A program made the position numbers and the translations under genes. A stretch of DNA of 64,000 bases from Halorhodospira halochloris (GTDB lineage: Bacteria; Pseudomonadota; Gammaproteobacteria; Nitrococcales; Halorhodospiraceae): NCBI RefSeq assembly GCF_002356555.2, contig NZ_AP017372.2, positions 2,086,501 to 2,150,500 of the forward strand. Direction: 5' to 3'. Positions 1-64,000 of this stretch are shown piece after piece. Position 1 is the first letter of the stretch. Each line of letters starts with the position of its first letter. The notes beneath the pieces are model-generated. The model worked only from the letters and a program-made list of their open reading frames with translations. It did not search any database and was not told the origin of the DNA.

Positions 1-98
1 CATTGCATTTCACGCCCGGGCCTGGCGGGTGGCGGCATTTATCCGGCGCAAACGCTACTCCAAAACGTAGTTAACCAACCAAAGATGGGGATATTGAC

Positions 99-881
99 TT
101 GCAACATGAAACCCGAATAAGCGCCGACTACAATCCTGCAACGAGCGTTCTGCGGGAGCGGGTGATTCTTGTCACCGGCGCTACAGGGGGGATAGGCAGC
201 GTTGTCTGTCGCCAGTTAGCGGCATCAGGGGCCAGCGTGGTTCTCCTCGATAAAGAGCTTAAAGCCCTCGAGCATCTGTACGACAAGATTGTCGAGGATG
301 GCAATCCCGAACCAGCTATCTATCCCATGAATCTTGAAGGCGCCACCTTTGACCATTTCCCGGAAGTTGCCCAGCGCATCCAGGAGGGCATGGGACGCCT
401 CGATGGCCTCCTCCACGCTGCCGCAACACTTGGCAAACCGGCGCCGCTGGAACTATACGACATGGAGTCCTGGTACCGGACACTGCAGATAAACCTCAAC
501 GCGCCATTCATGCTTTCCCGCGCCTGCATCCCCTTGCTGCGCCAATCAGACCAAGCTTCAGTGCTCTTCACCTCAGACCACAGCGGCCGCAATGGGGCGC
601 CTTATGGTGGGGCATACGCAGTATCCAATGCCGGTATTGAGGGGCTAATGCGAGTCCTAGCGGCTGAGATGGCCGATACCACCAATGTGTGTGTCAACAG
701 CATCGATCCGGGTGTAGTGGCCACCTCACTTCGCGCTCAAGCCTATCCTTTTGAGAACCCCTTCGAATTAACCAGACCGGAACAAGTTGCAGGGGCATTT
801 GTGCGCCTTATGGGGCCTGATGGTAGAGACTTTCACGGCCAATCTTTGACAGTCGAGCCCTGTGAAACCGCCACTAGCTAA
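99..881 (+). CDS. SDR oxidoreductase, YciK-like
   Basis: A 260-residue short-chain dehydrogenase/reductase with an N-terminal Rossmann fold (TGATGGIG, about residues 26-33). Overall it resembles E. coli YciK, and yciK commonly lies near rluB/scpAB in gammaproteobacteria, as here. The active-site stretch reads GAYAVSN (Tyr173, Asn177): the Lys of the family YxxxK motif is replaced by Asn, so normal hydride-transfer chemistry is doubtful. The family NAG motif is also changed (HAAA). It starts at a TTG with only a weak GGGG ribosome site upstream; the next genes on the same strand are 13 bp away. The substrate is unknown. Confidence 0.8.
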   Translation: MQHETRISADYNPATSVLRERVILVTGATGGIGSVVCRQLAASGASVVLLDKELKALEHLYDKIVEDGNPEPAIYPMNLEGATFDHFPEVAQRIQEGMGRLDGLLHAAATLGKPAPLELYDMESWYRTLQINLNAPFMLSRACIPLLRQSDQASVLFTSDHSGRNGAPYGGAYAVSNAGIEGLMRVLAAEMADTTNVCVNSIDPGVVATSLRAQAYPFENPFELTRPEQVAGAFVRLMGPDGRDFHGQSLTVEPCETATS

Positions 882-893
882 AGCTAACTTAAG

Positions 894-1571
894 ATGGCTG
901 AGCAGGTAGAGATCCATGCTGAAGATTTGCACTGGCTGCTAGAAACGCTGGTAGATAATCATGGCCAGCAGGACTGGTGGCCAGCAGAGTCTTTCTTCGA
1001 GATACTGGTCGGGGCGGTTCTGACCCAGAATACAGCCTGGAGCAACGTAGAGAAGGCCATAGCCAACCTTCGTCAGGCCCAGCTACTTGACCCTGAGAAG
1101 ATCATTGCGGTTTCAGATGACCTTCTTACTGCGGCGATCAAACCATCTGGCTACTTCAACATCAAGGCGCAAAGGCTGCGCAATCTATGTCAAGCCTACC
1201 TGCAAGCTGGCGGGTACAGCGGCATGGCAAAACAGACGACGGATGATTTGCGCAGCCAGCTCCTACAAATAAATGGGGTTGGGCGTGAAACAGCAGATGA
1301 CATCTTGCTCTACGCCTTTGCGCGACCGGTTTTCGTCGTTGACGCCTATACCCGAAGGATCCTCAGCCGACTTGACTGGATAAGCGGAGAGGAGCATTAC
1401 GAAAGCTTACGCAGAGCCGTTGAGTTCGCCATTGGCCCCGACCGCGGTTTTTTTAACGAGCTGCACGCCCAGATCGTCATGCTTGGCAAAGATACTTGCC
1501 GACCAAAGCCACGCTGTACTCAATGCCCGCTTATTTCCTCCTGCGCCTACCCCCGCCAGAACGACCCCTAG
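894..1571 (+). CDS. Endonuclease III-like HhH-GPD DNA glycosylase with Fe-S cluster
   Basis: A 225-residue base-excision-repair glycosylase. It has the HhH hairpin (INGVGRETAD, about 126-135), the conserved catalytic Asp150 (VVDAY) and four C-terminal cysteines (C-x5-C-x2-C-x5-C) for a 4Fe-4S cluster. The Lys of the Nth hairpin that gives lyase activity is Glu132. With the TQNTAW motif near residue 44 this points to the monofunctional MagIII/HP0602-like branch rather than true Nth. The lesion removed (alkylated base?) is inferred only. The gene follows the SDR by 12 bp, and its last 41 bp overlap the convergent rluB. Confidence 0.85.
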   Translation: MAEQVEIHAEDLHWLLETLVDNHGQQDWWPAESFFEILVGAVLTQNTAWSNVEKAIANLRQAQLLDPEKIIAVSDDLLTAAIKPSGYFNIKAQRLRNLCQAYLQAGGYSGMAKQTTDDLRSQLLQINGVGRETADDILLYAFARPVFVVDAYTRRILSRLDWISGEEHYESLRRAVEFAIGPDRGFFNELHAQIVMLGKDTCRPKPRCTQCPLISSCAYPRQNDP

Positions 1572-2397
1572 GTCGATGCGGCGCACGCTTGCGAACCGGC
1601 GGCGGCTCAAGCCCCACATGGTTATAAAGATCGGCCTTCTGCCCATCATCCAGTTCATATAGCTTGCCTTGGCGCAGGTCTCGCGGCATTACTATGGGAC
1701 CGTAGCGCACCCGGATCAGACGGCTTACCGTAACGCCTTGAGACTCCCACAAGCGCCTCACTTCGCGCTTGCGGCCCTCACTAACGATCACATGGAACCA
1801 AGCATTGGCAGACTGGGTAGGCTCATCCAATGGCATCGCCGACTCAACAACATCAAAGTGCGCGGGACCGTCTTCCAGCTCCACCCCTTCGACCATTCTG
1901 GCAACCATATCATCGGTTACCTCGCCGCGGATCCGGCAAGCATATTCACGCTCCACCCCCTTGGATGGATGCATAAGGGCGTTGGCCAGCTCACCGTCAT
2001 TAGTAAATAGCAACAAGCCCTGACTATTTAAATCCAATCTGCCCACGGCAATCCAGCGACCTGGTGTGCGCGGCAACCGGCGAAACACCGTAGGCCGCCC
2101 CTCCGGGTCAGATCGAGTAGTAACTTCACCTTCCGGCTTATTGTAAACGAGCACCCTGATAGGCGGCTGCCGATGCACCCGCTGGATCAGCCGGCCATCA
2201 AACTCAACCAGATCACGCGGCCCGACTCGATCCCCCAGCCTAGCAGTACGACCGCCGACAGTTACCCTACCCTGTGCAATCGCAGTCTCCATCTCGCGGC
2301 GTGACCCAATTCCGGCACGTGCCAGCACCTTTTGGAGTTTTTCTCCCTGAGGAGAATCATTCTCTTGAGCCAAATTGTTACCTTCTTGGTCAGCCAC
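1531..2397 (-). CDS. rluB: 23S rRNA pseudouridine(2605) synthase RluB
   Basis: A 288-residue pseudouridine synthase of the RsuA/RluB/RluE/RluF family. It has an N-terminal S4 RNA-binding domain (about 18-65), then the catalytic domain with GRLD (Asp122) and the following SQGLLLFTNDG motif. The C-terminus is a basic Arg/Gly-rich tail typical of RluB. It modifies a uridine in helix 89 of 23S rRNA. A GTG start lies 1 bp after the scpB stop, with AGAGGGG as ribosome site, so it is translationally linked to scpB. Its 3' end overlaps the convergent glycosylase gene. Confidence 0.93.
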   Translation of the reverse strand: MADQEGNNLAQENDSPQGEKLQKVLARAGIGSRREMETAIAQGRVTVGGRTARLGDRVGPRDLVEFDGRLIQRVHRQPPIRVLVYNKPEGEVTTRSDPEGRPTVFRRLPRTPGRWIAVGRLDLNSQGLLLFTNDGELANALMHPSKGVEREYACRIRGEVTDDMVARMVEGVELEDGPAHFDVVESAMPLDEPTQSANAWFHVIVSEGRKREVRRLWESQGVTVSRLIRVRYGPIVMPRDLRQGKLYELDDGQKADLYNHVGLEPPPVRKRAPHRPRGRSGGGRRRRK

Positions 2398-2398
2398 T

Positions 2399-3010
2399 CT
2401 ATTCCCCTCTCACTGTGGAGGACTCCGCACATTCTGACGCGGGGTTTTCCGCTGCCTGCCGATCAGCCTGCTGCTTATCACTAGACTCATGTACTGCAGC
2501 CAAATCTGGCAGTTGAGCCAGGCTATCAAGATTAAAATGGGCTAGAAAGGCATCGGTGGTTGCATACAGCGCAGGACGGCCTGGGACATCGCGCTTGCCG
2601 ATCACCTGCACCCAGTCCAACTCTTCCAGTGTGCGGATAATAGATGTACTGACACTAACTCCGCGGACATGCTCAATTTCGCCGCGCGTTATTGGTTGGC
2701 GATATGCAATCAAAGCCAAAGTCTCAAGCAGGGCGCGCGAGTATCTTGCCGGCCTTTCTTGCCATAACCTTGAGACCCACGGCGCTAATTCGGAACGCAC
2801 CTGGATTCGGTAGCCCCCCGCCACCCTACGTAGCTCAATCCCACGCTGTTCATATTCAGACGCAAGGTTGTCAAGCTCCTCACGGACCCGTTCCGCAGAA
2901 GGCGGCTCGATGCCGTCATCACTGACAAAGAGATCTTGTAACTGACTAATCCGCAATGGCTCACCCGACGCCAGCAGGGCTGCTTCGATGATATTCTTGA
3001 CGGTGGGCAT
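2399..3010 (-). CDS. scpB: Segregation and condensation protein B
   Basis: A 203-residue ScpB. It contains tandem winged-helix domains (the LIAYRQPITRGEIEHVRGV stretch is diagnostic), plus an acidic, probably disordered C-terminal tail of about 35 residues. With ScpA and SMC it forms the condensin that compacts and segregates the chromosome; ScpB dimers bind the ScpA kleisin. It sits 12 bp after scpA and 1 bp before rluB in one minus-strand unit. Confidence 0.93.
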   Translation of the reverse strand: MPTVKNIIEAALLASGEPLRISQLQDLFVSDDGIEPPSAERVREELDNLASEYEQRGIELRRVAGGYRIQVRSELAPWVSRLWQERPARYSRALLETLALIAYRQPITRGEIEHVRGVSVSTSIIRTLEELDWVQVIGKRDVPGRPALYATTDAFLAHFNLDSLAQLPDLAAVHESSDKQQADRQAAENPASECAESSTVRGE

Positions 3011-3022
3011 GGAAATTTAAGA

Positions 3023-3892
3023 TCAACGTGCTCGAACGTAAATGGGCGCAAAAGCTTCGGCCTGAGCTAGTTCTATCAGTGACTCGCGCACCAACTCCAG
3101 CAAAGCAAGGAAGGTCACCACCACGCCTGACCTACCCTCAGAGGCAGTAAACAGCTCGCCAAGCGGAGTATAACTATCATGGGGCAGCTTTTTAAGTGTT
3201 TCGCTCATTCTCTCGCGGACGCTGATCGCCTGCCTCTCAACACTATGGGTTTGATACCGCTCGGCGCGCTGTAATAACCCGGTAAGTGCTGTGAGCAGAT
3301 CTTTGAGCCCGACATCTGGTGGCGGAGTCTGCGGACGGCATTCAGGCGCACAAACAGCTGCCGTAAAAACATCACGTCCCAACCGCGGTTGTTGATCTAG
3401 CTCCTCTGCAGCTTGCTTAAACTGCTCGTACTCTTGCAACCTACGAATCAATTCGGCCCTGGGATCTTCAGTCTCTTCATCTTCTGCACTTGAACTCGGC
3501 CGGGGCAAAAGCACACGTGATTTTATCTCTGCCAGCATCGCCGCCATCACCAAGTACTCTGCGGCAAGCTCAAGGCGCAATTCGCGCATTAGCTCGACGT
3601 AGTTCATGTACTGGCGTGTTATCTCGGCAATAGGGATATTGAGGATATCAAGGTTCTGACGGCGGATAAGGTAGAGCAGCAGATCGAGAGGCCCCTCAAA
3701 GGCCTCTAGAAAGACCTCTAGGGCGTCAGGCGGAATGTACAAATCATCGGGGAGACGGCTGAGCACCTCCTCGCCTATTCTGGCAACATGCTCACCGTTC
3801 TCATGCTGCTGCCCAGCGCCCTCTTCGTAGCCATCTACCTGCTCTGGAGGACAATCAGTACGCTGTTGCGAATCCAGCACCTCTTCGCTCAC
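3023..3892 (-). CDS. scpA: Segregation and condensation protein A (kleisin)
   Basis: A 289-residue ScpA kleisin. After an acidic extension of about 50 residues comes the family N-domain (FEGPLDLLLYLIRRQNLDIL, with a preceding Phe-x-Gly-Pro-Leu) that binds the SMC neck. A middle helical linker follows, then a C-terminal winged helix that binds the SMC head. The GTG start overlaps the trpS stop (GTGA), showing translational coupling. The long N-terminal extension is typical of proteobacterial ScpA. Confidence 0.93.
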   Translation of the reverse strand: MSEEVLDSQQRTDCPPEQVDGYEEGAGQQHENGEHVARIGEEVLSRLPDDLYIPPDALEVFLEAFEGPLDLLLYLIRRQNLDILNIPIAEITRQYMNYVELMRELRLELAAEYLVMAAMLAEIKSRVLLPRPSSSAEDEETEDPRAELIRRLQEYEQFKQAAEELDQQPRLGRDVFTAAVCAPECRPQTPPPDVGLKDLLTALTGLLQRAERYQTHSVERQAISVRERMSETLKKLPHDSYTPLGELFTASEGRSGVVVTFLALLELVRESLIELAQAEAFAPIYVRAR

Positions 3893-5106
3893 CGATACTC
3901 CAATCCCATCGCTCCACGCACCTCTGACAATGTCTCACGCGCCTCTTCCCGAGCCCTCTCACAGCCATCAAAGATAATCGAGCGGACATGTTCAGGGTCA
4001 TTCTCATACTCTTTAGCCCGCTCACGGATAGGCGCTAATTCAGCCTCCACAGACTCAACAACACAGCGTTTGCACTCAATACAGCCGATGCCCGCCTTCG
4101 GGCACTCTTCGGCAACCCAGCTGCGGGTGTCATCCCCAGAGTAAACCTTATGAAACTCCCACACCGGGCATTTTTCCGGATTGCCAGGATCATTTCTCCG
4201 CACCCGGGCCGGATCAGTTGGCATAGTGCGAATCTTACGCTCAACCTCATCAGTAGGCTCGCGCAAACCGATAGTATTGGCATAAGACTTTGACATCTTG
4301 CGCCCATCCAGGCCGGGCATTTTAGCCGTTGGGGTCAGCAACACATCCGGCTCAGGCAACAATTCGCGACTGCTGCCATCGAGGTAGCCAAATAGCCGCT
4401 CGCGGTCAGCTACAGTAATGTTCGGCTGGCCATCTAGCAGCGCATGAGCAACCTCTAGTGCCTCGCGATCGCCACTTTGCTGATAGCGCTGACGTAAATC
4501 GTTATACAAGCGGGCGTTTTTTTTGCCCATTTTGCGCGCCGCTTGTTTGGCTTTTTCCTCAAAGTCGGGCTCCACACCGTATAGGTGATTAAAACGGCGG
4601 GCCACTTCGCGCGTCAGCTCAAGGTGAGCAACCTGATCCTCCCCCACTGGGACCTCAGTAGCCTTGTAGATGAGCACATCAGCTGACTGCAACAACGGAT
4701 AACCAAGGAAACCGTACGTGGCCAAATCTCTATCACGCAGCTGCTCCTGCTGATCCTTGAAGCTCGGCACCCTTTCCAGCCACCCCAGCGGGGTTATCAT
4801 CGACAGCAAAACATGCAACTCAGCATGCTCAGGGACCCTAGACTGAATAAACATGCAAGCCAACTTAGGGTTTATACCGCACGCCAGCCAGTCGATAACC
4901 ATCTCCCAGACGTTATCACCAACCACCCCTGGCGTCTCATAGTGAGTGGTCAGGGCATGCCAATCGGCAACAAAGAAGAAGCACTCATACTCGTTTTGCA
5001 GGTTGACCCAGTTCTTTAGAACACCGTGATAATGCCCCAGATGCAGGCGCCCAGTCGGACGCATACCAGACAGAACACGACCAGGATGGGTGTTGACGTT
5101 GACCAA
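3889..5106 (-). CDS. trpS: Tryptophanyl-tRNA synthetase
   Basis: A 405-residue class I aminoacyl-tRNA synthetase charging tRNA-Trp. The HIGH-type signature is HLGH (22-25) within a RPTGRLHLGH stretch, and KMSKS is at 270-274. An inserted basic helix near 185-200 and a Cys-rich C-terminal segment (CPVWEFHK, GCIECKRC) mark the TrpS2 form common next to scpA in gammaproteobacteria. The TTG start has a good AAGGAG site 6 bp upstream. It heads the trpS-scpA-scpB-rluB unit; the intergenic region upstream carries palindrome P1. Confidence 0.93.
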   Translation of the reverse strand: MVNVNTHPGRVLSGMRPTGRLHLGHYHGVLKNWVNLQNEYECFFFVADWHALTTHYETPGVVGDNVWEMVIDWLACGINPKLACMFIQSRVPEHAELHVLLSMITPLGWLERVPSFKDQQEQLRDRDLATYGFLGYPLLQSADVLIYKATEVPVGEDQVAHLELTREVARRFNHLYGVEPDFEEKAKQAARKMGKKNARLYNDLRQRYQQSGDREALEVAHALLDGQPNITVADRERLFGYLDGSSRELLPEPDVLLTPTAKMPGLDGRKMSKSYANTIGLREPTDEVERKIRTMPTDPARVRRNDPGNPEKCPVWEFHKVYSGDDTRSWVAEECPKAGIGCIECKRCVVESVEAELAPIRERAKEYENDPEHVRSIIFDGCERAREEARETLSEVRGAMGLEYR

Positions 5107-5159
5107 GCGGCTCTCCTTAAGCTTCAGCTGAACAATTTATGGGCGGCGGTGGGCACCAC

Positions 5160-5195
5160 GCCACCCCCGCTGTGGAGGACACCGTAAACCCTTCT
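5160..5195. repeat. Degenerate fragment of the palindromic repeat family
   Basis: The stretch GTGGAGGACACCGTAAACCC resembles the 5' side of the repeat core, preceded by a degraded arm. No matching right half is visible. It is probably an old, truncated copy 95 bp upstream of P1. Confidence 0.4.
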
Positions 5196-5288
5196 TAAAC
5201 GGCACCATATCGCCATTTAACTGGCTTTGATATCCGCGCGCAGCGGGCAGTGTGCGTGGCCTCACTCAGACGCAGTCTTTAGGGCAAC

Positions 5289-5427
5289 CTCTAAAACTTC
5301 GCCGGCGCCACCATTCGCCCCGGTGTGGAGGACGCCGTGAATCCATCCCTGGAGGCTTCATGGCGCCATCCCTGGCGCCAAGACCCCCACACCGGGGCGA
5401 ATGGTGGCGCCGGCGAAGTTTTTAGAG
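5289..5427. repeat. Palindromic element P1 (type CTTCGCCGGCGCC arms)
   Basis: Arms of about 40 bp begin CTCTAAAA and end TTTTTAGAG, and match each other almost perfectly across a core of about 60 bp (GTGGAGGACGCCGTGAATCC and onward). Copy-specific base: CCATTCGCC on the left is mirrored as GGCGAATGG on the right. It lies between yciO (3' side) and trpS (5' side). Confidence 0.95.
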
Positions 5428-5446
5428 TCACCCTTAGGCAACTCCC

Positions 5447-6073
5447 TCAAGCACCCTGAAAAACTCTGGTATCTCCTACTCCCTGACGGACGACTTCGGC
5501 TGAGTCACCGGTAAGGTCAATGACGCTGCTTGGCCCACCACCGACGGGTCCTCCGGCCACAACCGCATCAATTCGTTTCTCAAGCTTGTCACGAATATCC
5601 TCAGGATCATTCAATGGCTCACTATCCCCAGGCATCTGCAAGGTAACACTCATAAGCGGCTCCTCAAGGGTTTCCGTCAGTGCCCTCGCCACCGGGTGAT
5701 CGGGAACGCGGATACCAATAGTCTTGCGCTTTGGATGTTGCAGCCGGCGCGGCACCTCGCTCGTCGCCCGAAGAATGAATGTGTAGGGCCCAGGGGTGTG
5801 GGATTTCAACAGCCGATAAGCAAAATTTTCCATCTTGGCGTAAGTGCCAATATCTTTCAGATCTTTGCAGGCGACAGTGAAGTTGTGGTTGCCATCTAGC
5901 TGACGAATAGCACGTATCCTTTCCAGTGCCTGCTTTTCACCCATGCGGCAACCAAGTGCATAGCTGGAATCGGTTGGGTAAGCTATCACCCCACCATCGG
6001 CGAGAATCTCTACGGCCTGTTTGATCAGGCGTGGCTGCGGCGTCTCCGGATGAACCTCGAAGTACTGAGCCAT
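5447..6073 (-). CDS. yciO: YciO, Sua5/YrdC-family protein
   Basis: A 208-residue protein with the YrdC/Sua5 nucleotide-binding fold (GGVIAYPTDSSYALGC near residue 28; PGPYTFILRAT near 93). YrdC/Sua5 proteins make threonylcarbamoyl-AMP for tRNA t6A, but YciO is a paralogue whose role in t6A synthesis is uncertain. The position upstream of trpS-scpAB-rluB matches other gammaproteobacteria. The ATG has AAGGGG about 8 bp upstream. P1 separates it from trpS, so the downstream genes may need their own promoter. Confidence 0.9.
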   Translation of the reverse strand: MAQYFEVHPETPQPRLIKQAVEILADGGVIAYPTDSSYALGCRMGEKQALERIRAIRQLDGNHNFTVACKDLKDIGTYAKMENFAYRLLKSHTPGPYTFILRATSEVPRRLQHPKRKTIGIRVPDHPVARALTETLEEPLMSVTLQMPGDSEPLNDPEDIRDKLEKRIDAVVAGGPVGGGPSSVIDLTGDSAEVVRQGVGDTRVFQGA

Positions 6074-6187
6074 ACTAATCCCCTTCTTTCCATTGTAGGC
6101 GCCCCCAGTATTCTGGGGTCAGATACATTGTAAACAAGTAGAAAGGGGATAGCAGCAACCCTGAGTAATGGGAGAGGATCTAGATAA

Positions 6188-6218
6188 GAGCGGGCTGCTT
6201 ATACCACGCAGCCCGCTC
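6188..6218 (-). terminator. Terminator hairpin after the 29-residue membrane protein gene
   Basis: An 11-bp perfect stem (GAGCGGGCTGC / GCAGCCCGCTC) with a 9-nt loop is followed on the minus strand by TTATCT. It starts 13 bp after the stop codon of the small gene. Confidence 0.65.
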
Positions 6219-6231
6219 AAGCCCCGAACGC

Positions 6232-6321
6232 TTAACGCCAGCGCTTGAACACAGGATATGCACCTGCGAGCAGAGCCAGGACTGCCAAAGTCACCAGCCA
6301 TGAGATATCTACTACGTCCAT
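6232..6321 (-). CDS. Small single-pass membrane protein (29 residues)
   Basis: A short gene starting at an ATG with a near-perfect GGAGGGG ribosome site and ending just before a hairpin terminator. The product has an acidic N-terminus (MDVVDIS), one hydrophobic helix of about 18 residues and a basic C-terminus (FKRWR). It resembles in plan the product of the divergent gene at 6684-6779 (acidic start, TM helix, ALP/AYP, K-W-R end), so the two may be paralogues. It could be a small subunit of a membrane complex; I do not recognise the family. The ribosome site and terminator support translation. Confidence 0.6.
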   Translation of the reverse strand: MDVVDISWLVTLAVLALLAGAYPVFKRWR

Positions 6322-6427
6322 ATGCCCCTCCATTACGTGGCGGTTACTTAGTTTATGCTGTCAGCACACTAACATGCCGGCCTAGCCCCTCTTGGGCGTG
6401 CGCCCTCAAAAGGCCCCAAAGAGGCAC

Positions 6428-6595
6428 CAGCACACCCGCATGTTGACATGAAAGGGCATCCCACTGGTGTGCGGCATAACCGCCTAGCTACCTTGATTGT
6501 TGTCTATCTCTTTGTATCGCAAGACTTTTTAAAAAGTAGGCGGTTATGCCGCACACCAGTGGGATGCCCTTTCATGTCAACATGCGGGTGTGCTG
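6428..6595. repeat. Perfect 59-bp inverted repeat between two divergent small genes
   Basis: Arms 6428-6486 and 6537-6595 are exact reverse complements (59/59), separated by 50 bp. The AT-rich spacer ends in the 12-bp palindrome CTTTTTAAAAAG (6525-6536). The outer ends lie about 107 and 89 bp upstream of the two divergent starts, so both genes see the same upstream sequence. It is unrelated to the P-family core. No target duplication is visible at its ends. Confidence 0.95.
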
Positions 6596-6683
6596 ACGGC
6601 GCGGCTGGAGACTGGCTGTAGCTGTTGGCATAGCGATAAGCTGAGCGAAGATACTCAACGAACAGACTGAAGGGGGTATATTT

Positions 6684-6779
6684 ATGACAGGCGAAGCTGT
6701 TTGGCTAATCTGGTTCATGGCGGCCCTAGCTCTCATCGGTGGAGCACTGCCCATTGTAGTTAAGTGGTGGCGCGAGTAA
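6684..6779 (+). CDS. Small single-pass membrane protein (31 residues)
   Basis: The ATG is preceded by AGGGGG at good spacing. The product (MTGEAVW start, VKWWRE end) has a single hydrophobic helix of about 20 residues followed by a short Trp/Arg-rich basic tail. A strong hairpin follows the stop. Its plan parallels the 29-residue product encoded divergently at 6232-6321. It may be a small accessory subunit of a membrane enzyme or transporter; the family was not recognised. Confidence 0.6.
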   Translation: MTGEAVWLIWFMAALALIGGALPIVVKWWRE

Positions 6780-6795
6780 AGCTGCCGACCTAACT

Positions 6796-6823
6796 CTCGG
6801 TCGAGCTGCCCAGCTCGACCGAG
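6796..6823 (+). terminator. Hairpin after the 31-residue membrane protein gene
   Basis: A 13-bp perfect stem (CTCGGTCGAGCTG / CAGCTCGACCGAG) with a 2-nt loop lies 16 bp after the stop. There is no T-run, so it may be a weak terminator or an mRNA-stabilising hairpin. The 260 bp from here to the TlpA-like gene hold no convincing gene. Confidence 0.5.
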
Positions 6824-7086
6824 TAATGCAACTCGCTATCCTTCTCCAGAATCCCTCCCCGAAAAACCTAAGAAAACCAGAAGTTTTTACGCCGTGCCGC
6901 GGCTACCGCAAGGAACACCGTAACCCCTCCAGCGCGCCCCACCAACATCTAGGAACTGCTGTGTTAATCTGTACAATAGTATTTGGCTAAGGTTGCCCCT
7001 CTTAACCAACAAAACCCTACTGCCATTAAACTTCTGTCCATGATCAAGCTAGAGCTTGCAGAACCATAGATCGCAAGGGGTTAGTG

Positions 7087-7908
7087 ATGACCGGATTACA
7101 GCAAAGCATTGCCATCGGACCAGCAGCGTTCACGATTGGCACCCTGCTTATAGTATTTGCTTACTTTGTGGCGTTAATCACCGGTTACTTCGCGGGATTA
7201 CGCCACCAGGTAAGAGTCAGTGACACCCTCTTCATGCTAGTGATAGTCAGCCTGGTGACAGCCAGGGCGGTTTTCGTCGTCCGTTACTGGGGAAGCTATG
7301 ACGGATTCCTGGCTATGCTCGATATCCGCGACGGTGGCTTCGACCCCGCCGGGGGACTGATTGGTGGACTGACATACACTGTCTGGGCTTACTGGAGCAA
7401 GATACAAATCCGCAAACCACTCACGACGGCCCTAGTTGCTGGAGGCCTGGCTTGGGGCATAACAGCCGGCCCCCTGCTAATGATTGAACAACAGTCACGG
7501 CCATTGCCACAGGTCACCGTGAGCAATAAAGACGGTGAGCAGACCGGTTTAACCGAATTCGCTGCCCAGCACGAACAACCCATGGTGATCAACCTATGGG
7601 CCACTTGGTGCCCGCACTGCATTAGAGAGATGCCCATGTTTGCGGATGCTCAAGAGGAAATGAGTGATATTACCTTCATGTTTGTCAATCAAGGCGAGGA
7701 CCCGTCGCAAGTCCGCAACTTTATTTCTGAAAGAGACCTGGAGATAGACAACATATTCTTCGACCCCCATAACAACCTGAGCAATGCCACCGGCTCGCAC
7801 GCCCTACCAACAACTCTGTTCTACGATGAGAATGGCCAGCTAATCGACAGCCGAACCGGCGGAATCTCCCGGGCACGCCTGGAAAGCGGATTAGAACGCC
7901 TGCGCTAA
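7087..7908 (+). CDS. Membrane-anchored TlpA-family thioredoxin with Lgt-like N-domain
   Basis: A protein of about 273 residues. The N-terminal 130 residues hold four hydrophobic segments and an RDGGFDPAGGLIGG loop reminiscent of prolipoprotein diacylglyceryl transferase. The C-terminal 135 residues form a periplasmic thioredoxin fold with the WCPHC active site (about 176-179 counted from the alternative GTG). Likely a thiol-disulfide reductase acting on periplasmic cysteines. The ATG is chosen because AAGGGG sits 7 bp upstream; a GTG immediately before it is possible. The same-strand permease pair begins 140 bp later; a link is conjectural. Confidence 0.8.
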   Translation: MTGLQQSIAIGPAAFTIGTLLIVFAYFVALITGYFAGLRHQVRVSDTLFMLVIVSLVTARAVFVVRYWGSYDGFLAMLDIRDGGFDPAGGLIGGLTYTVWAYWSKIQIRKPLTTALVAGGLAWGITAGPLLMIEQQSRPLPQVTVSNKDGEQTGLTEFAAQHEQPMVINLWATWCPHCIREMPMFADAQEEMSDITFMFVNQGEDPSQVRNFISERDLEIDNIFFDPHNNLSNATGSHALPTTLFYDENGQLIDSRTGGISRARLESGLERLR

Positions 7909-8048
7909 GAGGCCGGTGAGCCCAAGCTGTTTGTTCGCGCACTGGAAAACTGCCGGGGAGGGACCTCCAAAAATCCCCTCTCCTTTGCTCAGAGCCTTTT
8001 CAGGGTACCTTTGAGATACAGACCGCACGCAATAACCACTAAATAATA

Positions 8049-8570
8049 ATGCGCCAAAATCTTGACGGCATGACCATCTTCTTCTTGATATTGGCGATCT
8101 GCACCGGCGTAGGCGTCTACATTATGGAGGGAGCAGGTGTCTGGATTGAGGCTATTAGCAGCGCCGGAGGACTGCTTGTACAGATAGGCCCCATAGTCAT
8201 TGCAGCGGTTATGATATCGGGCTACGTGCAGACCCTGGTACCGAACGATAAGATCGAGTACTGGCTCGGCAACGACGCTGGCTGGCGAGGCCTTGGCATA
8301 GCCATAATTGCTGGGGCGATTACCCCTGGAGGGCCTTTTGCAGCTTTCCCCTTAGTGGTTGCTCTCTACCGAATGGGGGCCGCATTCGAAATACTCGTGG
8401 CTTATCTTACCGCCTGGTCAGTGCTCGGGATCAATCGAGCCATGGTCTGGGAGGTACCCTTCTTTGGGATAGAGTTTGTTGGACTCAAGATGCTGGTATC
8501 TCTACCGCTGCCAATACTCGCTGCGCTAATGGCCAAGTCCTTGCGCCGATACGTTACCGCAAGCGCCTAA
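8049..8570 (+). CDS. Half-size permease-like membrane protein A
   Basis: A 173-residue protein with about five membrane helices. The central motif TPGGPFAAFPL, then LTAWSVLGINR and a following Glu-Pro stretch, recur in the next gene (LPGGPMVAFPL, LTSWSLLGLNR). The pattern recalls the two repeats of the PF03773/ArsP-type permease family, but the Cys motif of ArsP is absent, so the substrate is unknown. The stop is 7 bp before the second gene. The two probably assemble as a heterodimer equivalent to one full-length permease. Confidence 0.65.
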   Translation: MRQNLDGMTIFFLILAICTGVGVYIMEGAGVWIEAISSAGGLLVQIGPIVIAAVMISGYVQTLVPNDKIEYWLGNDAGWRGLGIAIIAGAITPGGPFAAFPLVVALYRMGAAFEILVAYLTAWSVLGINRAMVWEVPFFGIEFVGLKMLVSLPLPILAALMAKSLRRYVTASA

Positions 8571-8577
8571 TATTGCC

Positions 8578-9075
8578 ATGGTCGTAGCCTTCGTATTTGT
8601 CTTAACCGTCCTGACGATCCTTGTTCTTATAGCTCAGGCCCGACCCGAACGCCCCCACCGGGTTGCTATCAAACAAGGCTGGGAGCAACTGCAGCCGCTC
8701 CTGGTCCGTTTGCCCCTGGCCTTGATAGCAGCGGCTTTCATCGCCCAACTTTTACCCGAGCAAGCTATCGCTGACGTTTTTGGAGAGGGCTCGGGATGGC
8801 ACGGGATACTAGCCGCCTCTCTCCTCGGCGGCCTACTGCCGGGCGGGCCGATGGTAGCCTTCCCGCTGATAATTATCTTCCTTGACGCCGGCGCCGGCAC
8901 CGCGCAGATCATATCCCTACTGACCTCTTGGTCTCTTTTAGGACTAAACCGCATGGCGGTCTACGAGATACCCATGCTCGGAACTAGGTTCACGCTAGCA
9001 CGGGTCATTACCGCATTGCCGCTACCGGTGGCAGCCGGCTACTGGGCCGGATCCATATCTAACTGGCTACAGTAA
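8578..9075 (+). CDS. Half-size permease-like membrane protein B
   Basis: A 165-residue paralogue of the preceding product, with four or five membrane helices and the PGGP-x4-FPL plus LTSWSLLGLNR motifs about 40 residues apart. The cytoplasmic linker between helices 1 and 2 is longer and basic. Tight spacing and shared motifs argue for co-expression and a complex with protein A. No Shine-Dalgarno is obvious before the ATG, which fits translational coupling. Confidence 0.65.
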   Translation: MVVAFVFVLTVLTILVLIAQARPERPHRVAIKQGWEQLQPLLVRLPLALIAAAFIAQLLPEQAIADVFGEGSGWHGILAASLLGGLLPGGPMVAFPLIIIFLDAGAGTAQIISLLTSWSLLGLNRMAVYEIPMLGTRFTLARVITALPLPVAAGYWAGSISNWLQ

Positions 9076-9096
9076 GTAAATAACTAAAGTTAAATC

Positions 9097-9321
9097 CTAG
9101 TGCAGCCTGTCCGGATGCAGGTCGGCAGCTTTGTCCATCTCATCCGCAAGTCGACGCAGATATGAGGCAGTATCCCTGTTGCTCATATAGTGGCGGGACA
9201 TGCATACGGCTGCAAAGAACAGTGACTCCAGGGTCTTCTCTGCGTCATGGCCAGCTTGAATGTAGTTGCCGGCGTTCGTGCAAACTAGTTCTGCTAGGGT
9301 TTGATCTACTTCTTCAGCCAT
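9097..9321 (-). CDS. Hypothetical soluble protein (74 residues)
   Basis: A small helical protein with two or three Cys and no signal or membrane segment; not recognised. The ATG at 9321 has GAGG 9 bp upstream. The open frame continues to a TTG at 9369, which lacks a ribosome site, so the shorter form is preferred. It converges with the permease pair and lies downstream of the hybrid kinase on the same strand (43 bp after it). Confidence 0.5.
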   Translation of the reverse strand: MAEEVDQTLAELVCTNAGNYIQAGHDAEKTLESLFFAAVCMSRHYMSNRDTASYLRRLADEMDKAADLHPDRLH

Positions 9322-9411
9322 GGGACAGATCCTCACTCCTGTTAAGTCATAAAAGTCGGCCTTAGGCAAACTCTATGCACGTTGTCGTCCTCTGGCTGGA
9401 AAACTTTAGGC

Positions 9412-11004
9412 CTAGCCCTCGCCCACCAGCAATCTTTTCTGTTCTCGCACCGAGTCGATCAGTCTCTGGAGAGTTAATTTATCAATCGGCTTGTGCAACA
9501 ACTGATCGCAGTCAACCTGCTCGCAGATCCGCTCTAGCTCAGAAGGCGGATAGGCAGTTAATATCGCTACAGTAGTGCGCCGCCAGCTATTAGCGGCCTC
9601 TATTTGGCGCACCTGATAGGCTACAGTGCGACCATCGGCTCCGGGCATCTGCAGATCCAATAACAGTAGATCGGGCTTCAATCGGCTCCACTGATCCAGC
9701 GCATCAAGGCCATTCTCGACATGGACGGGATGACAATTGAAGCCTTTGAGCAACTCACAAAGCATCAGTGCGTTAGTCGGATCATCTTCGGCAACAACCA
9801 CATCAAGCCGCTCTGCCCCATCTGGGCAAGAGCCATAAGTAGCACTGTTGGCGCTGCTACCGGCACCCTCTCGCCAACCATACTCTAGCGACTGCTCTTC
9901 AGTCTTCGGTAGCGTCGCAGTGAAGGTGAAAACCGAACCATGGCCTACGGTACTCTCTAGCACTACATCACCGCCCATCAAGCGGGCAAGCTCCCGACAT
10001 ATGCGCAATCCAAGGCCGCTGCCTTCCTTACGCTTGTCTACTCCCCCCGCCTGCGTAAAGGCCAGAAACACCCTCTTCTGATCTTCAGGGGCTATACCGG
10101 GACCAGTGTCGGCGACAGAAACCTTAATCTGCCCCTGCTGAGATGGAGCTACATTGATCCATACCCCACCCTCATCTGTAAACTTAATGGCGTTACTGGT
10201 CAGATTGTAAATAACTTGCCCTAAACGCGTCGCATCACCATAGACCCGCTTGGGCAGGTCCTCAGCCATGACCAATTCCAGTTCAAGCCCTTTTCTGTCC
10301 GCTAAAGTGCGCAACAGCGCCACCTGTTCGCTCAAGTAGTTGCGCAGATCAAACGGTTCCGGAAAGAGCTCAACCTTCCCCGCCTCTAACCGGGAGAGAT
10401 CTAGTATGGTATTGATCCGTGCCAAAAGAGTCTCTCCCGCAGTGCGCGAGAGGTTAAGATAATGGCGCTGCTGCTCATCAAGATCGGTCTCACTGAGCAG
10501 ATCATTCAAGCCAATCAGAGCGCTTAGCGGCGTGCGCAGATCGTGACTAACAGCAGCGAGGAACTCACGACGTTCACGTTCGGCTTGCTCTCGCGCCCAT
10601 TCGGCCTCTTTCTTTTGAGTGATGTCTTCGTTTATCCCAAAGGCCTTACGCGGCACGCCTGTACAGTCGTACAATTGTCTCCCGACAGCACGGATATAGC
10701 GAATCTCGCCATCACGGCGCTGAGCCCTAAATACGAGTTCCCAGCCCTCGCCGTGGCGAGCTGAATCGCGCACGACTCGTTCCATTCTCTGGCGATCTTC
10801 AGGCAAAAGCATCTGTTTCCAACTCTCGTAATCGGGCTCAGACTCTTTTACGCCATCGATGCCAAAGATGGAGAACATATATGAGTTCCACTGGAACCTA
10901 CCGGTTTCCAGATCAAGCTCCCAGACTCCTATCCCCGCAGCCTCGGTGGCTATTTGGAAGCGCTGTTCGCTCTCTTGGAGCGCTTGTTGATGCTGCCCAG
11001 CCAT
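9412..11004 (-). CDS. Hybrid sensor histidine kinase (PAS-HisKA-HATPase-REC)
   Basis: A 530-residue soluble hybrid kinase. It has one PAS/PAC domain (about 15-130), a HisKA domain with phospho-acceptor His154 in AVSHDLRTPL, a HATPase_c domain (about 255-375, NAIKFTDEGG N-box and GSGLGL G-box) and a C-terminal REC domain with Asp450. It lacks membrane helices, so it senses a cytoplasmic cue. Layout and linker are close to the split kinase at 14.4/19.3 kb and the edge kinase at 62.4 kb, suggesting a local paralogous family. No DNA-binding partner is adjacent; the output is unknown. Confidence 0.9.
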   Translation of the reverse strand: MAGQHQQALQESEQRFQIATEAAGIGVWELDLETGRFQWNSYMFSIFGIDGVKESEPDYESWKQMLLPEDRQRMERVVRDSARHGEGWELVFRAQRRDGEIRYIRAVGRQLYDCTGVPRKAFGINEDITQKKEAEWAREQAERERREFLAAVSHDLRTPLSALIGLNDLLSETDLDEQQRHYLNLSRTAGETLLARINTILDLSRLEAGKVELFPEPFDLRNYLSEQVALLRTLADRKGLELELVMAEDLPKRVYGDATRLGQVIYNLTSNAIKFTDEGGVWINVAPSQQGQIKVSVADTGPGIAPEDQKRVFLAFTQAGGVDKRKEGSGLGLRICRELARLMGGDVVLESTVGHGSVFTFTATLPKTEEQSLEYGWREGAGSSANSATYGSCPDGAERLDVVVAEDDPTNALMLCELLKGFNCHPVHVENGLDALDQWSRLKPDLLLLDLQMPGADGRTVAYQVRQIEAANSWRRTTVAILTAYPPSELERICEQVDCDQLLHKPIDKLTLQRLIDSVREQKRLLVGEG

Positions 11005-11087
11005 TACTCAACCTCAGATCAATGCCGATACTAAGCAAAGACTTTATAACACAAATACTGCACTGCAACACAGCAGTAAGTCACTAC

Positions 11088-12416
11088 TTATCCCGACACC
11101 TCTGGCAAACGGGAAGACAGCCAAGCCCCAGCGAAACCCATGGCAGAAAGCACCAGAATTACTCCAGTAACCGGCATTATCACCGTAAGCGCCCCGACAC
11201 TACCGGCAAGCAGCAGCACCACACCTATAACCGTGTTGCTAACCGCCACATAGTCAGTACGCTTATTACCGCCAGCCATATCAACTACATAAGTTTTCCT
11301 GCCTAAGCGAACTCCGGCGTGAGCGATAGCTAGGACAAAAAAGAACAGCGGATATAGCCAAGGGCTAGCTGCCAGTGCAGGGAACAATACAACTATGGCT
11401 ACCAAAAGGGCACCTACCGCTGCCGCGGTTGCCCCGGCATAGACCATAACTTGACGACTGGAGGTATCCGAGAAGCGTCCCCAAAAAGGGGCAGAGGACA
11501 AACTAGCCAAGCCGTCTGCCATTACAAACAGGCCGAGCATGGCCGCAGCGGCGCCAGTATTATCATGAGCCAAAATCACTATAAAAGGTGCCGTCAGAGC
11601 CGAGCAGAGCAGCAATGAACGCGCGATCACAAAACGCCTAAATGGTACGTCATCGATAAGTAAACGCAGCCGGGCAAAGGCCTCAGAAATTGCATTCTTA
11701 CCGCCTGCAGTTGCCCCCGGCTCCTCCTCAATCATCCCATATGCAAACGCCGCCGCAAACCAGAGCAGTGCTGCCACCAAGAGCAACAGCGCAAATAGGG
11801 ATAGCTCTCCCCCGTCACCACCCAGGCCCAGCCAAAGCACAACACCCACGCCCAGGGTGGCCAATCCGGCCAGTGACGCCGACCAACCATTCAGCCGCCC
11901 GCGGCGGGTCTTAGGTATAGTCTTGCCCATGACATCCTTCGATGCCACTGAGCAAAGCCCGCGCGCTAAACTAAACACGACCAAAGCGGCGATTATCGCA
12001 GCACCCGCTGCTGCCCCAGATAGCGTTAAGGCCATAGCAGCAATTGCCAGTATTGCTAAGCCTTGCAGAATACAGCCGATAACAAACGCCCATTTGCGCA
12101 ATTGTTGACTGCGAATATAACTGGCAATGACAAGCTGGGGGATTAACGAACCAGATTCACGCACCGGCACCAAAAAGGCAGTAAATATGCCAGGCACCGA
12201 GAGTGCCCCGAACAACCAGGCCAACACAGTTTTGGGGCTAGCTATGGCATCACCCAACTTGGTGAAGAACTGCGCAATAATCTGCAGCAGGAAGTTTCCT
12301 GGCACGACCTTGCATGCGTGCTCGCTTATATCAGTACAAACCCGAGCATCTTCTTCATTCACCAACTTTTGATAAATGTGATCCAGAGTATTATTTGAGC
12401 TAGGCTGGACTTTCAT
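11088..12416 (-). CDS. MFS-type transporter
   Basis: A 442-residue polytopic membrane protein with about 12 hydrophobic segments in two halves separated by a cytoplasmic loop (about 235-255). Small-residue-rich helices and the SxxSSAPFWGRFSD motif between the two middle helices of the C-half resemble the MFS loop signature. A cytoplasmic N-terminal extension of about 60 residues is unusual. The substrate cannot be inferred. Palindrome P2 lies upstream. Confidence 0.7.
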   Translation of the reverse strand: MKVQPSSNNTLDHIYQKLVNEEDARVCTDISEHACKVVPGNFLLQIIAQFFTKLGDAIASPKTVLAWLFGALSVPGIFTAFLVPVRESGSLIPQLVIASYIRSQQLRKWAFVIGCILQGLAILAIAAMALTLSGAAAGAAIIAALVVFSLARGLCSVASKDVMGKTIPKTRRGRLNGWSASLAGLATLGVGVVLWLGLGGDGGELSLFALLLLVAALLWFAAAFAYGMIEEEPGATAGGKNAISEAFARLRLLIDDVPFRRFVIARSLLLCSALTAPFIVILAHDNTGAAAAMLGLFVMADGLASLSSAPFWGRFSDTSSRQVMVYAGATAAAVGALLVAIVVLFPALAASPWLYPLFFFVLAIAHAGVRLGRKTYVVDMAGGNKRTDYVAVSNTVIGVVLLLAGSVGALTVIMPVTGVILVLSAMGFAGAWLSSRLPEVSG

Positions 12417-12472
12417 TATTGAGCGACCTTCCGAATAGTAGCTGCAAGATATATACGCTAAATGGGAACATC

Positions 12473-12611
12473 TGAGCTTCCCCCGGAGCCACTAAACTCC
12501 CTCAGTGTGGATGACGCCGTGAATCCATCCCTGGAGGCTTTATGACGCCTTCCCTAGCGTCAAGAGCTCCACACCGGGGCAGCCGAGTGACTCTGGGGGG
12601 AGTTTTAGAGG
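12473..12611. repeat. Palindromic element P2 (degenerate arms)
   Basis: The core is recognisable (GATGACGCCGTGAATCCATC onward, with several substitutions). The arms have diverged: the left reads CCCCGGAGCCACTAAA, while the right, inverted, reads CCCCCAGAGTCACTCG. It ends 3 bp before the stop codon of the ATP-grasp gene, placing it as that gene's 3' hairpin. Confidence 0.85.
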
Positions 12612-12614
12612 TTC

Positions 12615-13922
12615 CTAAATGCACCAATATGGCGGATATTCAATAGCATCCTGCGGGTTACGATATATTTTTTGGCGTATCTCACGCTCGCGGGCAATTA
12701 TCTCGGCAGAGTTGCGACCGGTTATCCAGAGCTGCATTAACATCACCCCCGCTGCAGTCAAATCTTCTGCGCGGATCTCCTCATCTGGCCGTTTAACATG
12801 CCTAAACAACACCCCCTCATCCTGCTCCAGGTGGCGAATATACTCATAATCGAGTATATCTTCTACCCTGCCGCTCTCTCGTGCGGTTATCAGCACTATC
12901 AAGGTATAGATATGCTCCTCGCCGTCACGCCACTTCTGCCATGGAGTTGGCTGACTCGGCGCTAACCCCGCGGCCAGCTTCAAGTTGTCGGCATAGAGGG
13001 AGTTACCGAATGAATAGGAGTAGTTGTAATGATAGGTATGGGCCGCACGCGGATTTATCTCGGTCAGATGGATATCGCCATCGGGCATCAACCAGAACTC
13101 AAGATTGAAGAATTGATTGCGATACCCCAAATCGACAAGGCTAGCCATATAGCCTTCTACCCAGCGCTCAATCCGCTCAGCCATATCACGACTTATAGAA
13201 ACCGGCGGCGTCAAATAGCCAAGCGCCTGATGGTTTGAGAAATAGACTTCCTCAGTTAAACCATAATGAACAACCTCGCCGTCAGGCGTAACATACCCTT
13301 CATAGCAATACTCTATTGCTCGGTTCATATCAACAAGATGCTCGGCAACAAACGGCGGCGCCTGCTCGGGGGCCTGCTGAGTCTCGACACCGTCGAGATA
13401 AGCGGCATATTGACGGGTGATCTCATGCTGGAGTTCTTTGTCTTGACGGTATGACGCTAATACCCGGGATAACTCTTCGCTATCCTTTATCTTGAATATG
13501 CCCCTTCCGAGAGAAAGCGAAGTGTTTTTCAGCATAAAGGGCCATTCTTGTGCGGGAATCTTTGCAGCTACCTCCTCATCACTCTCGTGCAGTGGGTCAA
13601 CAGCAGCAAAAAAGAAGGGATCCTGCTCTAAGGTACGCATAAGGTACTTGTTCATGCAGTAAAAGAACCCTATCCGCCCAGGCACCGGATTGCCGAGTTG
13701 CTCATTGATGAGGATATGGTGAAAGGCATCCTTTTGGGCAAAGCCGGCCACTGCGCTTAGGCGATTATCACGGCAGTAGTCAGCAATGGCGCCAATCTCC
13801 TCTCGGCCCCATCCTTGCGGAGTCAGCCGCCGCACCTCGCAAGACTCGCTTAACTGCTTCAGGGCTGGCTCCATATAGGGCTGCGGATTGATCACTCCAA
13901 AACGCATCCTGTTCTCCTGCAT
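12615..13922 (-). CDS. ATP-grasp domain protein
   Basis: A 435-residue protein with the ATP-grasp layout. There is an N-terminal pre-ATP-grasp domain, the central Lys-containing strand (PFMLKNTSLSLGRGIF, about 125-140) and the metal-binding Glu/Asn pair in FNLEFWLMPDGDIHLTEINPR (about 275-295). Such enzymes form C-N or C-S bonds using ATP; substrates here are unknown. Two starts are plausible: ATG 13922 (GGGAGGG upstream) and ATG 13907 (AGGAG upstream). It is transcribed away from palindromes P3/P4. Confidence 0.75.
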   Translation of the reverse strand: MQENRMRFGVINPQPYMEPALKQLSESCEVRRLTPQGWGREEIGAIADYCRDNRLSAVAGFAQKDAFHHILINEQLGNPVPGRIGFFYCMNKYLMRTLEQDPFFFAAVDPLHESDEEVAAKIPAQEWPFMLKNTSLSLGRGIFKIKDSEELSRVLASYRQDKELQHEITRQYAAYLDGVETQQAPEQAPPFVAEHLVDMNRAIEYCYEGYVTPDGEVVHYGLTEEVYFSNHQALGYLTPPVSISRDMAERIERWVEGYMASLVDLGYRNQFFNLEFWLMPDGDIHLTEINPRAAHTYHYNYSYSFGNSLYADNLKLAAGLAPSQPTPWQKWRDGEEHIYTLIVLITARESGRVEDILDYEYIRHLEQDEGVLFRHVKRPDEEIRAEDLTAAGVMLMQLWITGRNSAEIIAREREIRQKIYRNPQDAIEYPPYWCI

Positions 13923-13998
13923 CTGTCCCTCCCCAAAAGCTCAATTAATGTAAAGTACGGCAATCTTGCAAGTTACATTTATCCTATCAACGGGGAAC

Positions 13999-14138
13999 CT
14001 CTAAAAACTTCGCCGGCGCCACCATCCGCCCCGGTGTGGAGGTCTTGGCGCCAGGGATGGCGCCATGAAGCCTCCAGGGATGGATTCACGGCGTCCTCCA
14101 CACCGGGGCGGATGGTGGCGCCGGCGAAGCTTTCAGAG
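13999..14138. repeat. Palindromic element P3
   Basis: Full-length copy with the common CTTCGCCGGCGCCACC arm and the core in the reverse orientation to P1. Left outer end CTCTAAAA; right outer end TTTCAGAG (one mismatch). It lies between two divergent genes, together with P4. Confidence 0.95.
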
Positions 14139-14184
14139 GCATCCAACGGTAACACTTTGCGAATTGGTATAATACATCGAGGTG

Positions 14185-14329
14185 CACCTAAACTCCCCTG
14201 GAGCCACTCATCTGCCCCGTTGTGGAGGTCTTGCCCCCAGGGATGGCACCATGAAGCCCCCAGGGATTGATACACGGCGCCCTCCACATCGGGGCAGATA
14301 ATGACTCCTCCGGGGAAGTCTTTAGAGGC
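14185..14329. repeat. Palindromic element P4
   Basis: An older-looking copy 46 bp from P3 in the same orientation. Arms are of the CCCCTGGAGCCACTCATCTG type, with several mismatches between left and right. The core carries substitutions (TTGCCCCCAGG for TTGGCGCCAGG). Its right end is about 40-65 bp upstream of the split kinase start. Confidence 0.9.
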
Positions 14330-14365
14330 GTCCAGTAGGGTGTTATAAAGGTTACTATTAGGCTA

Positions 14366-15817
14366 ATGCATGACTCCGGGGGAGCGGGTAGCAACATGCA
14401 AAGAGCACAGCCACCTCAAGCCGCAGAATTTCAACAGCAACTGCTCAACAACCTCGTCGAGGGGATCTTCGGCCTTGACACAGCCGGACAATTCACCTTC
14501 CTTAACCCTGCTGCTTGCAACCTACTCGGCTATCCCAACGAAGCTGAGCTGCTAGGCAAGAAGGCCCACGAAGTATGTCATCACACTACATTGAACAAAG
14601 CCACCTACAACAGCGCCGACTGCCCCATAAATCAGGCGCTACAGACTGGCAAAGCCGTTAAAGAAAGTGAAGACCTATTTTGGCGCCGCGATGGAACCAT
14701 ATTACACGTACTCCTGCAAGCTGCCCCTATCCATAACAGCAATGGCGCAATCTGCGGCGTAGTAGTCTCTTTCCAAGATATTACCGAAAGAAAACGACTT
14801 GAACATAAGCTACAACACTCACATTATCTCTTGAACTATATCATCGAACACAACCGTGCGGCTGTTGCTGTTCATGATACCAATATGAAGTATATTTACG
14901 TCAGCCAAAGATACCTAGAAGATTTTAACCTAGAACAACAAGACATCATAGGCAGACATCATTATGAGGTATTCCCAGACCTACCCGAAAAATGGCGCCA
15001 AACACACCAAAAAGTGCTAAAAGGCGAGGTCATAAGCGCCGATGACGACCTATATGTCACAAACGAGGGCAAAAAATATTGGACGCGCTGGGAGTGTCGA
15101 CCATGGTACAAAGACGATAACTCGATAGGCGGACTAATAATTTACACTGAAGTAACAAACCAGCGCAAAGAAACAGAAGAAAAGCTTCAGTTTGACCTGA
15201 AACTACAAAAGGTAATTGCTGAAATATCAGCAAACTTTGCTAAAACCCATGAAAAGGAACTAGACAACGCCATAAATAATTCACTAGCCAGGATAGGTGA
15301 GCTATTTGGCATTGACCGCTGTTATATTTGTTTATTTTCAATAGGTGATAACTCTATAACAAAAACTCATGAATGGCGCACATCTAACCATACAGCATCG
15401 CTAAAAACACCCAACAAACTGCTTTTAACCGACATCCCATGGCTCACCAATAAGATTTGTAGTGGTGAGCGAGCATACATCCCGACATTGGACGATTTAC
15501 CTGAAGAGGCACAGCTAGAAAAGGACCTACTTAAATTCCATAACATTCATTCAGTTGCATGCCTTCCCATTCTGGACGACAACCTCAAACCCATCGGCTT
15601 CATGGGTTTAGACATGTTGTCCGACAACTTTACCTGGCCTGAGCAACAGATCTGCATGCTCCAGGTAATAGCAGAAATAATCGGCAACACTATTTCCCGC
15701 ATAGAGGCACGCAGAGAGCTTAAACAACGCGAGGAGCAGTACCGACAACTGGCTGAAAGATTCAGAGAGGCCAATAGCAAACTGGAAAGTGCCTACCGTA
15801 CCAAGACCGATTGTTAG
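14366..15817 (+). pseudogene. Hybrid sensor kinase, 5' part (PAS-PAS-GAF), split by IS21 element
   Basis: The first 482 codons of a hybrid kinase. They encode a PAS domain (about 25-145), a second PAS (about 155-270), a GAF domain (about 285-455) and the start of the coiled-coil that should enter HisKA. The frame runs into the IS end and stops after one IS-encoded codon. Removing the IS and one copy of the 6-bp duplication joins ...AYRTKTD to FLNAVSHDL in frame, restoring an 872-residue kinase. An internal ATG at 14396 with GGGGGAG upstream may be the true start. Alone it has no kinase output. Confidence 0.9.
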
Positions 15818-15913
15818 CGGCTTTGGAAAACCGTACAAAATTGGCGGAGGATTCAGACATACTAATACGTTACTGAGATCCACCGCCATGTCCTTTTCCT
15901 TACAGGTGGTAAA

Positions 15914-16708
15914 TTAACTCTCTGCTTTGGCTTTTTTGCTCGGAGACTTGCGCTTAGCTTCTCGGGTGTTTCTGCGTTCTTGAGCTTCCTTGTAGCGATA
16001 TGACTCGCCGTCTATGGCGAGCACTTCGGCGTTATGCAGCAGTCTATCGATCAGGGATACGACACATGCAGCACTCGGGAAGACCTCGCCCCACTCGCTA
16101 AAGGGGCGATTGGTGGTGATGATAATAGAGTTCTTCTCGTACCGGCGGCTGACCAATTCGAAGAGCAGATCGGCATAACGCGTCGAGTAGGAGAGATACC
16201 CTAGCTCGTCGATGACCAGTAAGCGTGGCCTAGTGAAGCGGTTAAAGCGCTGCTGGAGTAGCCTCTCACTGTCTTGTGAGGCCAGCTCGGCGAGAATGGT
16301 GCTGGCGTTGACAAAGAGCGCGGTATAGCCGGCGATCACCGCCTGGTAGGCGATATTGCGGGCTATCATGGTTTTGCCGACGCCATTACTGCCGAGCAGG
16401 ACGACATTACCGGCCTCGGGGATGAATTCCAGGCTCATCAGGGCATTGATAGCGCCGCGGTCACAGCTAGTAGGCCACGACCAATCGAATTCGCTCATCG
16501 GCTTGAAACGCCCTATATGTGCTTCGCTCAGGCGGCGCTCGAGAGAGCGGCGGGTGCGCTCTTGCTCTTCCCAGCACAGCATCTGCTCGATCCACTGCTT
16601 ATCCTCGATCTCTTCCCAGTGGGCGAGGATGCCATGCAAGCGCAGGGCCTTGGCCCGCTCAATCATTTGCTGCTCAGGTGTTTTCGGGGTCATTGTCGTC
16701 TTTCTCAT
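15914..16708 (-). CDS. istB: IS21 helper ATPase IstB
   Basis: A 264-residue AAA+ ATPase with Walker A GSNGVGKT (about 107-114) and Walker B LLVIDELGYL. It assists IstA transposase in target capture. The start overlaps the istA 3' end by 35 bp, the usual IS21 arrangement. A second Met five codons in (MTPKTPEQ) is an alternative start. Confidence 0.95.
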   Translation of the reverse strand: MRKTTMTPKTPEQQMIERAKALRLHGILAHWEEIEDKQWIEQMLCWEEQERTRRSLERRLSEAHIGRFKPMSEFDWSWPTSCDRGAINALMSLEFIPEAGNVVLLGSNGVGKTMIARNIAYQAVIAGYTALFVNASTILAELASQDSERLLQQRFNRFTRPRLLVIDELGYLSYSTRYADLLFELVSRRYEKNSIIITTNRPFSEWGEVFPSAACVVSLIDRLLHNAEVLAIDGESYRYKEAQERRNTREAKRKSPSKKAKAES

Positions 16709-18191
16709 AGTTAGGGGTTAGGGCGTCGTAGCCATCGAGCCCGCGCAACCGGATGCTTGGCTCACGTTGACGTAGCTGCTCGGGTAAGCGCAGAGGCAGC
16801 GATGGCGGGCCAGGGGTTTGATCGCGGCGTTGTTCGAGGATCTGGCTGAGGGCATGTGGGTGGGGTACACCACGCTCGAGAGCGTGCTCAATGGCGGCAT
16901 CGAGCTCGCTGGCGCCGTAGTGATCGAGCAGACGAAGTAGCGCAGCTGTGACGCTGCCGAGGCTATTGGTGCGCGTTGCCGCTTGCGAGAGAAACTCCTT
17001 GGCGCGCGGTACAGAGCTGCTAAGCCGGTCGGTGCCACGATGTAGTCGAGCAGCTTGCTTCTCTTGGGCTAGCTTATCGATATGGCGCGGGTCCTCTATT
17101 TGAGCGTGGCGATCATAGCTGCGTGGATGCGAGGCTATAACGTTCTCGCCATCAAGCACCTGGATCCTCTCCAGAGTTGCGCTGACGCTGAGTGTTTTGC
17201 GGACATATTTGTGCGGCACCGAGTAGTCGTTAAGGTCAAAGCGCACATAAGGGGTTTTGCCTACCTTTACAGGCACGTTCTCATAGCAAGGAAATGGCTC
17301 GCTGGGTAAGGCACGTAGGTAAGGCTGCTCCTCGGCAAATGCCTGGCGAACACTGCTATTTTGCTCCTGATCGCAGCGCCGCTCGGCGGCAATGCTTACG
17401 CACCAGTGCTGCGCCTGCTCGTTCAGATCATCAAGGCAGTTAAACTGCCTACCGGGCCAGAAGCTGGAACGCACGTAGCGGATTGCCCGCTCGACACGGC
17501 CCTTTTCGTTGCCTCGGGCTACGGCTACTGGCCGTGGCTCAAAGCCGTAGTGGGCGCTAAGATCGAGTAGCTGCGGATTAAAGCGGATCTGTTCGGCGTA
17601 GCGCTCCAGCACCGCGCTTTTGAGGTTATCGTAGAGCAGGCACCTGCACACCCCCTGCCAGGCCTCGAAGGCGGCGACGTGGCCACGCAAAAAGTTGGCC
17701 GTCGATGAGCCGAGGTAGAAGCGCAGAAAGATCCAGCGCGAATAGCTCAGGACCATGACAAATGCCATCAGTGGGCGCTTAGCCCGACCTATGGGCAGTT
17801 TGCCGAAATGGCCCCAATCGACCTGTGCCTGCTCCCCGGGCAGGGTACGCAGGCGCATATACGCCTCAGCGACCGGTTTCGGCCGGTACTGGCTTATCAG
17901 GTGGCGAAAGTGATCAGGGCCGCCCGAATAACCACGCTCGCGGGCCATGTCATAGAGCCGGCTAGCTGGTATTTTGGGGTAATCTGCCAGGGTCTGCTCG
18001 ATCCAGGGTACATAGGGATCAATGATCGATCCTCGCCTAGTGCGTTGTGCACTAGGGATACCGGCCTTTGCCAGCACCCTATGGACGACATCGGTGTGGA
18101 CATTGAGTTGTCGGGAAATGGTGCCGACGCGCCAGTGCTCGGCGTAGTGATAGCGCATGATCTGCGCCTCAAGCTCTTTGGATATAGCCAT
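16674..18191 (-). CDS. istA: IS21 transposase IstA
   Basis: A transposase of about 505 residues. It has an N-terminal helix-turn-helix (VGTISRQLNVHTDVVHRVL) and an rve-type DDE catalytic core: Asp in QVDWG, Asp in LLYDNLKSAV and Glu in KGRVERAIRYV. A C-terminal Mu-transposase-like domain follows. The ATG at 18191 has GGAG at 9-bp spacing and is preferred over the ATG five codons upstream. Catalytic residues are all present, so the element may be active. Confidence 0.95.
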   Translation of the reverse strand: MAISKELEAQIMRYHYAEHWRVGTISRQLNVHTDVVHRVLAKAGIPSAQRTRRGSIIDPYVPWIEQTLADYPKIPASRLYDMARERGYSGGPDHFRHLISQYRPKPVAEAYMRLRTLPGEQAQVDWGHFGKLPIGRAKRPLMAFVMVLSYSRWIFLRFYLGSSTANFLRGHVAAFEAWQGVCRCLLYDNLKSAVLERYAEQIRFNPQLLDLSAHYGFEPRPVAVARGNEKGRVERAIRYVRSSFWPGRQFNCLDDLNEQAQHWCVSIAAERRCDQEQNSSVRQAFAEEQPYLRALPSEPFPCYENVPVKVGKTPYVRFDLNDYSVPHKYVRKTLSVSATLERIQVLDGENVIASHPRSYDRHAQIEDPRHIDKLAQEKQAARLHRGTDRLSSSVPRAKEFLSQAATRTNSLGSVTAALLRLLDHYGASELDAAIEHALERGVPHPHALSQILEQRRDQTPGPPSLPLRLPEQLRQREPSIRLRGLDGYDALTPNYEKDDNDPENT

Positions 18192-18272
18192 ATCCTTACA
18201 CTCCATATGCTCGGCGAGATGAGCGCAGAAACATGCGCCTCGGGCTTAGCGCAAGGCAATTCTCGCCGGATC

Positions 18273-18773
18273 TCAGGGACCCGAGGGGCGCAACGGCTCG
18301 CGGCGAGAATAGCGGCGCAGGGTATTTGTGCGGACAAATACCGAGCACGGGCGAGCGCAGAAGTCACAGCGCGGGGCGCTCTCTGTTAGTCGGCGCGCTT
18401 GCTGATAATCGGGCCGCTCAACAGGCCGTGCTCGAGCTTGGTTATCTGGCTGCGAGAGCTTAAGTGAAGCATCACTATCAACAGGTGTGGAACCCTGATG
18501 CGTCACTTTTTTGTCTCGGCTTAGGGATAGGGATAGGGGTCGAGTCCGGGCCCTGGCTCGATAACGACTCTGGCGCTCTGCATGCTTGGCTTTGCCTCGC
18601 CTAGAGTCTTGATAACGCCTACCCGCCTCGCGCAGGGACTGGCGGCGGGCAGCAGTTGCGCATTGCTGGCTACAGTAGCGATTGCCGCGATCGCATTGAC
18701 TGCAGATCATGACCTGTCGATTGCAGCAATCGCAAAAGAAAAGTCGGCGGGTCAATGCTTTAGGCTGGTTCAT
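18273..18773 (-). CDS. IS21 passenger protein with Cys-rich zinc-finger-like N-terminus
   Basis: A 166-residue basic protein encoded upstream of istA in the same orientation. The N-terminus has paired cysteines (CDCC, CSQC, YCSQQC) suggesting zinc binding. An Arg-rich stretch follows (RRYQDSRRGKAKHAERQSRYR), then KVTHQGS and a second CDFC-x3-C. I recall similar ORFs beside istA in some IS21-like elements, but the function is unknown; nucleic-acid binding is inferred. It lies between istA and the structured right-end region. Confidence 0.6.
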   Translation of the reverse strand: MNQPKALTRRLFFCDCCNRQVMICSQCDRGNRYCSQQCATAARRQSLREAGRRYQDSRRGKAKHAERQSRYRARARTRPLSLSLSRDKKVTHQGSTPVDSDASLKLSQPDNQARARPVERPDYQQARRLTESAPRCDFCARPCSVFVRTNTLRRYSRREPLRPSGP

Positions 18774-19018
18774 CGGGGCGCTTATCCAGGTAAATTGCAA
18801 ACACTGGACAACGGCGCTAAACCCGAGGATACTGATATGTGCCGTGTCGCAGGACGCGGTGGGCGCGGCATCAGGAGGGTTGTCAGCCTCTGGTTACCTG
18901 ATGTCGCGTCGCCCTTACTACTTGCCTACCGATTCTCACCCTCTTATAAGCAAATCTCCAGTACTTTTAGCTGCTTAAGCAATAGCTCTGTGGACTTGTG
19001 GACGAGCGCTTCGCGCCG

Positions 19019-19094
19019 CCCTGAGCCCTACGGGCCGTGTGGACAGCCCGTGGACAACCCTGCGGGTTGCCCACCGCCTGCCCACACTCTCAGG
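19019..19094. other. Long structured hairpin in the IS right-end non-coding region
   Basis: Nested complementary blocks are visible: CCCTGAG/CTCAGGG outside, GTGTGG/CCCACAC next, and CAACCC/GGGTTG around a TGC loop. Direct repeats of GTGGAC precede it. The 400 bp between the passenger gene and the IS end (18801-19210) hold no other gene. Confidence 0.6.
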
Positions 19095-19270
19095 GCTCTC
19101 GCCCACAGGGCCCACAGAGCCAGCTACTGGTTTATACGGAAAAGAAGGGACAAGCGAAAGCAGAAATCGACACAGAGCGTGGTAGTTAGTCTTAGCTTTT
19201 AGCTACCCAGTAGTTATGCGTGTTCTTGAATCCTCCGCCAAATATGTACGGATTTTGGCAGCCAACAACA

Positions 19271-20449
19271 ACCGATTTCCTTAACGCTGTCAGCCACGAT
19301 CTACGAACTCCATTAAACGCCATACTCGGCTTTAACGAGTTGCTTCTAGACTCCACAACAGACCCAGCTCAGCGTCACTACCTCGAGCTGTGCCGATCGG
19401 CGAGCAACCACCTGCTTGGACTTATCGACACCCTGCTCGACCTCTCGCGACTGGAAAGCGGGAAAGTCAAACTTAACGAAGAACGCTTCCACTTGCGGCA
19501 GCTCCTTAGTGAGCAGATGCAATTGCTTGAGATCCACGCCTCCGGCAAGGGATTAAGGCTTACGTGGGAGATCGATGAACAGATTCCCGAGCAAGTCATC
19601 GGCGATAGCATCCGCTTCTGCCAAGTACTGTTCAATCTAGTCATAAATGCAATCAAATTCACCGATAAAGGCAACGTAACGGTCAATGTCGCTGCCCACG
19701 ACGAGCGCAAAGTGATTGTGTCGGTGGCGGATACCGGGGCTGGCGTACCAATTGCACTCCAAGAAAACATCTTTGAGCCTTTTCAAAGAGGCAATATCAA
19801 TCAACAACAGCAACAAGGTACCGGTCTGGGCCTAGCCATCAGTCGCGAACTCACCAACTTAATGGGCGGTGAGATTTGGCTGGAGAGCAGTTCGGCAGCT
19901 GGCACTAAATTCTGCTTTACCGCCTTCTTGCCACCTGCTCCACCAAAGGAAAACTTGGACAATCTAGGCGAAAAACCAGCGAATGGCACAGAGCTAAGCC
20001 CACAAGAAGGTGATACTAGAGCCGCTAAGAGCGCAGATGCGACATCGCCGCCTGTTAACCTACAGGTCTTGGTTGCCGAAGATGAACCTACCAACGCCCT
20101 ACTGATACGCGCCTTACTGGAAAAAAGCGGTGCTGAAGTGACCATAACGGAGAATGGCCGAGAAGCCCTCAACGCATGGCACGAGAACAAACCTGACCTG
20201 ATACTACTCGATTATCAAATGCCGGAAATGAATGGCCCTGAAACAGCAAGCGCTATCCGCGCTAACGAATCGCGGCATACCCAAAAAAGAGCAAAAATAG
20301 CCATGCTATCCGCCCATGCCACCGATCAAGCCCGCCGTGAATGCGAGATGGCCGGTGCTGATACCTATTTAACCAAACCAATTCAACGCGCTGAATTATG
20401 CAAACTCCTTAAATGGGCTCATAAGGAGACTCTAAAAAGTTCCTCCTGA
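19271..20449 (+). pseudogene. Hybrid sensor kinase, 3' part (HisKA-HATPase-REC)
   Basis: The C-terminal 390 codons of the split kinase: HisKA (AVSHDLRTPL), HATPase_c (NAIKFTDKGN, GTGLGL) and REC (LILLDYQMP). An open frame starts at a GTG (19220) inside the IS right end and runs in frame across the junction. A truncated kinase without sensor domains could therefore be made if the IS end supplies a promoter. The last codons and the TGA lie inside the left arm of palindrome P5, so the native C-terminus may have been altered by that repeat. Confidence 0.9.
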
Positions 20450-20538
20450 GCCTTGCTGCCTCGGCGTGAAGGTCTTGGCGCCAGGGATGGCACCATGAAG
20501 CCTCCAGGGATGGATTAACGGCGTCCTTCACACCGAGG
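20427..20538. repeat. Palindromic element P5 (right arm truncated)
   Basis: The left arm begins in the kinase coding sequence (GAGACTCTAAAAAGTTCC). The core is intact with minor changes (GATTAACGGCG). The right arm is cut after CACACCGAGGGTGGT, where P6 begins. It provides the stop codon of the kinase 3' fragment. Confidence 0.85.
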
Positions 20539-20543
20539 GTGGT

Positions 20544-20682
20544 CTCTAAAACTTCGCCGTCGCCACCATCCGCCCCGGTGTGGAGGTCTTGGCGCCAGGG
20601 ATGGCGCCATGAAGCCTCCAGGGATGGATTCACGGCGTCCTCCACACCGGGGCGGATGGTGGCGACGGCGAAGTTCTTAGAG
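20544..20682. repeat. Palindromic element P6, tandem to P5
   Basis: Full-length copy. Its arm carries CGCCGTCGCCACC where most copies have CGCCGGCGCCACC, and the opposite arm carries the matching GGTGGCGACGGCG. This is a compensated change. It lies between convergent genes. Confidence 0.95.
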
Positions 20683-20727
20683 GCGCCCCATAGGAACTTC
20701 TAACTGCAGCTCTGATCAAATCAGCTT

Positions 20728-21906
20728 TCAAAGCCCGCGCAGCAACGTATTAGGCAATATGGCATCATCCCAATCGGTTTCAGGATGACCAATACGGACT
20801 ATAGCCAGCTCTGCACTAGGTATGACATAGAGCCTTTGCCCACCGGCGCCATCAAAAAAGAGCACATCATCGGCCTTATATGGGGCTGAATGGCGCACGG
20901 CGAAATCGCTCGCTGAATTATATTCACGCTGCCCATCTTCTGGTGCCCCCAGCCAAACGTGCAGGCCGTAGTTAGGATTAACCTCTGACGGGGAGGCCAT
21001 TTGTCTTATCCACTCGGCAGGCAGGACTTGCTCGCCGGCAACGCGCCCCTCATTGAGAAAGAGCTTGCCCACCTTTACCCACGCCCGCGCAGAAGTAAGC
21101 AAACAGCAAAAAGTGCGCGGATCACCGCCCTCTCGATCCAGCCATACAGCAGCATCCGGTGCCCCCAAAGGCTGCCAAATGCGCTCGGCAAGGTACTCGG
21201 CATAGGGGCGCTCTACCGCACGGACAAGTGCTATACCGAGGATCTGCGAGTTAAAGTTCATATACTCAAAGGCCTGACCCGGTTCTTGCTCGCGCGGCAA
21301 AGAGAGCGCCAGCTCATTTATATCGGCACCGAGCATCAAGCGCATACCCTTATTGAAGGGGGTCGGGCGCATAGCTTCGACCTTCAGTCCGCTACTCATC
21401 GTCAGCAGCTCGCGTAAGGCTATATCACCGCGCTCATCCTCCGACCACTCCTCAATATACTTGCCGACCGGGTCATTCAGGCTCTCAATATAGCCATCAT
21501 CAATCGCCGCGCCAATCAATAGTCCGAGAACACTCTTATGCATAGAGCCGCTATCGAACCTGCTGTCTGAAGCATGATCCTCCCAGTACCTCTCCACCAC
21601 CAAGGCACCGCGATGATATACCAGTAAGGCCATACTATCGGTATGCTCGGCATAGGTTATAGCTTCAGATACAGCTTCGGCATCAAGCTTATGCTCGTCA
21701 GCCACCTCCAACTCAGCATCGCCACCCGGAACCCGTTCATTAGGTTGCCGCCACTCGACAGCAGAGACATCCATCCCCTGCATTGCAGTAGCAAGGCGCT
21801 TATAGAAGATAGGATCAGATAAATAGAGAAAAGTGCCAACACATACCAGGAGCAGCAGAAACGCGGCCAGGCCTTTGAGCAGTATAGAAAGGAGTCTTCT
21901 CATCAA
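20728..21906 (-). CDS. Serine hydrolase, beta-lactamase class C fold, membrane-anchored
   Basis: A 392-residue protein with an N-terminal membrane anchor or signal (about 7-27) and a beta-lactamase/PBP-like serine hydrolase domain. The SxxK motif is SMHK (within GSMHKSVLG) and the second motif is probably YMN. Periplasmic. Family members include esterases and D-amino-acid peptidases; the substrate is unknown. It converges with the split kinase; P5/P6 lie between them and P7 lies upstream. Confidence 0.8.
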   Translation of the reverse strand: MMRRLLSILLKGLAAFLLLLVCVGTFLYLSDPIFYKRLATAMQGMDVSAVEWRQPNERVPGGDAELEVADEHKLDAEAVSEAITYAEHTDSMALLVYHRGALVVERYWEDHASDSRFDSGSMHKSVLGLLIGAAIDDGYIESLNDPVGKYIEEWSEDERGDIALRELLTMSSGLKVEAMRPTPFNKGMRLMLGADINELALSLPREQEPGQAFEYMNFNSQILGIALVRAVERPYAEYLAERIWQPLGAPDAAVWLDREGGDPRTFCCLLTSARAWVKVGKLFLNEGRVAGEQVLPAEWIRQMASPSEVNPNYGLHVWLGAPEDGQREYNSASDFAVRHSAPYKADDVLFFDGAGGQRLYVIPSAELAIVRIGHPETDWDDAILPNTLLRGL

Positions 21907-21997
21907 AAAATCAAAACCTACATCGGCAAGCTCGCTAACTATACTTTAGCCGCGCACATATGGAAAAGGGCTAGAAAGGTGGCAATCTAACCCAAAA

Positions 21998-22147
21998 GGG
22001 ATCTCAAAAACTCCCCCGGAGCAGCTAAACCGCCCCGGTGTGGAGGTCTTGGCGCCAGGGATGGCGCCATGAAGCCTCCAGGGATGGATTCACGGCGTCC
22101 TCCACACCGGGGCGGTTTAGCTGCTCCGGGGGAGTTTTTGAGATCCC
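21998..22147. repeat. Palindromic element P7 (perfect 48-bp arms, CTCCCCCGGAG type)
   Basis: Arms from GGGATCTCAAAAACTCCCCC to its exact mirror GGGGGAGTTTTTGAGATCCC. The copy-specific AGCAGCTAAACC is matched by GGTTTAGCTGCT. It sits 24 bp downstream of jetD and is the probable transcription end of the Wadjet operon. Confidence 0.97.
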
Positions 22148-22171
22148 TCTCAGGCTTTCAAGACTGCCACT

Positions 22172-23368
22172 CTAAGAAGCAGCCAACATTTCCAGCCGCC
22201 CTTGCACCCAACCAAAGCCGATCCGCTCCTGCTCCAGGCGCACCCGCTCGCCTAGGCTATCCGCGCATAAGTCGGCAAACAGCGCCGCCTCAGCCGGACT
22301 CAAACGCTCAAGCTCGCCGCCAAAGCGGTGCTCAGCTGGCTCACTGGTCCACAACGAACGGTGCGCCTCCAATGTCGCGCGATCCATGAGAAGCGACTCG
22401 GCATGTGGTAACGACCGCCGCAACCGATCCAGGATTGCAAAACCGTGGGTATCGATATCACCCCAATATAAGACGCGCGTTCGCATCAACCACGGCACCT
22501 CGGCAAGCCGCTCCAAGCCATAGCCGAGCCCGAAGATCACCAGCGCCCGTGGATGCGCCGGGAAGGCAAGGCCGTTGACCTTGTTCTCAGTTATGAAAAC
22601 GGTATCGACATCCGGATCGAGCCGACGAAACTCCTCTGCAATCAGGGTCAAATCGCTCAGTCCGGCAATCGCACAAGTGTCATCGAGCAGACGCAGGCGC
22701 ACCTGCGCCGGCTCCTGAGCCAGCCCATAACGCTCGGCGAAACGTCGCACCCCTGCAGCCTGGTGATTGATAGCCGACTCCGGCAACACGCAATCGAGCA
22801 GCTCGATAAGCAGTTTGCGCCGCGCCTCGATAAATTTGGTATCAACCCCGGGGATATCCAGCTGACGCAGATAGAGTCCGGGACGTGGGTTAGCCCGAAA
22901 GTAATCAAGCACCGCCAGAAGCTGTTCCCACTCGGCGGCATAATCAAGCGCGGTCAAAGGCCGGCGGGCCAACCAATCACGCAGCTCAGGGAAACGCTGC
23001 AGGGCATAGCGACTGATCCTGTCAAAGCGTGCCGCCGCCTCTTTCTTACCGATCAGCCGCAGGGCATCGGCCTCGCTCGGCACCACAGCCGCCACTGGCA
23101 GGTCATTACGGCCGTGGACCCGATGGTTGTGACACTGCCACTGCAGCTCGTAACCGTAACCGAGTTGACTGCGCTCACCGGCACAAAGCTCACGCACCCA
23201 ATCGCGCACGGCGCCAAAGTCCTCACCCATCTGCTTAGAATCGGGCCGCTTAAGGCGCAGCTGCAGGGGGAATAGCTCCTCGCCAAGGACTCTCGCCCTG
23301 AGGATCTCTCCCCGGTGCCAGCGCTTAAGCAGCTGCTCGCGCAGCCCTGCCGCACGCGTCCAGGTCAT
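22172..23368 (-). CDS. jetD: Wadjet type I anti-plasmid nuclease subunit JetD
   Basis: A 398-residue protein with an N-terminal DUF3322 arm (about 1-200) and a C-terminal DUF2220 topoisomerase VI-A-like Toprim domain. The Toprim acidic residues are visible: Glu261 in ITENKVNG, and Asp304 and Asp306 in [10 protein letters not shown]. In characterised Wadjet systems JetD cleaves small circular DNA after extrusion by the JetABC SMC complex. The start overlaps the jetC stop by 4 bp. P7 follows the gene. Confidence 0.93.
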
Positions 23369-26300
23369 TCTACAGCCACTACACGCCGCGCCGCCTTTTG
23401 TGCGTGATACTCCTCAATGGTGAGGTTGCTGAGCAAGGAGTAGCAATCGCCCTCAGCGTGGACATAACCGACGCTCGAGACAAAGGGTTCAATGACATGG
23501 ATCTTTTGCAGCGGCGTTACGATTAGCAGCTGTAGCCCTAAGCGACCGAACAGCTCTAGCCCAAAGCGGGCCGACTCGTCGGAGCCGCGGCCAAAGGCCT
23601 CGTCAATAACGACAAAGCGAAATGAGCGTGAGCGGCTGCCTCCCCTACCCTCAAGCCCGAACTGATAAGCCAAGCTCGCAGCCAGCACCGTATAGGCCAG
23701 TTTCTCCTTCTGCCCACCCGACTTACCGCCGGAGTCGGAGTAGTGCTCATACTCGGTGCCATCCTCGCGCCAGCGCTCGGCGGCGGAAAAAGTGAACCAG
23801 TTACGCACGTCAGTGACCTTGCGCGTCCAGCGCTGATCGAGCTCGGCAGTACCCTCCCGGCCCTGAAAACGCTCGATAATCGCCTTTACCTGAAGGAATT
23901 TGCGCTCGTTATACTGCGCATCCTCGGAGCCGGTTACCGCCCCCTCGGTGCAGGCCCGCAGTTGCTCGCGAAAGTCACGGATATCGGCATCGGTAGAGTT
24001 ATCCGCGACCAACTCGATATAGCGCCCGGGGTTATAGTCGATATCGTAGAGGGAGCTATTGATGATATCGATGCGCTCGCGGATCTCGGCACGCTCCTTG
24101 TTGAGCTGGGCCTGGAAATTGGCGATCTCGCGGATAGTATTCTCGTTAAGCAACTCCTTAAAGCGCTCCTCAAAGCGCGGTAAGTCGTCGTCACGCAGTG
24201 CTGCCAACATCTGCCGATAGTCATCCGCCGATTCAAGACTGGCGTCGACCTCTTTGGTCTGCAGCGGATAACGCGCCTGATAGTCACTCATGCGCTTGAT
24301 AATGGTCTGAACAAGGCGCGAGGCCTGGCCATCGCGGGAACTAATCGTATCGGTTAGCCACTTGCGGTAATCCTGCTCCCGGTTATCGCACGAATCGACG
24401 GTAAGATGGGGCTCCCCGAGTGCCTGAGCAAACCACTCATCGAGTCGCGGGAAGAGCTGATGTGCCTCGGCATCACTCAACTCTTGGCGTTTAGCTTGGG
24501 CCTGTTCCCGAGCTTGCGCCGCCTGCTCGCGTTTTTCTACCGCACGGGCGTAATCGGAGCGCGCACTCGAGCGCTGCTCATCGGTCTGGCGTATAGCCTC
24601 ATCGAGATCAGCAAGCTGCGCCTCAAGGACGCGTAGCGTATCCGACTCCTCCTCCAGGCGCCGGCGCTTCTCGTCGAGATCGGCTAACTCAACGGCTAGC
24701 GCTTGCCAATCAAGTTCAGCAAAATCGGTGTAGTGCTCAAGACGGGTGATGTTATCGCGATGGCGCTGCCAGCGCTTTTGCTCGCCATCAATACGGCTCA
24801 GCTGCTCGGCGACAACCTGGATGCGCCGCTCTAAATCGGCGCACTGCCCCTCAAGGGCGGCGATCTTAGCCTCATTGGACCAGCCCAGCACGAACCGCGA
24901 ACGATCATCAATGCGGTGGCGGTCGTCCTTTTCGTGGCGATCGTGGCCGGCCTTGATTTGGCCCGCCGGGGTTATTGCCCGCTCTTCGCGGCGGAATGAG
25001 TCGAGATCAGGCGTACAAGCGTAGTCAAAGCGCCGCCCTAGCTCCTGCTCTAGCCATGGATAAAACTGCGATTCGGGTTTAATAGCTACCTTGTGCACCA
25101 ACGATGCGGGATGCAGGCGCGGCGGTTCTTGAGCAGCGCGCTGCTCGCGGACCCGATAGTAGACCAGGCGACCCTTAAGATGGCTGCGCTCGACCCAACC
25201 GGCGATGGTTTTGTAGTGAGCATCCGGCACCAACAGCGACAGGCCGAAATTATGCAGTAACCGCTCTATGGCGCCCTCCCAATCCGCCTCGTCAGCCCTA
25301 ATCTGCACCAACTCACCGACAAAAGGTACTTCGCCCTCGTCGATCTGCAGCTCATCGCACAGGCGCTGGCGCATCTCCAACATCCGCGCCGGGATATTGG
25401 AGCGGCGCTGACGCAGCGATTCCAACTCGGCTGCGAGCACACTATGCTCGTTGCGCAGATCGCGCATGCTGACCTCGGCCTCGGTACGCTCATTCTGCAG
25501 TCTAGCCAAGGACTCATCAGCCGTTTCCCGCTGCTCGGCAAGGGCTTGCTGATTGGCTCGGAAGATCTCTGCCGAATCAACAGTCGGCAGCCCCAGCGAC
25601 TGCGCCAACTCATTGTACTTGGCCGCACTCGAGCTGCGCCGCTGCTTCTCCTCAGACTTGCGGGCGATATCGCTCTTCAGGCGCTCCAGCCGATCGCCGC
25701 CATTATCGGCAATCGCCTGCTTGAGTTCATCGCGCTGACCCTGCTGCTCGCGGTAAGAGCGATCAAGGCTGTTGATGCGATCATCGAGGCGAGTCAACTC
25801 GGCATCGAGATTACTCAGCCGCTTATCCAGCAACTCGGCCTTGATCCCGCCGAAATACGCCCCTAAGGCATCGCGCGCCGCACGCAGTTGACTAATCTGT
25901 GCGCTGAGCTCGGCGTATTTATCACAGTCTGCAACCAACGGTTCCAGCGCCTCAATCTGCTCACGCGCAGTGCGCACAGCATCGTGAGCTCGGCCCAGAT
26001 CGTCGAAATGGCGGATCAGGGCTTGGATACGCTCCTCCACCGGGAAGGCCTCAAGCATATGGGAGCGAACAAACTCGGTAAGATTGCCCACCGACTTCAT
26101 CGATACGGTCTGGCTGAACAACTCCAGGGCCTGCTCGCTATCAATCCCGAACCGCCGCCTGAAAGCCCCCTCATAGCGGGTAAAGGCGTCAAATACCTCG
26201 ACCTGCTCCATCCCCCGCAAGCGCTTTTTCAGCTCATTAATATCACTACCAAAACCGGCAAAATCGCGGGCAATCGCCAAATCCCTATCAGCCACTAGGT

Positions 26301-26751
26301 AAAACCTCTCGGGACTACCTTGCGGATCACGCAACCACAATACCTGGGCCAAAGTCACGCCATGGGCCATGCCGGGATTATGAAAGTGGGCCAACACCAC
26401 GCTATAGCTGCCGGCCCCGCGCAGCGCCACCGAGCGGCTAGCCAGGCCCTCTTCGCCACGCTCGCTCTTATAGTGGCCGAGCACATACGAGCGCAAGCTA
26501 CGCTCCTTCGCCTCAGCGCCGGCGGCCTTGTTATAGGCAACGCGCTTCGGCGGTACCAGCAGCGTAGTTATGGCATCAACCAGGGTTGATTTACCCGAAC
26601 CGATATCACCGGTGAGCAAGGCGTTCTCACCTTCCGGACGCAGCACATAAACCTTTTCGTGGAAGGTTCCCCAGTTAAGCACCTCTAAACGGCTGAGACG
26701 AAAGCCTCCTCCGCCCTCAGTAGGGGAAAAATCAAACAGGTCAGTTTGCAT
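23365..26751 (-). CDS. jetC: Wadjet type I SMC-like motor ATPase JetC
   Basis: An 1128-residue MukB/Rad50-like protein: head ATPase N-half with Walker [10 protein letters not shown] (48-56), two long coiled-coil stretches (about 280-460 and 640-780) around a hinge-like centre, then the C-half head with signature [10 protein letters not shown] (from 1011) and Walker [12 protein letters not shown] (Asp1050). It extrudes DNA loops to sense small circular plasmids. It starts 15 bp after jetB. All ATPase motifs are intact, so the system looks functional. Confidence 0.95.
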
Positions 26752-26766
26752 ATATATTACTATCTC

Positions 26767-27375
26767 TTAGCCGTCATTCTCTTGCTCACTAAGATGCTGG
26801 CGGTAAGTCGCCAGGCGTTCTTCGAATTCGCCTAACCACTGCGCATCGACAAACGCCTTGAGGATACGCCGCACCTCAAAGCTATTCTCTTCATTTTTGA
26901 GACGACGCACGAACCCCAGCTCCTCAACCCTCTTGATATGGCTATCAAGACGCTCCATCAGCCGTGCCTCGTTAGCCGTATCCGGCATAAAGACGCGCAG
27001 CAAGTCGACTATCTGCTCCCGCGTCAGCACTAACCGCGTATCTCCGGCACTAGCATCGTGCTCAGCAAGTCGTTTGCGAAGCAAGGCCAACAGTAGCGAA
27101 ACAGGAAATGAGAGTTGGCGGCGCCGGATAAGGCGCGGCAATTCCGCCTCGCCCTCTGCAGGCTCATGCTGCTGCAGATAGGCGTAGCCCTCGGCCTCGT
27201 CCAGCACCAACTCCAAGCCGAGCACGGCAACATAGTCGCGCACTCGGGCTTGTAGCTTGAGCAGAGACTGCCAGAGCTCGGGCTTGGCATCCTGATGGAC
27301 TACACCTTGGAACAGCGCAATCAATACCCGCGATAACTCGGGGGCAGCGGTTTCGGCCTCGTTTGGTTGCTGCAT
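26767..27375 (-). CDS. jetB: Wadjet type I subunit JetB (KITE-like, DUF4194)
   Basis: A DUF4194 protein of about 202 residues, the winged-helix KITE-type subunit that bridges kleisin JetA and motor JetC (MukE-like). Features include an acidic N-terminus, a conserved SFPVSLLLALLRKRL helix and a C-terminal FEVRRILKAF motif. The ATG at 27375 lies 8 bp after the jetA stop; a GTG upstream at 27402 would overlap jetA and lacks a ribosome site. Confidence 0.9.
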   Translation of the reverse strand: MQQPNEAETAAPELSRVLIALFQGVVHQDAKPELWQSLLKLQARVRDYVAVLGLELVLDEAEGYAYLQQHEPAEGEAELPRLIRRRQLSFPVSLLLALLRKRLAEHDASAGDTRLVLTREQIVDLLRVFMPDTANEARLMERLDSHIKRVEELGFVRRLKNEENSFEVRRILKAFVDAQWLGEFEERLATYRQHLSEQENDG

Positions 27376-27382
27376 AGGATCT

Positions 27383-28819
27383 CTATCTGCTGAATATAAC
27401 ACGCGGCAATCGCGCCCGGCGGTTGATACCTTGAGGATCCTGCCAGCTGACTACCTGAACCGACTGCTCATCGATAACAGCCCGCTCATCGGCGCTAGCC
27501 AGACTTAGATAAGCTACCAACTCGGCCAGGCCCTGTTCGAGTGGGTAGTGCTCGATAACAGTGGCCAACTCCACCTGCTCCCGCTCCTGCAAGCTGCGCC
27601 TGATCCTTCCGGAGAGCTCGTTCTTATCGACATAGACCTGCTCAAAAAGCGCCTCCGGCTGTGCCTCGCCCGTGCCCTCCTCAACCACTTGCTGCTCGAT
27701 CCGGGCTCGAAACGGCGGCACAAAGAGACGCCGCTCCATGGGCATATCAATCATCGGGGCAGGCTCAGCTACGGCAAAGAAATCGCCGCTAGGCTGGTTA
27801 TCGCGCACAGCCAAGGCGTGCTGTTCCACGTCGTGGATAAGATCCATGATCCGGCGATTCTCCAGCCATGCCTGATCGTCAAGAAACTTCCGCAACTGCG
27901 CCGAGAGCCGGGCCACGGTCCGCTGCGTCTCTTCACCGGCGTCCATCCAATCGTAATGAACTCGTGCCAAGCGCCGATCGGGCCCCAACTGTTGGACCGG
28001 GTCAAGCTCAATGACCCGCTCTAGCAACTCGGTAAGCTCTTCTTGGCGGGCCGGCGACATCAAAAAGTCCCAAAAGGCGCGAAAGCTCTTGCCCTGATCC
28101 GAGTCAGCTATGGCATCACGCTCACCGAAGACTTCGGCAAGCAGATCACCCTTGCTACCCCCCCAAGTGGTAATGCGCTCGCGGACCTGGCGGTCAAGTT
28201 CCCGGAAGTTCTGCTCGACCTGACGAAAATCGGCGAGTAGCCCGCGGGCAGTCCGCTCAACCTGATAGTAGCGCTCCTTGAGCTGAGTCTCATCCATAAA
28301 CTCAAGACGCCCATCACGGATCGCTGCAATCTCAGCATCTATCTCGGCACGACGCCGCTCGAGTTCATTGATCCGCGCCTCGGGGTCAGTCTCCGCACCG
28401 TGCACCATCTGCCGTAATAGATCAAAGACGGTCAGCAGGCGTGATTCGGCGCCGACGAACTGCCGCTCCTCAAGCTCCTCCAGCCAGCCCAGGGCCACTT
28501 CGGCTGCCGGGGTAAGATCGAAGTGCGGCTCATCGGTAGCGGGCGGATAGAATTTGCGCAACCATCCGCGCTCATCTGCTGCCCAGTCGTTAAGATACTC
28601 CCCGGCTGATCGCGGGTAATGCCCCTCACCAAGCTCAACGCGGAGGTGGTGCAGGTAGTCCTCAAGGGCGTTGATCAGCTCACCCTGCGGCTGCGCCCGC
28701 CGATTAGGCGCCACGAATGCCCGGTGCATAAAACCGAGCACCAGCGGCGCACTATCGGCGATTAGCAGCCGCCAGGCCGGGTGGTGGCGACGCAGGGCCT
28801 CTATATGGTGGTAATCCAA
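27383..28819 (-). CDS. jetA: Wadjet type I kleisin subunit JetA (DUF3375)
   Basis: A 478-residue DUF3375 protein, the MukF-like kleisin of the Wadjet complex. The N-terminus (HPAWRLL, then LGFMHRAFV) matches the family; a central coiled coil covers about 165-235. It begins at TTG with no clear ribosome site, 17 bp after the stop of the upstream SDR gene. It may rely on coupling to that gene. First of four contiguous jet genes. Confidence 0.92.
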   Translation of the reverse strand: MDYHHIEALRRHHPAWRLLIADSAPLVLGFMHRAFVAPNRRAQPQGELINALEDYLHHLRVELGEGHYPRSAGEYLNDWAADERGWLRKFYPPATDEPHFDLTPAAEVALGWLEELEERQFVGAESRLLTVFDLLRQMVHGAETDPEARINELERRRAEIDAEIAAIRDGRLEFMDETQLKERYYQVERTARGLLADFRQVEQNFRELDRQVRERITTWGGSKGDLLAEVFGERDAIADSDQGKSFRAFWDFLMSPARQEELTELLERVIELDPVQQLGPDRRLARVHYDWMDAGEETQRTVARLSAQLRKFLDDQAWLENRRIMDLIHDVEQHALAVRDNQPSGDFFAVAEPAPMIDMPMERRLFVPPFRARIEQQVVEEGTGEAQPEALFEQVYVDKNELSGRIRRSLQEREQVELATVIEHYPLEQGLAELVAYLSLASADERAVIDEQSVQVVSWQDPQGINRRARLPRVIFSR

Positions 28820-28836
28820 GGCGGCGATAACAGCAG

Positions 28837-29619
28837 TTAGTGGGCCGTCATGCCGGCATCGACCATATAATTGGCTCCGGTTATGCCTGAGGCGGCATCT
28901 GAAAGCAGGAAGGTTGCGGTAGCCGCCACCTCATCATTAGTGACATAGCGCCCTAGCGGAATGCGGCTGACGAAACCCTCTTTTACTTCCTCGCCATGGC
29001 CCGGCTGGACCTGATCTTCAATGGATCGCATCATCCGATTGTCGACCGGACCCGGGTTAACGCTGTTTACCCGAATCCCCTCAATCCCTAACTCGGCAGC
29101 TGCGGTACGCATTAACCCCATAACCGCGTGCTTACTGGTTACATAGGGGCTGAGTCCTGCAGACCCACGCACTCCGGCAACGCTGCAAGTAATCAGAATG
29201 GTGCCACCGCCGGCACGTCGCAGCGCGGGCAGCGCGGCCTGGATGCCATAGCGCACCCCGTGGACATTGACGGCGAACACCTTCTCCCAAACCTCATCAC
29301 CGGCAGACTCAAATGGCCCCACCTTGCCCTCAATGCCGGCATTGAGAAAGATCCCGTGCACAGCCCCAAACTCTTTTTCTGCCGCACTTATCATGGCCAG
29401 ATTATCATCCCAACTAGATACATCTACCGCCATAGCCGCCGCTCTCTCGCCAAGGGAGTCAGCTAGCTGCTGAACACCCTCGATTTCTCGATCAGTCAAC
29501 AGCAGACTTGCCCCCTGGGCATGGAGAGACCTTGCGGTAGCCTCGCCAATCCCACCCGCAGCACCAGTTAGCACTATAACCTTGCCTTCAAGATTGCCTG
29601 CACCTGCTTGTCCTGACAT
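28837..29619 (-). CDS. SDR oxidoreductase
   Basis: A classical short-chain dehydrogenase of about 260 residues. It has the cofactor motif TGAAGGIG, NAG in FLNAGIEG, catalytic Ser in ITCSVAG and Tyr/Lys in YVTSKHAV, and a GANYMVDAG C-terminal motif typical of FabG-like enzymes. The ATG at 29619 is preferred because GGAG lies 7 bp upstream; an in-frame ATG five codons earlier lacks this. It ends 17 bp before jetA and could be co-transcribed with the Wadjet genes, but no functional link is known. Confidence 0.88.
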   Translation of the reverse strand: MSGQAGAGNLEGKVIVLTGAAGGIGEATARSLHAQGASLLLTDREIEGVQQLADSLGERAAAMAVDVSSWDDNLAMISAAEKEFGAVHGIFLNAGIEGKVGPFESAGDEVWEKVFAVNVHGVRYGIQAALPALRRAGGGTILITCSVAGVRGSAGLSPYVTSKHAVMGLMRTAAAELGIEGIRVNSVNPGPVDNRMMRSIEDQVQPGHGEEVKEGFVSRIPLGRYVTNDEVAATATFLLSDAASGITGANYMVDAGMTAH

Positions 29620-29686
29620 TGCCCTACTCCCCATCGTGATTGTGGTGGGTATATTTTACCAGCTTATTAAGTTATGCTCGCCAGCG

Positions 29687-30106
29687 TCACTCACCTAAAA
29701 AGGTTATTACTACGGTCCTCGAGTGCCGCTGAGTACGATGCTCCCACAGAAAGACTCCCTGCCAAGTGCCTAAACAGAGCCCTTGCTGATTAAACGGCAC
29801 GGTAAGTCCGGGACCGGTTAGCACACTGCGGATATGCGCAGACATATCATCCGGCCCCTCCATGGAGTGAGCGTAGCGTCGATCACCATCGGGAACGGTC
29901 CGGGTAAAATACCCCTCTAAATCCTGCAAAACTGTCGGATCGGCATTCTCCGTTATGGTCAGCGATGCGCTGGTGTGCTTGCAGAAAAGATGACATAGAC
30001 CGTTTCTCAGCTGCCAAGAGCGTAACAGATCGCTGACCCGACTGCTGATCTCTACCGGACCTCGGCCCTTGGTTGCGACGACTAGTTGATCCTGATGTAT
30101 GCGCAT
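29687..30106 (-). CDS. yjbQ: YjbQ/UPF0047 family protein
   Basis: A 139-residue protein of the YjbQ family. The conserved metal-site motifs are present: FCKHTSASL with Glu-Asn-Ala-Asp next, HIRSVL and LGTWQGVFLWEHR. E. coli YjbQ has weak thiamine-phosphate synthase activity; the physiological role is uncertain. Lone gene; P8 lies upstream and the SDR downstream. Confidence 0.9.
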   Translation of the reverse strand: MRIHQDQLVVATKGRGPVEISSRVSDLLRSWQLRNGLCHLFCKHTSASLTITENADPTVLQDLEGYFTRTVPDGDRRYAHSMEGPDDMSAHIRSVLTGPGLTVPFNQQGLCLGTWQGVFLWEHRTQRHSRTVVITFLGE

Positions 30107-30152
30107 AGTTAAACCATCTTGTTGAGTTTTTAGCGTCTAAAATTACCCTCCA

Positions 30153-30383
30153 AGCGACCTCTAAAACCTCCCTAGGGGGGACCTCTAAAACTTCGCCGGC
30201 GCCGCCATCCGCCCCGGTGTGGAGGACGCCGTGAATCCATCCCTGGAGGCTTCATTGCGCCATCCCTGGCGCCAAGACCTCCACACCGGGGCGGATGGCG
30301 GCGCCGGCGAAGTTTTAGAGGTTCCCCAAGGGCAGCTAATCGGCCCTGGGGCGATTTTAAGAGGCGGTTTTAAGAGGTGCCTT
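30153..30383. repeat. Palindromic element P8, apparently nested in an older copy
   Basis: The young copy spans 30182-30321, with arms CCTCTAAAACTTCGCC / GGCGAAGTTTTAGAGG and CGCCGCCATCC mirrored as GGATGGCGGCG. Outside it are CCTCTAAAACCTCCCTAGGG (left) and CCTGGGGCGATTTTAAGAGG (right). These look like the outer arms of a decayed element into which P8 landed. The right outer part reaches the 3' end of the 1910-residue sensor gene. Confidence 0.85.
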
Positions 30384-33300
30384 CCAGGAGCAAATCGAGA
30401 ATCTCAAGCGCCTCATCAAAGGCCATATTCTCTACCTCAGCCTGAAGCTCGTCACAATTTAGGCCCAGGCTGCGCAAATAGGCTAGGGCCTGCTCCAGGG
30501 TCTCGGTATCGACCCACTCGCTTGCCGCCAGCTTCGCTCGCAGTTGCTCAACAGCTGCAGCAGTACCAACCATATCTGCCGATTGCCCCTCCTGCACCGG
30601 CGTCTGAAGCTGATCCAAAGCCTGATCAGCCTCTTGCAGTGCAGCTTCCAGTTCATCAATTAGAGCAGCATCAACCTCAGCTTCAGCCTTCAGTCTCTCC
30701 TCAATCTTGACGCTAAGCTCCTCAAGCCGCACTGCAGCCGCATTGCCGGCAACACCTTTTAGGGCGTGAGCAGCGTAAAGTGATGCCTCCCGGTCAGCAT
30801 GGCGCAGATAGTCAACCAGTTTGGCGTGCTCATTCCGGAGTCGCCGCTGCAAGCCTTGCAAAACACGTATGTAGTCTGCCTGATCACCACCGAAAAGCCG
30901 CAACCCCCGCGCAAGATCGAAGCCGGGGAGTTGTTCCGGCAACCGGGTAGCCGGAGCTACTTCACCCCTCGACGCCGACTCGTCCACGGGCAGCTCTGCA
31001 ACAGCGTCGTTAGAAGTCATTAGGTGTGCTGCTAGACTAGCGTAGAGGTGCTCGCGGTCGATAGGCTTAGCGATGTGATCGCCCATACCGACAGCTCGGG
31101 CACGCCGATGATCATCCTCAGTTACAGCCGCGGACAAGGCTAAAATAGGACCACTATAGCCAGCCGCGCGGATCTGCCGGGTCGCCTCAAAGCCATCCAT
31201 TACCGGCATCTGTAAATCCATAAGGATCAAATCGGGCACTGCGTCATGAGCCGCTTTCACTGCCACAGCACCATTCTCAGCGACCTCAACCTGCGCTCCG
31301 GTCTTCTCGAGGAGCAGCGTGGCGACCTCCTGGTTAGTCTCATTATCCTCGGCCAGGAGTATTCGATAACCGGTTAGATCAGGCAGGCTAGCTTTCGCCT
31401 CACGACCGCCGATGCCATCATCATCGCCTTTTTCAGCTCGCAGCAAGGCGCTGTAGAGGGTGTTTGCAGTAATCGGCTTGGAAAGCAGTTCGCCGGTTAC
31501 CCCCTCGGGGAAATCTATCTGACTGGGGTTATAAGCACTGACCATGATAACTGGCGGACCAATACGTGCTAGCTCCCCACCCCGACGCAACCTATCCAGC
31601 TCACGACATGTATTGCTACCACTCATACCGCCGGGCATCATCCAATCTAAAAGAATGAAGTCAAACGGCTCGGCACGAGCTTCTGCTGCTGTGACCTTGG
31701 TGATAGCCTCTTCTCCACTTGCCGCCTCCTCTACTCGGAAATTGCAATGCAAGAGCATCTCGCGCAGGGTCTCTCGAGTCTGATCGTGATCATCCACAAC
31801 CAGAATGCGGCTACCCCTAGTATCCGGGCAACGGGCCATGACCGATTCACGAGCCCCGCCCATATTCAAATTAAGCTCGAAGGTAAAGGAGCTACCCTGA
31901 TCGGGCACCGCTGCAACCTGCAGTTGGCCACCCATCGCCTCAAGCAAGTGCCGGGAGATAACCAGGCCTAATCCAGTACCACCATAGCGGCGAGTGGTTG
32001 AAGTATCAGCTTGAGTGAAGGCCCGAAACAGGCGACTGATCTGCTCCTCAGTCATACCGATACCGGTATCACGCACGCAAAAGCGCAGGGTAGCAGCACC
32101 CTCATGCTCTGCCTCGATCTGTCTTATGCTCAACTCAACATCCCCACCCTCCGGGGTAAACTTGGTTGCATTACTCAGTAAGTTAGTCAGCACCTGGGTT
32201 ATGCGCAGCGAGTCGCCGATCAGGCTAGGGGGAATTTCAGGATCGACGTCGTACACCAGTTCAAGCTGCTTCCTATGGCCAACCTCTGCAAATATCGCAG
32301 CAAGGTGATCAACGATCTCGTTGATGTCGAAACTGTGCTCCTCAAGCTCCAATTGACCAGCTTCGATTTTCGAGAAATCCAGAATATCGTTAATGATGCC
32401 TAGCAACATCCGCGAGGAGCTATGGACCTTGCCCATGTAGTCGAACTGGTGCTCATCTAGAGAGGTTTCCAGAAGCAGCTGACTGAGCCCAATAACTGCG
32501 TTTAGCGGGGTGCGTATCTCATGGCTCATATTGGCGAGGAACTCGCTCTTGGCTCGACTAGCCTGCTCTGCCTGTTCTTGGGCTTGCTTGATCTCGGTGA
32601 GATCGTCGTAGACGGCGACGATCTCACCTGCTGATAGGCGGAAGATGTAGTTCTCACGCCAACCGCTGATGCGCTGATCCTGGTACTCAGTCACCGGCAG
32701 GTGCTCTGGCTCCCCGGTTTTAGCTACTCGCTGCAAGGCGGCTAGCAATCCCATAGCCTCTGCCCCGGGGAAGCTCTCAGTGAGGCGACGCCCGATGACC
32801 TCCTCTCGTGCTATCTGGTCGATGCGCTCGGATGCGGGGTTGAACTCCAAAAACTGAAAATCCTGCCCCCCAGCGACCGGATAAAAGACGGCCACACCGC
32901 TGCTAGTCTGCTCGAAGATGCCCTGGAAGCGCTCCTTGGCTGTGTGCAGCGCCTCTTCGGCAGCCTTGAGCTCGGAAATATCCTGGATGATAGACCAAAT
33001 TACCTCGCGCCCTTCTGGCGTAGTGGTCTTGAAGCCGTGGAGCAGAACCGGGTAGCGGTAGCCGTCCCGGTGGATATACTCTTTCTCAAACGGGCCGTAC
33101 TGCCCGGTCCGCTGAAGCAACTCGAGCTGCGCCTGCTCCTGCGGTAGGTATTCCTCCGGAGTGACATCCCAGTAGCTAAGCGCCTGGAATTCCTCACGGG
33201 TGTAGCCGGCAGGCTTATTTATAGCCTCGTTAAACTCGAGGAACTCACCGGTGTTAAAATCGTTCATGGCGATGCCCACCGGGGAGAGTTCGAACAGCCC

Positions 33301-36102
33301 CCGGAACTTCGCCTCCTCCGCCGCTAGCCGGCGGCGGTTTTCCTCCTGCTCAGTGATATCCCGGTTGACCCCGACCACTCGGACTGACTGGCCAGTGCTA
33401 GAGCGAATTATTTGGGCCTGGCCATGGAGGATCCTCACCGCGCCGTCACTGAAGCGCCGGATGGAGATGGTGACGTCGAACGGCGTGCCCTCTCGCATCG
33501 CCTGCTCGAAGGCAGCCACCGCCTGATCACGCGACTCCGGCAGCAGGTGCCTGACCCAGTCCTCGAAGGTACCACCGAACTCCTCGGGCTGCACCCCGTA
33601 GAGCCGGAACATCCCCTCGTCCCATTTCAACTTACCACTGGCCGGATCGTAGTCCCAGATCCCCAGCCCCGCAGCCGAGGTCGCTAGCCGCAGGCGCTCT
33701 GTCAGGGCCTGCTGAGCCTGCTCCGCCTCCTTCTCCGCGGTGATATCCCGCCCCGTGCCGCGAAATCCCAGCAACTCGCCCCCCGCGTCCAAGATAGGCA
33801 AGCCGCTGACACGTTGGTACACCCAACTCCCGTCGGGCCGCACTGAGATATGCTCCAGGCCCTGCCATGAACTCTTGCGCGTCGCCCACTCGTTGAGAAG
33901 CCCCCGGACTCTCTCGGCCTCCTCGGCAGGCATGAAATCGAAAGGGGATCGACCGATAATCTCGTCTACGGGCCGCCCAAGAAGAGGCTCTACCGGCGAT
34001 GTAACAATACTATAGCGGCCCTCGGGGTCGATCTCCCAGATGTATTCCCCCGCGGCAAGCGAGACGTCCCGGAGGCGTTTCTCACTCTGCTCAAGCTCCT
34101 CAAACAGTTTCCGGCGTTCGGTCATATCAGCGTGGCTGCCGATCGCCCGCAGTGGCTTACCGTTGGCGTCACGCGTGATCACCCGACCCCGGTCGAGAAT
34201 CCACTTATAGCTGCCGTCCTTGCAGCGCACGCGGTGCTCGTTTTCGTAAGTCTCGGTCTCGCCGCGAAGATGACGCTCCAGATCGGCCAGGCAACCCTCA
34301 AGGTCATCCGGATGCACCCGCCGCTTCCACTCGTCGAGGGTATTGCCGATCTCGTGCTCCTCGTAGCCGAGCATGCGCTTCCACTGCGGTGAGAAATAAA
34401 TCGTATCGGTGGCAGCATCCCAGTCCCACACCCCCTGCTCGGTGGCCTCCAGGACGAAGCGCCAGCGCTTCTCGCTCTCGGCAAGCCGCTCCTGGGAAAT
34501 GCGCTCCTCGGTGCGGTCGAGAATGTAGCCACGGATCAGGAGCGGCCTGCCGTCGGTGTCGTACTCTGGGGAGGTGTAGTCATAGAACCAACGGTACTCG
34601 CCGGAGCGGGTGCGCAGGCGGTAGTACTGTTCAAAATACTGCGTCCCGCAGGCTAGGTAGCCGGCGACCTCCTGGCCAATCCGCTCGGCATCGTCGGGAT
34701 GGATCAGGTCCGTGAAGCGGAACCCAGGGGCCATCATCTGCTCCGCGGTGTAGCCCAGGACCTGCTCGACATTGGGGGAAGCGTAGTGGACCGGCCAGCC
34801 GGGCTCAGGGCGCCAGAAAAAGATGGCGACGGGACCACCGGTAAGGAATGCTAACGCCTCAGTGCGGCGCTGTTCCTCGCTGGAGACCTCATGGAAGAGC
34901 AAAATGGTAGTATTGTCGGCACCGGCGCCCTTCACACTCAGATCGACGACAATGTCCCGTGCATCCGCGCCCCGGAGGACCTCCCGGCTATCGTAGGCCT
35001 CTCCCGAGCGCAAGGCACTGAGTAGGCCGCAAGAGGCAGCCGCGACCGGCGTATCACGAAAGGGACAGCCGAGTGCAGGTGCGGACTGTATATCCTTAAG
35101 ATTCGACAGGTCGGGATTGCAGCCAAGCAGCGCTGTGAAGGGCTGACCGATCAACGCCTCACTCGTGGTACCAAGGATCGAGCCAGCCCGGCGGCTGGCG
35201 CGGTTAATGTTGCCTGCGGCATCAATAACGAGGAGTCCGCCGGGGACCTCCTCGGTAATTGATTCCAGGTCGCGGTTGCTCTGCTGCAACTCCCGGTTTA
35301 GCTGCGCGAGTTCCCCCTGCTGCTCCTGGAGAAGGGTGAACCACTGGTTGAAGTAGAGATTGACTAGCTCCTTCTGGCTGATTACACCGGTGAGCCTTCC
35401 AGTATCGTCGACGACAACAACACGCTTGATCTTCCTTTCACGGCAGAGGCTCAGCGCCTCAGAGATACTGGCATTCTCGGGGAGTTTCTCCACCGGGACG
35501 GTCATGGAAGAGCCGACGGTGTTATCCGGATCGGTGCGCGCGGCCAGGAGGTTGATGATATCTTTCTGGGTAAGGATACCAACCGGGTGGTCGTCTTCGA
35601 CGATCACTGCCGCTCCCTGGCCCTGCTCGGCGATCGCCGCCATCGCCTCGCGTAGCGTAGCACCACGTGTCAGCTGGGGCGCCTTAACCCAGCGGAAAAG
35701 TTCCCCGACGCTCTGGGTCTGCGCCAGCATTTGCGGATCCAGACCCGCGGCCAGGTCGGTGTAGCTCAGGATGCCGCACAGCTCGCCTTGCCCATCAACC
35801 AGGCAGATATGCTCGCCGCGGTTGCGGATGGCCTTAAGCCCATCAACGACGTTAGCGTCAGGGTCCAGAATAGTAGCCAGAGGCAAATCGAGTTCACCCA
35901 GGGGCGTCTCAAGGTCTGAATCCATGGCATCAAGGCGAAGCAACATGGAAGAAAGAAAGAGCTTAAGCCCGTCGTCACTTTTTACGACTACATCACGTAT
36001 ATTGCAGTCGCGCATAGTTGCTACGGCCTCGGCCAGGGTAGCTGTGGTGGGGAGAGTAACAACACTCTTTGTTGCCAGCGCACTCAGCTTAGGGAAGAAC
36101 AT
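30370..36102 (-). CDS. Giant hybrid sensor kinase: CBS-multiPAS-HisKA-HATPase-REC-REC-HPt
   Basis: A 1910-residue soluble sensor. Domains in order: two CBS-pair modules (about 1-250), a short coiled coil, about seven PAS/PAC domains (about 285-1165), HisKA with His1194 (NMSHEIRTPL), HATPase_c, REC1 with Asp1486 (LLDWMMP), REC2 with Asp1629 (LMDLQMP) and HPt with His1779 (HALKG). A C-terminal helical tail follows. The full His-Asp-His-Asp relay parts are present. CBS modules suggest adenosine-nucleotide sensing combined with several PAS cues. The ATG has GAGGTG upstream. The REC-GGDEF gene immediately upstream on the same strand is a likely partner. Confidence 0.92.
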   Translation of the reverse strand: MFFPKLSALATKSVVTLPTTATLAEAVATMRDCNIRDVVVKSDDGLKLFLSSMLLRLDAMDSDLETPLGELDLPLATILDPDANVVDGLKAIRNRGEHICLVDGQGELCGILSYTDLAAGLDPQMLAQTQSVGELFRWVKAPQLTRGATLREAMAAIAEQGQGAAVIVEDDHPVGILTQKDIINLLAARTDPDNTVGSSMTVPVEKLPENASISEALSLCRERKIKRVVVVDDTGRLTGVISQKELVNLYFNQWFTLLQEQQGELAQLNRELQQSNRDLESITEEVPGGLLVIDAAGNINRASRRAGSILGTTSEALIGQPFTALLGCNPDLSNLKDIQSAPALGCPFRDTPVAAASCGLLSALRSGEAYDSREVLRGADARDIVVDLSVKGAGADNTTILLFHEVSSEEQRRTEALAFLTGGPVAIFFWRPEPGWPVHYASPNVEQVLGYTAEQMMAPGFRFTDLIHPDDAERIGQEVAGYLACGTQYFEQYYRLRTRSGEYRWFYDYTSPEYDTDGRPLLIRGYILDRTEERISQERLAESEKRWRFVLEATEQGVWDWDAATDTIYFSPQWKRMLGYEEHEIGNTLDEWKRRVHPDDLEGCLADLERHLRGETETYENEHRVRCKDGSYKWILDRGRVITRDANGKPLRAIGSHADMTERRKLFEELEQSEKRLRDVSLAAGEYIWEIDPEGRYSIVTSPVEPLLGRPVDEIIGRSPFDFMPAEEAERVRGLLNEWATRKSSWQGLEHISVRPDGSWVYQRVSGLPILDAGGELLGFRGTGRDITAEKEAEQAQQALTERLRLATSAAGLGIWDYDPASGKLKWDEGMFRLYGVQPEEFGGTFEDWVRHLLPESRDQAVAAFEQAMREGTPFDVTISIRRFSDGAVRILHGQAQIIRSSTGQSVRVVGVNRDITEQEENRRRLAAEEAKFRGLFELSPVGIAMNDFNTGEFLEFNEAINKPAGYTREEFQALSYWDVTPEEYLPQEQAQLELLQRTGQYGPFEKEYIHRDGYRYPVLLHGFKTTTPEGREVIWSIIQDISELKAAEEALHTAKERFQGIFEQTSSGVAVFYPVAGGQDFQFLEFNPASERIDQIAREEVIGRRLTESFPGAEAMGLLAALQRVAKTGEPEHLPVTEYQDQRISGWRENYIFRLSAGEIVAVYDDLTEIKQAQEQAEQASRAKSEFLANMSHEIRTPLNAVIGLSQLLLETSLDEHQFDYMGKVHSSSRMLLGIINDILDFSKIEAGQLELEEHSFDINEIVDHLAAIFAEVGHRKQLELVYDVDPEIPPSLIGDSLRITQVLTNLLSNATKFTPEGGDVELSIRQIEAEHEGAATLRFCVRDTGIGMTEEQISRLFRAFTQADTSTTRRYGGTGLGLVISRHLLEAMGGQLQVAAVPDQGSSFTFELNLNMGGARESVMARCPDTRGSRILVVDDHDQTRETLREMLLHCNFRVEEAASGEEAITKVTAAEARAEPFDFILLDWMMPGGMSGSNTCRELDRLRRGGELARIGPPVIMVSAYNPSQIDFPEGVTGELLSKPITANTLYSALLRAEKGDDDGIGGREAKASLPDLTGYRILLAEDNETNQEVATLLLEKTGAQVEVAENGAVAVKAAHDAVPDLILMDLQMPVMDGFEATRQIRAAGYSGPILALSAAVTEDDHRRARAVGMGDHIAKPIDREHLYASLAAHLMTSNDAVAELPVDESASRGEVAPATRLPEQLPGFDLARGLRLFGGDQADYIRVLQGLQRRLRNEHAKLVDYLRHADREASLYAAHALKGVAGNAAAVRLEELSVKIEERLKAEAEVDAALIDELEAALQEADQALDQLQTPVQEGQSADMVGTAAAVEQLRAKLAASEWVDTETLEQALAYLRSLGLNCDELQAEVENMAFDEALEILDLLLEGTS

Positions 36103-36134
36103 AGGCCCACCTCTTCAGGCAACTGCTACAAAGC

Positions 36135-37061
36135 TCAGGAAACGGATGCCTCCACCCGGTTACGCCCATGCTCCTTAGCGACATATAGTGCTCTATCAGC
36201 CGCTTCTTGAAGAGAACTTGCATCATTATCATGCGGCCCTGGCAAGACTGTTGCTACTCCAACACTGACGCTGACTACGTTTGCCACCGAAGAGTGGGTA
36301 TGAGGGATGGCGATATCCGCAACGGACTGCCTAAAACTTTCCGCTACCTGCCTTGCGCCATCCGCATCCGTATAAGGCAGCAGTACAACAAACTCCTCTC
36401 CACCGTAACGGGCAACAAGATCAGTATTGCGGTTGGGCACTCGGGCCAGAGCACCGGCAACTCGCCGCAAACACTCATCACCGGCGCCGTGGCCATAGTT
36501 ATCGTTATAAGCCTTGAAATGGTCTATATCCATCATGATCAGCGAAATCGGCGTACTACCCCTCTGAGCTCGCGCCCACTCATCTTTAAGTTGCTGATCA
36601 AACCGCCGGCGATTAGGAAGGTCGGTCAGACCGTCGCGCTGAGCTAGGTGCTCAAGTTCGTCTGTCCTGCGCTTTAGGTCTATATGGTTACGCACCCGCT
36701 TGCGAGTAATACCGGGAACGAAAGGCTTGACAATATAGTCAACAGCACCTAACTCCAGCCCGCGCTCCTCATCTGCGGCGGTGTTACGCCCAGTCACAAA
36801 GATTACCGGTATATTCTGGGTATGCTGAGCCTCTTTAAGGCGTCGGCAGACCTCATAGCCATCAGGATCCGGCATGACCACATCAAGCAAAATAAGATCC
36901 GGCTGCGGTTCGCTTGTCGCTAGCTCAAGAGCCTTTTGGCCACCTGTGGCGACTTGAATCTCGTAGTCTCGCTTCAGCAAATGGGCGAGGACCTGGATAT
37001 TGCTTGGCTGATCGTCGACCACAAGCACCCGAGGCGCTTCTTTGGTATCTTTTTGACTCAT
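36135..37061 (-). CDS. REC-GGDEF diguanylate cyclase response regulator
   Basis: A 308-residue PleD-like regulator: REC domain (about 11-127, phospho-acceptor Asp in LLDVVMP, Lys in IVKPF), a coiled linker, then a GGDEF domain with an intact GGEEF active site. The RxxD inhibitory site (RNTD) lies five residues upstream, so product inhibition by c-di-GMP is expected. It precedes the giant hybrid kinase by 32 bp on the same strand, suggesting the kinase relay controls c-di-GMP synthesis. Confidence 0.93.
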   Translation of the reverse strand: MSQKDTKEAPRVLVVDDQPSNIQVLAHLLKRDYEIQVATGGQKALELATSEPQPDLILLDVVMPDPDGYEVCRRLKEAQHTQNIPVIFVTGRNTAADEERGLELGAVDYIVKPFVPGITRKRVRNHIDLKRRTDELEHLAQRDGLTDLPNRRRFDQQLKDEWARAQRGSTPISLIMMDIDHFKAYNDNYGHGAGDECLRRVAGALARVPNRNTDLVARYGGEEFVVLLPYTDADGARQVAESFRQSVADIAIPHTHSSVANVVSVSVGVATVLPGPHDNDASSLQEAADRALYVAKEHGRNRVEASVS

Positions 37062-37122
37062 CAGTGCCTGCCTACCGTGTGTATCTAAGCCTCATGGGCA
37101 TACTGCAAGAAGCGACCTCTAA

Positions 37123-37274
37123 GGGCGTCTCGAAAAACCTCCCCGGGGCTATTAGTCGTCCCGGTGTGGAGGACGCCGTTAATCCATCCCTGGAGGCTTC
37201 ATGGCGCCATCCCTGGCGCCAAGACCTCCACACCGGGACGACTAATAGCCCCGGGGAGGTTTTTCGAGACGCCC
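37123..37274. repeat. Palindromic element P9 (distinct arm sequence)
   Basis: 152 bp with perfect arms of about 50 bp. Copy-specific arm GGCTATTAGTCGTCC is mirrored by GGACGACTAATAGCC, and the outer GGGCGTCTCG by CGAGACGCCC. The core is almost identical to P1. It lies just upstream of the REC-GGDEF gene. Confidence 0.97.
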
Positions 37275-37506
37275 CTAAGAAGAAAATCATTCCAATACTG
37301 ATTAACTAAGGGGGCCAATGGCTATCTGCTCCAACCATTGAAGCACCGTTTACCATCACATCCGATATAAACTTACTATACCATTAGACGCACCCAAAAA
37401 CTTCCCATTAACAGCAGCTACTATTGGGTCTTGGGAAGGGAGGCAATGACGCAACCTAGGCGCCATTGCCTCGACATAGGTAGTTTTATATGCCCGTCTA
37501 AGGCGG

Positions 37507-37686
37507 CTAACGCGCCGAATAGGCTACCACTAAGAAAAACAGCGCAAACGCGGTTAAGCCACCAAAGACTGCGATGACTGCCTGGGACTCAAAAACAGCA
37601 ATGCCAAGAATCGTTAATATTGCAGAGACAACAGCTATAGTTATAGCTATACGCTCATCTGTAATCTTGACCTTCTCTTCTGCCAT
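37507..37686 (-). CDS. Small membrane protein with two helices (59 residues)
   Basis: The ATG has ACGGAGG upstream. The product has a charged N-terminus (MAEEKVKITDER) and two hydrophobic helices (about 14-31 and 37-55) ending YSAR. Unrecognised. It follows the repressor gene by about 115 bp on the same strand. The 230 bp on its 3' side up to P9 hold a GAGGCAATG/CATTGCCTC hairpin (37440-37473) and nothing else recognised. Confidence 0.55.
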   Translation of the reverse strand: MAEEKVKITDERIAITIAVVSAILTILGIAVFESQAVIAVFGGLTAFALFFLVVAYSAR

Positions 37687-37802
37687 AAACCTGCCTCCGT
37701 TGCGAATATCAGCTTTATCAGCTCAGACTGGGAGCCTCGGGAAGCCCCAGGTACGTACCAGTATAACTGGCTGGGTCAGCAAGGTGCAGGGTTGGCCTTC
37801 GG

Positions 37803-38288
37803 TCATGGGTTACGTGCCGCTAAATCAATGAAATCTCGGATAGTCTCTCTGTCAGGTGTTTCACCACGCCCGACGAAGTGACGGTAGAGCACTCGCAACA
37901 GACGTGCCTGGGTAGCAGGCTCAAGACTTAGGGCTCTCTCCTGCAACTCCTCAAAAGCAATCAAACCTAAAGATTCCAAAACCTCTAGGTCCAAAGCCAC
38001 ACCTTCGCTCGGCACCTGCTGACCGGACTCTCGCCCAGTAAGCAACCAATCTAGCGACACCTCACCTATGTGCGCCAAAGCCACTAGCTTACTAGCAGTA
38101 GGCTCATTCGCTTCTGAGATGTAACGGTAAAGATGGCCCTCGGATATGTTAACCAGCTCAGCCAATCTCTTTTTGCCCCCCACCGAAGTCGCAATCGCTG
38201 CAATGCGTGCCCCTAAACCATACCCAGATACTTGCAAACGATTATTTTTCCGGTTTTGGGCTGCTCCACCTTGATCGATAGTCTCCAT
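37803..38288 (-). CDS. XRE/phage-repressor-like DNA-binding protein
   Basis: A 161-residue protein with an N-terminal helix-turn-helix (KKRLAELVNISEGHLYRYIS, about 39-58) and a following WLLTGRE motif, as in CI/Mu-c-like repressors of the Bet/NinR type. The C-terminal half is helical, without a LexA-type Ser/Lys peptidase. GAGG lies 7 bp before the ATG. It is divergent from the Ner-like gene, with a 20-bp perfect palindrome between them: a phage-type regulatory switch. Confidence 0.8.
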   Translation of the reverse strand: METIDQGGAAQNRKNNRLQVSGYGLGARIAAIATSVGGKKRLAELVNISEGHLYRYISEANEPTASKLVALAHIGEVSLDWLLTGRESGQQVPSEGVALDLEVLESLGLIAFEELQERALSLEPATQARLLRVLYRHFVGRGETPDRETIRDFIDLAARNP

Positions 38289-38356
38289 CTCAAATCCTCA
38301 CCAGGCTATCTTCCCTTATGCATCAACTAGCAGCCGAAAGAAAACTCTTATATGAT

Positions 38357-38376
38357 TGATTTTATGCATAAAATCA
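38357..38376. promoter_or_regulatory. 20-bp perfect palindrome, candidate operator
   Basis: TGATTTTATGCATAAAATCA is a perfect palindrome midway between the divergent repressor and Ner-like genes. ATGCAT recurs at about 38319, near the repressor start. It is a plausible binding site for either regulator. Confidence 0.6.
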
Positions 38377-38421
38377 GATTTCCTCACTACATGACTAAAG
38401 AGTAAGCAAGAGCATTAGCAC

Positions 38422-38699
38422 ATGAGTGAAAAAAAACCCAAAAAAAACACCACTCTCGGGACTGGCACCGTGCAGATATTGTAGCCGAGCTGCGCAAATC
38501 CGGATGGAGCCTGCGCCGCCTTGCGATTCACCACGGCTACTCATCGCCGACCACGCTTACTACGGCTCTTACGCGGCCATGGCCCAAGGGCGAGCGCTTG
38601 ATCGCATCTGCTATCGGAGTAGATCCGGCTACGATATGGCCAAGTCGCTACATTGCTAATGGTACCACTCAAAAGTCTAGCAATCACCGAAAAAAGTAA
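38422..38699 (+). CDS. Ner/Nlp-like DNA-binding protein requiring -1 frameshift
   Basis: The downstream frame encodes DWHRADIVAEL, RPWPKGERLIA and ATIWPSRY, which closely match Mu Ner / E. coli Nlp helix-turn-helix proteins. It has no start codon of its own. The only ATG (38422) opens a 20-codon frame beginning MSEKKPKKN. A -1 slip on the A AAA AAC heptamer (38442-38448) would join the two into a 92-residue protein. Two A8 runs are present, so a one-base indel or a sequencing error is the alternative. Ner proteins negatively regulate early phage transcription; here the gene faces a repressor gene. Confidence 0.65.
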
Positions 38700-38796
38700 T
38701 CGAGCAACAACATGGCCATTGTGCAGTGCAGCACTAGAATCGACTTCAAGGTGCAAGAACTACCACTGTTTGCTGTCCCTTGCTGCTAAATAGCTT

Positions 38797-38868
38797 GACA
38801 CCAGGGATTGACCCACTTTGCCCTCCACACCAGGGCAGTTGAGTGGCTCCGGGGAATCTTGTAGAGGC
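38797..38868. repeat. Palindromic element P10 (half copy)
   Basis: Only the 3' portion remains: a decayed core (CCAGGGATTGACCC), then CTCCACACCAGGGCAGTTGA and GTGGCTCCGGGGAATCTTGT, ending AGAGGC. The rest of 38700-38949 contains nothing recognised. Confidence 0.75.
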
Positions 38869-38949
38869 ACCCAACAGCTTGTGGCTAGACGGAGGGGGGG
38901 AGCCGCCTAGCCGTTAATTGATTTACCTAGCTCTTTACTCTAGGAACGG

Positions 38950-39258
38950 TCAAAATCCTTCCATCATGTCGTCCATTTGCTGTTGAATATCACCCATCAT
39001 GGCTGTAGCTATATCATCCGCCACCTCTGGACATTGCTCGGCCACCCCTTGCTCTATTGTTGCCATATCAAGCTGCTCTTGTTCTATGCGCGCTTCGATA
39101 TCGCCAATAGCTGCTTGCAGCTCTTGACTATCCATTTCATCAATTGAATGGCCAATATCACAGAAATCGCTTATAACTTGATCTTCCGGACTGCCGCAGC
39201 CAGCAAGCAGAGCTAGCGAAGAGCAAACCCCAAACGCAACAGCAACTGTTTTTTTCAT
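38950..39258 (-). CDS. Small lipoprotein
   Basis: A 102-residue predicted lipoprotein: signal peptide MKKTVAVAFG with lipobox LLAGC (Cys21), then an acidic, helical mature part with one further Cys pair and a Met-rich end (MMGDIQQQMDDMMEGF). AGGAG lies 8 bp before the ATG. Function unknown; conserved family not recognised. Confidence 0.7.
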   Translation of the reverse strand: MKKTVAVAFGVCSSLALLAGCGSPEDQVISDFCDIGHSIDEMDSQELQAAIGDIEARIEQEQLDMATIEQGVAEQCPEVADDIATAMMGDIQQQMDDMMEGF

Positions 39259-39419
39259 CGTCTCGGCTCCTTTTCCAGCCTATTTAGCTTTGATAGTGCA
39301 TTTGCAAACCGACATATACTTATGTATACAAACGCACGCACGAGAGGGTACATCAGCAACCCCACAGAACTCCACCGATAGCCTCCACAACCGAATACCA
39401 AGCCCGGGAGAAGAGCTAG

Positions 39420-40052
39420 ATGCCAGTTGATTACGACTACATAAAAGATGGTGCGGCTATTTATACCAAGTCATTTGCGACCATCCGCGCTGAGGCGCAG
39501 CTCGACCGCTTTACCAGCGATGAGTCAAGGGTAGCGGTGCGTATAATCCACTCCTGTGGCATGGTAGAAGTGGCTGACAAAATCTCTTTCACCACTGGAG
39601 CCACTCGGAGCGGACAGAACGCCTTGCTCGCCGGCAAACCTATCCTTTGCGACAGCAAGATGGTAGCCAATGGCATCATCCGCAGCCGCCTGCCTGCTGA
39701 TAACGAAATAATCTGCACGCTCAGCGACCCAAGAGTTCCAGGGCTTGCCGAGAAGATCGGCAATACCCGCTCCGCAGCCGCCCTCGATCTTTGGGGGGAA
39801 AAGCTTGATGGTGCTGTTGTCGCTATTGGTAACGCCCCTACTGCCCTTTTCCGCCTGCTTGAGCTGATCGATTCTGGTGCTCCTCGGCCTGCTATAGTTA
39901 TAGGAATGGCGGTAGGCTTCGTTGGTGCGGTCGAGTCAAAAGAAGCTCTAGCGGCGCGCCCTGAACTGGAGTCGGTTATCATCCATGGTCGGCAAGGAGG
40001 CAGCGCTATGGCAGTGGCAACTGTCAATGCTCTTGCCAGCAGCCAAGAATGA
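39420..40052 (+). CDS. cobH: Precorrin-8X methylmutase (CobH/CbiC)
   Basis: A 210-residue enzyme that moves the C-11 methyl to C-12, converting precorrin-8X to hydrogenobyrinate (or the cobalt form) in cobalamin synthesis. Family motifs are IIHSCGMVEVAD (catalytic His about 43), ILCDSKMVANGI, IGNAPTALFRLLEL and GMAVGFVGAVESKE. A good GGGAG ribosome site precedes the ATG. It stands alone here, without other cob genes, and no cobalamin riboswitch was recognised in the 160-bp leader. Confidence 0.93.
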   Translation: MPVDYDYIKDGAAIYTKSFATIRAEAQLDRFTSDESRVAVRIIHSCGMVEVADKISFTTGATRSGQNALLAGKPILCDSKMVANGIIRSRLPADNEIICTLSDPRVPGLAEKIGNTRSAAALDLWGEKLDGAVVAIGNAPTALFRLLELIDSGAPRPAIVIGMAVGFVGAVESKEALAARPELESVIIHGRQGGSAMAVATVNALASSQE

Positions 40053-40070
40053 CGGCGCTACCACTAGGAA

Positions 40071-40218
40071 ACCTCTGACAGCTCCCTCCGGAGTCGTTCC
40101 ACTGCCTCGGTGTGGAGGTCTTTGCGTCGTGTATGGCGCCATGAAGCTTCCAGGGATGGATTCACAGCGTCCCCCACACCGGGGCAGTGGAACGACTCCG
40201 GAGGGAGCTGTCAGAGGT
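40071..40218. repeat. Palindromic element P11
   Basis: Arms CTCCGGAGTCGTTCCACTG type: copy-specific GGAGTCGTTCCACTG is mirrored by CAGTGGAACGACTCC, with outer ACCTCTGACAG/CTGTCAGAGGT. The core has diverged on one side (TTTGCGTCGTGTATGG). It lies between the convergent cobH and outer-membrane-like genes. Confidence 0.93.
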
Positions 40219-40224
40219 ACCTAC

Positions 40225-40938
40225 CTAAAACTGCACCGGCTGAATACCAACCCCAAAAGCCCAGCCACCCTCGCCGCTCTCTTCATTTTCGATCCAGCTA
40301 GCGTCGACTGTGACCTGGTCATCGAAGATCACCGCGCGCAAACCAGTCTGCCAAGCAGGATCGTCACCTCCGGTAGAAAAGATCTCGGCAACCCCCTCAA
40401 ACGGGCCGCCCAGACCGCCCTCTACTGCCAACCCCCAAAAGCCATCTGCATCATTATCGTCATGATCGTAGACGCCGCCGAGATTGACGTGGAGAAAGAC
40501 CCGCTCATTGGCAAAGCCTTCGGTGTAGGGCACAAGCAGAAAGCTTTCTGCTATCTCCTCGTTATCCCTATCGTATTCAAAGCCGCCAAAGAGCCCTACG
40601 CCATACCCATGTGGATCAAGACTACGCAGCAACCATTTGCCCTCTAAGACGTAGTTCTCCTGCGCTTTATTTCGTAAAGACTCTACCTCGGCGGTGACCT
40701 GCCAGTTGCCCTGCAGCCGTGTAGTGGCATTAGCAAAGGTGGCCTTATCCTTGTCGCTATGCCAAATCTCCGACTCAATAGCGTTGGGCGCGATTAAATC
40801 GGCATCTTCAACCTCGTATTGCCCGGCTGCATGGAGCATCGTCGGTAGCATTAGTGCAGGCAGCAAAGCTGCCTGCCAGGCACTGGACAGCGTCTGTGGT
40901 GACCGCCACAACCGTATCTGCTTGTGTTCTTTTGTCAT
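40225..40938 (-). CDS. Predicted outer-membrane/periplasmic protein
   Basis: A 237-residue protein with a signal peptide ending at LHAAG (about residue 38). The rest alternates polar and aromatic residues in beta-strand style and ends in Phe (QPVQF), suggesting a small outer-membrane beta-barrel. Many Asp/Glu residues. AGGGAG lies before the ATG. It is 25 bp downstream of mgtE and probably co-transcribed with it. A degraded copy of its 3' end lies at about 48.0 kb. Confidence 0.65.
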   Translation of the reverse strand: MTKEHKQIRLWRSPQTLSSAWQAALLPALMLPTMLHAAGQYEVEDADLIAPNAIESEIWHSDKDKATFANATTRLQGNWQVTAEVESLRNKAQENYVLEGKWLLRSLDPHGYGVGLFGGFEYDRDNEEIAESFLLVPYTEGFANERVFLHVNLGGVYDHDDNDADGFWGLAVEGGLGGPFEGVAEIFSTGGDDPAWQTGLRAVIFDDQVTVDASWIENEESGEGGWAFGVGIQPVQF

Positions 40939-40963
40939 GATTAACTCCCTGAATATTTGCGTA

Positions 40964-42046
40964 TTATGCCTCTATGCCCAACAGCCAGGCGGCCAGGCTG
41001 AAATAGATCAGTAGGGCACTGAAGTCTTTGATGGTAGTGATAAAGGGGTCAGCACCCGGAGCATGATCGAAGCCGAGCTTGAGCAGCACCCAGGGCAAGA
41101 GAAAACCCAAGACGCAGGCCAAGACCACTGCAGCGAATAGAGACAAGCCGATGACCGGCCCCAGCATAGGCATATCGTTAGGCAGTCCCTGCCAGAAATA
41201 GGCAATCAAGCCACCAGCAAGACCCAATACTGCGCCGAGCATCACGCCGACTGCTAACTCACGGAGTATGTGGTAACGGAAGAAGCGTTCCAAGCGGATA
41301 TGACCCAGGGCAACCCCGCGGGCGAAGATAGTTGAAGACTGGGTACCTACATTACCTCCCATATCCATGATTACCGGCACGAATATGGCTAGAGCCACCA
41401 GCGCTTCAAGCACACCTTCAAAGTGCTCGACTACCCCGCCTACAGCCATACCGCCGGCCAATGCTACGCACAAGAAAGCGAGTCGAACCCCAAATGGGTA
41501 CTTCAATGATCCCTGGGTCAGCCGTTCGCTACGGACAATCTCTTGCGCCCGGGTAAGGCTGCCGACCCCGGCCTTTTTGTAAACGTCCTCCGAGGCCTCT
41601 TCCTCAAGCACATCCATTGCATCGTCGAAGCGAATAATGCCAGCCAGGTGGTGCTGCTCATCCAGCACAGGCAGTATTGGTAGATCGCGCCGCTGCAACA
41701 GTCGAGCCGCCTGTTCGCGGTCTTCGTCATTATATACGTAGAGGTCTGCTCCCGTTGCTAGCTCCTTGGCGCTGACTTGGGGATCGCTACGCAGTGCTTC
41801 AGCCAGGCGGACAAACCCTTGATAGCGGTTGTCGCTATCAATCACACAGACTACCGCGGTTACTTGAGCATCTAACGAGCTATTGCGCACCTGCTCGATT
41901 ATGTCGGCGGCAGTCTTATCGGAAGTCACTGCTAGGTAATCATCGTGCATTACCTCATGCACCGGGTTGTGAGTCGTTATACCATGCGCATCAATAGCGC
42001 TCGCTATACCGACACTATGAATCTCAGTCATGCTGTTATTAGTCAT
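40964..42046 (-). CDS. mgtE: MgtE-family magnesium transporter (short form)
   Basis: A 360-residue Mg2+ channel/transporter. It has tandem CBS domains (about 25-150), a connecting helix, then the five-helix pore domain (about 180-358) with PVIMDMGGNVGTQSS, the MgtE signature near the ion path. The superhelical N-domain of longer MgtE proteins is absent. AGGGAG lies 8 bp upstream of the ATG. A terminator-like stem and a long conserved leader element lie upstream (42.1-42.5 kb), suggesting attenuation control. Confidence 0.92.
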   Translation of the reverse strand: MTNNSMTEIHSVGIASAIDAHGITTHNPVHEVMHDDYLAVTSDKTAADIIEQVRNSSLDAQVTAVVCVIDSDNRYQGFVRLAEALRSDPQVSAKELATGADLYVYNDEDREQAARLLQRRDLPILPVLDEQHHLAGIIRFDDAMDVLEEEASEDVYKKAGVGSLTRAQEIVRSERLTQGSLKYPFGVRLAFLCVALAGGMAVGGVVEHFEGVLEALVALAIFVPVIMDMGGNVGTQSSTIFARGVALGHIRLERFFRYHILRELAVGVMLGAVLGLAGGLIAYFWQGLPNDMPMLGPVIGLSLFAAVVLACVLGFLLPWVLLKLGFDHAPGADPFITTIKDFSALLIYFSLAAWLLGIEA

Positions 42047-42110
42047 GGCAAAATCTCCCTCTCGAGTCTTTATCTCGCTGTCGAGATATTTTTGATAAAA
42101 AAGAGCCCGA

Positions 42111-42162
42111 GGGGGTTTTTGTCTAAATTAAGCAGATCTTGCATACTTAGACAAAAATCCCC
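42111..42162 (-). terminator. Terminator-like stem-loop in the mgtE leader
   Basis: 16-nt arms (GGGGATTTTTGTCTAA / TTAGACAAAAACCCCC on the minus strand, one mismatch) are followed after 8 nt by TTTTTT. It lies between the conserved leader element and the mgtE start. The upstream arm recurs at the decayed duplicate (about 48075-48103). Confidence 0.55.
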
Positions 42163-42221
42163 TAACACCCCTGATTTATCAGGAGCTAAAATAGACCCTT
42201 TAATGACGTAGCACAGACCAA

Positions 42222-42481
42222 TTTATCTGCAGCAAAACAGCCTAAACAGGCACACGCTGCAGATAGTTATATCCGCTGCCACGACTTACACTCTGAATGT
42301 CTTGAGGAGATCCCCAGGTCGGCGCCTGACCTGGAGGCACTAATCCGCGAGGGAGGGAGGCTTCAGGCAGGCTTTCCGACCCGGCAAGCTCCGTCAAAAC
42401 GGTGTGCTCGGGTCCAATTTGTACTTCGACTACTCGGGTCGTCCATCAGCGCTTTTCTGGTTACCTCCTTAGATTTCCAAA
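42222..42481 (-). ncRNA. Candidate structured leader element of mgtE, copy 1
   Basis: About 260 nt conserved with a second copy at 48124-48368. On the minus strand, the orientation leading into mgtE, several stems can be drawn: GACCCG..CGGGTC enclosing CCGT..ACGG, and CCAGGTC/GACCTGG, whose second-copy equivalent is CCAGG/CCTGG with a changed loop. A 27-codon frame (42363-42446) is conserved between copies but lacks a well-spaced ribosome site. No match to the M-box was recognised. The rest of 42482-42779 holds no gene. It may be a regulatory RNA or leader peptide; function unproven. Confidence 0.4.
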
Positions 42482-42779
42482 TACCGCGCACAATCCTACT
42501 CAACCTTGTTGCATAACTCAAGGGGCCAAAGATGAAATTCTCTTTACAATTGACGACCGATGCGAATTAAGAGCGACAAACTTATTTCCGAGTAACAATG
42601 CGAAACTTCTGGGGATGCCCTATTTCTCATCACTTGTAACATCTTTACAGGACTACTCCTGAGGTTTGCCGTAGCCAGCACACGCAGTCAGCATAAGCAT
42701 AACTGAATTCGATTTAATTTGTAGTGATGTTTCGTCGAGTGATAAAGTCATATTTGATCGATACCAAAGCCCAACACTG

Positions 42780-45668
42780 ATGAGAACACGCCCTATGGAA
42801 ACTCGGAAGGGCTTTCCGAGGCAGGCTAGCCAGCACCAAGGTCCCAGTCAGGAGAGCATGGAGTTTAGGCTTGCGCTGCTCCAAGAAGTGGCTTGCGCAG
42901 GGTTCTGGGAGTACGACCTGTGCAGCGGGCAAGTGAAGGCTGATGTGCAATTATTTGCCCTTTACGGCAGTTCACCTTCGACAGATTCTGATACCGGCAA
43001 TACCGCTTCGTCTCTTGATGCTCTGCGCCAGCATGTCCACCCCGACGACCTACCTAGAGTTGAGATGCATTTGCGGGAGTTTTGCGAGCGCCCTCAACCA
43101 TGGAATTTGACTTACCGTATAATACGCAATGACGGACTTCTCCGGCATTTTCGCTCGGTGGGACGGGTGGAGAGCGATGCGCAAGGAGAGCCTCACCGAT
43201 TAATATGCCTTGAACAGGATATCACCGATTATCAGGAGACATTACAGGCGCTGCTCGAGCGCCAACGCCAACTCGATACCATTTTTTACCGAACAAGCAA
43301 AATCAGCCTGATCCAGGGCGGCCTAGACGGCGTAATCCAAGATGCCAGCCTGGGGGCAGAGGCACTATTTGGCTACCCGCGCGAAGAACTCATCGGACAG
43401 AGCGTAAACGTGCTCTACCCTGATGGGGAACAGAGTATCCCTGCCGACCTCATAGAACGTCTGCACCAAACCGGTCAGGAAGTAGCCGAAGAGGTTAGAC
43501 ACGTACACCGCTCCGGGACTGAGTTCCCGGCCCTGCTAAACCTAGTCCCAATCCATGATGAAGAACACCAATTGGTTGGCGTAATCGGAGTCTGCATGGA
43601 CCTTAGCGAGCAGGCAGCAGAGCGGGAGCGTTACCGCATGGCCCAAGAGGCAGCCCGATTTGGGATCTGGGAGTGGAATCCCGAGCACGACGAAGTCCAC
43701 TGGGACGAGGCTACCTGGCGCATGCTCGGTTACGATCTAACCTCGAAACAGCGACTAAGGTTTTCCGACTGGCGAGCACAGGTGCACCCCGAAGATCTGG
43801 CTGAGGTCGAGCCTGTAGTCCTGGAGCATATCAAGCAAGGCACCCCCTTCACCATCGAATATCGCTACTATCGCGCTGATGGCAGCTGGCTTTGGGTACA
43901 GGCGAGAGGCCAAATCGTCAAGCACACCCCGGATGGCCGACCACAGCTGCTGATAGGCACCCATGTCGAAATTGAGCAGCTTAAACATACTGAACATGAG
44001 CTGCGTCTGCGTGAACAAGAACTCCAGCAAGCGGCAATAATTTTCGAGGAGTCGCGAGAAGGGATTGTCATCGCTGACAGTGACGCCCGTATCATCACCA
44101 CCAACCGCGCCTTTACCGAGATTACCGGCTATCCCGAGGAGCAAGCCATAGGGTGGCGCCCGCAGGACCTACTGGAGTCTGGCTACCACGATGAAGCCTT
44201 TTTTGAGGCCCTGTGGCAGGCAGTAGATGAACTCGGCACATGGACCGGCGAGATGTGGGGGCGTCGCCGAGACGGGAAGATTTATTCCGAATGGACAACC
44301 ATCCGCAAGCTGCACGACGAGCAATACAACCAAACCTACTATGTAATCATCTTCGCCGAAACCACTGACATCAAGGAGTACCAGCAGCAGCTCGAGCACA
44401 TCCTGTATGTTGACCCACTAACCGAACTACCCAACCGCACGCTCTTTTGGAGCCGCCTGGAACAGGCCCTGCGCCAAAAACACAATAACAGTATATTGGC
44501 CGTACTCCTTGCAGATTTCCGCAGTTTTGGGGAACTCAATTACAGCCTGGGGCACGCGGCCGGTGATCACGCCCTCCGGCTCATCGGCAAGCGCTTTGGT
44601 GAGGCAGTGGACCAGACGGCTACCGTTGCCAGACTGAGTGGCGATGAGTTCGCAGTTCTGTTACCGCAACTTAGAAACCCAGACGAGGCAGCAATCGCCG
44701 CTGAACGGCTTCTAGCCACTGTGGAGGAACCGGTACCGTTTGATGGCACTGAGATTCCGCTCTCCATGTGCCTCGGCGTTGGCATTGCCGCACAGGAACC
44801 GGCCAGCGCCGCCACAATCATGGAGCAGGCCAACGCCGCCCTGCGTGAAGCCAAGCGCGAGGGCGTTGGATGCCGCTTCTACAGTGAGGAGCTTACGCAA
44901 CGTGCCCGCGACCATGTACAACTTGCCTCCGATATGCGCCGCGCACTTGATGCGGACCAATTTGTGATCCACTACCAACCGCAGGTAGACCTCGTCTCTG
45001 GCCGCTGGTGTGGCCTTGAAGCCCTCTTACGCTGGGATCACCCGGATCATGGACCTATTTCGCCAGCGCGTTTCATTCCGGTAGCCGAACGCAGCGGTCT
45101 CATTGGCCGCCTAGGGACATGGGTCCTTGAGCGAGCCTGCCGAGAATATCAGGAACTGCGCGCAAAGGGACACGACTGGGGCAGCGTGGCGGTCAACATA
45201 ACTGCGCCTGAACTGGCTGAACCGGCCTTCACTGACCGCGTGCTTGAGACCCTTGAGCGCACCTCGCTACCCCCGAGCTGCCTGGAATTGGAGATTACCG
45301 AAAGCCTCTGGGTCAACACAGATCCTAAGACCGTCGAGACCTTAGAGCGATTGCGCCGGCATGGTGTTTCGGTGGCGGTGGATGACTTCGGTACCGGCTA
45401 CTCGGCACTGAGCTACCTCAAGGACCTTCCCGTCGACAGGATCAAGATCGATCGCTCCTTCATTCACGCCTTGGAACACGAATCCCGCGCCACTACCATC
45501 ACCGATGCCATACTCGCCTTGGGCCAAAGCCTAGGACTGACCGTAGTCGCCGAGGGGATTGAAACTAGGGAGCAGGAGGCTTACCTGCGCGAGGCGGGGT
45601 GCGAAAGAGGACAAGGATTTTACTACGCCCGGCCGGCGCCTTTGGATGCACTGCTCTTATGCTGCTAA
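42780..45668 (+). CDS. Multi-PAS GGDEF-EAL c-di-GMP protein
   Basis: A 962-residue soluble protein with about four PAS/PAC domains (about 27-525), a GGDEF domain (about 540-695) and an EAL domain (about 715-955). The cyclase site reads SGDEF instead of GGDEF, so cyclase activity is doubtful. The phosphodiesterase site is intact (EALLRW, ESLW, DDFGTGYS, KIDRSFI, VAEGIE). Most likely a PAS-controlled c-di-GMP hydrolase. There is no clear ribosome site at the ATG; Met at codon 6 or 27 could be the true start. Confidence 0.9.
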   Translation: MRTRPMETRKGFPRQASQHQGPSQESMEFRLALLQEVACAGFWEYDLCSGQVKADVQLFALYGSSPSTDSDTGNTASSLDALRQHVHPDDLPRVEMHLREFCERPQPWNLTYRIIRNDGLLRHFRSVGRVESDAQGEPHRLICLEQDITDYQETLQALLERQRQLDTIFYRTSKISLIQGGLDGVIQDASLGAEALFGYPREELIGQSVNVLYPDGEQSIPADLIERLHQTGQEVAEEVRHVHRSGTEFPALLNLVPIHDEEHQLVGVIGVCMDLSEQAAERERYRMAQEAARFGIWEWNPEHDEVHWDEATWRMLGYDLTSKQRLRFSDWRAQVHPEDLAEVEPVVLEHIKQGTPFTIEYRYYRADGSWLWVQARGQIVKHTPDGRPQLLIGTHVEIEQLKHTEHELRLREQELQQAAIIFEESREGIVIADSDARIITTNRAFTEITGYPEEQAIGWRPQDLLESGYHDEAFFEALWQAVDELGTWTGEMWGRRRDGKIYSEWTTIRKLHDEQYNQTYYVIIFAETTDIKEYQQQLEHILYVDPLTELPNRTLFWSRLEQALRQKHNNSILAVLLADFRSFGELNYSLGHAAGDHALRLIGKRFGEAVDQTATVARLSGDEFAVLLPQLRNPDEAAIAAERLLATVEEPVPFDGTEIPLSMCLGVGIAAQEPASAATIMEQANAALREAKREGVGCRFYSEELTQRARDHVQLASDMRRALDADQFVIHYQPQVDLVSGRWCGLEALLRWDHPDHGPISPARFIPVAERSGLIGRLGTWVLERACREYQELRAKGHDWGSVAVNITAPELAEPAFTDRVLETLERTSLPPSCLELEITESLWVNTDPKTVETLERLRRHGVSVAVDDFGTGYSALSYLKDLPVDRIKIDRSFIHALEHESRATTITDAILALGQSLGLTVVAEGIETREQEAYLREAGCERGQGFYYARPAPLDALLLCC

Positions 45669-45715
45669 CTACTCCTTTTTCCTATACAAACCTACCCGGA
45701 GTTATCATCCACCCC

Positions 45716-45883
45716 GGCGTGGAGCAATCCTCGACAGCAGAGGAGATCAATCGCAACATCACCAATATCCGGGATGTCGCCAATGAGACCCAGAACAGCT
45801 TCGAGCGTGTCCAGCAAGCGGTCGAGAAACAAAAGAGGCTCGTTGAACAACTCAACGAGGAACTTGCGAGGATTCAGTTTTAG
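45716..45883 (+). pseudogene. Remnant of a methyl-accepting chemotaxis protein (C-terminus)
   Basis: The last 55 codons of an MCP signalling domain are readable (GVEQSSTAEEINRNI, then a coiled coil ending [11 protein letters not shown]). No upstream part is present, and the preceding bases belong to the c-di-GMP gene. A gene fragment left by deletion. Confidence 0.75.
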
Positions 45884-45906
45884 CAACGTCGAGAACTAAA
45901 CATAAT

Positions 45907-46362
45907 ATGAGAATATGGGTTGATGCCGATGCCTGTCCGGTGGTGATTCGCGAGATCCTCTTCCGGGCTGCCGAAAGGACTCGGGTGGAACTAATCCTAG
46001 TGGCTAACCACGCCATCCGCGTTCCGCCATCGCAGGTGATAAAATCCATACAGGTTGGCGCCGGATTCGATGTGGCCGACCACAAGATAGTACAAAGCGC
46101 CGCGCCAGGGGATCTGGTCGTGACCGCCGACATACCTCTGGCCGCTGAGATTATAGAGGCTGGCGCCCTAGCGCTGAACCCCCGCGGTGAATTGTATACC
46201 TCGGAGACCGTCAGGGAACGGCTTAACATGCGCGATTTCATGGACACCATGCGCGCTAGTGGAGTTGAGACCGGCGGAGCTGCAGCGCTTAGCCAGCGCG
46301 ACCGGCAAGCATTCGCTAATCAGCTAGATCGCATCCTCGCTCAGCGCGATAAAGACATATAG
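45907..46362 (+). CDS. yaiI: YaiI/YqxD family protein (UPF0178, DUF188)
   Basis: A 151-residue protein with the family N-terminus [15 protein letters not shown] and the GADFDVAD-like [13 protein letters not shown], plus [11 protein letters not shown]. The fold is PIN-like, suggesting nuclease ancestry, but no activity is established. Lone gene; its 3' end is 4 bp from the convergent Na/phosphate symporter. Confidence 0.9.
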
Positions 46363-46366
46363 CAGT

Positions 46367-47971
46367 TTAACCATCTTTATCCATAAGGCTATCTTCTTCA
46401 GCCCCCATCTCTTCGTGGCAATAGACATAGACCACCCCGCTCAGGCGTCGGTTAAGCTGTTGGAAGCCGTCTAATACCTCCCAAGCTGGATAAGGCAGAC
46501 CAGGCTGATAGCGCTTGGTATGGATCAGCCAGCGACTGATCTCCTGCTTACGAGTTAAAATCTTACGCCCTAAGTCGGGGCGCTCGCGCAAGAGCATCCG
46601 AGCCACGGTATTCATTTGCTTGGTAAAGCGTGCTGCGGCTTCGAGAATCAGCGGTCGGGCAACTTCTACCGCACTGCGATCGTACTCTAACAGGCGGCCA
46701 ACTTGGTCATGCATTTCGTGACCGAGGGTGCGCACAATCATCGGCACCTCACGCATAAAATCATCTAGGGTATCTTTCAATGCTTGATCTTCTGGACTCA
46801 GCGAGTCGTCGGCGATGGCGTCTAGAAACTCGGTCAGCTCGCTGCATACCTGCTGGATTTCGCGTGAACGATTATCGATTTCCGCGGCCAATTCAGCAGA
46901 TAAATGGCCCTGGCGCAGCCCCTGCATAACGCTCTCCCCAGTCAGATGTAAGGAATCGAACACCCGCAAGGTTTCGCGCATAGCGGCATTGATAGCCAGG
47001 GTATGGTTTTGCAGTAATAAAGGGTCGAGGCGCGCAATAGTGGGCCGCCCCGGGCTTTCCGGCTCGGGAGTAAGGGCGCTGACTAGGCGCTCCAGGGTCG
47101 GCACAGCCAGAACTGCCAAGCAGGCCAATGCATTGAAAAGCGTGTGAGCCCAAGCGGCCTGCTGCGGCATGCCCCCTATCCAGTCTTGCGGCTGCAGCGC
47201 TGGAAGGGTGAACAAGATCAAAGCTAGAGCTATCGCCAGGGGCACCTTGACCATAAGCACAGCCAACCCTAGACGGCGACCATGCACATCTGCCCAGCCG
47301 GCGATCAACACAGTCAAACACAGGCCGATGTTAGCCCCCAAAACCCAGAGCAACAGCATCTCCAGACTAATCTGCCCACCTGCCACCAAGGCCAGCGCCA
47401 CTGCAATGGAGGCGGTTGCACTCTGAACCAGCAGGGTTAGCAGCATAGCTGCGATCATAAGCAGCAGCGGCAGCTGCGCTAGGGCTTCAAAAAGAGCTTC
47501 TACAGCTGGATCCGAGCCTAGAGTAACGGCTGCATCGCTTAGCAGCCCCATACCCAGGAGAATAAAACCGAAGGCCAACAAGGACTGGCCAACCCCACGG
47601 AGCCGCCGCGCCTCCAAGAAGAGAAAAAGAAACGCTCCCACAGCAAAGAACAGGCTGTCATAATCTTGGAGGTCAAAAGAGACTAGCTGAACCAGCACCG
47701 TACTGCCGAGTTGAGCGCCGAGCAACACCGCTAGTGCATTCCGCCAAGAGACGCTGCCACGCCGCGTCATCTGCACCGAGAGCATAGCAGTGGCAGTGGA
47801 GGAAGGCATAAGGGCACCACCCGCCACCCCGCCGGCGAGTGCTCGGACGCGAGTGCGGGTAAACCCTTGCAACCAGTCGAGCAGGTCACCCCCCATAGCC
47901 CGCGCAAACCCCCTGCGCAGGAAGTTTAAGCCAAATATAACAAGCAAGATTCCGGCTATGAGATCGATCAA
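46367..47971 (-). CDS. Na/Pi-cotransporter family protein with PhoU-like domain
   Basis: A 534-residue protein of the NptA/YjbB type. The N-terminal half has two repeated membrane blocks (LMPSSTATAML and VQSATASIAVAL, the QSS-type repeats). The C-terminal half (about 315-500) is a soluble PhoU-like helical domain. It probably moves phosphate with sodium, possibly as an exporter like YjbB. The leader and decayed mgtE-locus duplicate lie upstream (48 kb). Confidence 0.88.
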   Translation of the reverse strand: MIDLIAGILLVIFGLNFLRRGFARAMGGDLLDWLQGFTRTRVRALAGGVAGGALMPSSTATAMLSVQMTRRGSVSWRNALAVLLGAQLGSTVLVQLVSFDLQDYDSLFFAVGAFLFLFLEARRLRGVGQSLLAFGFILLGMGLLSDAAVTLGSDPAVEALFEALAQLPLLLMIAAMLLTLLVQSATASIAVALALVAGGQISLEMLLLWVLGANIGLCLTVLIAGWADVHGRRLGLAVLMVKVPLAIALALILFTLPALQPQDWIGGMPQQAAWAHTLFNALACLAVLAVPTLERLVSALTPEPESPGRPTIARLDPLLLQNHTLAINAAMRETLRVFDSLHLTGESVMQGLRQGHLSAELAAEIDNRSREIQQVCSELTEFLDAIADDSLSPEDQALKDTLDDFMREVPMIVRTLGHEMHDQVGRLLEYDRSAVEVARPLILEAAARFTKQMNTVARMLLRERPDLGRKILTRKQEISRWLIHTKRYQPGLPYPAWEVLDGFQQLNRRLSGVVYVYCHEEMGAEEDSLMDKDG

Positions 47972-47995
47972 CTGCCTTGCCTCGTCCCTAAATTA

Positions 47996-48103
47996 AACCA
48001 CACGGTTGAATACCAACGCCGGAGGCATAGCAACTACCCCCGCTCCCTTCATTTTGATCCAGACGGTTTTGCTTACTTAACAAAAATCCCTTAAGGGAGT
48101 ATC
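47996..48103 (-). pseudogene. Remnant of a duplicated outer-membrane-protein/mgtE locus
   Basis: 47996-48066 aligns with the 3' end of the gene at 40225 (GAATACCAACGCC, CTTCATTTTGATCCAG versus GAATACCAACCCC, CTTCATTTTCGATCCAG) but is frame-damaged. About 8 bp further, 48074-48103 matches one arm of the mgtE leader stem (TACTTAACAAAAATCCC versus TACTTAGACAAAAATCCC). mgtE and most of the second gene are missing between them. Confidence 0.7.
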
Positions 48104-48123
48104 TGAAACTTTCTCGGAGCCAC

Positions 48124-48368
48124 TTTATCTGCAGCTAAAAACCACAACAGATAGTGATGCAGATCAGCACATCTGCTGCTGCAAATCACACCAAAAAGTT
48201 TTGAGGAGTTCTCCAGGCCGGGGCCAACCTGGAGGCATTAACCCGAAAGGGAGGGAGGGTTCAGGCAGGCATTCCGACCCGGCGAGCTCCGTCAAAACGG
48301 TTAGCTCGGGTCCAGTTTGTACTTCGACTACTTGGATCGCCCATCAGCTCTTTGCTGGTTACCTCTTA
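48124..48368 (-). ncRNA. Conserved leader element, copy 2 (orphan)
   Basis: Second copy of the mgtE leader element. The strongest block is 48199-48368 (for example AGGGAGGGAGG, TCAGGCAGGC, CCGTCAAAACGG, GTACTTCGACTACT). Changes often keep pairing: CGAGCT/AGCTCG is a full stem here. The 27-codon frame is at 48261-48344 (MGDPSSRSTNWTRAN...). It now leads into a decayed locus and then the Na/phosphate symporter. 48369-48512 contains only the 16-bp palindrome TGGCCATTAATGGCCA (48492-48507). Confidence 0.4.
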
Positions 48369-48512
48369 GGACTTCTTGATAACGTGCGGAAGTTTACATA
48401 ATTTGCTTGTACAATTCAAAGGAGACATCAGCTTATCGGCAGTTTGCTTGTGCAGAGATTTTCTAGGTACTCTTTGAGAGGCTTCTAAAACTGGCCATTA
48501 ATGGCCAATTGT

Positions 48513-48674
48513 CTCCGGGGAGTCTTTAAATTCCCCCTGAGCCACTCCAACTGCCCCGGTGTGGAGGTCTTGGCGCCAGGGATGGCGCCATGAAGCCTCC
48601 AGGGATCGATCTACGGCGTCCTCCACACCGGGGCAGTTGGAGTGGCTCAGGGGGAATTTAAAGACTCCCCGGAG
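48513..48674. repeat. Palindromic element P12 (longest, perfect arms)
   Basis: 162 bp; the arms extend over 50 bp without mismatch (CTCCGGGGAGTCTTTAAATT outside). Copy-specific GAGCCACTCCAACTG is mirrored by CAGTTGGAGTGGCTC. The core has GATCGATCTACGG in place of GATGGATTCACGG. It ends 34 bp upstream of the MBL-HhH gene. Confidence 0.97.
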
Positions 48675-48707
48675 GAGCCCTTTGAGCTCTCTGGATTGAC
48701 TCTTTTC

Positions 48708-49814
48708 ATGCAGCCAAATACCAAGATGTTAGCAATCTCACAGAAAAAGAAGAAAATCCTAAGTTTGCTAACTATCGGGGCATCCTTATTGCCCTTGCAT
48801 ACTGCAGCAGAGCTGGCCATCGACTTCATTGACATCGGCCAAGGCGACGCCGCTTACATTCACGCCGATGGCTACCATACTCTTATCGACGGCGGCACCC
48901 CCCGCTATGACGTCGCTGACTATCTACGTGCTAACGCAGTCGAGCATATCGATGTACTTATCGCCACCCATCCTCACGCCGACCATATCGGCGGACAAAT
49001 CGGAGTGCTGCAGCGTAAATCAGTCGGCAAGATCTGGTTTAGCGGCGATGAACACGGCACTCAAACTTTTGAGGCTTGGCTTGATGCCGCGCTTGAGTCG
49101 AATGCCAGTTACCGTGAACCAACCAGGGGCCACACCAAGCAGCTCGGCGACACAACCCTAACCGTCCTCCACCCCGGCGAACAGACTCGCGGCAACCACC
49201 TTCACGATCGTAATCTGGTGGTGCGCATAGAGCGCGGACCATGCGCGGCGATTATTACCGGCGATATTGAAACCGCCGGTGAGCGCGAGATCATACGCGG
49301 CGGGCTTGATTTAGACGCCGACCTACTCGAACTCGGCCACCACGGCAGCCGCACCTCAAGCAGTCAAACCTGGCTCGATGCCGTTGATCCTCAAATAGTT
49401 GTCGCCCAATACGGCGATGGCAACCGTTACGGTCACCCCCACACCGAGGTTGTGGAGCGCATTCAGGCTAGTGGGGCTGGATTTTTGGGGACAGGAGTTA
49501 ACGGCACCATACAGCTGCGCTGTGGCACAGATGGCCGTTGGCGAATCAAGACTGAGCGCAGCGGCGAGGTCATCCCGGGGGATCAGCAAGAGACACACGA
49601 TAGCAAAGCAACCGCACAGGATGTCGATTGTATCGACCTTAACCAAGCAAGCGCGAACGAGCTAGAACGCATAACCCATATCGGCTCTGAGCGTGCCGCA
49701 CAGATAATTGAGCAACGCCCCTGGTCACAGGTAAGCGATCTCGATAGCATTCAAGGGATTGGCCCAGGGCGATTGCGTGACATTAAACAGCAGGGACGTG
49801 CTTGTATTAAATAG
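48708..49814 (+). CDS. Secreted ComEC-like MBL-fold hydrolase with C-terminal HhH
   Basis: A protein of about 368 residues: signal peptide (about 14-34), then a metallo-beta-lactamase domain like the C-terminal part of ComEC/Rec2 (DIGQGDAAY; metal motif THPHADHIGG; ELGHHGSRTSSS). The C-terminus (about 305-368) is a ComEA-type helix-hairpin-helix DNA-binding region (DLNQASANELERITHIG). A periplasmic DNA-associated nuclease role is likely by family. The frame is open back into P12; ATG 48708 is the first start outside the repeat, and ATG 48726 is possible. A DUF3006 gene follows. Confidence 0.8.
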   Translation: MQPNTKMLAISQKKKKILSLLTIGASLLPLHTAAELAIDFIDIGQGDAAYIHADGYHTLIDGGTPRYDVADYLRANAVEHIDVLIATHPHADHIGGQIGVLQRKSVGKIWFSGDEHGTQTFEAWLDAALESNASYREPTRGHTKQLGDTTLTVLHPGEQTRGNHLHDRNLVVRIERGPCAAIITGDIETAGEREIIRGGLDLDADLLELGHHGSRTSSSQTWLDAVDPQIVVAQYGDGNRYGHPHTEVVERIQASGAGFLGTGVNGTIQLRCGTDGRWRIKTERSGEVIPGDQQETHDSKATAQDVDCIDLNQASANELERITHIGSERAAQIIEQRPWSQVSDLDSIQGIGPGRLRDIKQQGRACIK

Positions 49815-49853
49815 CTGCAGAGCCTGATAAAGTTGCACCCAGAGGCATCTAGA

Positions 49854-50004
49854 GGGCACCTGTAAAACCTCCCCGGAGCAACCATCTGCCCCGGCTTGGA
49901 GGTCTTGGCGCCAGGGATGGCGCCATGAAGCCTCCAAGGATGGATTCACGGCGTCCTCCACACCGGGGCAGATGGTGGCTCCGGGGAGGTTTTTACAGGC
50001 GCCC
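49854..50004. repeat. Palindromic element P13
   Basis: Arms GGGCACCTGTAAAACCTCCC / GGGGAGGTTTTTACAGGCGCC with a short mismatch (CAACCATCTG against CAGATGGTGG). The core is intact, in reverse orientation to P1. It separates the MBL-HhH gene from its DUF3006 partner. Confidence 0.95.
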
Positions 50005-50068
50005 TAGAGGGTAATGGCTTAATAATTGTGCTATGCACAAATATCTACTCCAAGGAAGGAGTTTTACA

Positions 50069-50521
50069 ATGAAAGATACCGCCCTTGCCCGGGTAAAGGC
50101 TGACACTAACAACCTGCGCACTTTTAGCACTAAGTGCTTAACAATACTGTTTATAGCTGTGCTTTGTTGGCCAACAGGCGTAATTACTATGACTTCCAAA
50201 TCAGCGGAGCCATTAACCAACCCCGCCCACGAGCAACATGACGACCCGGCAAAAACCGATGAAAACTGGCATGAAGCAAGCGTTGATGCTATCGACGAAG
50301 GAATTGCCCGACTATTGGTAGGCTCTGCAGGGAATATTTACGAGATAGATGCCCGGCGCCTCCCCGAAGGGGCCATACCTGGCACATCATTGCTCCTTAC
50401 TGGGCCGTTAACCGCGGGACTGGAGGCGGTAAGCATTGGCGTCGATACCGCCACAACAAAAGCCCGCCAAGGGCGTGTTCGAAATAAGCTGGACCTCCTA
50501 AGACAACGCTCAACAGACTGA
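50069..50521 (+). CDS. DUF3006-like protein with N-terminal membrane segment
   Basis: A protein of about 150 residues. The ATG at 50069 has AAGGAAGGAG upstream, better than the earlier ATG at 50033. An N-terminal hydrophobic segment (CLTILFIAVLCWPTGV) anchors or exports it. The C-terminal 85 residues resemble DUF3006 (VDAIDEGIARLLVG, LPEGAIPG, then a basic helix with RNKLDLLRQR). DUF3006 proteins are often encoded beside ComEC-like MBL proteins, as here. Molecular function unknown. Confidence 0.65.
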   Translation: MKDTALARVKADTNNLRTFSTKCLTILFIAVLCWPTGVITMTSKSAEPLTNPAHEQHDDPAKTDENWHEASVDAIDEGIARLLVGSAGNIYEIDARRLPEGAIPGTSLLLTGPLTAGLEAVSIGVDTATTKARQGRVRNKLDLLRQRSTD

Positions 50522-50676
50522 ATTAGCAATTAATTTTTTTGATCACCTGGCAAAACGCCCAGCTAGTTTGACAATGCTGTCACGCAAGCCTATCCTCGGC
50601 TAATAAATATATTCTTATAAAAGCAACCATTCATGCTGAATAAGCCCATCACTGGCTTGCAACTAGAGAGGCTGCA

Positions 50677-52065
50677 ATGACAGATTTGGAGACCGATGTA
50701 GCTGTTATCGGCGCTGGCAGTGCCGGATTGCGCGCCTACCGAGCAGCTGCTGCCCACACCAACCGGGTACTACTGATAGAGGGCGGACGCTACGGAACCA
50801 CATGTGCCAGCGTCGGCTGCATGCCCAGCAAGCTGCTCATAGCCGCCGCAGACTCTGCCCACACTGCTCAGGAAGCAGGCGATCTCGGCGTCTACGCCGA
50901 CTCGGTTAAGATCAACGGCGCCAAAGTTATGGAGCGCCTCCGGACCCTTCGCGACCGATTCGTCAGCGGCGTCGTCAGCAATACCGAGAAGATCCCAGCC
51001 GAGCGGCGGATCCACGGCTATGCCCGGTTCGAGGACGCGCAGACCCTTAAGCTCGACGACGGGCGGCGGATCCGTGCCGAGCGCATTGTAATCGCTACCG
51101 GCTCCCGTCCTAACGTCCTGCCGATGTTCGAGGGGCTTGGTGACCGAGTCGTAGTCAACGACGATCTTTTCGAGTGGAGCGATCTGCCTGAATCAGTCGC
51201 GGTCTTCGGCCCCGGGGTTATCGGCATGGAGCTGGGCCAGGCCCTTCATCGGCTCGGCGTCCGCGTGCGCATCTTCGGAGTCGGTGGTTTCCTGGGACCG
51301 TTGACCGACCCGAGCGTCAAGGAAGCCGCGGAAGGTATCTTTGCTGAGGAGCTAGACCTCGACACCGACGCGCAAGTCGACTCCCTAAGCCGCGAGGGTG
51401 ATCAGGTCTTGGTGCGCTTCAAAGATAAGAACGGTGACAGTGTGGAAGAGCGCTTCGAGTACCTGCTCGCCGCCACCGGGCGCCGCCCTAACATAGACAA
51501 ACTAGGCCTAGAGACGACCGGCTTAAACCTTAATAAAGACGGCGTGCCCGACTTTGACCGCTACACCATGCAATGCGGCGATAAGCCGATCTTCATCGCT
51601 GGCGATGCCAACAACGAACACCCGGTAATGCCCGACGCCTTTGATGAGGGCGAGATCGCCGGGAACAACGCCGGTCGCTACCCAAAAGTCGAGCCGGGAC
51701 GCCGCCACCCACCCATGAGCATAGTCTTCACTGAACCTCAAATGGCGTTGGTAGGGATGCGCTACGCCGATCTACCCGACACCGACTACGCTGTAGGCGA
51801 GTTCAGCTTCTCCGCTCATCCCCGAGCCATGGTGATGCGTGCAAACCGTGGGCTCATGCGCTTTTACGGACGGCCCTCTGATGGCGCCTTCTTGGGGGCC
51901 GAGGTCCTCGGGCCACGCGCCGAACACTTAGGACACCTGCTAGCCTGGGCCGTTGACAGTGGCATGAGCGTCGGGCAGATGCTTGATCTGCCCTACTACC
52001 ATCCGGTTTTGGAGACGAGCATTCGTAATGCCCTCAGCGACCTGCAGCAGAAGATGCAGCACTAG
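50677..52065 (+). CDS. Dihydrolipoamide dehydrogenase-like flavoprotein
   Basis: A 462-residue class I pyridine nucleotide-disulfide oxidoreductase. It has the FAD motif GAGSAG (12-17), the redox pair C-x4-C in TTCASVGCMPSK, the NAD site VFGPGVIGMELGQ, a second FAD motif IFIAGDANN and the C-terminal catalytic His in YYHPVLE. Similar to Lpd but not next to 2-oxoacid dehydrogenase genes, so it may serve another disulfide substrate. GAGAGG lies 5 bp before the ATG. Confidence 0.88.
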   Translation: MTDLETDVAVIGAGSAGLRAYRAAAAHTNRVLLIEGGRYGTTCASVGCMPSKLLIAAADSAHTAQEAGDLGVYADSVKINGAKVMERLRTLRDRFVSGVVSNTEKIPAERRIHGYARFEDAQTLKLDDGRRIRAERIVIATGSRPNVLPMFEGLGDRVVVNDDLFEWSDLPESVAVFGPGVIGMELGQALHRLGVRVRIFGVGGFLGPLTDPSVKEAAEGIFAEELDLDTDAQVDSLSREGDQVLVRFKDKNGDSVEERFEYLLAATGRRPNIDKLGLETTGLNLNKDGVPDFDRYTMQCGDKPIFIAGDANNEHPVMPDAFDEGEIAGNNAGRYPKVEPGRRHPPMSIVFTEPQMALVGMRYADLPDTDYAVGEFSFSAHPRAMVMRANRGLMRFYGRPSDGAFLGAEVLGPRAEHLGHLLAWAVDSGMSVGQMLDLPYYHPVLETSIRNALSDLQQKMQH

Positions 52066-52077
52066 TTAATAAACCAT

Positions 52078-52191
52078 ACCCCCGGTGTGGATGGCGTCGT
52101 GAACCTATCACTAGATGGCTTCATGGCGCCATCCCTGGCGCCAAGACCTACACACCGGGGCGGATGGTGGCGCCGGCGAAGTTTTTAGAGG
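52078..52191. repeat. Palindromic element P14 (left arm lost)
   Basis: Begins abruptly in CCCGGTGTGGATGGCGTCGT. The core carries several substitutions, but the right arm (GGATGGTGGCGCCGGCGAAG then TTTTTAGAGG) is perfect consensus. It lies between convergent genes. Confidence 0.9.
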
Positions 52192-52249
52192 TCCCCTTAG
52201 AGGCTGACTAAAGAAGTTCTGGATTTTCTCCTGCTTCACTGCCCATTAA

Positions 52250-52693
52250 TCAATCTAGTTCATCCTCAACATCCTGTAGTGAATCATATTCAACAAACTC
52301 TACATCCACTATGTTGGGATATGCGCTTACCAGAGGGAATCTTATTCCATAATATTTGATCTCGACTTCAAGATCATGTTTGGCGGCCCTATCTAACTTC
52401 TCCGTTAAGTCACTGGAATTAAAATGCAAATGCCACATTGAATCTCTATTCACAAATTGCCCCTTCGGTGTATATACGCGATAGTGGGCAGTTTCATCAC
52501 CGCCGACATTCTCCACCCTGGTTACTTCGGTAGTTAATGTGTTAATAGTAGCATGATTGTAACATCCTGGAATAACAACAAAAAAAGTGAGAGCAGCGCC
52601 AATCACCGTGTTTCGTATTCTGGCAAAATTACCGAAGAAAAACCGAATAGCCGGATGTGCTGAACGTAAACTATAAAAGACTTCTTCACTCAT
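52250..52693 (-). CDS. DUF1523-like membrane protein
   Basis: A 147-residue protein with one N-terminal membrane helix (about 29-46) and a periplasmic domain. The domain includes YNHATINTLTTEVTRVE, DSMWHLHFNSSDL and YYGIRFPLVSAYPNIV, which match the DUF1523 family as I remember it. AGGAG lies before the ATG. More AT-rich than its neighbours, possibly acquired. Function unknown. Confidence 0.65.
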   Translation of the reverse strand: MSEEVFYSLRSAHPAIRFFFGNFARIRNTVIGAALTFFVVIPGCYNHATINTLTTEVTRVENVGGDETAHYRVYTPKGQFVNRDSMWHLHFNSSDLTEKLDRAAKHDLEVEIKYYGIRFPLVSAYPNIVDVEFVEYDSLQDVEDELD

Positions 52694-52730
52694 GACATCT
52701 CCTTACAACCCAAAATGCACCTAAGAAGGC

Positions 52731-52860
52731 CCTCTACAAACCCCCCATGCGAGCCTAGCTTCCTCGGTGTGGAGGTCTTGGCGCCATGAAGCCTCCAGGG
52801 ACGGATTCACGGCGCCCTCCACACCGAGGAAGATAGGCTCGCATGGGGAGTTTATAGAGG
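52731..52860. repeat. Palindromic element P15 (shortened core)
   Basis: Arms CCTCTACAAACCCCCCATGC / GCATGGGGAGTTTATAGAGG; copy-specific GCGAGCCTAGCTTCCTC against GAGGAAGATAGGCTCGC. The core lacks about 12 bp between its two GGCGCC motifs (CTTGGCGCCATGAAGCC). A loose arm fragment (CCTCTAAAACTTCCCCGGAG) follows at 52895-52915. Confidence 0.92.
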
Positions 52861-53286
52861 CTCTTTAAGAAGCGCGATGCTTGAGGGCTATATGAACGCC
52901 TCTAAAACTTCCCCGGAGCTACTCATTGACTGCCTAGGAAGGAAGACGCAGTGAGCACCAGTCTCCGAGGGAACCCCCTGTGATCTATATGGTAACTAAA
53001 GCCATGGATCAACCGCGATGATAGCATAGAGTCTTGAGTGGATCTTTTCAGGTGCATAGAGGAACCTATACCCGGAGCTTTTACAGACACCAATAATCAG
53101 ACTTCAAACTTACTTGCACTGAGGGCCTGGTAAGATAAATCTCAAGAGGCGGGCAGTGGCATACCTACGGTGCGAGTCCGCTTGGTTATCAGCACCAAAC
53201 CGCGAATGTTGATGGAACTTCACCCCGAGCATTGAGAGGTTCTTTTCCATTGTCCACCCAGATGACCGTGCTCCGGAAAAGAGGGT

Positions 53287-53439
53287 GATCCCGTTCGGGT
53301 TACCGTGAGCGTAGGTGTTGCCGCTATGGCTGCGGGCCTGTCATTACAGAGCCTTATATCAAGGTCAGATCAGGCGATGTACGAGGCCAAGCAGAAGGGT
53401 CGCAACCAAGTTATAGTCTGGCAAGAAAAACGCAGTTAA
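53287..53439 (+). pseudogene. Remnant of a GGDEF-domain gene
   Basis: The readable frame VTVSVGVAAMAAGL...SRSDQAMYEAKQKGRNQV is the C-terminal end of a diguanylate cyclase domain. About 50 bp upstream, in another frame, FFSIVHPDD resembles a PAS/PAC piece. The stretch from 52916 to here is otherwise without a gene. A decayed PAS-GGDEF gene. Confidence 0.75.
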
Positions 53440-53475
53440 ACATCACATGGTAAGCCCTTGGGGGAGGCTACGTCC

Positions 53476-54864
53476 GTGAAATATTATGAATTTCGAGAAT
53501 TAATCGCCGAGTTCGCAAACAAGTTCGGCATCCCAGGCGTAGCTGCCGGCCTGTGGCACAAGGGCAAGACGGTGTACGCCCACCACGGAGTCACCAGCAC
53601 CGAAAACCCTCTGCCGATCGACAATCACACACTCTTCCAGTCGGGCTCAATCGGCAAGACATTTACAGCGACCGCATTGCTTATGTTGGAGTCTGAGGGG
53701 CGTGTAGATCTGCAATCACCGGTGCGCCGCTATATTCCTGAGTTACGCCTAGCGGATGAGTCGGCAGCTAAACAAGTAACGCTCCAACAACTCTTAAACC
53801 ATACTGCAGGCTGGGAAGGCGATTTCTTCCCGGATACAGGCGAAGGCGATGATGCACTGGCGCGTTTCGTGTGCCGTTTCAACGAACTCACGCAGCTAAC
53901 GTCACCCGGCAAAGTCTTCTCCTATAACAACGCAGCTTTTAGCCTTGCCGGCCGTGTTATCGAAAAAGTTACCGGAGAGACATACGAAAGGGCAATCCGC
54001 AGTATGCTCCTTCAGCCCTTAGGTTTTCGCGAGTCCTTTTTTTCACGCGATGAGATCATGACGCGCCGGTTTGCCGTCGGCCACACGCCTGCAGAGGATG
54101 ATAGATTACAGATCGCCAGACCCTGGGGATTGCCGCGCAACAGCGCGCCGGCGGGAGGCATCAGCACCAGTATCGCGGATCTGCTCGCCTGGGGGCGTTT
54201 TCATGCAGGTGACTCTTTTCGGGGAGATGGCTTACGAGAGTTGAGTTTTTCGAAGCTTTCCGCTATGCGAACTCCCACGGTCCACACCCCTGGTGGGGCG
54301 TTTGGCGATGCAATGGGTATCGGTTGGTTCCTAAGCAATCTCGGTGACACTTGGCTAGTGAGTCATAGCGGCAGTACACCTGGCCAAGAAGCCAGCCTCT
54401 CTCTTCTCCCTGATTACGATTGGGCCCTTGCTCTGCTGACCAATGCCAGCCCTGTTGGTTTAGCCATGAACCGGGAACTCCGGCAACAAGTACTCGCATC
54501 TTGCACTGGGATTATCGAGGAACCCCCTAAGCCAAAGTCAGTGGACTCAGCTAGACTCACTGCGTATGCAGGAGAATATCGCGCTAGAGGAATGTGTTGC
54601 CGGGTGGATGTAGATGAAGCAGGGGAGCTGGTTTTAAGTGTGAATAATGACCCGCAACTGGTTGAGCAAGCTACCGAGGCAGACGAGGCTTCACTATCTC
54701 ACCCAATGACTCTACAAGCAGGGCTTGTGGATGAAGATACGCATCGCTATGTATTCAAAAGCGGTTTATTTCAAGGCATGACCGGATATTTTGATTGTAA
54801 TAGTGATGGTGAAACCAAGGGGGTACACTTATTTGGACGATGGTTGCATCGCGCAAAAATGTGA
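53476..54864 (+). CDS. Serine hydrolase (beta-lactamase family), first of tandem pair
   Basis: A protein of about 462 residues without a clear signal peptide. Motifs are SIGK (SxxK, in FQSGSIGKTFTA), YNN (YxN, in FSYNNAAFSL) and HSG (VSHSGSTPG). A C-terminal domain of about 110 residues follows the hydrolase fold. The GTG start is chosen for the GGGGGAGG site 8 bp upstream; the open frame continues back to a TTG at 53458. A cytoplasmic esterase or peptidase is likely; substrate unknown. Confidence 0.8.
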   Translation: MKYYEFRELIAEFANKFGIPGVAAGLWHKGKTVYAHHGVTSTENPLPIDNHTLFQSGSIGKTFTATALLMLESEGRVDLQSPVRRYIPELRLADESAAKQVTLQQLLNHTAGWEGDFFPDTGEGDDALARFVCRFNELTQLTSPGKVFSYNNAAFSLAGRVIEKVTGETYERAIRSMLLQPLGFRESFFSRDEIMTRRFAVGHTPAEDDRLQIARPWGLPRNSAPAGGISTSIADLLAWGRFHAGDSFRGDGLRELSFSKLSAMRTPTVHTPGGAFGDAMGIGWFLSNLGDTWLVSHSGSTPGQEASLSLLPDYDWALALLTNASPVGLAMNRELRQQVLASCTGIIEEPPKPKSVDSARLTAYAGEYRARGMCCRVDVDEAGELVLSVNNDPQLVEQATEADEASLSHPMTLQAGLVDEDTHRYVFKSGLFQGMTGYFDCNSDGETKGVHLFGRWLHRAKM

Positions 54865-54959
54865 TTAGTCGAGCGGTCCGGATGGTACTCACTACCATCT
54901 TTTAGGCAACTCAGCTGAGTATGCTGCATTAGTCAGGCTGAAACTGAGAGGCAATAAAT

Positions 54960-56141
54960 GTGACTCTCGCAAATAAGATGGTCGATTCCATTCAGCTAGG
55001 GAGAGTCCCACCCGCTGTCAATGCCCTGCTGGAAAGCACAGTACAAGACCTGGCCGCTGTGCGTGGAGTTCGGCACGCTATAGTTGGGGTCGAAGCCGGT
55101 GACTGCTCTTACCGCTGGATCGGCGCTGCCGGCAGTGCAGATGCGACCGGGGGGTTGATGACAGCGCAGACGCCCTACTTCCTAGCCAGCGTGACTAAGC
55201 TATACATCGGCGCAGCGGTCCTACGCCTGCATGAACAGGGCCAGCTGTCCATTGACGATTCACTAATTTACCACCTACCTGCCCGGCAGCTGTCGGGTCT
55301 CCATATGCGTCGGGGCATTGATCGCACTGCCGAACTTACCTTGCGACACCTTCTAGGACACACCTCCGGTCTTCCGGAATACATATTCGCGGCACCCAAA
55401 GGCAAAAAGGCGCTACTTGATAGGGTCTTAGAACAGGATGACCTGAGCTGGAACACCGCAGATGTGATCGAGATGGCCCGGGCGGCAGGAGAAGCCCACT
55501 TTAATCCCCGGCCCTTTGATGATAACAGGCACACTATCCGCTATTCGGACACCAACTTTCAGCTGCTCATGGCCGTGATTGAAGCTGCTACCCGCAGACC
55601 AATCCATGAGGCATTTGCTCGGCTAATCTATGAGCCACTTGGCTTAACCCAAACATGGCACCCTGGAACGCATTTAGATACGTCTACACCACTTGCAGCA
55701 TTGCCGTGGGCGGGAGCAGAGCCGCTGGACAAACCTCTTGCCTTGCAATCGTTTCGGGACTTGTTTAGCACCGCCGACGAGACCCTGATTTTCTTGCGAG
55801 CGCTCATTACCGGGGAGCTATTTGATGATCCTGCCACCGCAGGGCTGATGTGGCAGCACTGGAACCCCTTTAAGTTCTCTCTTATACGCAGGGCACCATC
55901 CTGGCCCATCGAGTACGGATTAGCCATGATGCGGTTCAAGAGCCCGCGTTTTCTAGAGCCCTTCATTTATTCCCCGCCTTTGATCGGCCATACCGGACTT
56001 TCAGGATCTTGGCTCTTCTATGCCCCCGATGCCGATTTATACCTAACCGGGACAGTAGATCAACTGACAGCCCCAGCAGTACCGTTCAAGTGGGTGCCAC
56101 AACTCGTTAAAGAGCTGCGCACTGCCGGCTCTGAAACCTGA
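54960..56141 (+). CDS. Serine hydrolase (beta-lactamase family), second of tandem pair
   Basis: A 393-residue protein without a clear signal peptide. Motifs are SVTK (SxxK), YSDTN (YxN region) and GHTGLSGS (HTG). GTG start with GAGAGG upstream, 95 bp after the first hydrolase. The two share the fold but are only distantly similar, so a recent duplication is unlikely. Role unknown. Confidence 0.8.
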   Translation: MTLANKMVDSIQLGRVPPAVNALLESTVQDLAAVRGVRHAIVGVEAGDCSYRWIGAAGSADATGGLMTAQTPYFLASVTKLYIGAAVLRLHEQGQLSIDDSLIYHLPARQLSGLHMRRGIDRTAELTLRHLLGHTSGLPEYIFAAPKGKKALLDRVLEQDDLSWNTADVIEMARAAGEAHFNPRPFDDNRHTIRYSDTNFQLLMAVIEAATRRPIHEAFARLIYEPLGLTQTWHPGTHLDTSTPLAALPWAGAEPLDKPLALQSFRDLFSTADETLIFLRALITGELFDDPATAGLMWQHWNPFKFSLIRRAPSWPIEYGLAMMRFKSPRFLEPFIYSPPLIGHTGLSGSWLFYAPDADLYLTGTVDQLTAPAVPFKWVPQLVKELRTAGSET

Positions 56142-56257
56142 GTATCCCAACTAAGACGCTGGTCCAGATTTTTATTAATACGGCACCCTACTCGGCAGAC
56201 CACATCGACGTAATCTCATTGGCTGCTTGGGGAAGAGATAGCCTCCCCAAACCTCTG

Positions 56258-58189
56258 TTACTCGTTCCCGGCCACCTCGATCACCGGCAAGCGCCCGCGC
56301 AACCCTTCCTCATCAGTGTCGTAGAGTGATGCTACCTCCGCTAGGTACGCATCCTCTTCGCCCTCCGCCACCAGGCCCACCGGTAACGTTACGTAGTGGC
56401 TACGGTTACCGGTGTGATCGTCGTGAATGCCGAAACCGAAGGTCATCCCGGCCCTATCGAGAGCCTTACCCAGCTCGTGATCCGTGATGAGGCCACCGTC
56501 AGCTGAACGTGCCTCGAGAGGCCGCACCACCACCACATCATAGCGGCCTTCGCCTGCTTCCGTTTCTGTCCAGCCGGTGAAGGCCCAGACACTGCTCCGC
56601 GCCCCCTCCGCCTCCTGCATGACGCGCCGAGGGATCAGCACCCCATCGTCGAGAATGTCACCCAAGGCGTCCCCAGCATCCCCATAAGGACCAAAGTCTT
56701 TCTGCAGGACGTAGTCTTCGCCGTCCCAGGCGATGAGATGATCGTCCTCTGCCAGATCTATAGCGTTATTGCGGGGGTGCCCAGGCTCAACGATCAGCGG
56801 ACCAAGCCCTGCGCGGCGCAGTTTGGCGAATTCTTCCTCGTCTAACCCCCAGAATCCGGTTTCTCGGGGATCGTAGACATACCGCAGGTAGTCACCCTCG
56901 ACGCCATCCCCAGGATCCTGGTTACGCCAGTTGCCCCGACCACTGGGGCTGAAGCGCTCGTCCTCCTCAACCAACGCATTGTTACCCTCACGGTAGTGGT
57001 AGACGTAGTCCCCGGAGGCATGACCCATCGGCGCTGAACGTCCCATTCGAACCTGGAACAGATCGAGAAAACGCCCCTGCTCCAAGGAATCTGCCAGGGC
57101 TTGGGTGTCACGTCCCTCGTAACGGGATGCCAGCCGCTCAGGGGCGCGGTAGTCGTCCGGGGTTTGCCCCTCCAGATCGCGACTATTGAGGGTGTAGTGG
57201 CGCATGTCCGACTGACCCTCAAGCAGCGTACCCTCAACGTCTGAGGCCTCAGGTTCATAGGCACCGGGCATATTACGCAGATCATCGTGGCAAGCGATAA
57301 AGCAGCCCTGAGCATTAAAATTACCGCTCTCGCCGCCGTCGAACTCGTCGGTAACCGGATCGGCAGCCGGCGCACTCATCGCTACGAGTCGCTCCTCGTA
57401 GTCGAAGCGCCCCTGAGCGGGGAGATCTTCTGAAGCTACCGGTTCGGCCCGCTCGGAGCCCGCATTGCGCTGCTCACCCCGAGCGCCGAATGACTGCTCA
57501 TCGGCATCCCAGCGGTAGGTCTGATGGGTTATGTTCGGGCCCGGCTCGCCCCGATCACGACCGCTGGCATCGGTGTCCGAAGTCCACGACGCGTGGATAT
57601 ACAGATACTCGGCATCCCGCGCAGCCCGCAACTCCAGCTCACGCGTGCCCGGCTTGTCGTAGTCTGCTGCTGCTTCGCTGAGATCGACCCCCATCTCGAA
57701 CGGATTAGACGCGGCCCAGTCCCACTCACTATCTATCCCGCCATGGCCGTAATCCGGATCCGCATGGCAGTTCCAGCAGCCGGTAGGATTGCCAGGCTCA
57801 AAGGCGTACCAGCCCTGATGGCCGTCAGTCTCGGCCTCAGAGTGGTAGCCGCTACTCGGCTGGCGACCTTCACCGGCATTGGCGAGCCACAGCCGGCTGG
57901 CCTGATTGGGATAGAAGGCAGTGACTCGCACCGGCTCGCCGAAGCTAAGATCCTCTATCCGCCTCGCAACCTCAAGCCGCTCCGGGTCCTCGACAGCAAA
58001 GAGATCTAGGGCTAGCAACGAGGCATCCGGGCGTTGAGCATCGGGCTCCGGCTGTGTGTCACCGGTCCTCTCACAGCCAGTTCCCCCAAGAAGGACGAGA
58101 CTACTGATGACCGCCGCAACCCGAAATCCTCTTCCGGATAAGCGGCCACTCAGCAGCCACGCAACCTTTGTTTCACGCTTGCACACCAT
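56258..58189 (-). CDS. Haem-binding lipoprotein, ethylbenzene-dehydrogenase-related
   Basis: A protein of about 643 residues with a lipoprotein signal (VLLGGTGC lipobox) and an EB_dh-type haem domain. Haem-attachment motifs are CWNCH (CxxCH) and CFIACH, which has three residues between the cysteines (CX3CH). The mature protein is strongly acidic, consistent with a salt-adapted exported protein. The open frame extends back into palindrome P16, but ATG 58189 is the most sensible start. Likely a periplasmic electron-transfer subunit; no partner oxidoreductase is nearby. Confidence 0.75.
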   Translation of the reverse strand: MVCKRETKVAWLLSGRLSGRGFRVAAVISSLVLLGGTGCERTGDTQPEPDAQRPDASLLALDLFAVEDPERLEVARRIEDLSFGEPVRVTAFYPNQASRLWLANAGEGRQPSSGYHSEAETDGHQGWYAFEPGNPTGCWNCHADPDYGHGGIDSEWDWAASNPFEMGVDLSEAAADYDKPGTRELELRAARDAEYLYIHASWTSDTDASGRDRGEPGPNITHQTYRWDADEQSFGARGEQRNAGSERAEPVASEDLPAQGRFDYEERLVAMSAPAADPVTDEFDGGESGNFNAQGCFIACHDDLRNMPGAYEPEASDVEGTLLEGQSDMRHYTLNSRDLEGQTPDDYRAPERLASRYEGRDTQALADSLEQGRFLDLFQVRMGRSAPMGHASGDYVYHYREGNNALVEEDERFSPSGRGNWRNQDPGDGVEGDYLRYVYDPRETGFWGLDEEEFAKLRRAGLGPLIVEPGHPRNNAIDLAEDDHLIAWDGEDYVLQKDFGPYGDAGDALGDILDDGVLIPRRVMQEAEGARSSVWAFTGWTETEAGEGRYDVVVVRPLEARSADGGLITDHELGKALDRAGMTFGFGIHDDHTGNRSHYVTLPVGLVAEGEEDAYLAEVASLYDTDEEGLRGRLPVIEVAGNE

Positions 58190-58226
58190 GCTCGACACCG
58201 CTCCATTAGCCCTTGACATTTGGGAA

Positions 58227-58373
58227 CCTCTAAAAACTTCGCCGGCGCCGCCACCATCCGCCCGGTGTGGAGGACGCCGTGAATCCATCCCTGGAGGCTT
58301 CATGGCGCCATCCCTGGCGCCAAGACCTCCACACCGGGGCGGATGGTGGCGGCGCCGGCGAAGTTTTTAGAGG
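58227..58373. repeat. Palindromic element P16
   Basis: Common arm type with one extra GCC triplet (GGCGCCGCCACC), matched by an extra GGC in the other arm (GGTGGCGGCGCC). This is a compensated insertion; one C is missing near the core (CATCCGCCCGG). It lies upstream of the haem lipoprotein gene. Confidence 0.96.
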
Positions 58374-58393
58374 CCACCATTTGCTTGTTAAAG

Positions 58394-58639
58394 TTACCCG
58401 GTTAAGCCAGTTATGCACAACCCGCAAAGCTCGCGATTTTGACGGATAATCAGCCCGTGATAGTGCGCGAGCGTCGCTTTGAGATCTTCAAAAGACTCAT
58501 AAGGCGTTGATTTAAATGCAGTAGCCACTTTTCTGAACAAAGTCTATTCAAATCCGCCAAAGGCCTGTTCAGATTAGGCAGAGAGACTTTCTCCACAGAG
58601 TTTTCCACAGCTTTTGTGGACAACTTCAGCAGCGCTCCA
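58394..58639 (-). other. Non-coding gap with possible transposase remnant and DnaA-like boxes
   Basis: A minus-strand frame (58394-58536) reads TAFKSTPYESFEDLKATLAH, vaguely like the C-terminal part of IS481/IS3-type transposases. Next to it are TTTTCCACA (58601-58609), TTCTCCACA and an inverted TTGTCCACA within 35 bp. Neither is strong enough to name. Confidence 0.25.
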
Positions 58640-59035
58640 TCACTTGCAATCTTTCCCGTCGATGCTACAAACGCGCTGATAACGCCGCCGTGCATACCAC
58701 CGATAGAAAGGCTCCAGCACCCGGGTAAGCCCCAGTCCACGAACTAACCACGACAGCCAACGCCAGTAAGGCAGGTACGACCACACTACCGTGAAGGCAG
58801 CTACACCGCTATGTAAGCTCCCATCTCTATCCCTACAATGGAAACGCTGCATGGCTTGCTCCCAGGTCAACCCGGTTCCCTCTAGCGAATTAGGCTCATG
58901 AAGGTCGCGCCACTCAATAGCACCTGCCCGGTCAAGGCGCTGGTATAAAGCAATCTCACGCCGACAGACCGGGCATTGCCCATCAAAAAATACTGTTGGA
59001 CGGGTATCGGTAGAAGTAGATTGAGAATCAACCAA
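58640..59035 (-). CDS. DCC-family thiol-disulfide oxidoreductase-like protein (DUF393)
   Basis: A 131-residue protein with the DCC signature FFDGQCPVCRREI near residue 17 and a hydrophobic, Trp/Tyr-rich middle. Related to thioredoxin-like proteins; a redox role is assumed but substrates are unknown. Lone gene. Confidence 0.85.
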   Translation of the reverse strand: MVDSQSTSTDTRPTVFFDGQCPVCRREIALYQRLDRAGAIEWRDLHEPNSLEGTGLTWEQAMQRFHCRDRDGSLHSGVAAFTVVWSYLPYWRWLSWLVRGLGLTRVLEPFYRWYARRRYQRVCSIDGKDCK

Positions 59036-59095
59036 TTTATCAGCCTCTGTCGCTGTATTAAGTTCACATTAACTTTCAGTTCCACCAGCCGGGCA

Positions 59096-59243
59096 CCTCT
59101 AGACACCTCCGGCCTCCCAGGCGCCATCACCTGCCCCGGCGTGGAGCTCTTGGCGCCAGGGATGACGCCATGAAGCCTCCAGGGGTGGATTCACGGCGTC
59201 CTCCACGCCGGGGGAGATGATGACGCCAGGGAAGTGTCTAGAG
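59096..59243. repeat. Palindromic element P17 (divergent arms, compensated GGCGTGG)
   Basis: Arms have drifted (CCTCTAGACACCTCCGGC against the right end GGGAAGTGTCTAGAG). Near the core both sides show GGCGTGG/CCACGCC in place of GGTGTGG/CCACACC, another matched change. Core present. It lies between the lipocalin 3' end and the DCC gene. Confidence 0.9.
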
Positions 59244-59272
59244 TTTCCCCAGTCATAGTGACTGATCAAACA

Positions 59273-59848
59273 TCAAGGACAAACCCCATCCTCCGGTGAG
59301 CCGTCGTGTTCGACTTCCACAAGTTCGTCTACCGCGAAACCCCACTCCTCAGCTTTTGTTACCAGGTCAGACAGCACATCCTCATCAAGATCAGGCTCGC
59401 GCGCCAAAATCCATAAGTAATTACGGCTAGGCCCTGAAACCATGGCCCACTCGTAGTCATCATCAAGGACGATCACGTGGTATCCGCCAGCGATTGGCCA
59501 GAAAAACACCACCCGTAAACTGGCGATGTCGGGGCTTTCGCGAAAGGTAGCTGTACCTTCAATGCTTTTCCACTCGCAATCATCAGTGTCAAAGCCACGG
59601 TTAATGACCTTAATTGTGCCATCATCTTGAGCCTGGTACTCAGCTGTAACATGGGTCAAACCACGCTCGAAGCGATGATCCAGCCGCTTGATCTCGTACC
59701 ATTTGCCAGTATAGCGTTCGGCATCGAAGTCGCTTACAGGCTCAATTCCGGAAGGCGCCCCGGTGCAAGAGCTAAGCAAAAAAACAGCCACGACTGCTCC
59801 TATACAAGAGCGGACTGTTAGCCTGGTGGTGGATATTAAATTATTCAC
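59273..59848 (-). CDS. blc: Outer-membrane lipocalin (Blc-like lipoprotein)
   Basis: A 191-residue lipoprotein: signal peptide with lipobox LLSSC (Cys28), then a lipocalin barrel with the family motif YTGKWYEIKRLDHRFE and the DDDYEWAMV, NYLWIL strands. Blc proteins bind fatty acids or lysophospholipids at the envelope. GTG start. The C-terminus carries an extra acidic tail. Confidence 0.9.
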   Translation of the reverse strand: MNNLISTTRLTVRSCIGAVVAVFLLSSCTGAPSGIEPVSDFDAERYTGKWYEIKRLDHRFERGLTHVTAEYQAQDDGTIKVINRGFDTDDCEWKSIEGTATFRESPDIASLRVVFFWPIAGGYHVIVLDDDYEWAMVSGPSRNYLWILAREPDLDEDVLSDLVTKAEEWGFAVDELVEVEHDGSPEDGVCP

Positions 59849-59937
59849 AAAAGAACCCTTAAGTTTTTACGGCTGCAGCGTATAGGGCAAGATGCTCCAG
59901 AAAAAAGCTCTGGCCGAAGGGATACCATACCAGACAC

Positions 59938-60505
59938 TTATTGCCAGCATCCTCCAGAAATATGTCGAGGGTCGTCTGCATGAAGATCGATAAGCTGCTC
60001 TAGCGCCTTCCCTTCGGGCACCTGCTCGACGACCTTGAATTCAAAGAGGTAAAGATGGCCGTCGAAGCCGGTCGTCATATCGACTCGGCCGGTGTTGCTG
60101 GCGTCCTTCACGGTTACACCGAGGCCCAAGGCGGCGAAGTGGCTGTCGATGCTGAGTCTCTCTGCCTGATCGTGAAGGATTTCGCTGATGTGCTGGTCGA
60201 GTTTGCTGCCGGCTATGCAGTACGCCGTCGGCGAAGCTCAGGCGAATCACCGGATGGTGTACCGACCACTCCCACCGGTCGTGGATGTAGAGACCGCGAA
60301 AGAGTGCCTCCCGTCCCTCGAAGAGCGACTTCAGGGTGTCGAGCAACAGGCTCTTGCCGAAGCGGCGCGGACGGGAGAGGAAGAAGTACTTGCCGGCATT
60401 GATCAGACGCTCAATGTGAGGCGTCTTGTCGACGTAGTAGTATTCACCGCTGACGATATCGGCAAAGGTCTGGATGCCGATAGGCAGTTTGCGTCGGCTA
60501 GTCAT
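59938..60505 (-). pseudogene. Broken AAA-ATPase-like / PD-(D/E)XK nuclease gene
   Basis: The 5' part encodes LPIGIQTFADIVSGEYYYVDKT and a P-loop-like RPRRFGKSLLLDTL (AAA-ATPase_like, PF09820). A one-base frameshift follows LSFADG; the shifted frame continues SKLDQHISEIL. It then jumps directly to the C-terminal PD-(D/E)XK piece (GRVDMTTGFDGHLYLFEFK), with the roughly 300-residue middle missing, and ends early. It holds a frameshift plus an internal deletion and is not functional. Confidence 0.8.
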
Positions 60506-60624
60506 AAGAGAGCGCCAAAATACCTATTCCAGGCCACCAAATAGTGACTGTTGATTGGATTCTACGACAACCCGAATTTTTCGAACTTCATGGGCTGGAA
60601 AGCCCAGGTTCCTTGCGATCCCTA

Positions 60625-60711
60625 AGGGATGGCGCCATGAAGCCTCCAGGGATGGATTCACGGCGTCCTCCACACCGGGGCAGATGGTGGCGCCGGCGAA
60701 GTTTTAGAGGT
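60625..60711. repeat. Palindromic element P18 (left arm and part of core lost)
   Basis: Starts within the core (AAGGGATGGCGCCATGAAGC) and keeps the right arm (CAGATGGTGGCGCCGGCGAA then GTTTTAGAGG). It lies between the broken nuclease gene and the symporter gene. Confidence 0.9.
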
Positions 60712-60873
60712 TCCCTACAGTGTACTGGTAAAACCTTGCCCAGCGGTAGCACGCAAACCCTAACAATCGCAATCTGCGGCGGGGTGGCCAGAGTGAAGCT
60801 AATGTGAATTTATGCAATACCGGGCGATACTGCTACACTCAACTTAAGCCAATACCATCAATGGGAGCTGCCC

Positions 60874-62244
60874 ATGGTAGAGCGCGTAGAGGCGGCTTTC
60901 TCCTCACTCTCGGACTTCCTCTGGGGACCGCCGCTAATCGCCCTGGTAGTCGGTGGCGGGATCTTTTTCCTGATCTTCTCCCGCGGCTTGCCCTATCGCC
61001 ACTTCGGACACGCCCTCGCGGTAGTAGCCGGACGCCACGACCGTCCCGACGACCCGGGCGATATCAACCACTTTCAAGCCCTCTCCACAGCGCTCTCGGG
61101 GACCTTAGGCCTGGGCAACATCGCCGGAGTGGCGGTGGCGATAACCATGGGTGGACCTGGTGCTATCTTCTGGATGTGGGTGACCGCGCTCGTCGGCGTC
61201 GCCACTAAGTTTTTTACCTGCACCTCAGCCCTGCTCTACCGCGGCTACGACAGCCAGGGCAACCTTCAGGGTGGCCCAATGTACATGATCCGCGAAGGCC
61301 TGGGCCGGCGCTGGATGCCGCTTGCTATGTTCTTCTGCATCGCCGGGCTCTTCGGCACCCTGCCAATTTTTCAGATCAACCAACTCACCGAAGCTTTGCG
61401 TGATGCGATACTGGTGCCGGCCGACCTGCTCACCGAGGAGCAGATTCCGTGGTTCAATTTACTTTTCGGCTGCGCCATAGCCGCAGTGGTCGCGGCGGTT
61501 ATATTCGGTGGAATCTGGCGCATCGGTTACGTAGCCTCGCGTCTGGTACCTGCCATGGTCATCGCCTATATGCTTTGTGCGGTAGGCATCCTTGCCCTCA
61601 ACGCCGCGGAAATCCCGCAATACCTTGGACTGATTGTCACCGACGCCTTCTCAGGGCAAGCGGTAGCCGGGGGGCTGCTTGGGGTGATGATCGTCGGCGT
61701 GCGCCAGGGAGCCTTCTCCAACGAGGCCGGGATCGGCACCGAGGTTATGGCCCTTGGCGCAACCAAGACCCGCAAACCGGTTCGCGCCGGCCTGGTGGCC
61801 ATGATCGGACCGGTTGTCGATACCCTCATCGTCTGCACCTGCACGGCCCTGGTGATCCTCATCACCGGTGCCTGGGTCGCCGACGGCGAAGTCGAAGGCG
61901 CGGCACTCACCGCCGCCGCCTTTGCCGAGGCCCTCGGCGGCGCCGGGCCGTGGCTGGTGGCGGTGCTAGTGGTGCTATTCAGTATGACGACGATGTTCAC
62001 CTTCTGGTACTACGGCGCGAAGTGTCTCGGCTTTCTCGTCGGCGCCGAGTACCAGCACTATTACAAGTACTTCTATACAGCACTGGTGGTAGTAGGTGCA
62101 GTGGCCACACTGGAGGTAGTCATCTATCTGGTTACTGCCATGTACGGGCTGATGGCCATCCCCACCATGATCGCCACCTTGCTGCTAGCACCGCGGGTGA
62201 TGCGCGAGGCGCAGGACTATTTTCGGCGCCGGGATTGGCTGTGA
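60874..62244 (+). CDS. Alanine/glycine:cation symporter (AGCS family)
   Basis: A 456-residue inner-membrane symporter with about 11 helices. AGCS signatures are GTLGLGNIAGVAVA and the IFWMWVTALVG, GAFSNEAGIGTEVMA stretches, where GNIAGV and the Asn-Glu-Ala region form substrate and Na+ sites. Sodium-driven uptake of small neutral amino acids is expected. GGGAG lies 7 bp before the ATG. Monocistronic. Confidence 0.92.
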   Translation: MVERVEAAFSSLSDFLWGPPLIALVVGGGIFFLIFSRGLPYRHFGHALAVVAGRHDRPDDPGDINHFQALSTALSGTLGLGNIAGVAVAITMGGPGAIFWMWVTALVGVATKFFTCTSALLYRGYDSQGNLQGGPMYMIREGLGRRWMPLAMFFCIAGLFGTLPIFQINQLTEALRDAILVPADLLTEEQIPWFNLLFGCAIAAVVAAVIFGGIWRIGYVASRLVPAMVIAYMLCAVGILALNAAEIPQYLGLIVTDAFSGQAVAGGLLGVMIVGVRQGAFSNEAGIGTEVMALGATKTRKPVRAGLVAMIGPVVDTLIVCTCTALVILITGAWVADGEVEGAALTAAAFAEALGGAGPWLVAVLVVLFSMTTMFTFWYYGAKCLGFLVGAEYQHYYKYFYTALVVVGAVATLEVVIYLVTAMYGLMAIPTMIATLLLAPRVMREAQDYFRRRDWL

Positions 62245-62360
62245 AGGTCTTTATCTATAAAAGACCGCAATTTGCCGGTTCGGCTATGGGGCTCGCTTAG
62301 GCTGGTTATCCGGGATGGAGGAAGAACGGATGCCCCATAGCATCCATAGCATCGTCACAG

Positions 62361-64000
62361 CTAGGAGCTAGATGTGGATCCATGCGTCTCTCCCGGGGTT
62401 GTGGCGGTATCGGACGGCCTCCGCGGCGCCAGCGACTCGATCCACTGTCGCAGCTCCGCGCGATCTAGCGGCTTGCTCAGAAATGCATCGAAGAGACCGG
62501 CCTCAATGACCGACTCCACCTCGCTGCGGGCATAGGCGGTGTAAAGGGCAATAGGAACTCGGGTGTGTCCTTGGGCCCTCTCCTCTGATCGTATGCGCTC
62601 GGCCAGCTCCTCACCATCGAATCCGGGCATGTTGCGGTCGATGATCAAAGCATCGAAAGTCCGTGTTTGCCAAGCCTCCAGAGCGCCGGCGCCGTCCTCG
62701 GCCGTGGTGACCGTGCAGCCGAGTTGCTCGAGCAGGGTACGGGCCAGGAAGACATTGACCGTCTCGTCATCGGCCACCAACACATTCAGTGTGCTGGCCG
62801 GAGCATCCCCGCTAAGGGGAAGGGAGGCACGGCCGCAGCCTGAGTCGGCGTTCTGGGTCGCCTCGGGCGCCGCAACCGGCGGCAACGGGAGCGTCACGCT
62901 AAACGTGGAGCCCACCCCGGGTGCGCTCTGAAGAGAAACCTCCCCGCCGAAAAGCTCAGTGAGTTCGCGCACGATAGCCAGCCCCAGACCGTGGCCACTG
63001 CGCGAGCCTCGGTAGCCAGCGCGATCGAAGGCCGCGAAGATGTGCTCCTGATCCTCTGGGGAGATCCCCGGCCCGGTATCGCGTACCCGGAAGCTGATCC
63101 ATTCACCGTGGCCTGCGCTTACCGTCAGATCGACCTGGCCCTCATTGGTATACTTGATCGCGTTGCCGAGCAAATTCGACAGGATCTGGCCCAGCCGGGT
63201 GGCATCGGCCTCTACCCACTGCGGCACGCCAGGCTCGATTTCACTGGTGAACTGCAGGCCGTGCTCTTCGGCGAGGTGGCGGTGCACGGTGCACTGGCTT
63301 TCGATCGCGGCGTGCAGATCAAACGGCGCTGGCTGCAACTTGAGCCGGCCAGACTGCAACCTACCGAGATCTAGCAACGAATCGATCAGCTCCAGCAGCC
63401 GGCGACTGGCGTGGCGGCACTGCTGCACGTAGCTTTGGCGCTGCTCCTCCTCCAGATCCGATGTGGCAAGCAGCTCGACGAATCCGGTCAACGCGTTAAG
63501 CGGCGTGCGCAGGTCGTGGCCGACGGCGTTGAGGAAGGTGGTCTTGGCCGCCACTGCCTCGGCCAAATCCTGTGCCGCTCGCTTCTGATCGCTGATATCG
63601 AAGCTTACGCCAAGCATTTCCACCAGCTCGCCGCGAGAATTGGTGATAGGGTGGATCGTGAGCAGCGCCGGGAATCTACTGCCATCCCGGCGAACCAGTT
63701 CCGTCTCCATGCGGGCGGGTTGGTGCTCATGGCACAGGGGATCGACATATCCGGGTAGCCGTTCGCTGTCAGCATCAGTATGCAACAGGCTTACGTGTCG
63801 GCCGATCAGCTCCTCACGGCTGTATCCAAACAGCGCCTCAGCACCGGTGCTAGCCTCAAGGATTACCGAATTCAGATCCGTTTTAATCAGGCTGACTGAC
63901 TCGGCGGCCGCGAAGATCGCTTCGAGATCGTGCTTGCGCGCCTCAAGTTGCTCGCGCAGCTGCTGTTCAGCCTGCTCAGCACGCCGGCGCTCGGTGATGT
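62361..64000 (-). CDS. Hybrid sensor histidine kinase (PAS-HisKA-HATPase-REC), 5' end beyond window
   Basis: The frame is open to the right edge, so the N-terminus lies outside. Visible domains: a coiled coil entering a PAS/PAC domain (FGYSREELIG, PITNSRGELVEMLG), HisKA (AVGHDLRTPL, with Gly before the His where Ser is usual), HATPase_c (NAIKYTNEG, HGLGLAI) and REC (LIIDRNMPG). Arrangement is as in the kinases at 9.4 and 14.4/19.3 kb. The TTG at 63785 is not the real start, because the PAS fold continues upstream of it. Confidence 0.92.
   Translation of the reverse strand, partial: ITERRRAEQAEQQLREQLEARKHDLEAIFAAAESVSLIKTDLNSVILEASTGAEALFGYSREELIGRHVSLLHTDADSERLPGYVDPLCHEHQPARMETELVRRDGSRFPALLTIHPITNSRGELVEMLGVSFDISDQKRAAQDLAEAVAAKTTFLNAVGHDLRTPLNALTGFVELLATSDLEEEQRQSYVQQCRHASRRLLELIDSLLDLGRLQSGRLKLQPAPFDLHAAIESQCTVHRHLAEEHGLQFTSEIEPGVPQWVEADATRLGQILSNLLGNAIKYTNEGQVDLTVSAGHGEWISFRVRDTGPGISPEDQEHIFAAFDRAGYRGSRSGHGLGLAIVRELTELFGGEVSLQSAPGVGSTFSVTLPLPPVAAPEATQNADSGCGRASLPLSGDAPASTLNVLVADDETVNVFLARTLLEQLGCTVTTAEDGAGALEAWQTRTFDALIIDRNMPGFDGEELAERIRSEERAQGHTRVPIALYTAYARSEVESVIEAGLFDAFLSKPLDRAELRQWIESLAPRRPSDTATTPGETHGSTSSS

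Follow-up and report, generated by a model that had tools for sequence, protein, structure and literature searches.

The mgtE gene of Halorhodospira halochloris (order Nitrococcales, class Gammaproteobacteria in GTDB) is preceded by a leader that recurs 6 kb away, and the question raised by this locus is what in the leader could act as the sensor, a metal-binding RNA or something else. The window, that is the whole stretch of DNA analysed, comprises 64,000 nt of NZ_AP017372.2 (Table 1). We find that both copies are best read as Mg2+-responsive leader-peptide attenuators, in which the ribosome would control a transporter gene, mgtE in the case of copy 1, and we consider this reading probable on balance.

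Two copies of a minus-strand leader

A sequence-only reading had reported two copies of about 250 nt (42222-42481 and 48124-48368), which we could reproduce: a direct repeat of 196 nt with 80% identity joins 42329-42524 to 48227-48422, and the similarity between the copies spans about 250 nt with small indels. A blastn search of the whole 2.83 Mb genome matches the leader at exactly two places. Promoter, ORF and gene order all point to the minus strand, and a plus-strand reading was discarded; copy 1 is followed by mgtE and copy 2 by a Na/Pi cotransporter gene, both on this strand. The leader is not a mobile repeat, having two copies in the genome in place of many dispersed ones with a transposase link. 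The plasmid and phage collections gave no match covering the leader, and an origin from either was rejected, as the matches cover merely 8-14% of the query.

The Rfam search of the window gave no match at gathering score, and the M-box was not matched at E values up to 10 in either leader stretch. Permissive Rfam matches occur in both stretches, all under the gathering scores of their families; in the second stretch, those that score high coincide with an unrelated perfect hairpin (48513-48674). Since there is no gathering-score match, and the permissive ones are sub-threshold or on that hairpin, the leader is not an M-box, in agreement with the sequence-only reading, and the searches of the window and of both stretches rule out any other Rfam family.

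Table 1 Features of the two leader copies and their surroundings in the window
Feature	Position	Strand	Remarks
mgtE, 360 aa	40964-42046	-	Pfam: CBS domains, MgtE membrane domain
Terminator-like hairpin + U6, leader-mgtE gap	42097-42163	-	17-nt arms (42110-42163)
Leader core copy 1	42300-42471	-	RNA model R1 match, 146.5 bits; in R1 training set
Box GGAUCUCCUC, 3' of SL-C	42304-42313	-	Complementary to mgtE Shine-Dalgarno sequence; putative role
Hairpin SL-C (CCAGGU...ACCUGG)	42314-42334	-	Predicted to form once ribosome covers ORF end
GCCUGCCUGAAG across stop codon	42361-42372	-	Predicted to pair with SL-C 5' arm, thereby blocking SL-C
Leader ORF 1	42363-42446	-	27 codons, MDDPSSRSTNWTRAHRFDGACRVGKPA, stop TGA
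Hairpin SL-A, inside ORF	42378-42414	-	Inner stem CCGU/ACGG, outer stem GACCC/GGGUC
Promoter-like TTGAGT-N17-TAGGAT	42493-42521	-	46 nt 5' of leader ATG
Na+/Pi cotransporter-family gene (PF02690), 3' of copy 2	46367-47971	-	Pfam
Leader core copy 2	48199-48369	-	R1 match, 150 bits; in R1 training set
Leader ORF 2	48261-48344	-	27 codons, MGDPSSRSTNWTRANRFDGARRVGMPA, stop TGA

Promoter-like sites similar to that of copy 1 lie 37-51 nt from the ATG in seven of eight leaders; taken on its own, the copy 1 site is equalled by 28 of 300 shuffles, and a strict consensus promoter scan lists none there. The terminator-like stem that had been described as leading into mgtE is present as a hairpin (42110-42163, minus strand) followed by a U6 run 56 nt ahead of the mgtE start, while a simple terminator scan lists none on the minus strand of 42040-42560. 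The N domain of longer MgtE proteins takes part in Mg2+ gating. Pfam reports no MgtE N domain in the window's protein, and control at the level of expression may therefore matter more for this short form.

A conserved open reading frame in the leader

Both copies contain a minus-strand ORF of 27 codons, which was absent from the sequence-only reading. The encoded peptides start with MDDPSSR... and MGDPSSR..., and an ATG ORF of 25-27 codons is present in all eight leaders of the host order. The start of this ORF is the best conserved part of the leader: M[DE]DP is found in seven of the eight (copy 2 has GDP), with third-position codon changes, as codon 2 is GAC, GAA or GGC, codon 3 is GAC or GAT, and codon 4 is CCT, CCG or CCA. 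The stop codon, either TGA, TAG or TAA, occupies a single aligned position. Against the attenuator reading we count that each order leader holds a single DDP or EDP (GDP in copy 2). The leader Shine-Dalgarno (SD) sequence lies 13-17 nt 5' of the ATG in the order leaders, a spacing above the usual.

Codons 5-7, AGT AGT CGA, are conserved in all eight order leaders, save that codon 5 of G019 is TGT. Because they are nearly invariant and can pair with codons 2-3 as a small hairpin, the conservation of the N-terminus may in part reflect RNA structure. In the 29 long ORFs of the window, CGA makes up 8% of Arg codons and AGT 17% of Ser codons. No run of codons for one residue exceeds two (AGT AGT) in the eight leaders, which does not resemble an amino-acid attenuator. 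At the other end of the ORF, CCUGCCUG is kept across reading frames, encoding PA-stop in the host order and CL-stop in Billgrantia, and falls just past the stop in a Halomonas metagenome-assembled genome (MAG), which suggests that its conservation reflects a constraint on the RNA.

Linkage to mgtE across genomes

In 54 genomes of the host order, where 83 of the 84 mgtE places were examined (all except G020:C32), a leader with M[DE]DPSSR lies upstream of 5/5 complete short mgtE genes, and the order leader copies precede mgtE, an mgtE remnant (G019) or Na/Pi cotransporter loci. The homology search with model R1 extends this association, as it finds leaders at four Billgrantia/Halomonas mgtE genes outside its training set, with E values of 7.3e-16 to 9.7e-13. 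The earlier proposal of a cis-acting minus-strand leader linked to magnesium transport is thereby borne out, in a leader that belongs to no Rfam family. Beyond the training organisms and these four Halomonadaceae, R1 gave no match at E <0.04 in the other 68 of 80 mgtE loci. Six weak R1 matches were obtained in the host order (E 0.01-0.09), and the one inspected by eye (G020:C25) lies in a protein-coding gene.

A conclusion for the whole order drawn from our first strict pattern was withdrawn, since that pattern misses the Billgrantia leaders found later. With a looser exact pattern, the window's genome is the sole match among 369 genomes sampled from the class, which indicates that the leader is rare there. 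In a separate search, a match in G022 (CATCC, one mismatch) was taken as chance.

A switch set by the position of the ribosome

Folding and stem analysis confirmed that complementary blocks are kept in both copies, as had been noted from the sequence. In 10 of 11 leaders, the predicted probability of SL-C is at most 0.12 when the RNA is unmasked and rises to 0.80 or more once a ribosome occupies codon 27. When the final nine codons together with 9 nt are shuffled, each of these ten leaders releases SL-C in 19 to 40 of 40 trials. Copy 1 is the weakest switch, with values of 0.48, 0.12, 0.80 and 0.54 at codons 23, 25, 27 and 28, and the exception among the 11 is the Halomonas MAG leader, in which SL-C is always formed. 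Computation thus shows that, in the fold model, the two helices are mutually exclusive and SL-C depends on ribosome position. The predicted blocking of SL-C by the ORF end until the ribosome arrives is the anatomy of an attenuator. Covariation, which had been suggested as a check, gave a divided answer: alternative and covarying stems are present, yet several covariation measures are no better than shuffles.

The predicted accessibility of the mgtE SD with the ribosome at the stop versus the start is lower in five of eight leaders, unchanged in one and higher in two, so that closure of this site is inconsistent among the eight. The cognate duplex between the box and the SD clearly beats shuffled SD regions in 3/5 cases (0.8-1.6% of shuffles are as good). 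Copy 1 (8.2%) and G039 (15.2%) show no clear gain, and non-cognate pairs frequently equal the cognate ones in strength. For these reasons we rejected anti-SD pairing as proof of covariation, two of the five cognate pairs being unconvincing, and treat the box-SD pairing as putative. The C-rich box after SL-C is also compatible with a Rho-dependent readout, and nothing more.

Acidic-acidic-proline peptides upstream of mgtE

In addition, we searched 80 named mgtE loci for a short upstream ORF whose residues 2-11 include [DE][DE]P or an EPEP-type run. Such an ORF is present at 29 loci, at 21 of them with an SD, compared with two loci (none with an SD) in the reverse-strand control and 4.8 loci (0.6 with an SD) expected from dinucleotide shuffles; it is absent from the other 51. 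Three of the 29 look accidental (L117, L125 and L162). The upstream motif counted in G006 was judged accidental (FDEP, 582 nt from the gene). Peptides of other haloalkaliphiles, such as MPDDPEPEP, MPAPEDDDPGSR and MDEPPSR, have the same acidic-acidic-proline start with unrelated RNA. At Thioalkalivibrio mgtE loci, short ORFs such as MPAPEDDDPGSR follow an AGGAGG SD, and DDPGS(R/S) is retained using other codons. Rfam gave no match at gathering score in four of the loci (L122, L119, L106 and L113).

Proposed mechanism and alternatives

We propose that ribosomes begin on M[DE]DP... and that, with ample free Mg2+, they would read the ORF to its end and cover CCUGCCUG at the stop codon. SL-C would then form and expose the CUCC-rich box behind it, the OFF state; the route to it could be occlusion of the mgtE Shine-Dalgarno sequence, loading of Rho or the terminator-like hairpin. 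At low Mg2+ the acidic-acidic-proline start would destabilise ribosomes and cause early drop-off, upon which the ORF end could pair with the SL-C 5' arm, SL-C would not form and mgtE would be expressed, the ON state. Here we infer the translation of the ORF, the Mg2+ dependence of drop-off and the step that the switch controls.

A new metal- or metabolite-binding riboswitch before mgtE, with an accidental ORF, would explain the conserved alternative stems and the strictly invariant AGTAGTCGA, and a published candidate ahead of Thioalkalivibrio mgtE (PMC11109978, excerpted text) speaks for it as well. However, the third-position changes and varying stop codons of the ORF argue against it, as do the leaders of other lineages, which have the peptide motif but lack the RNA in the R1 search of 80 loci, and the response of the predicted switch to masking of the ORF end. 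We regard this alternative as quite unlikely; the metal-binding riboswitch first proposed as the sensor finds no support, given the conserved ORF start, the predicted ribosome-set switch and the peptide motif shared without the RNA, and the label "riboswitch" is probably wrong for the leader.

The leader could also be a translated attenuator whose signal is other than Mg2+ acting via ribosome destabilisation. Examples would be slow decoding at AGT AGT CGA, the availability of proline or EF-P, the general rate of translation, or nascent-peptide arrest near Pro-Ala-stop. The retention of these three codons in the order leaders (codon 5 of G019 excepted), the low share of CGA and the presence of Pro close to the stop in most leaders fit this possibility, but AGT is not rare, Thioalkalivibrio encodes its DDPGS(R/S) differently, the residues near the stop differ between frames although the RNA sequence there is unchanged, and unrelated leaders have the acidic-proline start as well; we think it unlikely. 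A conserved protein-binding site in RNA or DNA, or a mobile-repeat remnant, without leader-peptide function, appears very improbable: two copies 6 kb apart and a palindromic hairpin ahead of mgtE would suit it, whereas the restriction to two genome copies, the lack of a covering plasmid or phage match and the placement of the order copies at mgtE, its remnant or Na/Pi cotransporter loci would not.

Beyond the Mg2+-responsive attenuator itself, we put forward, tentatively and with slightly less than even confidence, that acidic-acidic-proline peptides are a general Mg2+ sensor for mgtE in haloalkaliphiles, repeatedly evolved or horizontally spread in at least two phyla (Gammaproteobacteria, Balneolaceae), with the ribosome and not an RNA aptamer as the sensing element. 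This proposal would include the Thioalkalivibrio candidate, and the leader before the Na/Pi cotransporter in the window's genus would join phosphate and magnesium control. If it holds for halophile mgtE, unrelated peptides have converged on one start as a general reading of cytoplasmic Mg2+, the natural variants DDP, EDP, DEPEPEP, DDDP and DEPP could serve to gauge nascent-chain destabilisation, and the published riboswitch candidate would become a uORF, directing the hunt for a ligand elsewhere.

Comparison with known systems

The M-box riboswitch precedes Mg2+ transporter genes, including mgtE; in contrast, the leaders described here have an ORF and a predicted ribosome-position switch, and no Rfam match. 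Closer parallels are found in enterobacteria, where MgtL and MgtQ carry acidic residues that destabilise the ribosome and increase expression of mgtA/mgtB, although di-acidic residues on their own are insufficient according to the excerpts of PMC11282234; in the literature found, and as far as its excerpts go, ribosome destabilisation as a Mg2+ sensor is confined to enterobacterial mgtA and mgtB (PMC11282234, PMC8092293). Like mgtL, copy 1 has a short ORF ahead of, and in the same orientation as, a Mg2+ transporter gene, whereas copy 2 adjoins a Na/Pi cotransporter gene; the order leaders also have acidic and proline residues right behind the start, and an RNA fold set by ribosome progress, as excerpted for MgtL (PMC11282234), is predicted here in 10/11 leaders. 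MgtL differs in serving the MgtA ATPase of enterobacteria and not MgtE, in lacking sequence similarity outside the motif, in its RNA structures, in having EPDP where the order leaders have one acidic-acidic-Pro, and in its Rho readout, which is merely one candidate here.

MgtQ of Salmonella mgtC-mgtB shares an acidic residue at position 2 and a proline at position 4, and its acidic residues lower translation of their own small ORF and raise that of the Mg2+ transporter via alternative stem-loops; in the same excerpts (PMC8092293) it is distinguished by its 8 codons, its intergenic location, another transporter and a Pro4 codon that works by base pairing. The mgtE motif SRC-65-1, a strong riboswitch candidate of Thioalkalivibrio with 32 representatives, precedes mgtE in haloalkaliphiles, as do the leaders here, and is filed as a riboswitch candidate and described without a uORF in the excerpted text of PMC11109978. 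The leader RNA of the window is a separate one; the Thioalkalivibrio SRC-65-1 motif may, as far as that excerpt allows, be a leader peptide of the same kind.

A duplicated leader is retained before short mgtE genes

The sequence-only reading had described a duplicated element of about 250 nt, and this was borne out: the two copies align without gaps over 196 nt at 80% identity, a likeness far above chance level, with similarity reaching ~250 nt, and the 2.83 Mb genome holds the repeat at just two places, both in the window. At the gathering score, Rfam gave no matches at the two copies.

Coordinates of the leader copies and of neighbouring or related features
Feature	Location	Strand	Observation
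Copy 1	window 42300-42471	-	before mgtE
Copy 2	window 48199-48369	-	towards Na/Pi cotransporter gene
Hairpin before mgtE	window 42110-42163		U run in 5' arm, A run in 3' arm; also at loci L021, L023 and L024
PAS-GGDEF-EAL gene	window 42780-45668		divergent from copy 1; no evidence ties it to the leader
Perfect inverted repeat	window 48513-48674		55 nt, 52-nt spacer; between copy 2 and metallo-beta-lactamase-fold gene; attracts spurious Rfam microRNA matches
MgtE membrane domain	L105 2467-3117 (G006)		no CBS or N domain; shares neighbourhood with leader and Na/Pi cotransporter gene
Split mgtE	L025 799-1760 (G002)		N-domain part and CBS/membrane part in different frames

A pattern taken from the best-kept block (up to 3 mismatches) was searched in 59 genomes. 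It matched in G006, another member of the genus, and in G019, G020 and G029 of the order, while a control pattern run alongside gave no match in the 59. On the minus strand this block begins a short ORF, reading ATG GAY GAY CCN AGT AGT CGA. The window mgtE was found at 84 places in 51 of the 54 genomes of the order searched, and the upstream sequence was read at 83 of these. A leader beginning M[DE]DPSSR precedes all five complete short mgtE genes (G000, the window genome, G020, G012, G029 and G039), and none of the other 78 places read has one upstream. The question raised by the sequence-only reading, whether the element occurs before mgtE elsewhere, is answered positively. The leaders of copy 2 and G006 lie on the side of the Na/Pi cotransporter gene; two further genes intervene in G006. 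At L008 (G019:C233) the leader is retained before an mgtE remnant of, by eye, about the last 17 codons. An RNA model of the leader (R1), trained on seven of the eight leaders, recovers those eight in the order, with only six further, weak matches (E 0.01-0.09).

The leader encodes a conserved peptide start

All eight leaders of the order contain an ATG ORF of 25-27 codons.

Leader peptides of the order
Leader	Peptide
Copy 1	MDDPSSRSTNWTRAHRFDGACRVGKPA
Copy 2	MGDPSSRSTNWTRANRFDGARRVGMPA
G006	MDDPSSRSRSPGGEARRAEARRALI
G020	MDDPSSRMPSLGASRLCGQRPASPPA
G019	MDDPCSRCWNSGDIRLSGPRPAVLPA
G029	MDDPSSRSWNSGDIRMSGSRPAVVPA
G012	MEDPSSRLFSFGEGRSNGCYPAILPA
G039	MEDPSSRLSQYGESRLCGVFPACLPA

In the eight leaders all variation in codons 3 and 4 is at the third position, codon 2 is GAC or GAA (GGC only in copy 2), and the five leaders of 26 codons stop at the same aligned place with TGA, TAG or TAA. 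Summed over pairs of these five, the differences number 63 at first, 74 at second and 101 at third codon positions, a modest third-position excess in counts that are not independent. Codons 5-7 (AGT AGT CGA) are nearly fixed across the order, a constancy not accounted for by codon usage (AGT is 17% of Ser and CGA 8% of Arg codons in 29 long window ORFs); their conservation may serve a small predicted hairpin. A promoter-like TTG-N17/18-TA lies 37-51 nt 5' of the ATG in seven of the eight leaders, with 0 to 51 of 300 shuffles equally good, site by site; a strict consensus promoter scan found none at copy 1. Shine-Dalgarno (SD)-like GAGG or GGAG stands 13-17 nt from the ATG, a long spacing.

Ribosome position is predicted to switch the RNA

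With the seven-sequence alignment, RNAalifold gives a long fold in which the ORF end takes up the 5' arm of SL-C, a hairpin further along the RNA; a trimmed alignment gives SL-C instead. Both structures are well conserved: paired cells amount to 83.3% for the long fold, and to 93.3% for SL-C plus SL-A, the hairpin inside the ORF. Hardly any shuffle does as well in doubly changed cells or in covariation score (0 and 4 of 500; 3 and 1 of 500), but doubly changed pairs and further pair types show no excess over shuffles (150 and 467; 139 and 154 of 500). Covariation is support for both predicted structures, not proof, because these were picked on the same sequences.

In partition-function folds of 11 leaders, a mask of 30 nt standing for the ribosome was stepped along the ORF. 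In ten of them the predicted SL-C probability is at most 0.12 without ribosome or with the mask on codons 1-5, and at least 0.80 with the mask on codon 27. Copy 1 is the weakest predicted switch of the ten; the exception among the 11 is the Halomonas MAG leader, in which SL-C is always formed. Whole-leader folds agree broadly, except for G039 (SL-C 0.75 without ribosome) and locus L177 (0.13 with the ribosome at the stop). When the final nine codons together with 9 nt are shuffled, SL-C forms in 36-40 of 40 trials in eight of the ten switching leaders, in 19 of 40 for copy 1 and in 24 of 40 for L177; shuffling codons 8-19 gives 0-21 of 40. The conserved CCUGCCUG at the ORF end is kept in another frame in Billgrantia and behind the stop in the Halomonas MAG, which argues for RNA constraint at the ORF end; the ORF start appears to be under peptide constraint.

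Acidic-acidic-proline ORFs precede mgtE outside the order

Named genomes were scanned with an alignment of the short MgtE. Of the 379 loci the best 80 were used, whose organism names point mostly to saline or alkaline habitats; four or five belong to organisms already counted in the order. As a single criterion, we looked within 900 nt of the match for a short upstream ORF whose residues 2-11 contain a motif of the [DE][DE]P, EPEP or PEPE type. Such ORFs occur at 29 of the 80 loci, 21 with an SD, against 2 (none with SD) on the reverse strand of the same loci and a dinucleotide-shuffle mean of 4.8 (0.6 with SD). The remaining 51 have none, several of them with little upstream sequence. Related loci do not count as independent cases, so about seven lineages is a fairer measure of the enrichment than 29 events.

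Upstream ORFs at 29 of the best 80 mgtE loci
ORF type	Loci	Organisms or loci
M[DE]DPSSR	8	Alkalilimnicola, Aquisalimonas, two Ectothiorhodospiraceae MAGs, Billgrantia kenyensis, aerodenitrificans, desiderata, Halomonas MAG
MPAPEDDDPGSR-like	8	Thioalkalivibrio
MPDDPGP	2	T. sulfidiphilus, T. denitrificans
MPDDPEPEPPP	2	two Ectothiorhodospira
MPDEPEPEPGP	1	Halorhodospira abdelmalekii
MPDEPEPGP	1	gammaproteobacterial MAG
MDEPPSR, MDEPPSC or MEEPHSC	4	Balneolaceae
accidental-looking	3	L117, L125, L162

Among the other 78 mgtE places of the order, five have such an ORF, two with an SD, of which that in G002 is real and that in G006 accidental. The G002 leader (L025), MPDEPEPEPGPRLSRIRRERG..., has a TTG start behind GGGAGG and is the same as that of L143 (Halorhodospira abdelmalekii). 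L173 (Nitriliruptoria) carries MPDDGEQPSRHRL... before mgtE, with a GTG start and AGGAGG; it falls outside our strict definition and may be an actinobacterial relative of these leaders.

Readout and relation to known systems

Three readouts can be proposed. The mgtE SD could be masked by a CUCC-rich box behind SL-C, which is complementary to it; on moving the ribosome from start to stop, this SD is predicted to close unevenly, with values lower in five of eight leaders, unchanged in one and higher in two. Transcription might instead end at the terminator-like hairpin with U6 present before mgtE in the window, or Rho could load on an exposed C-rich stretch, as described for mgtL (PMC11282234). 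By eye, several relatives share a pre-mgtE hairpin of sequence UUUUGYCUGA...UCAGACAAAA, and in the Balneolaceae loci L171, L179, L180 and L184 that position is taken by a hairpin resembling GUCUCAU/AUGAGAC.

That the leader is a leader-peptide attenuator is well supported and, in our judgement, highly probable; that it also senses Mg2+ via ribosome destabilisation is our best guess for the whole, somewhat favoured over its negation. According to PMC8092293, the acidic residues of the enterobacterial MgtQ, an 8-codon ORF with Asp2, Pro4 and Glu5, reduce translation of this ORF itself and increase translation of mgtB. For MgtL, PMC11282234 describes drop-off at EPDP in low Mg2+, allowing mgtA transcription, and warns that di-acidic residues by themselves are insufficient. 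Among the literature matches listed (broad searches matched more), none reports a leader peptide for mgtE. PMC11109978 gives an mgtE motif as a strong riboswitch candidate with 32 representatives, in Thioalkalivibrio only, and the passages describing it make no mention of a uORF. The Thioalkalivibrio loci found here have an ORF of the MPAPEDDDPGSR type before mgtE.
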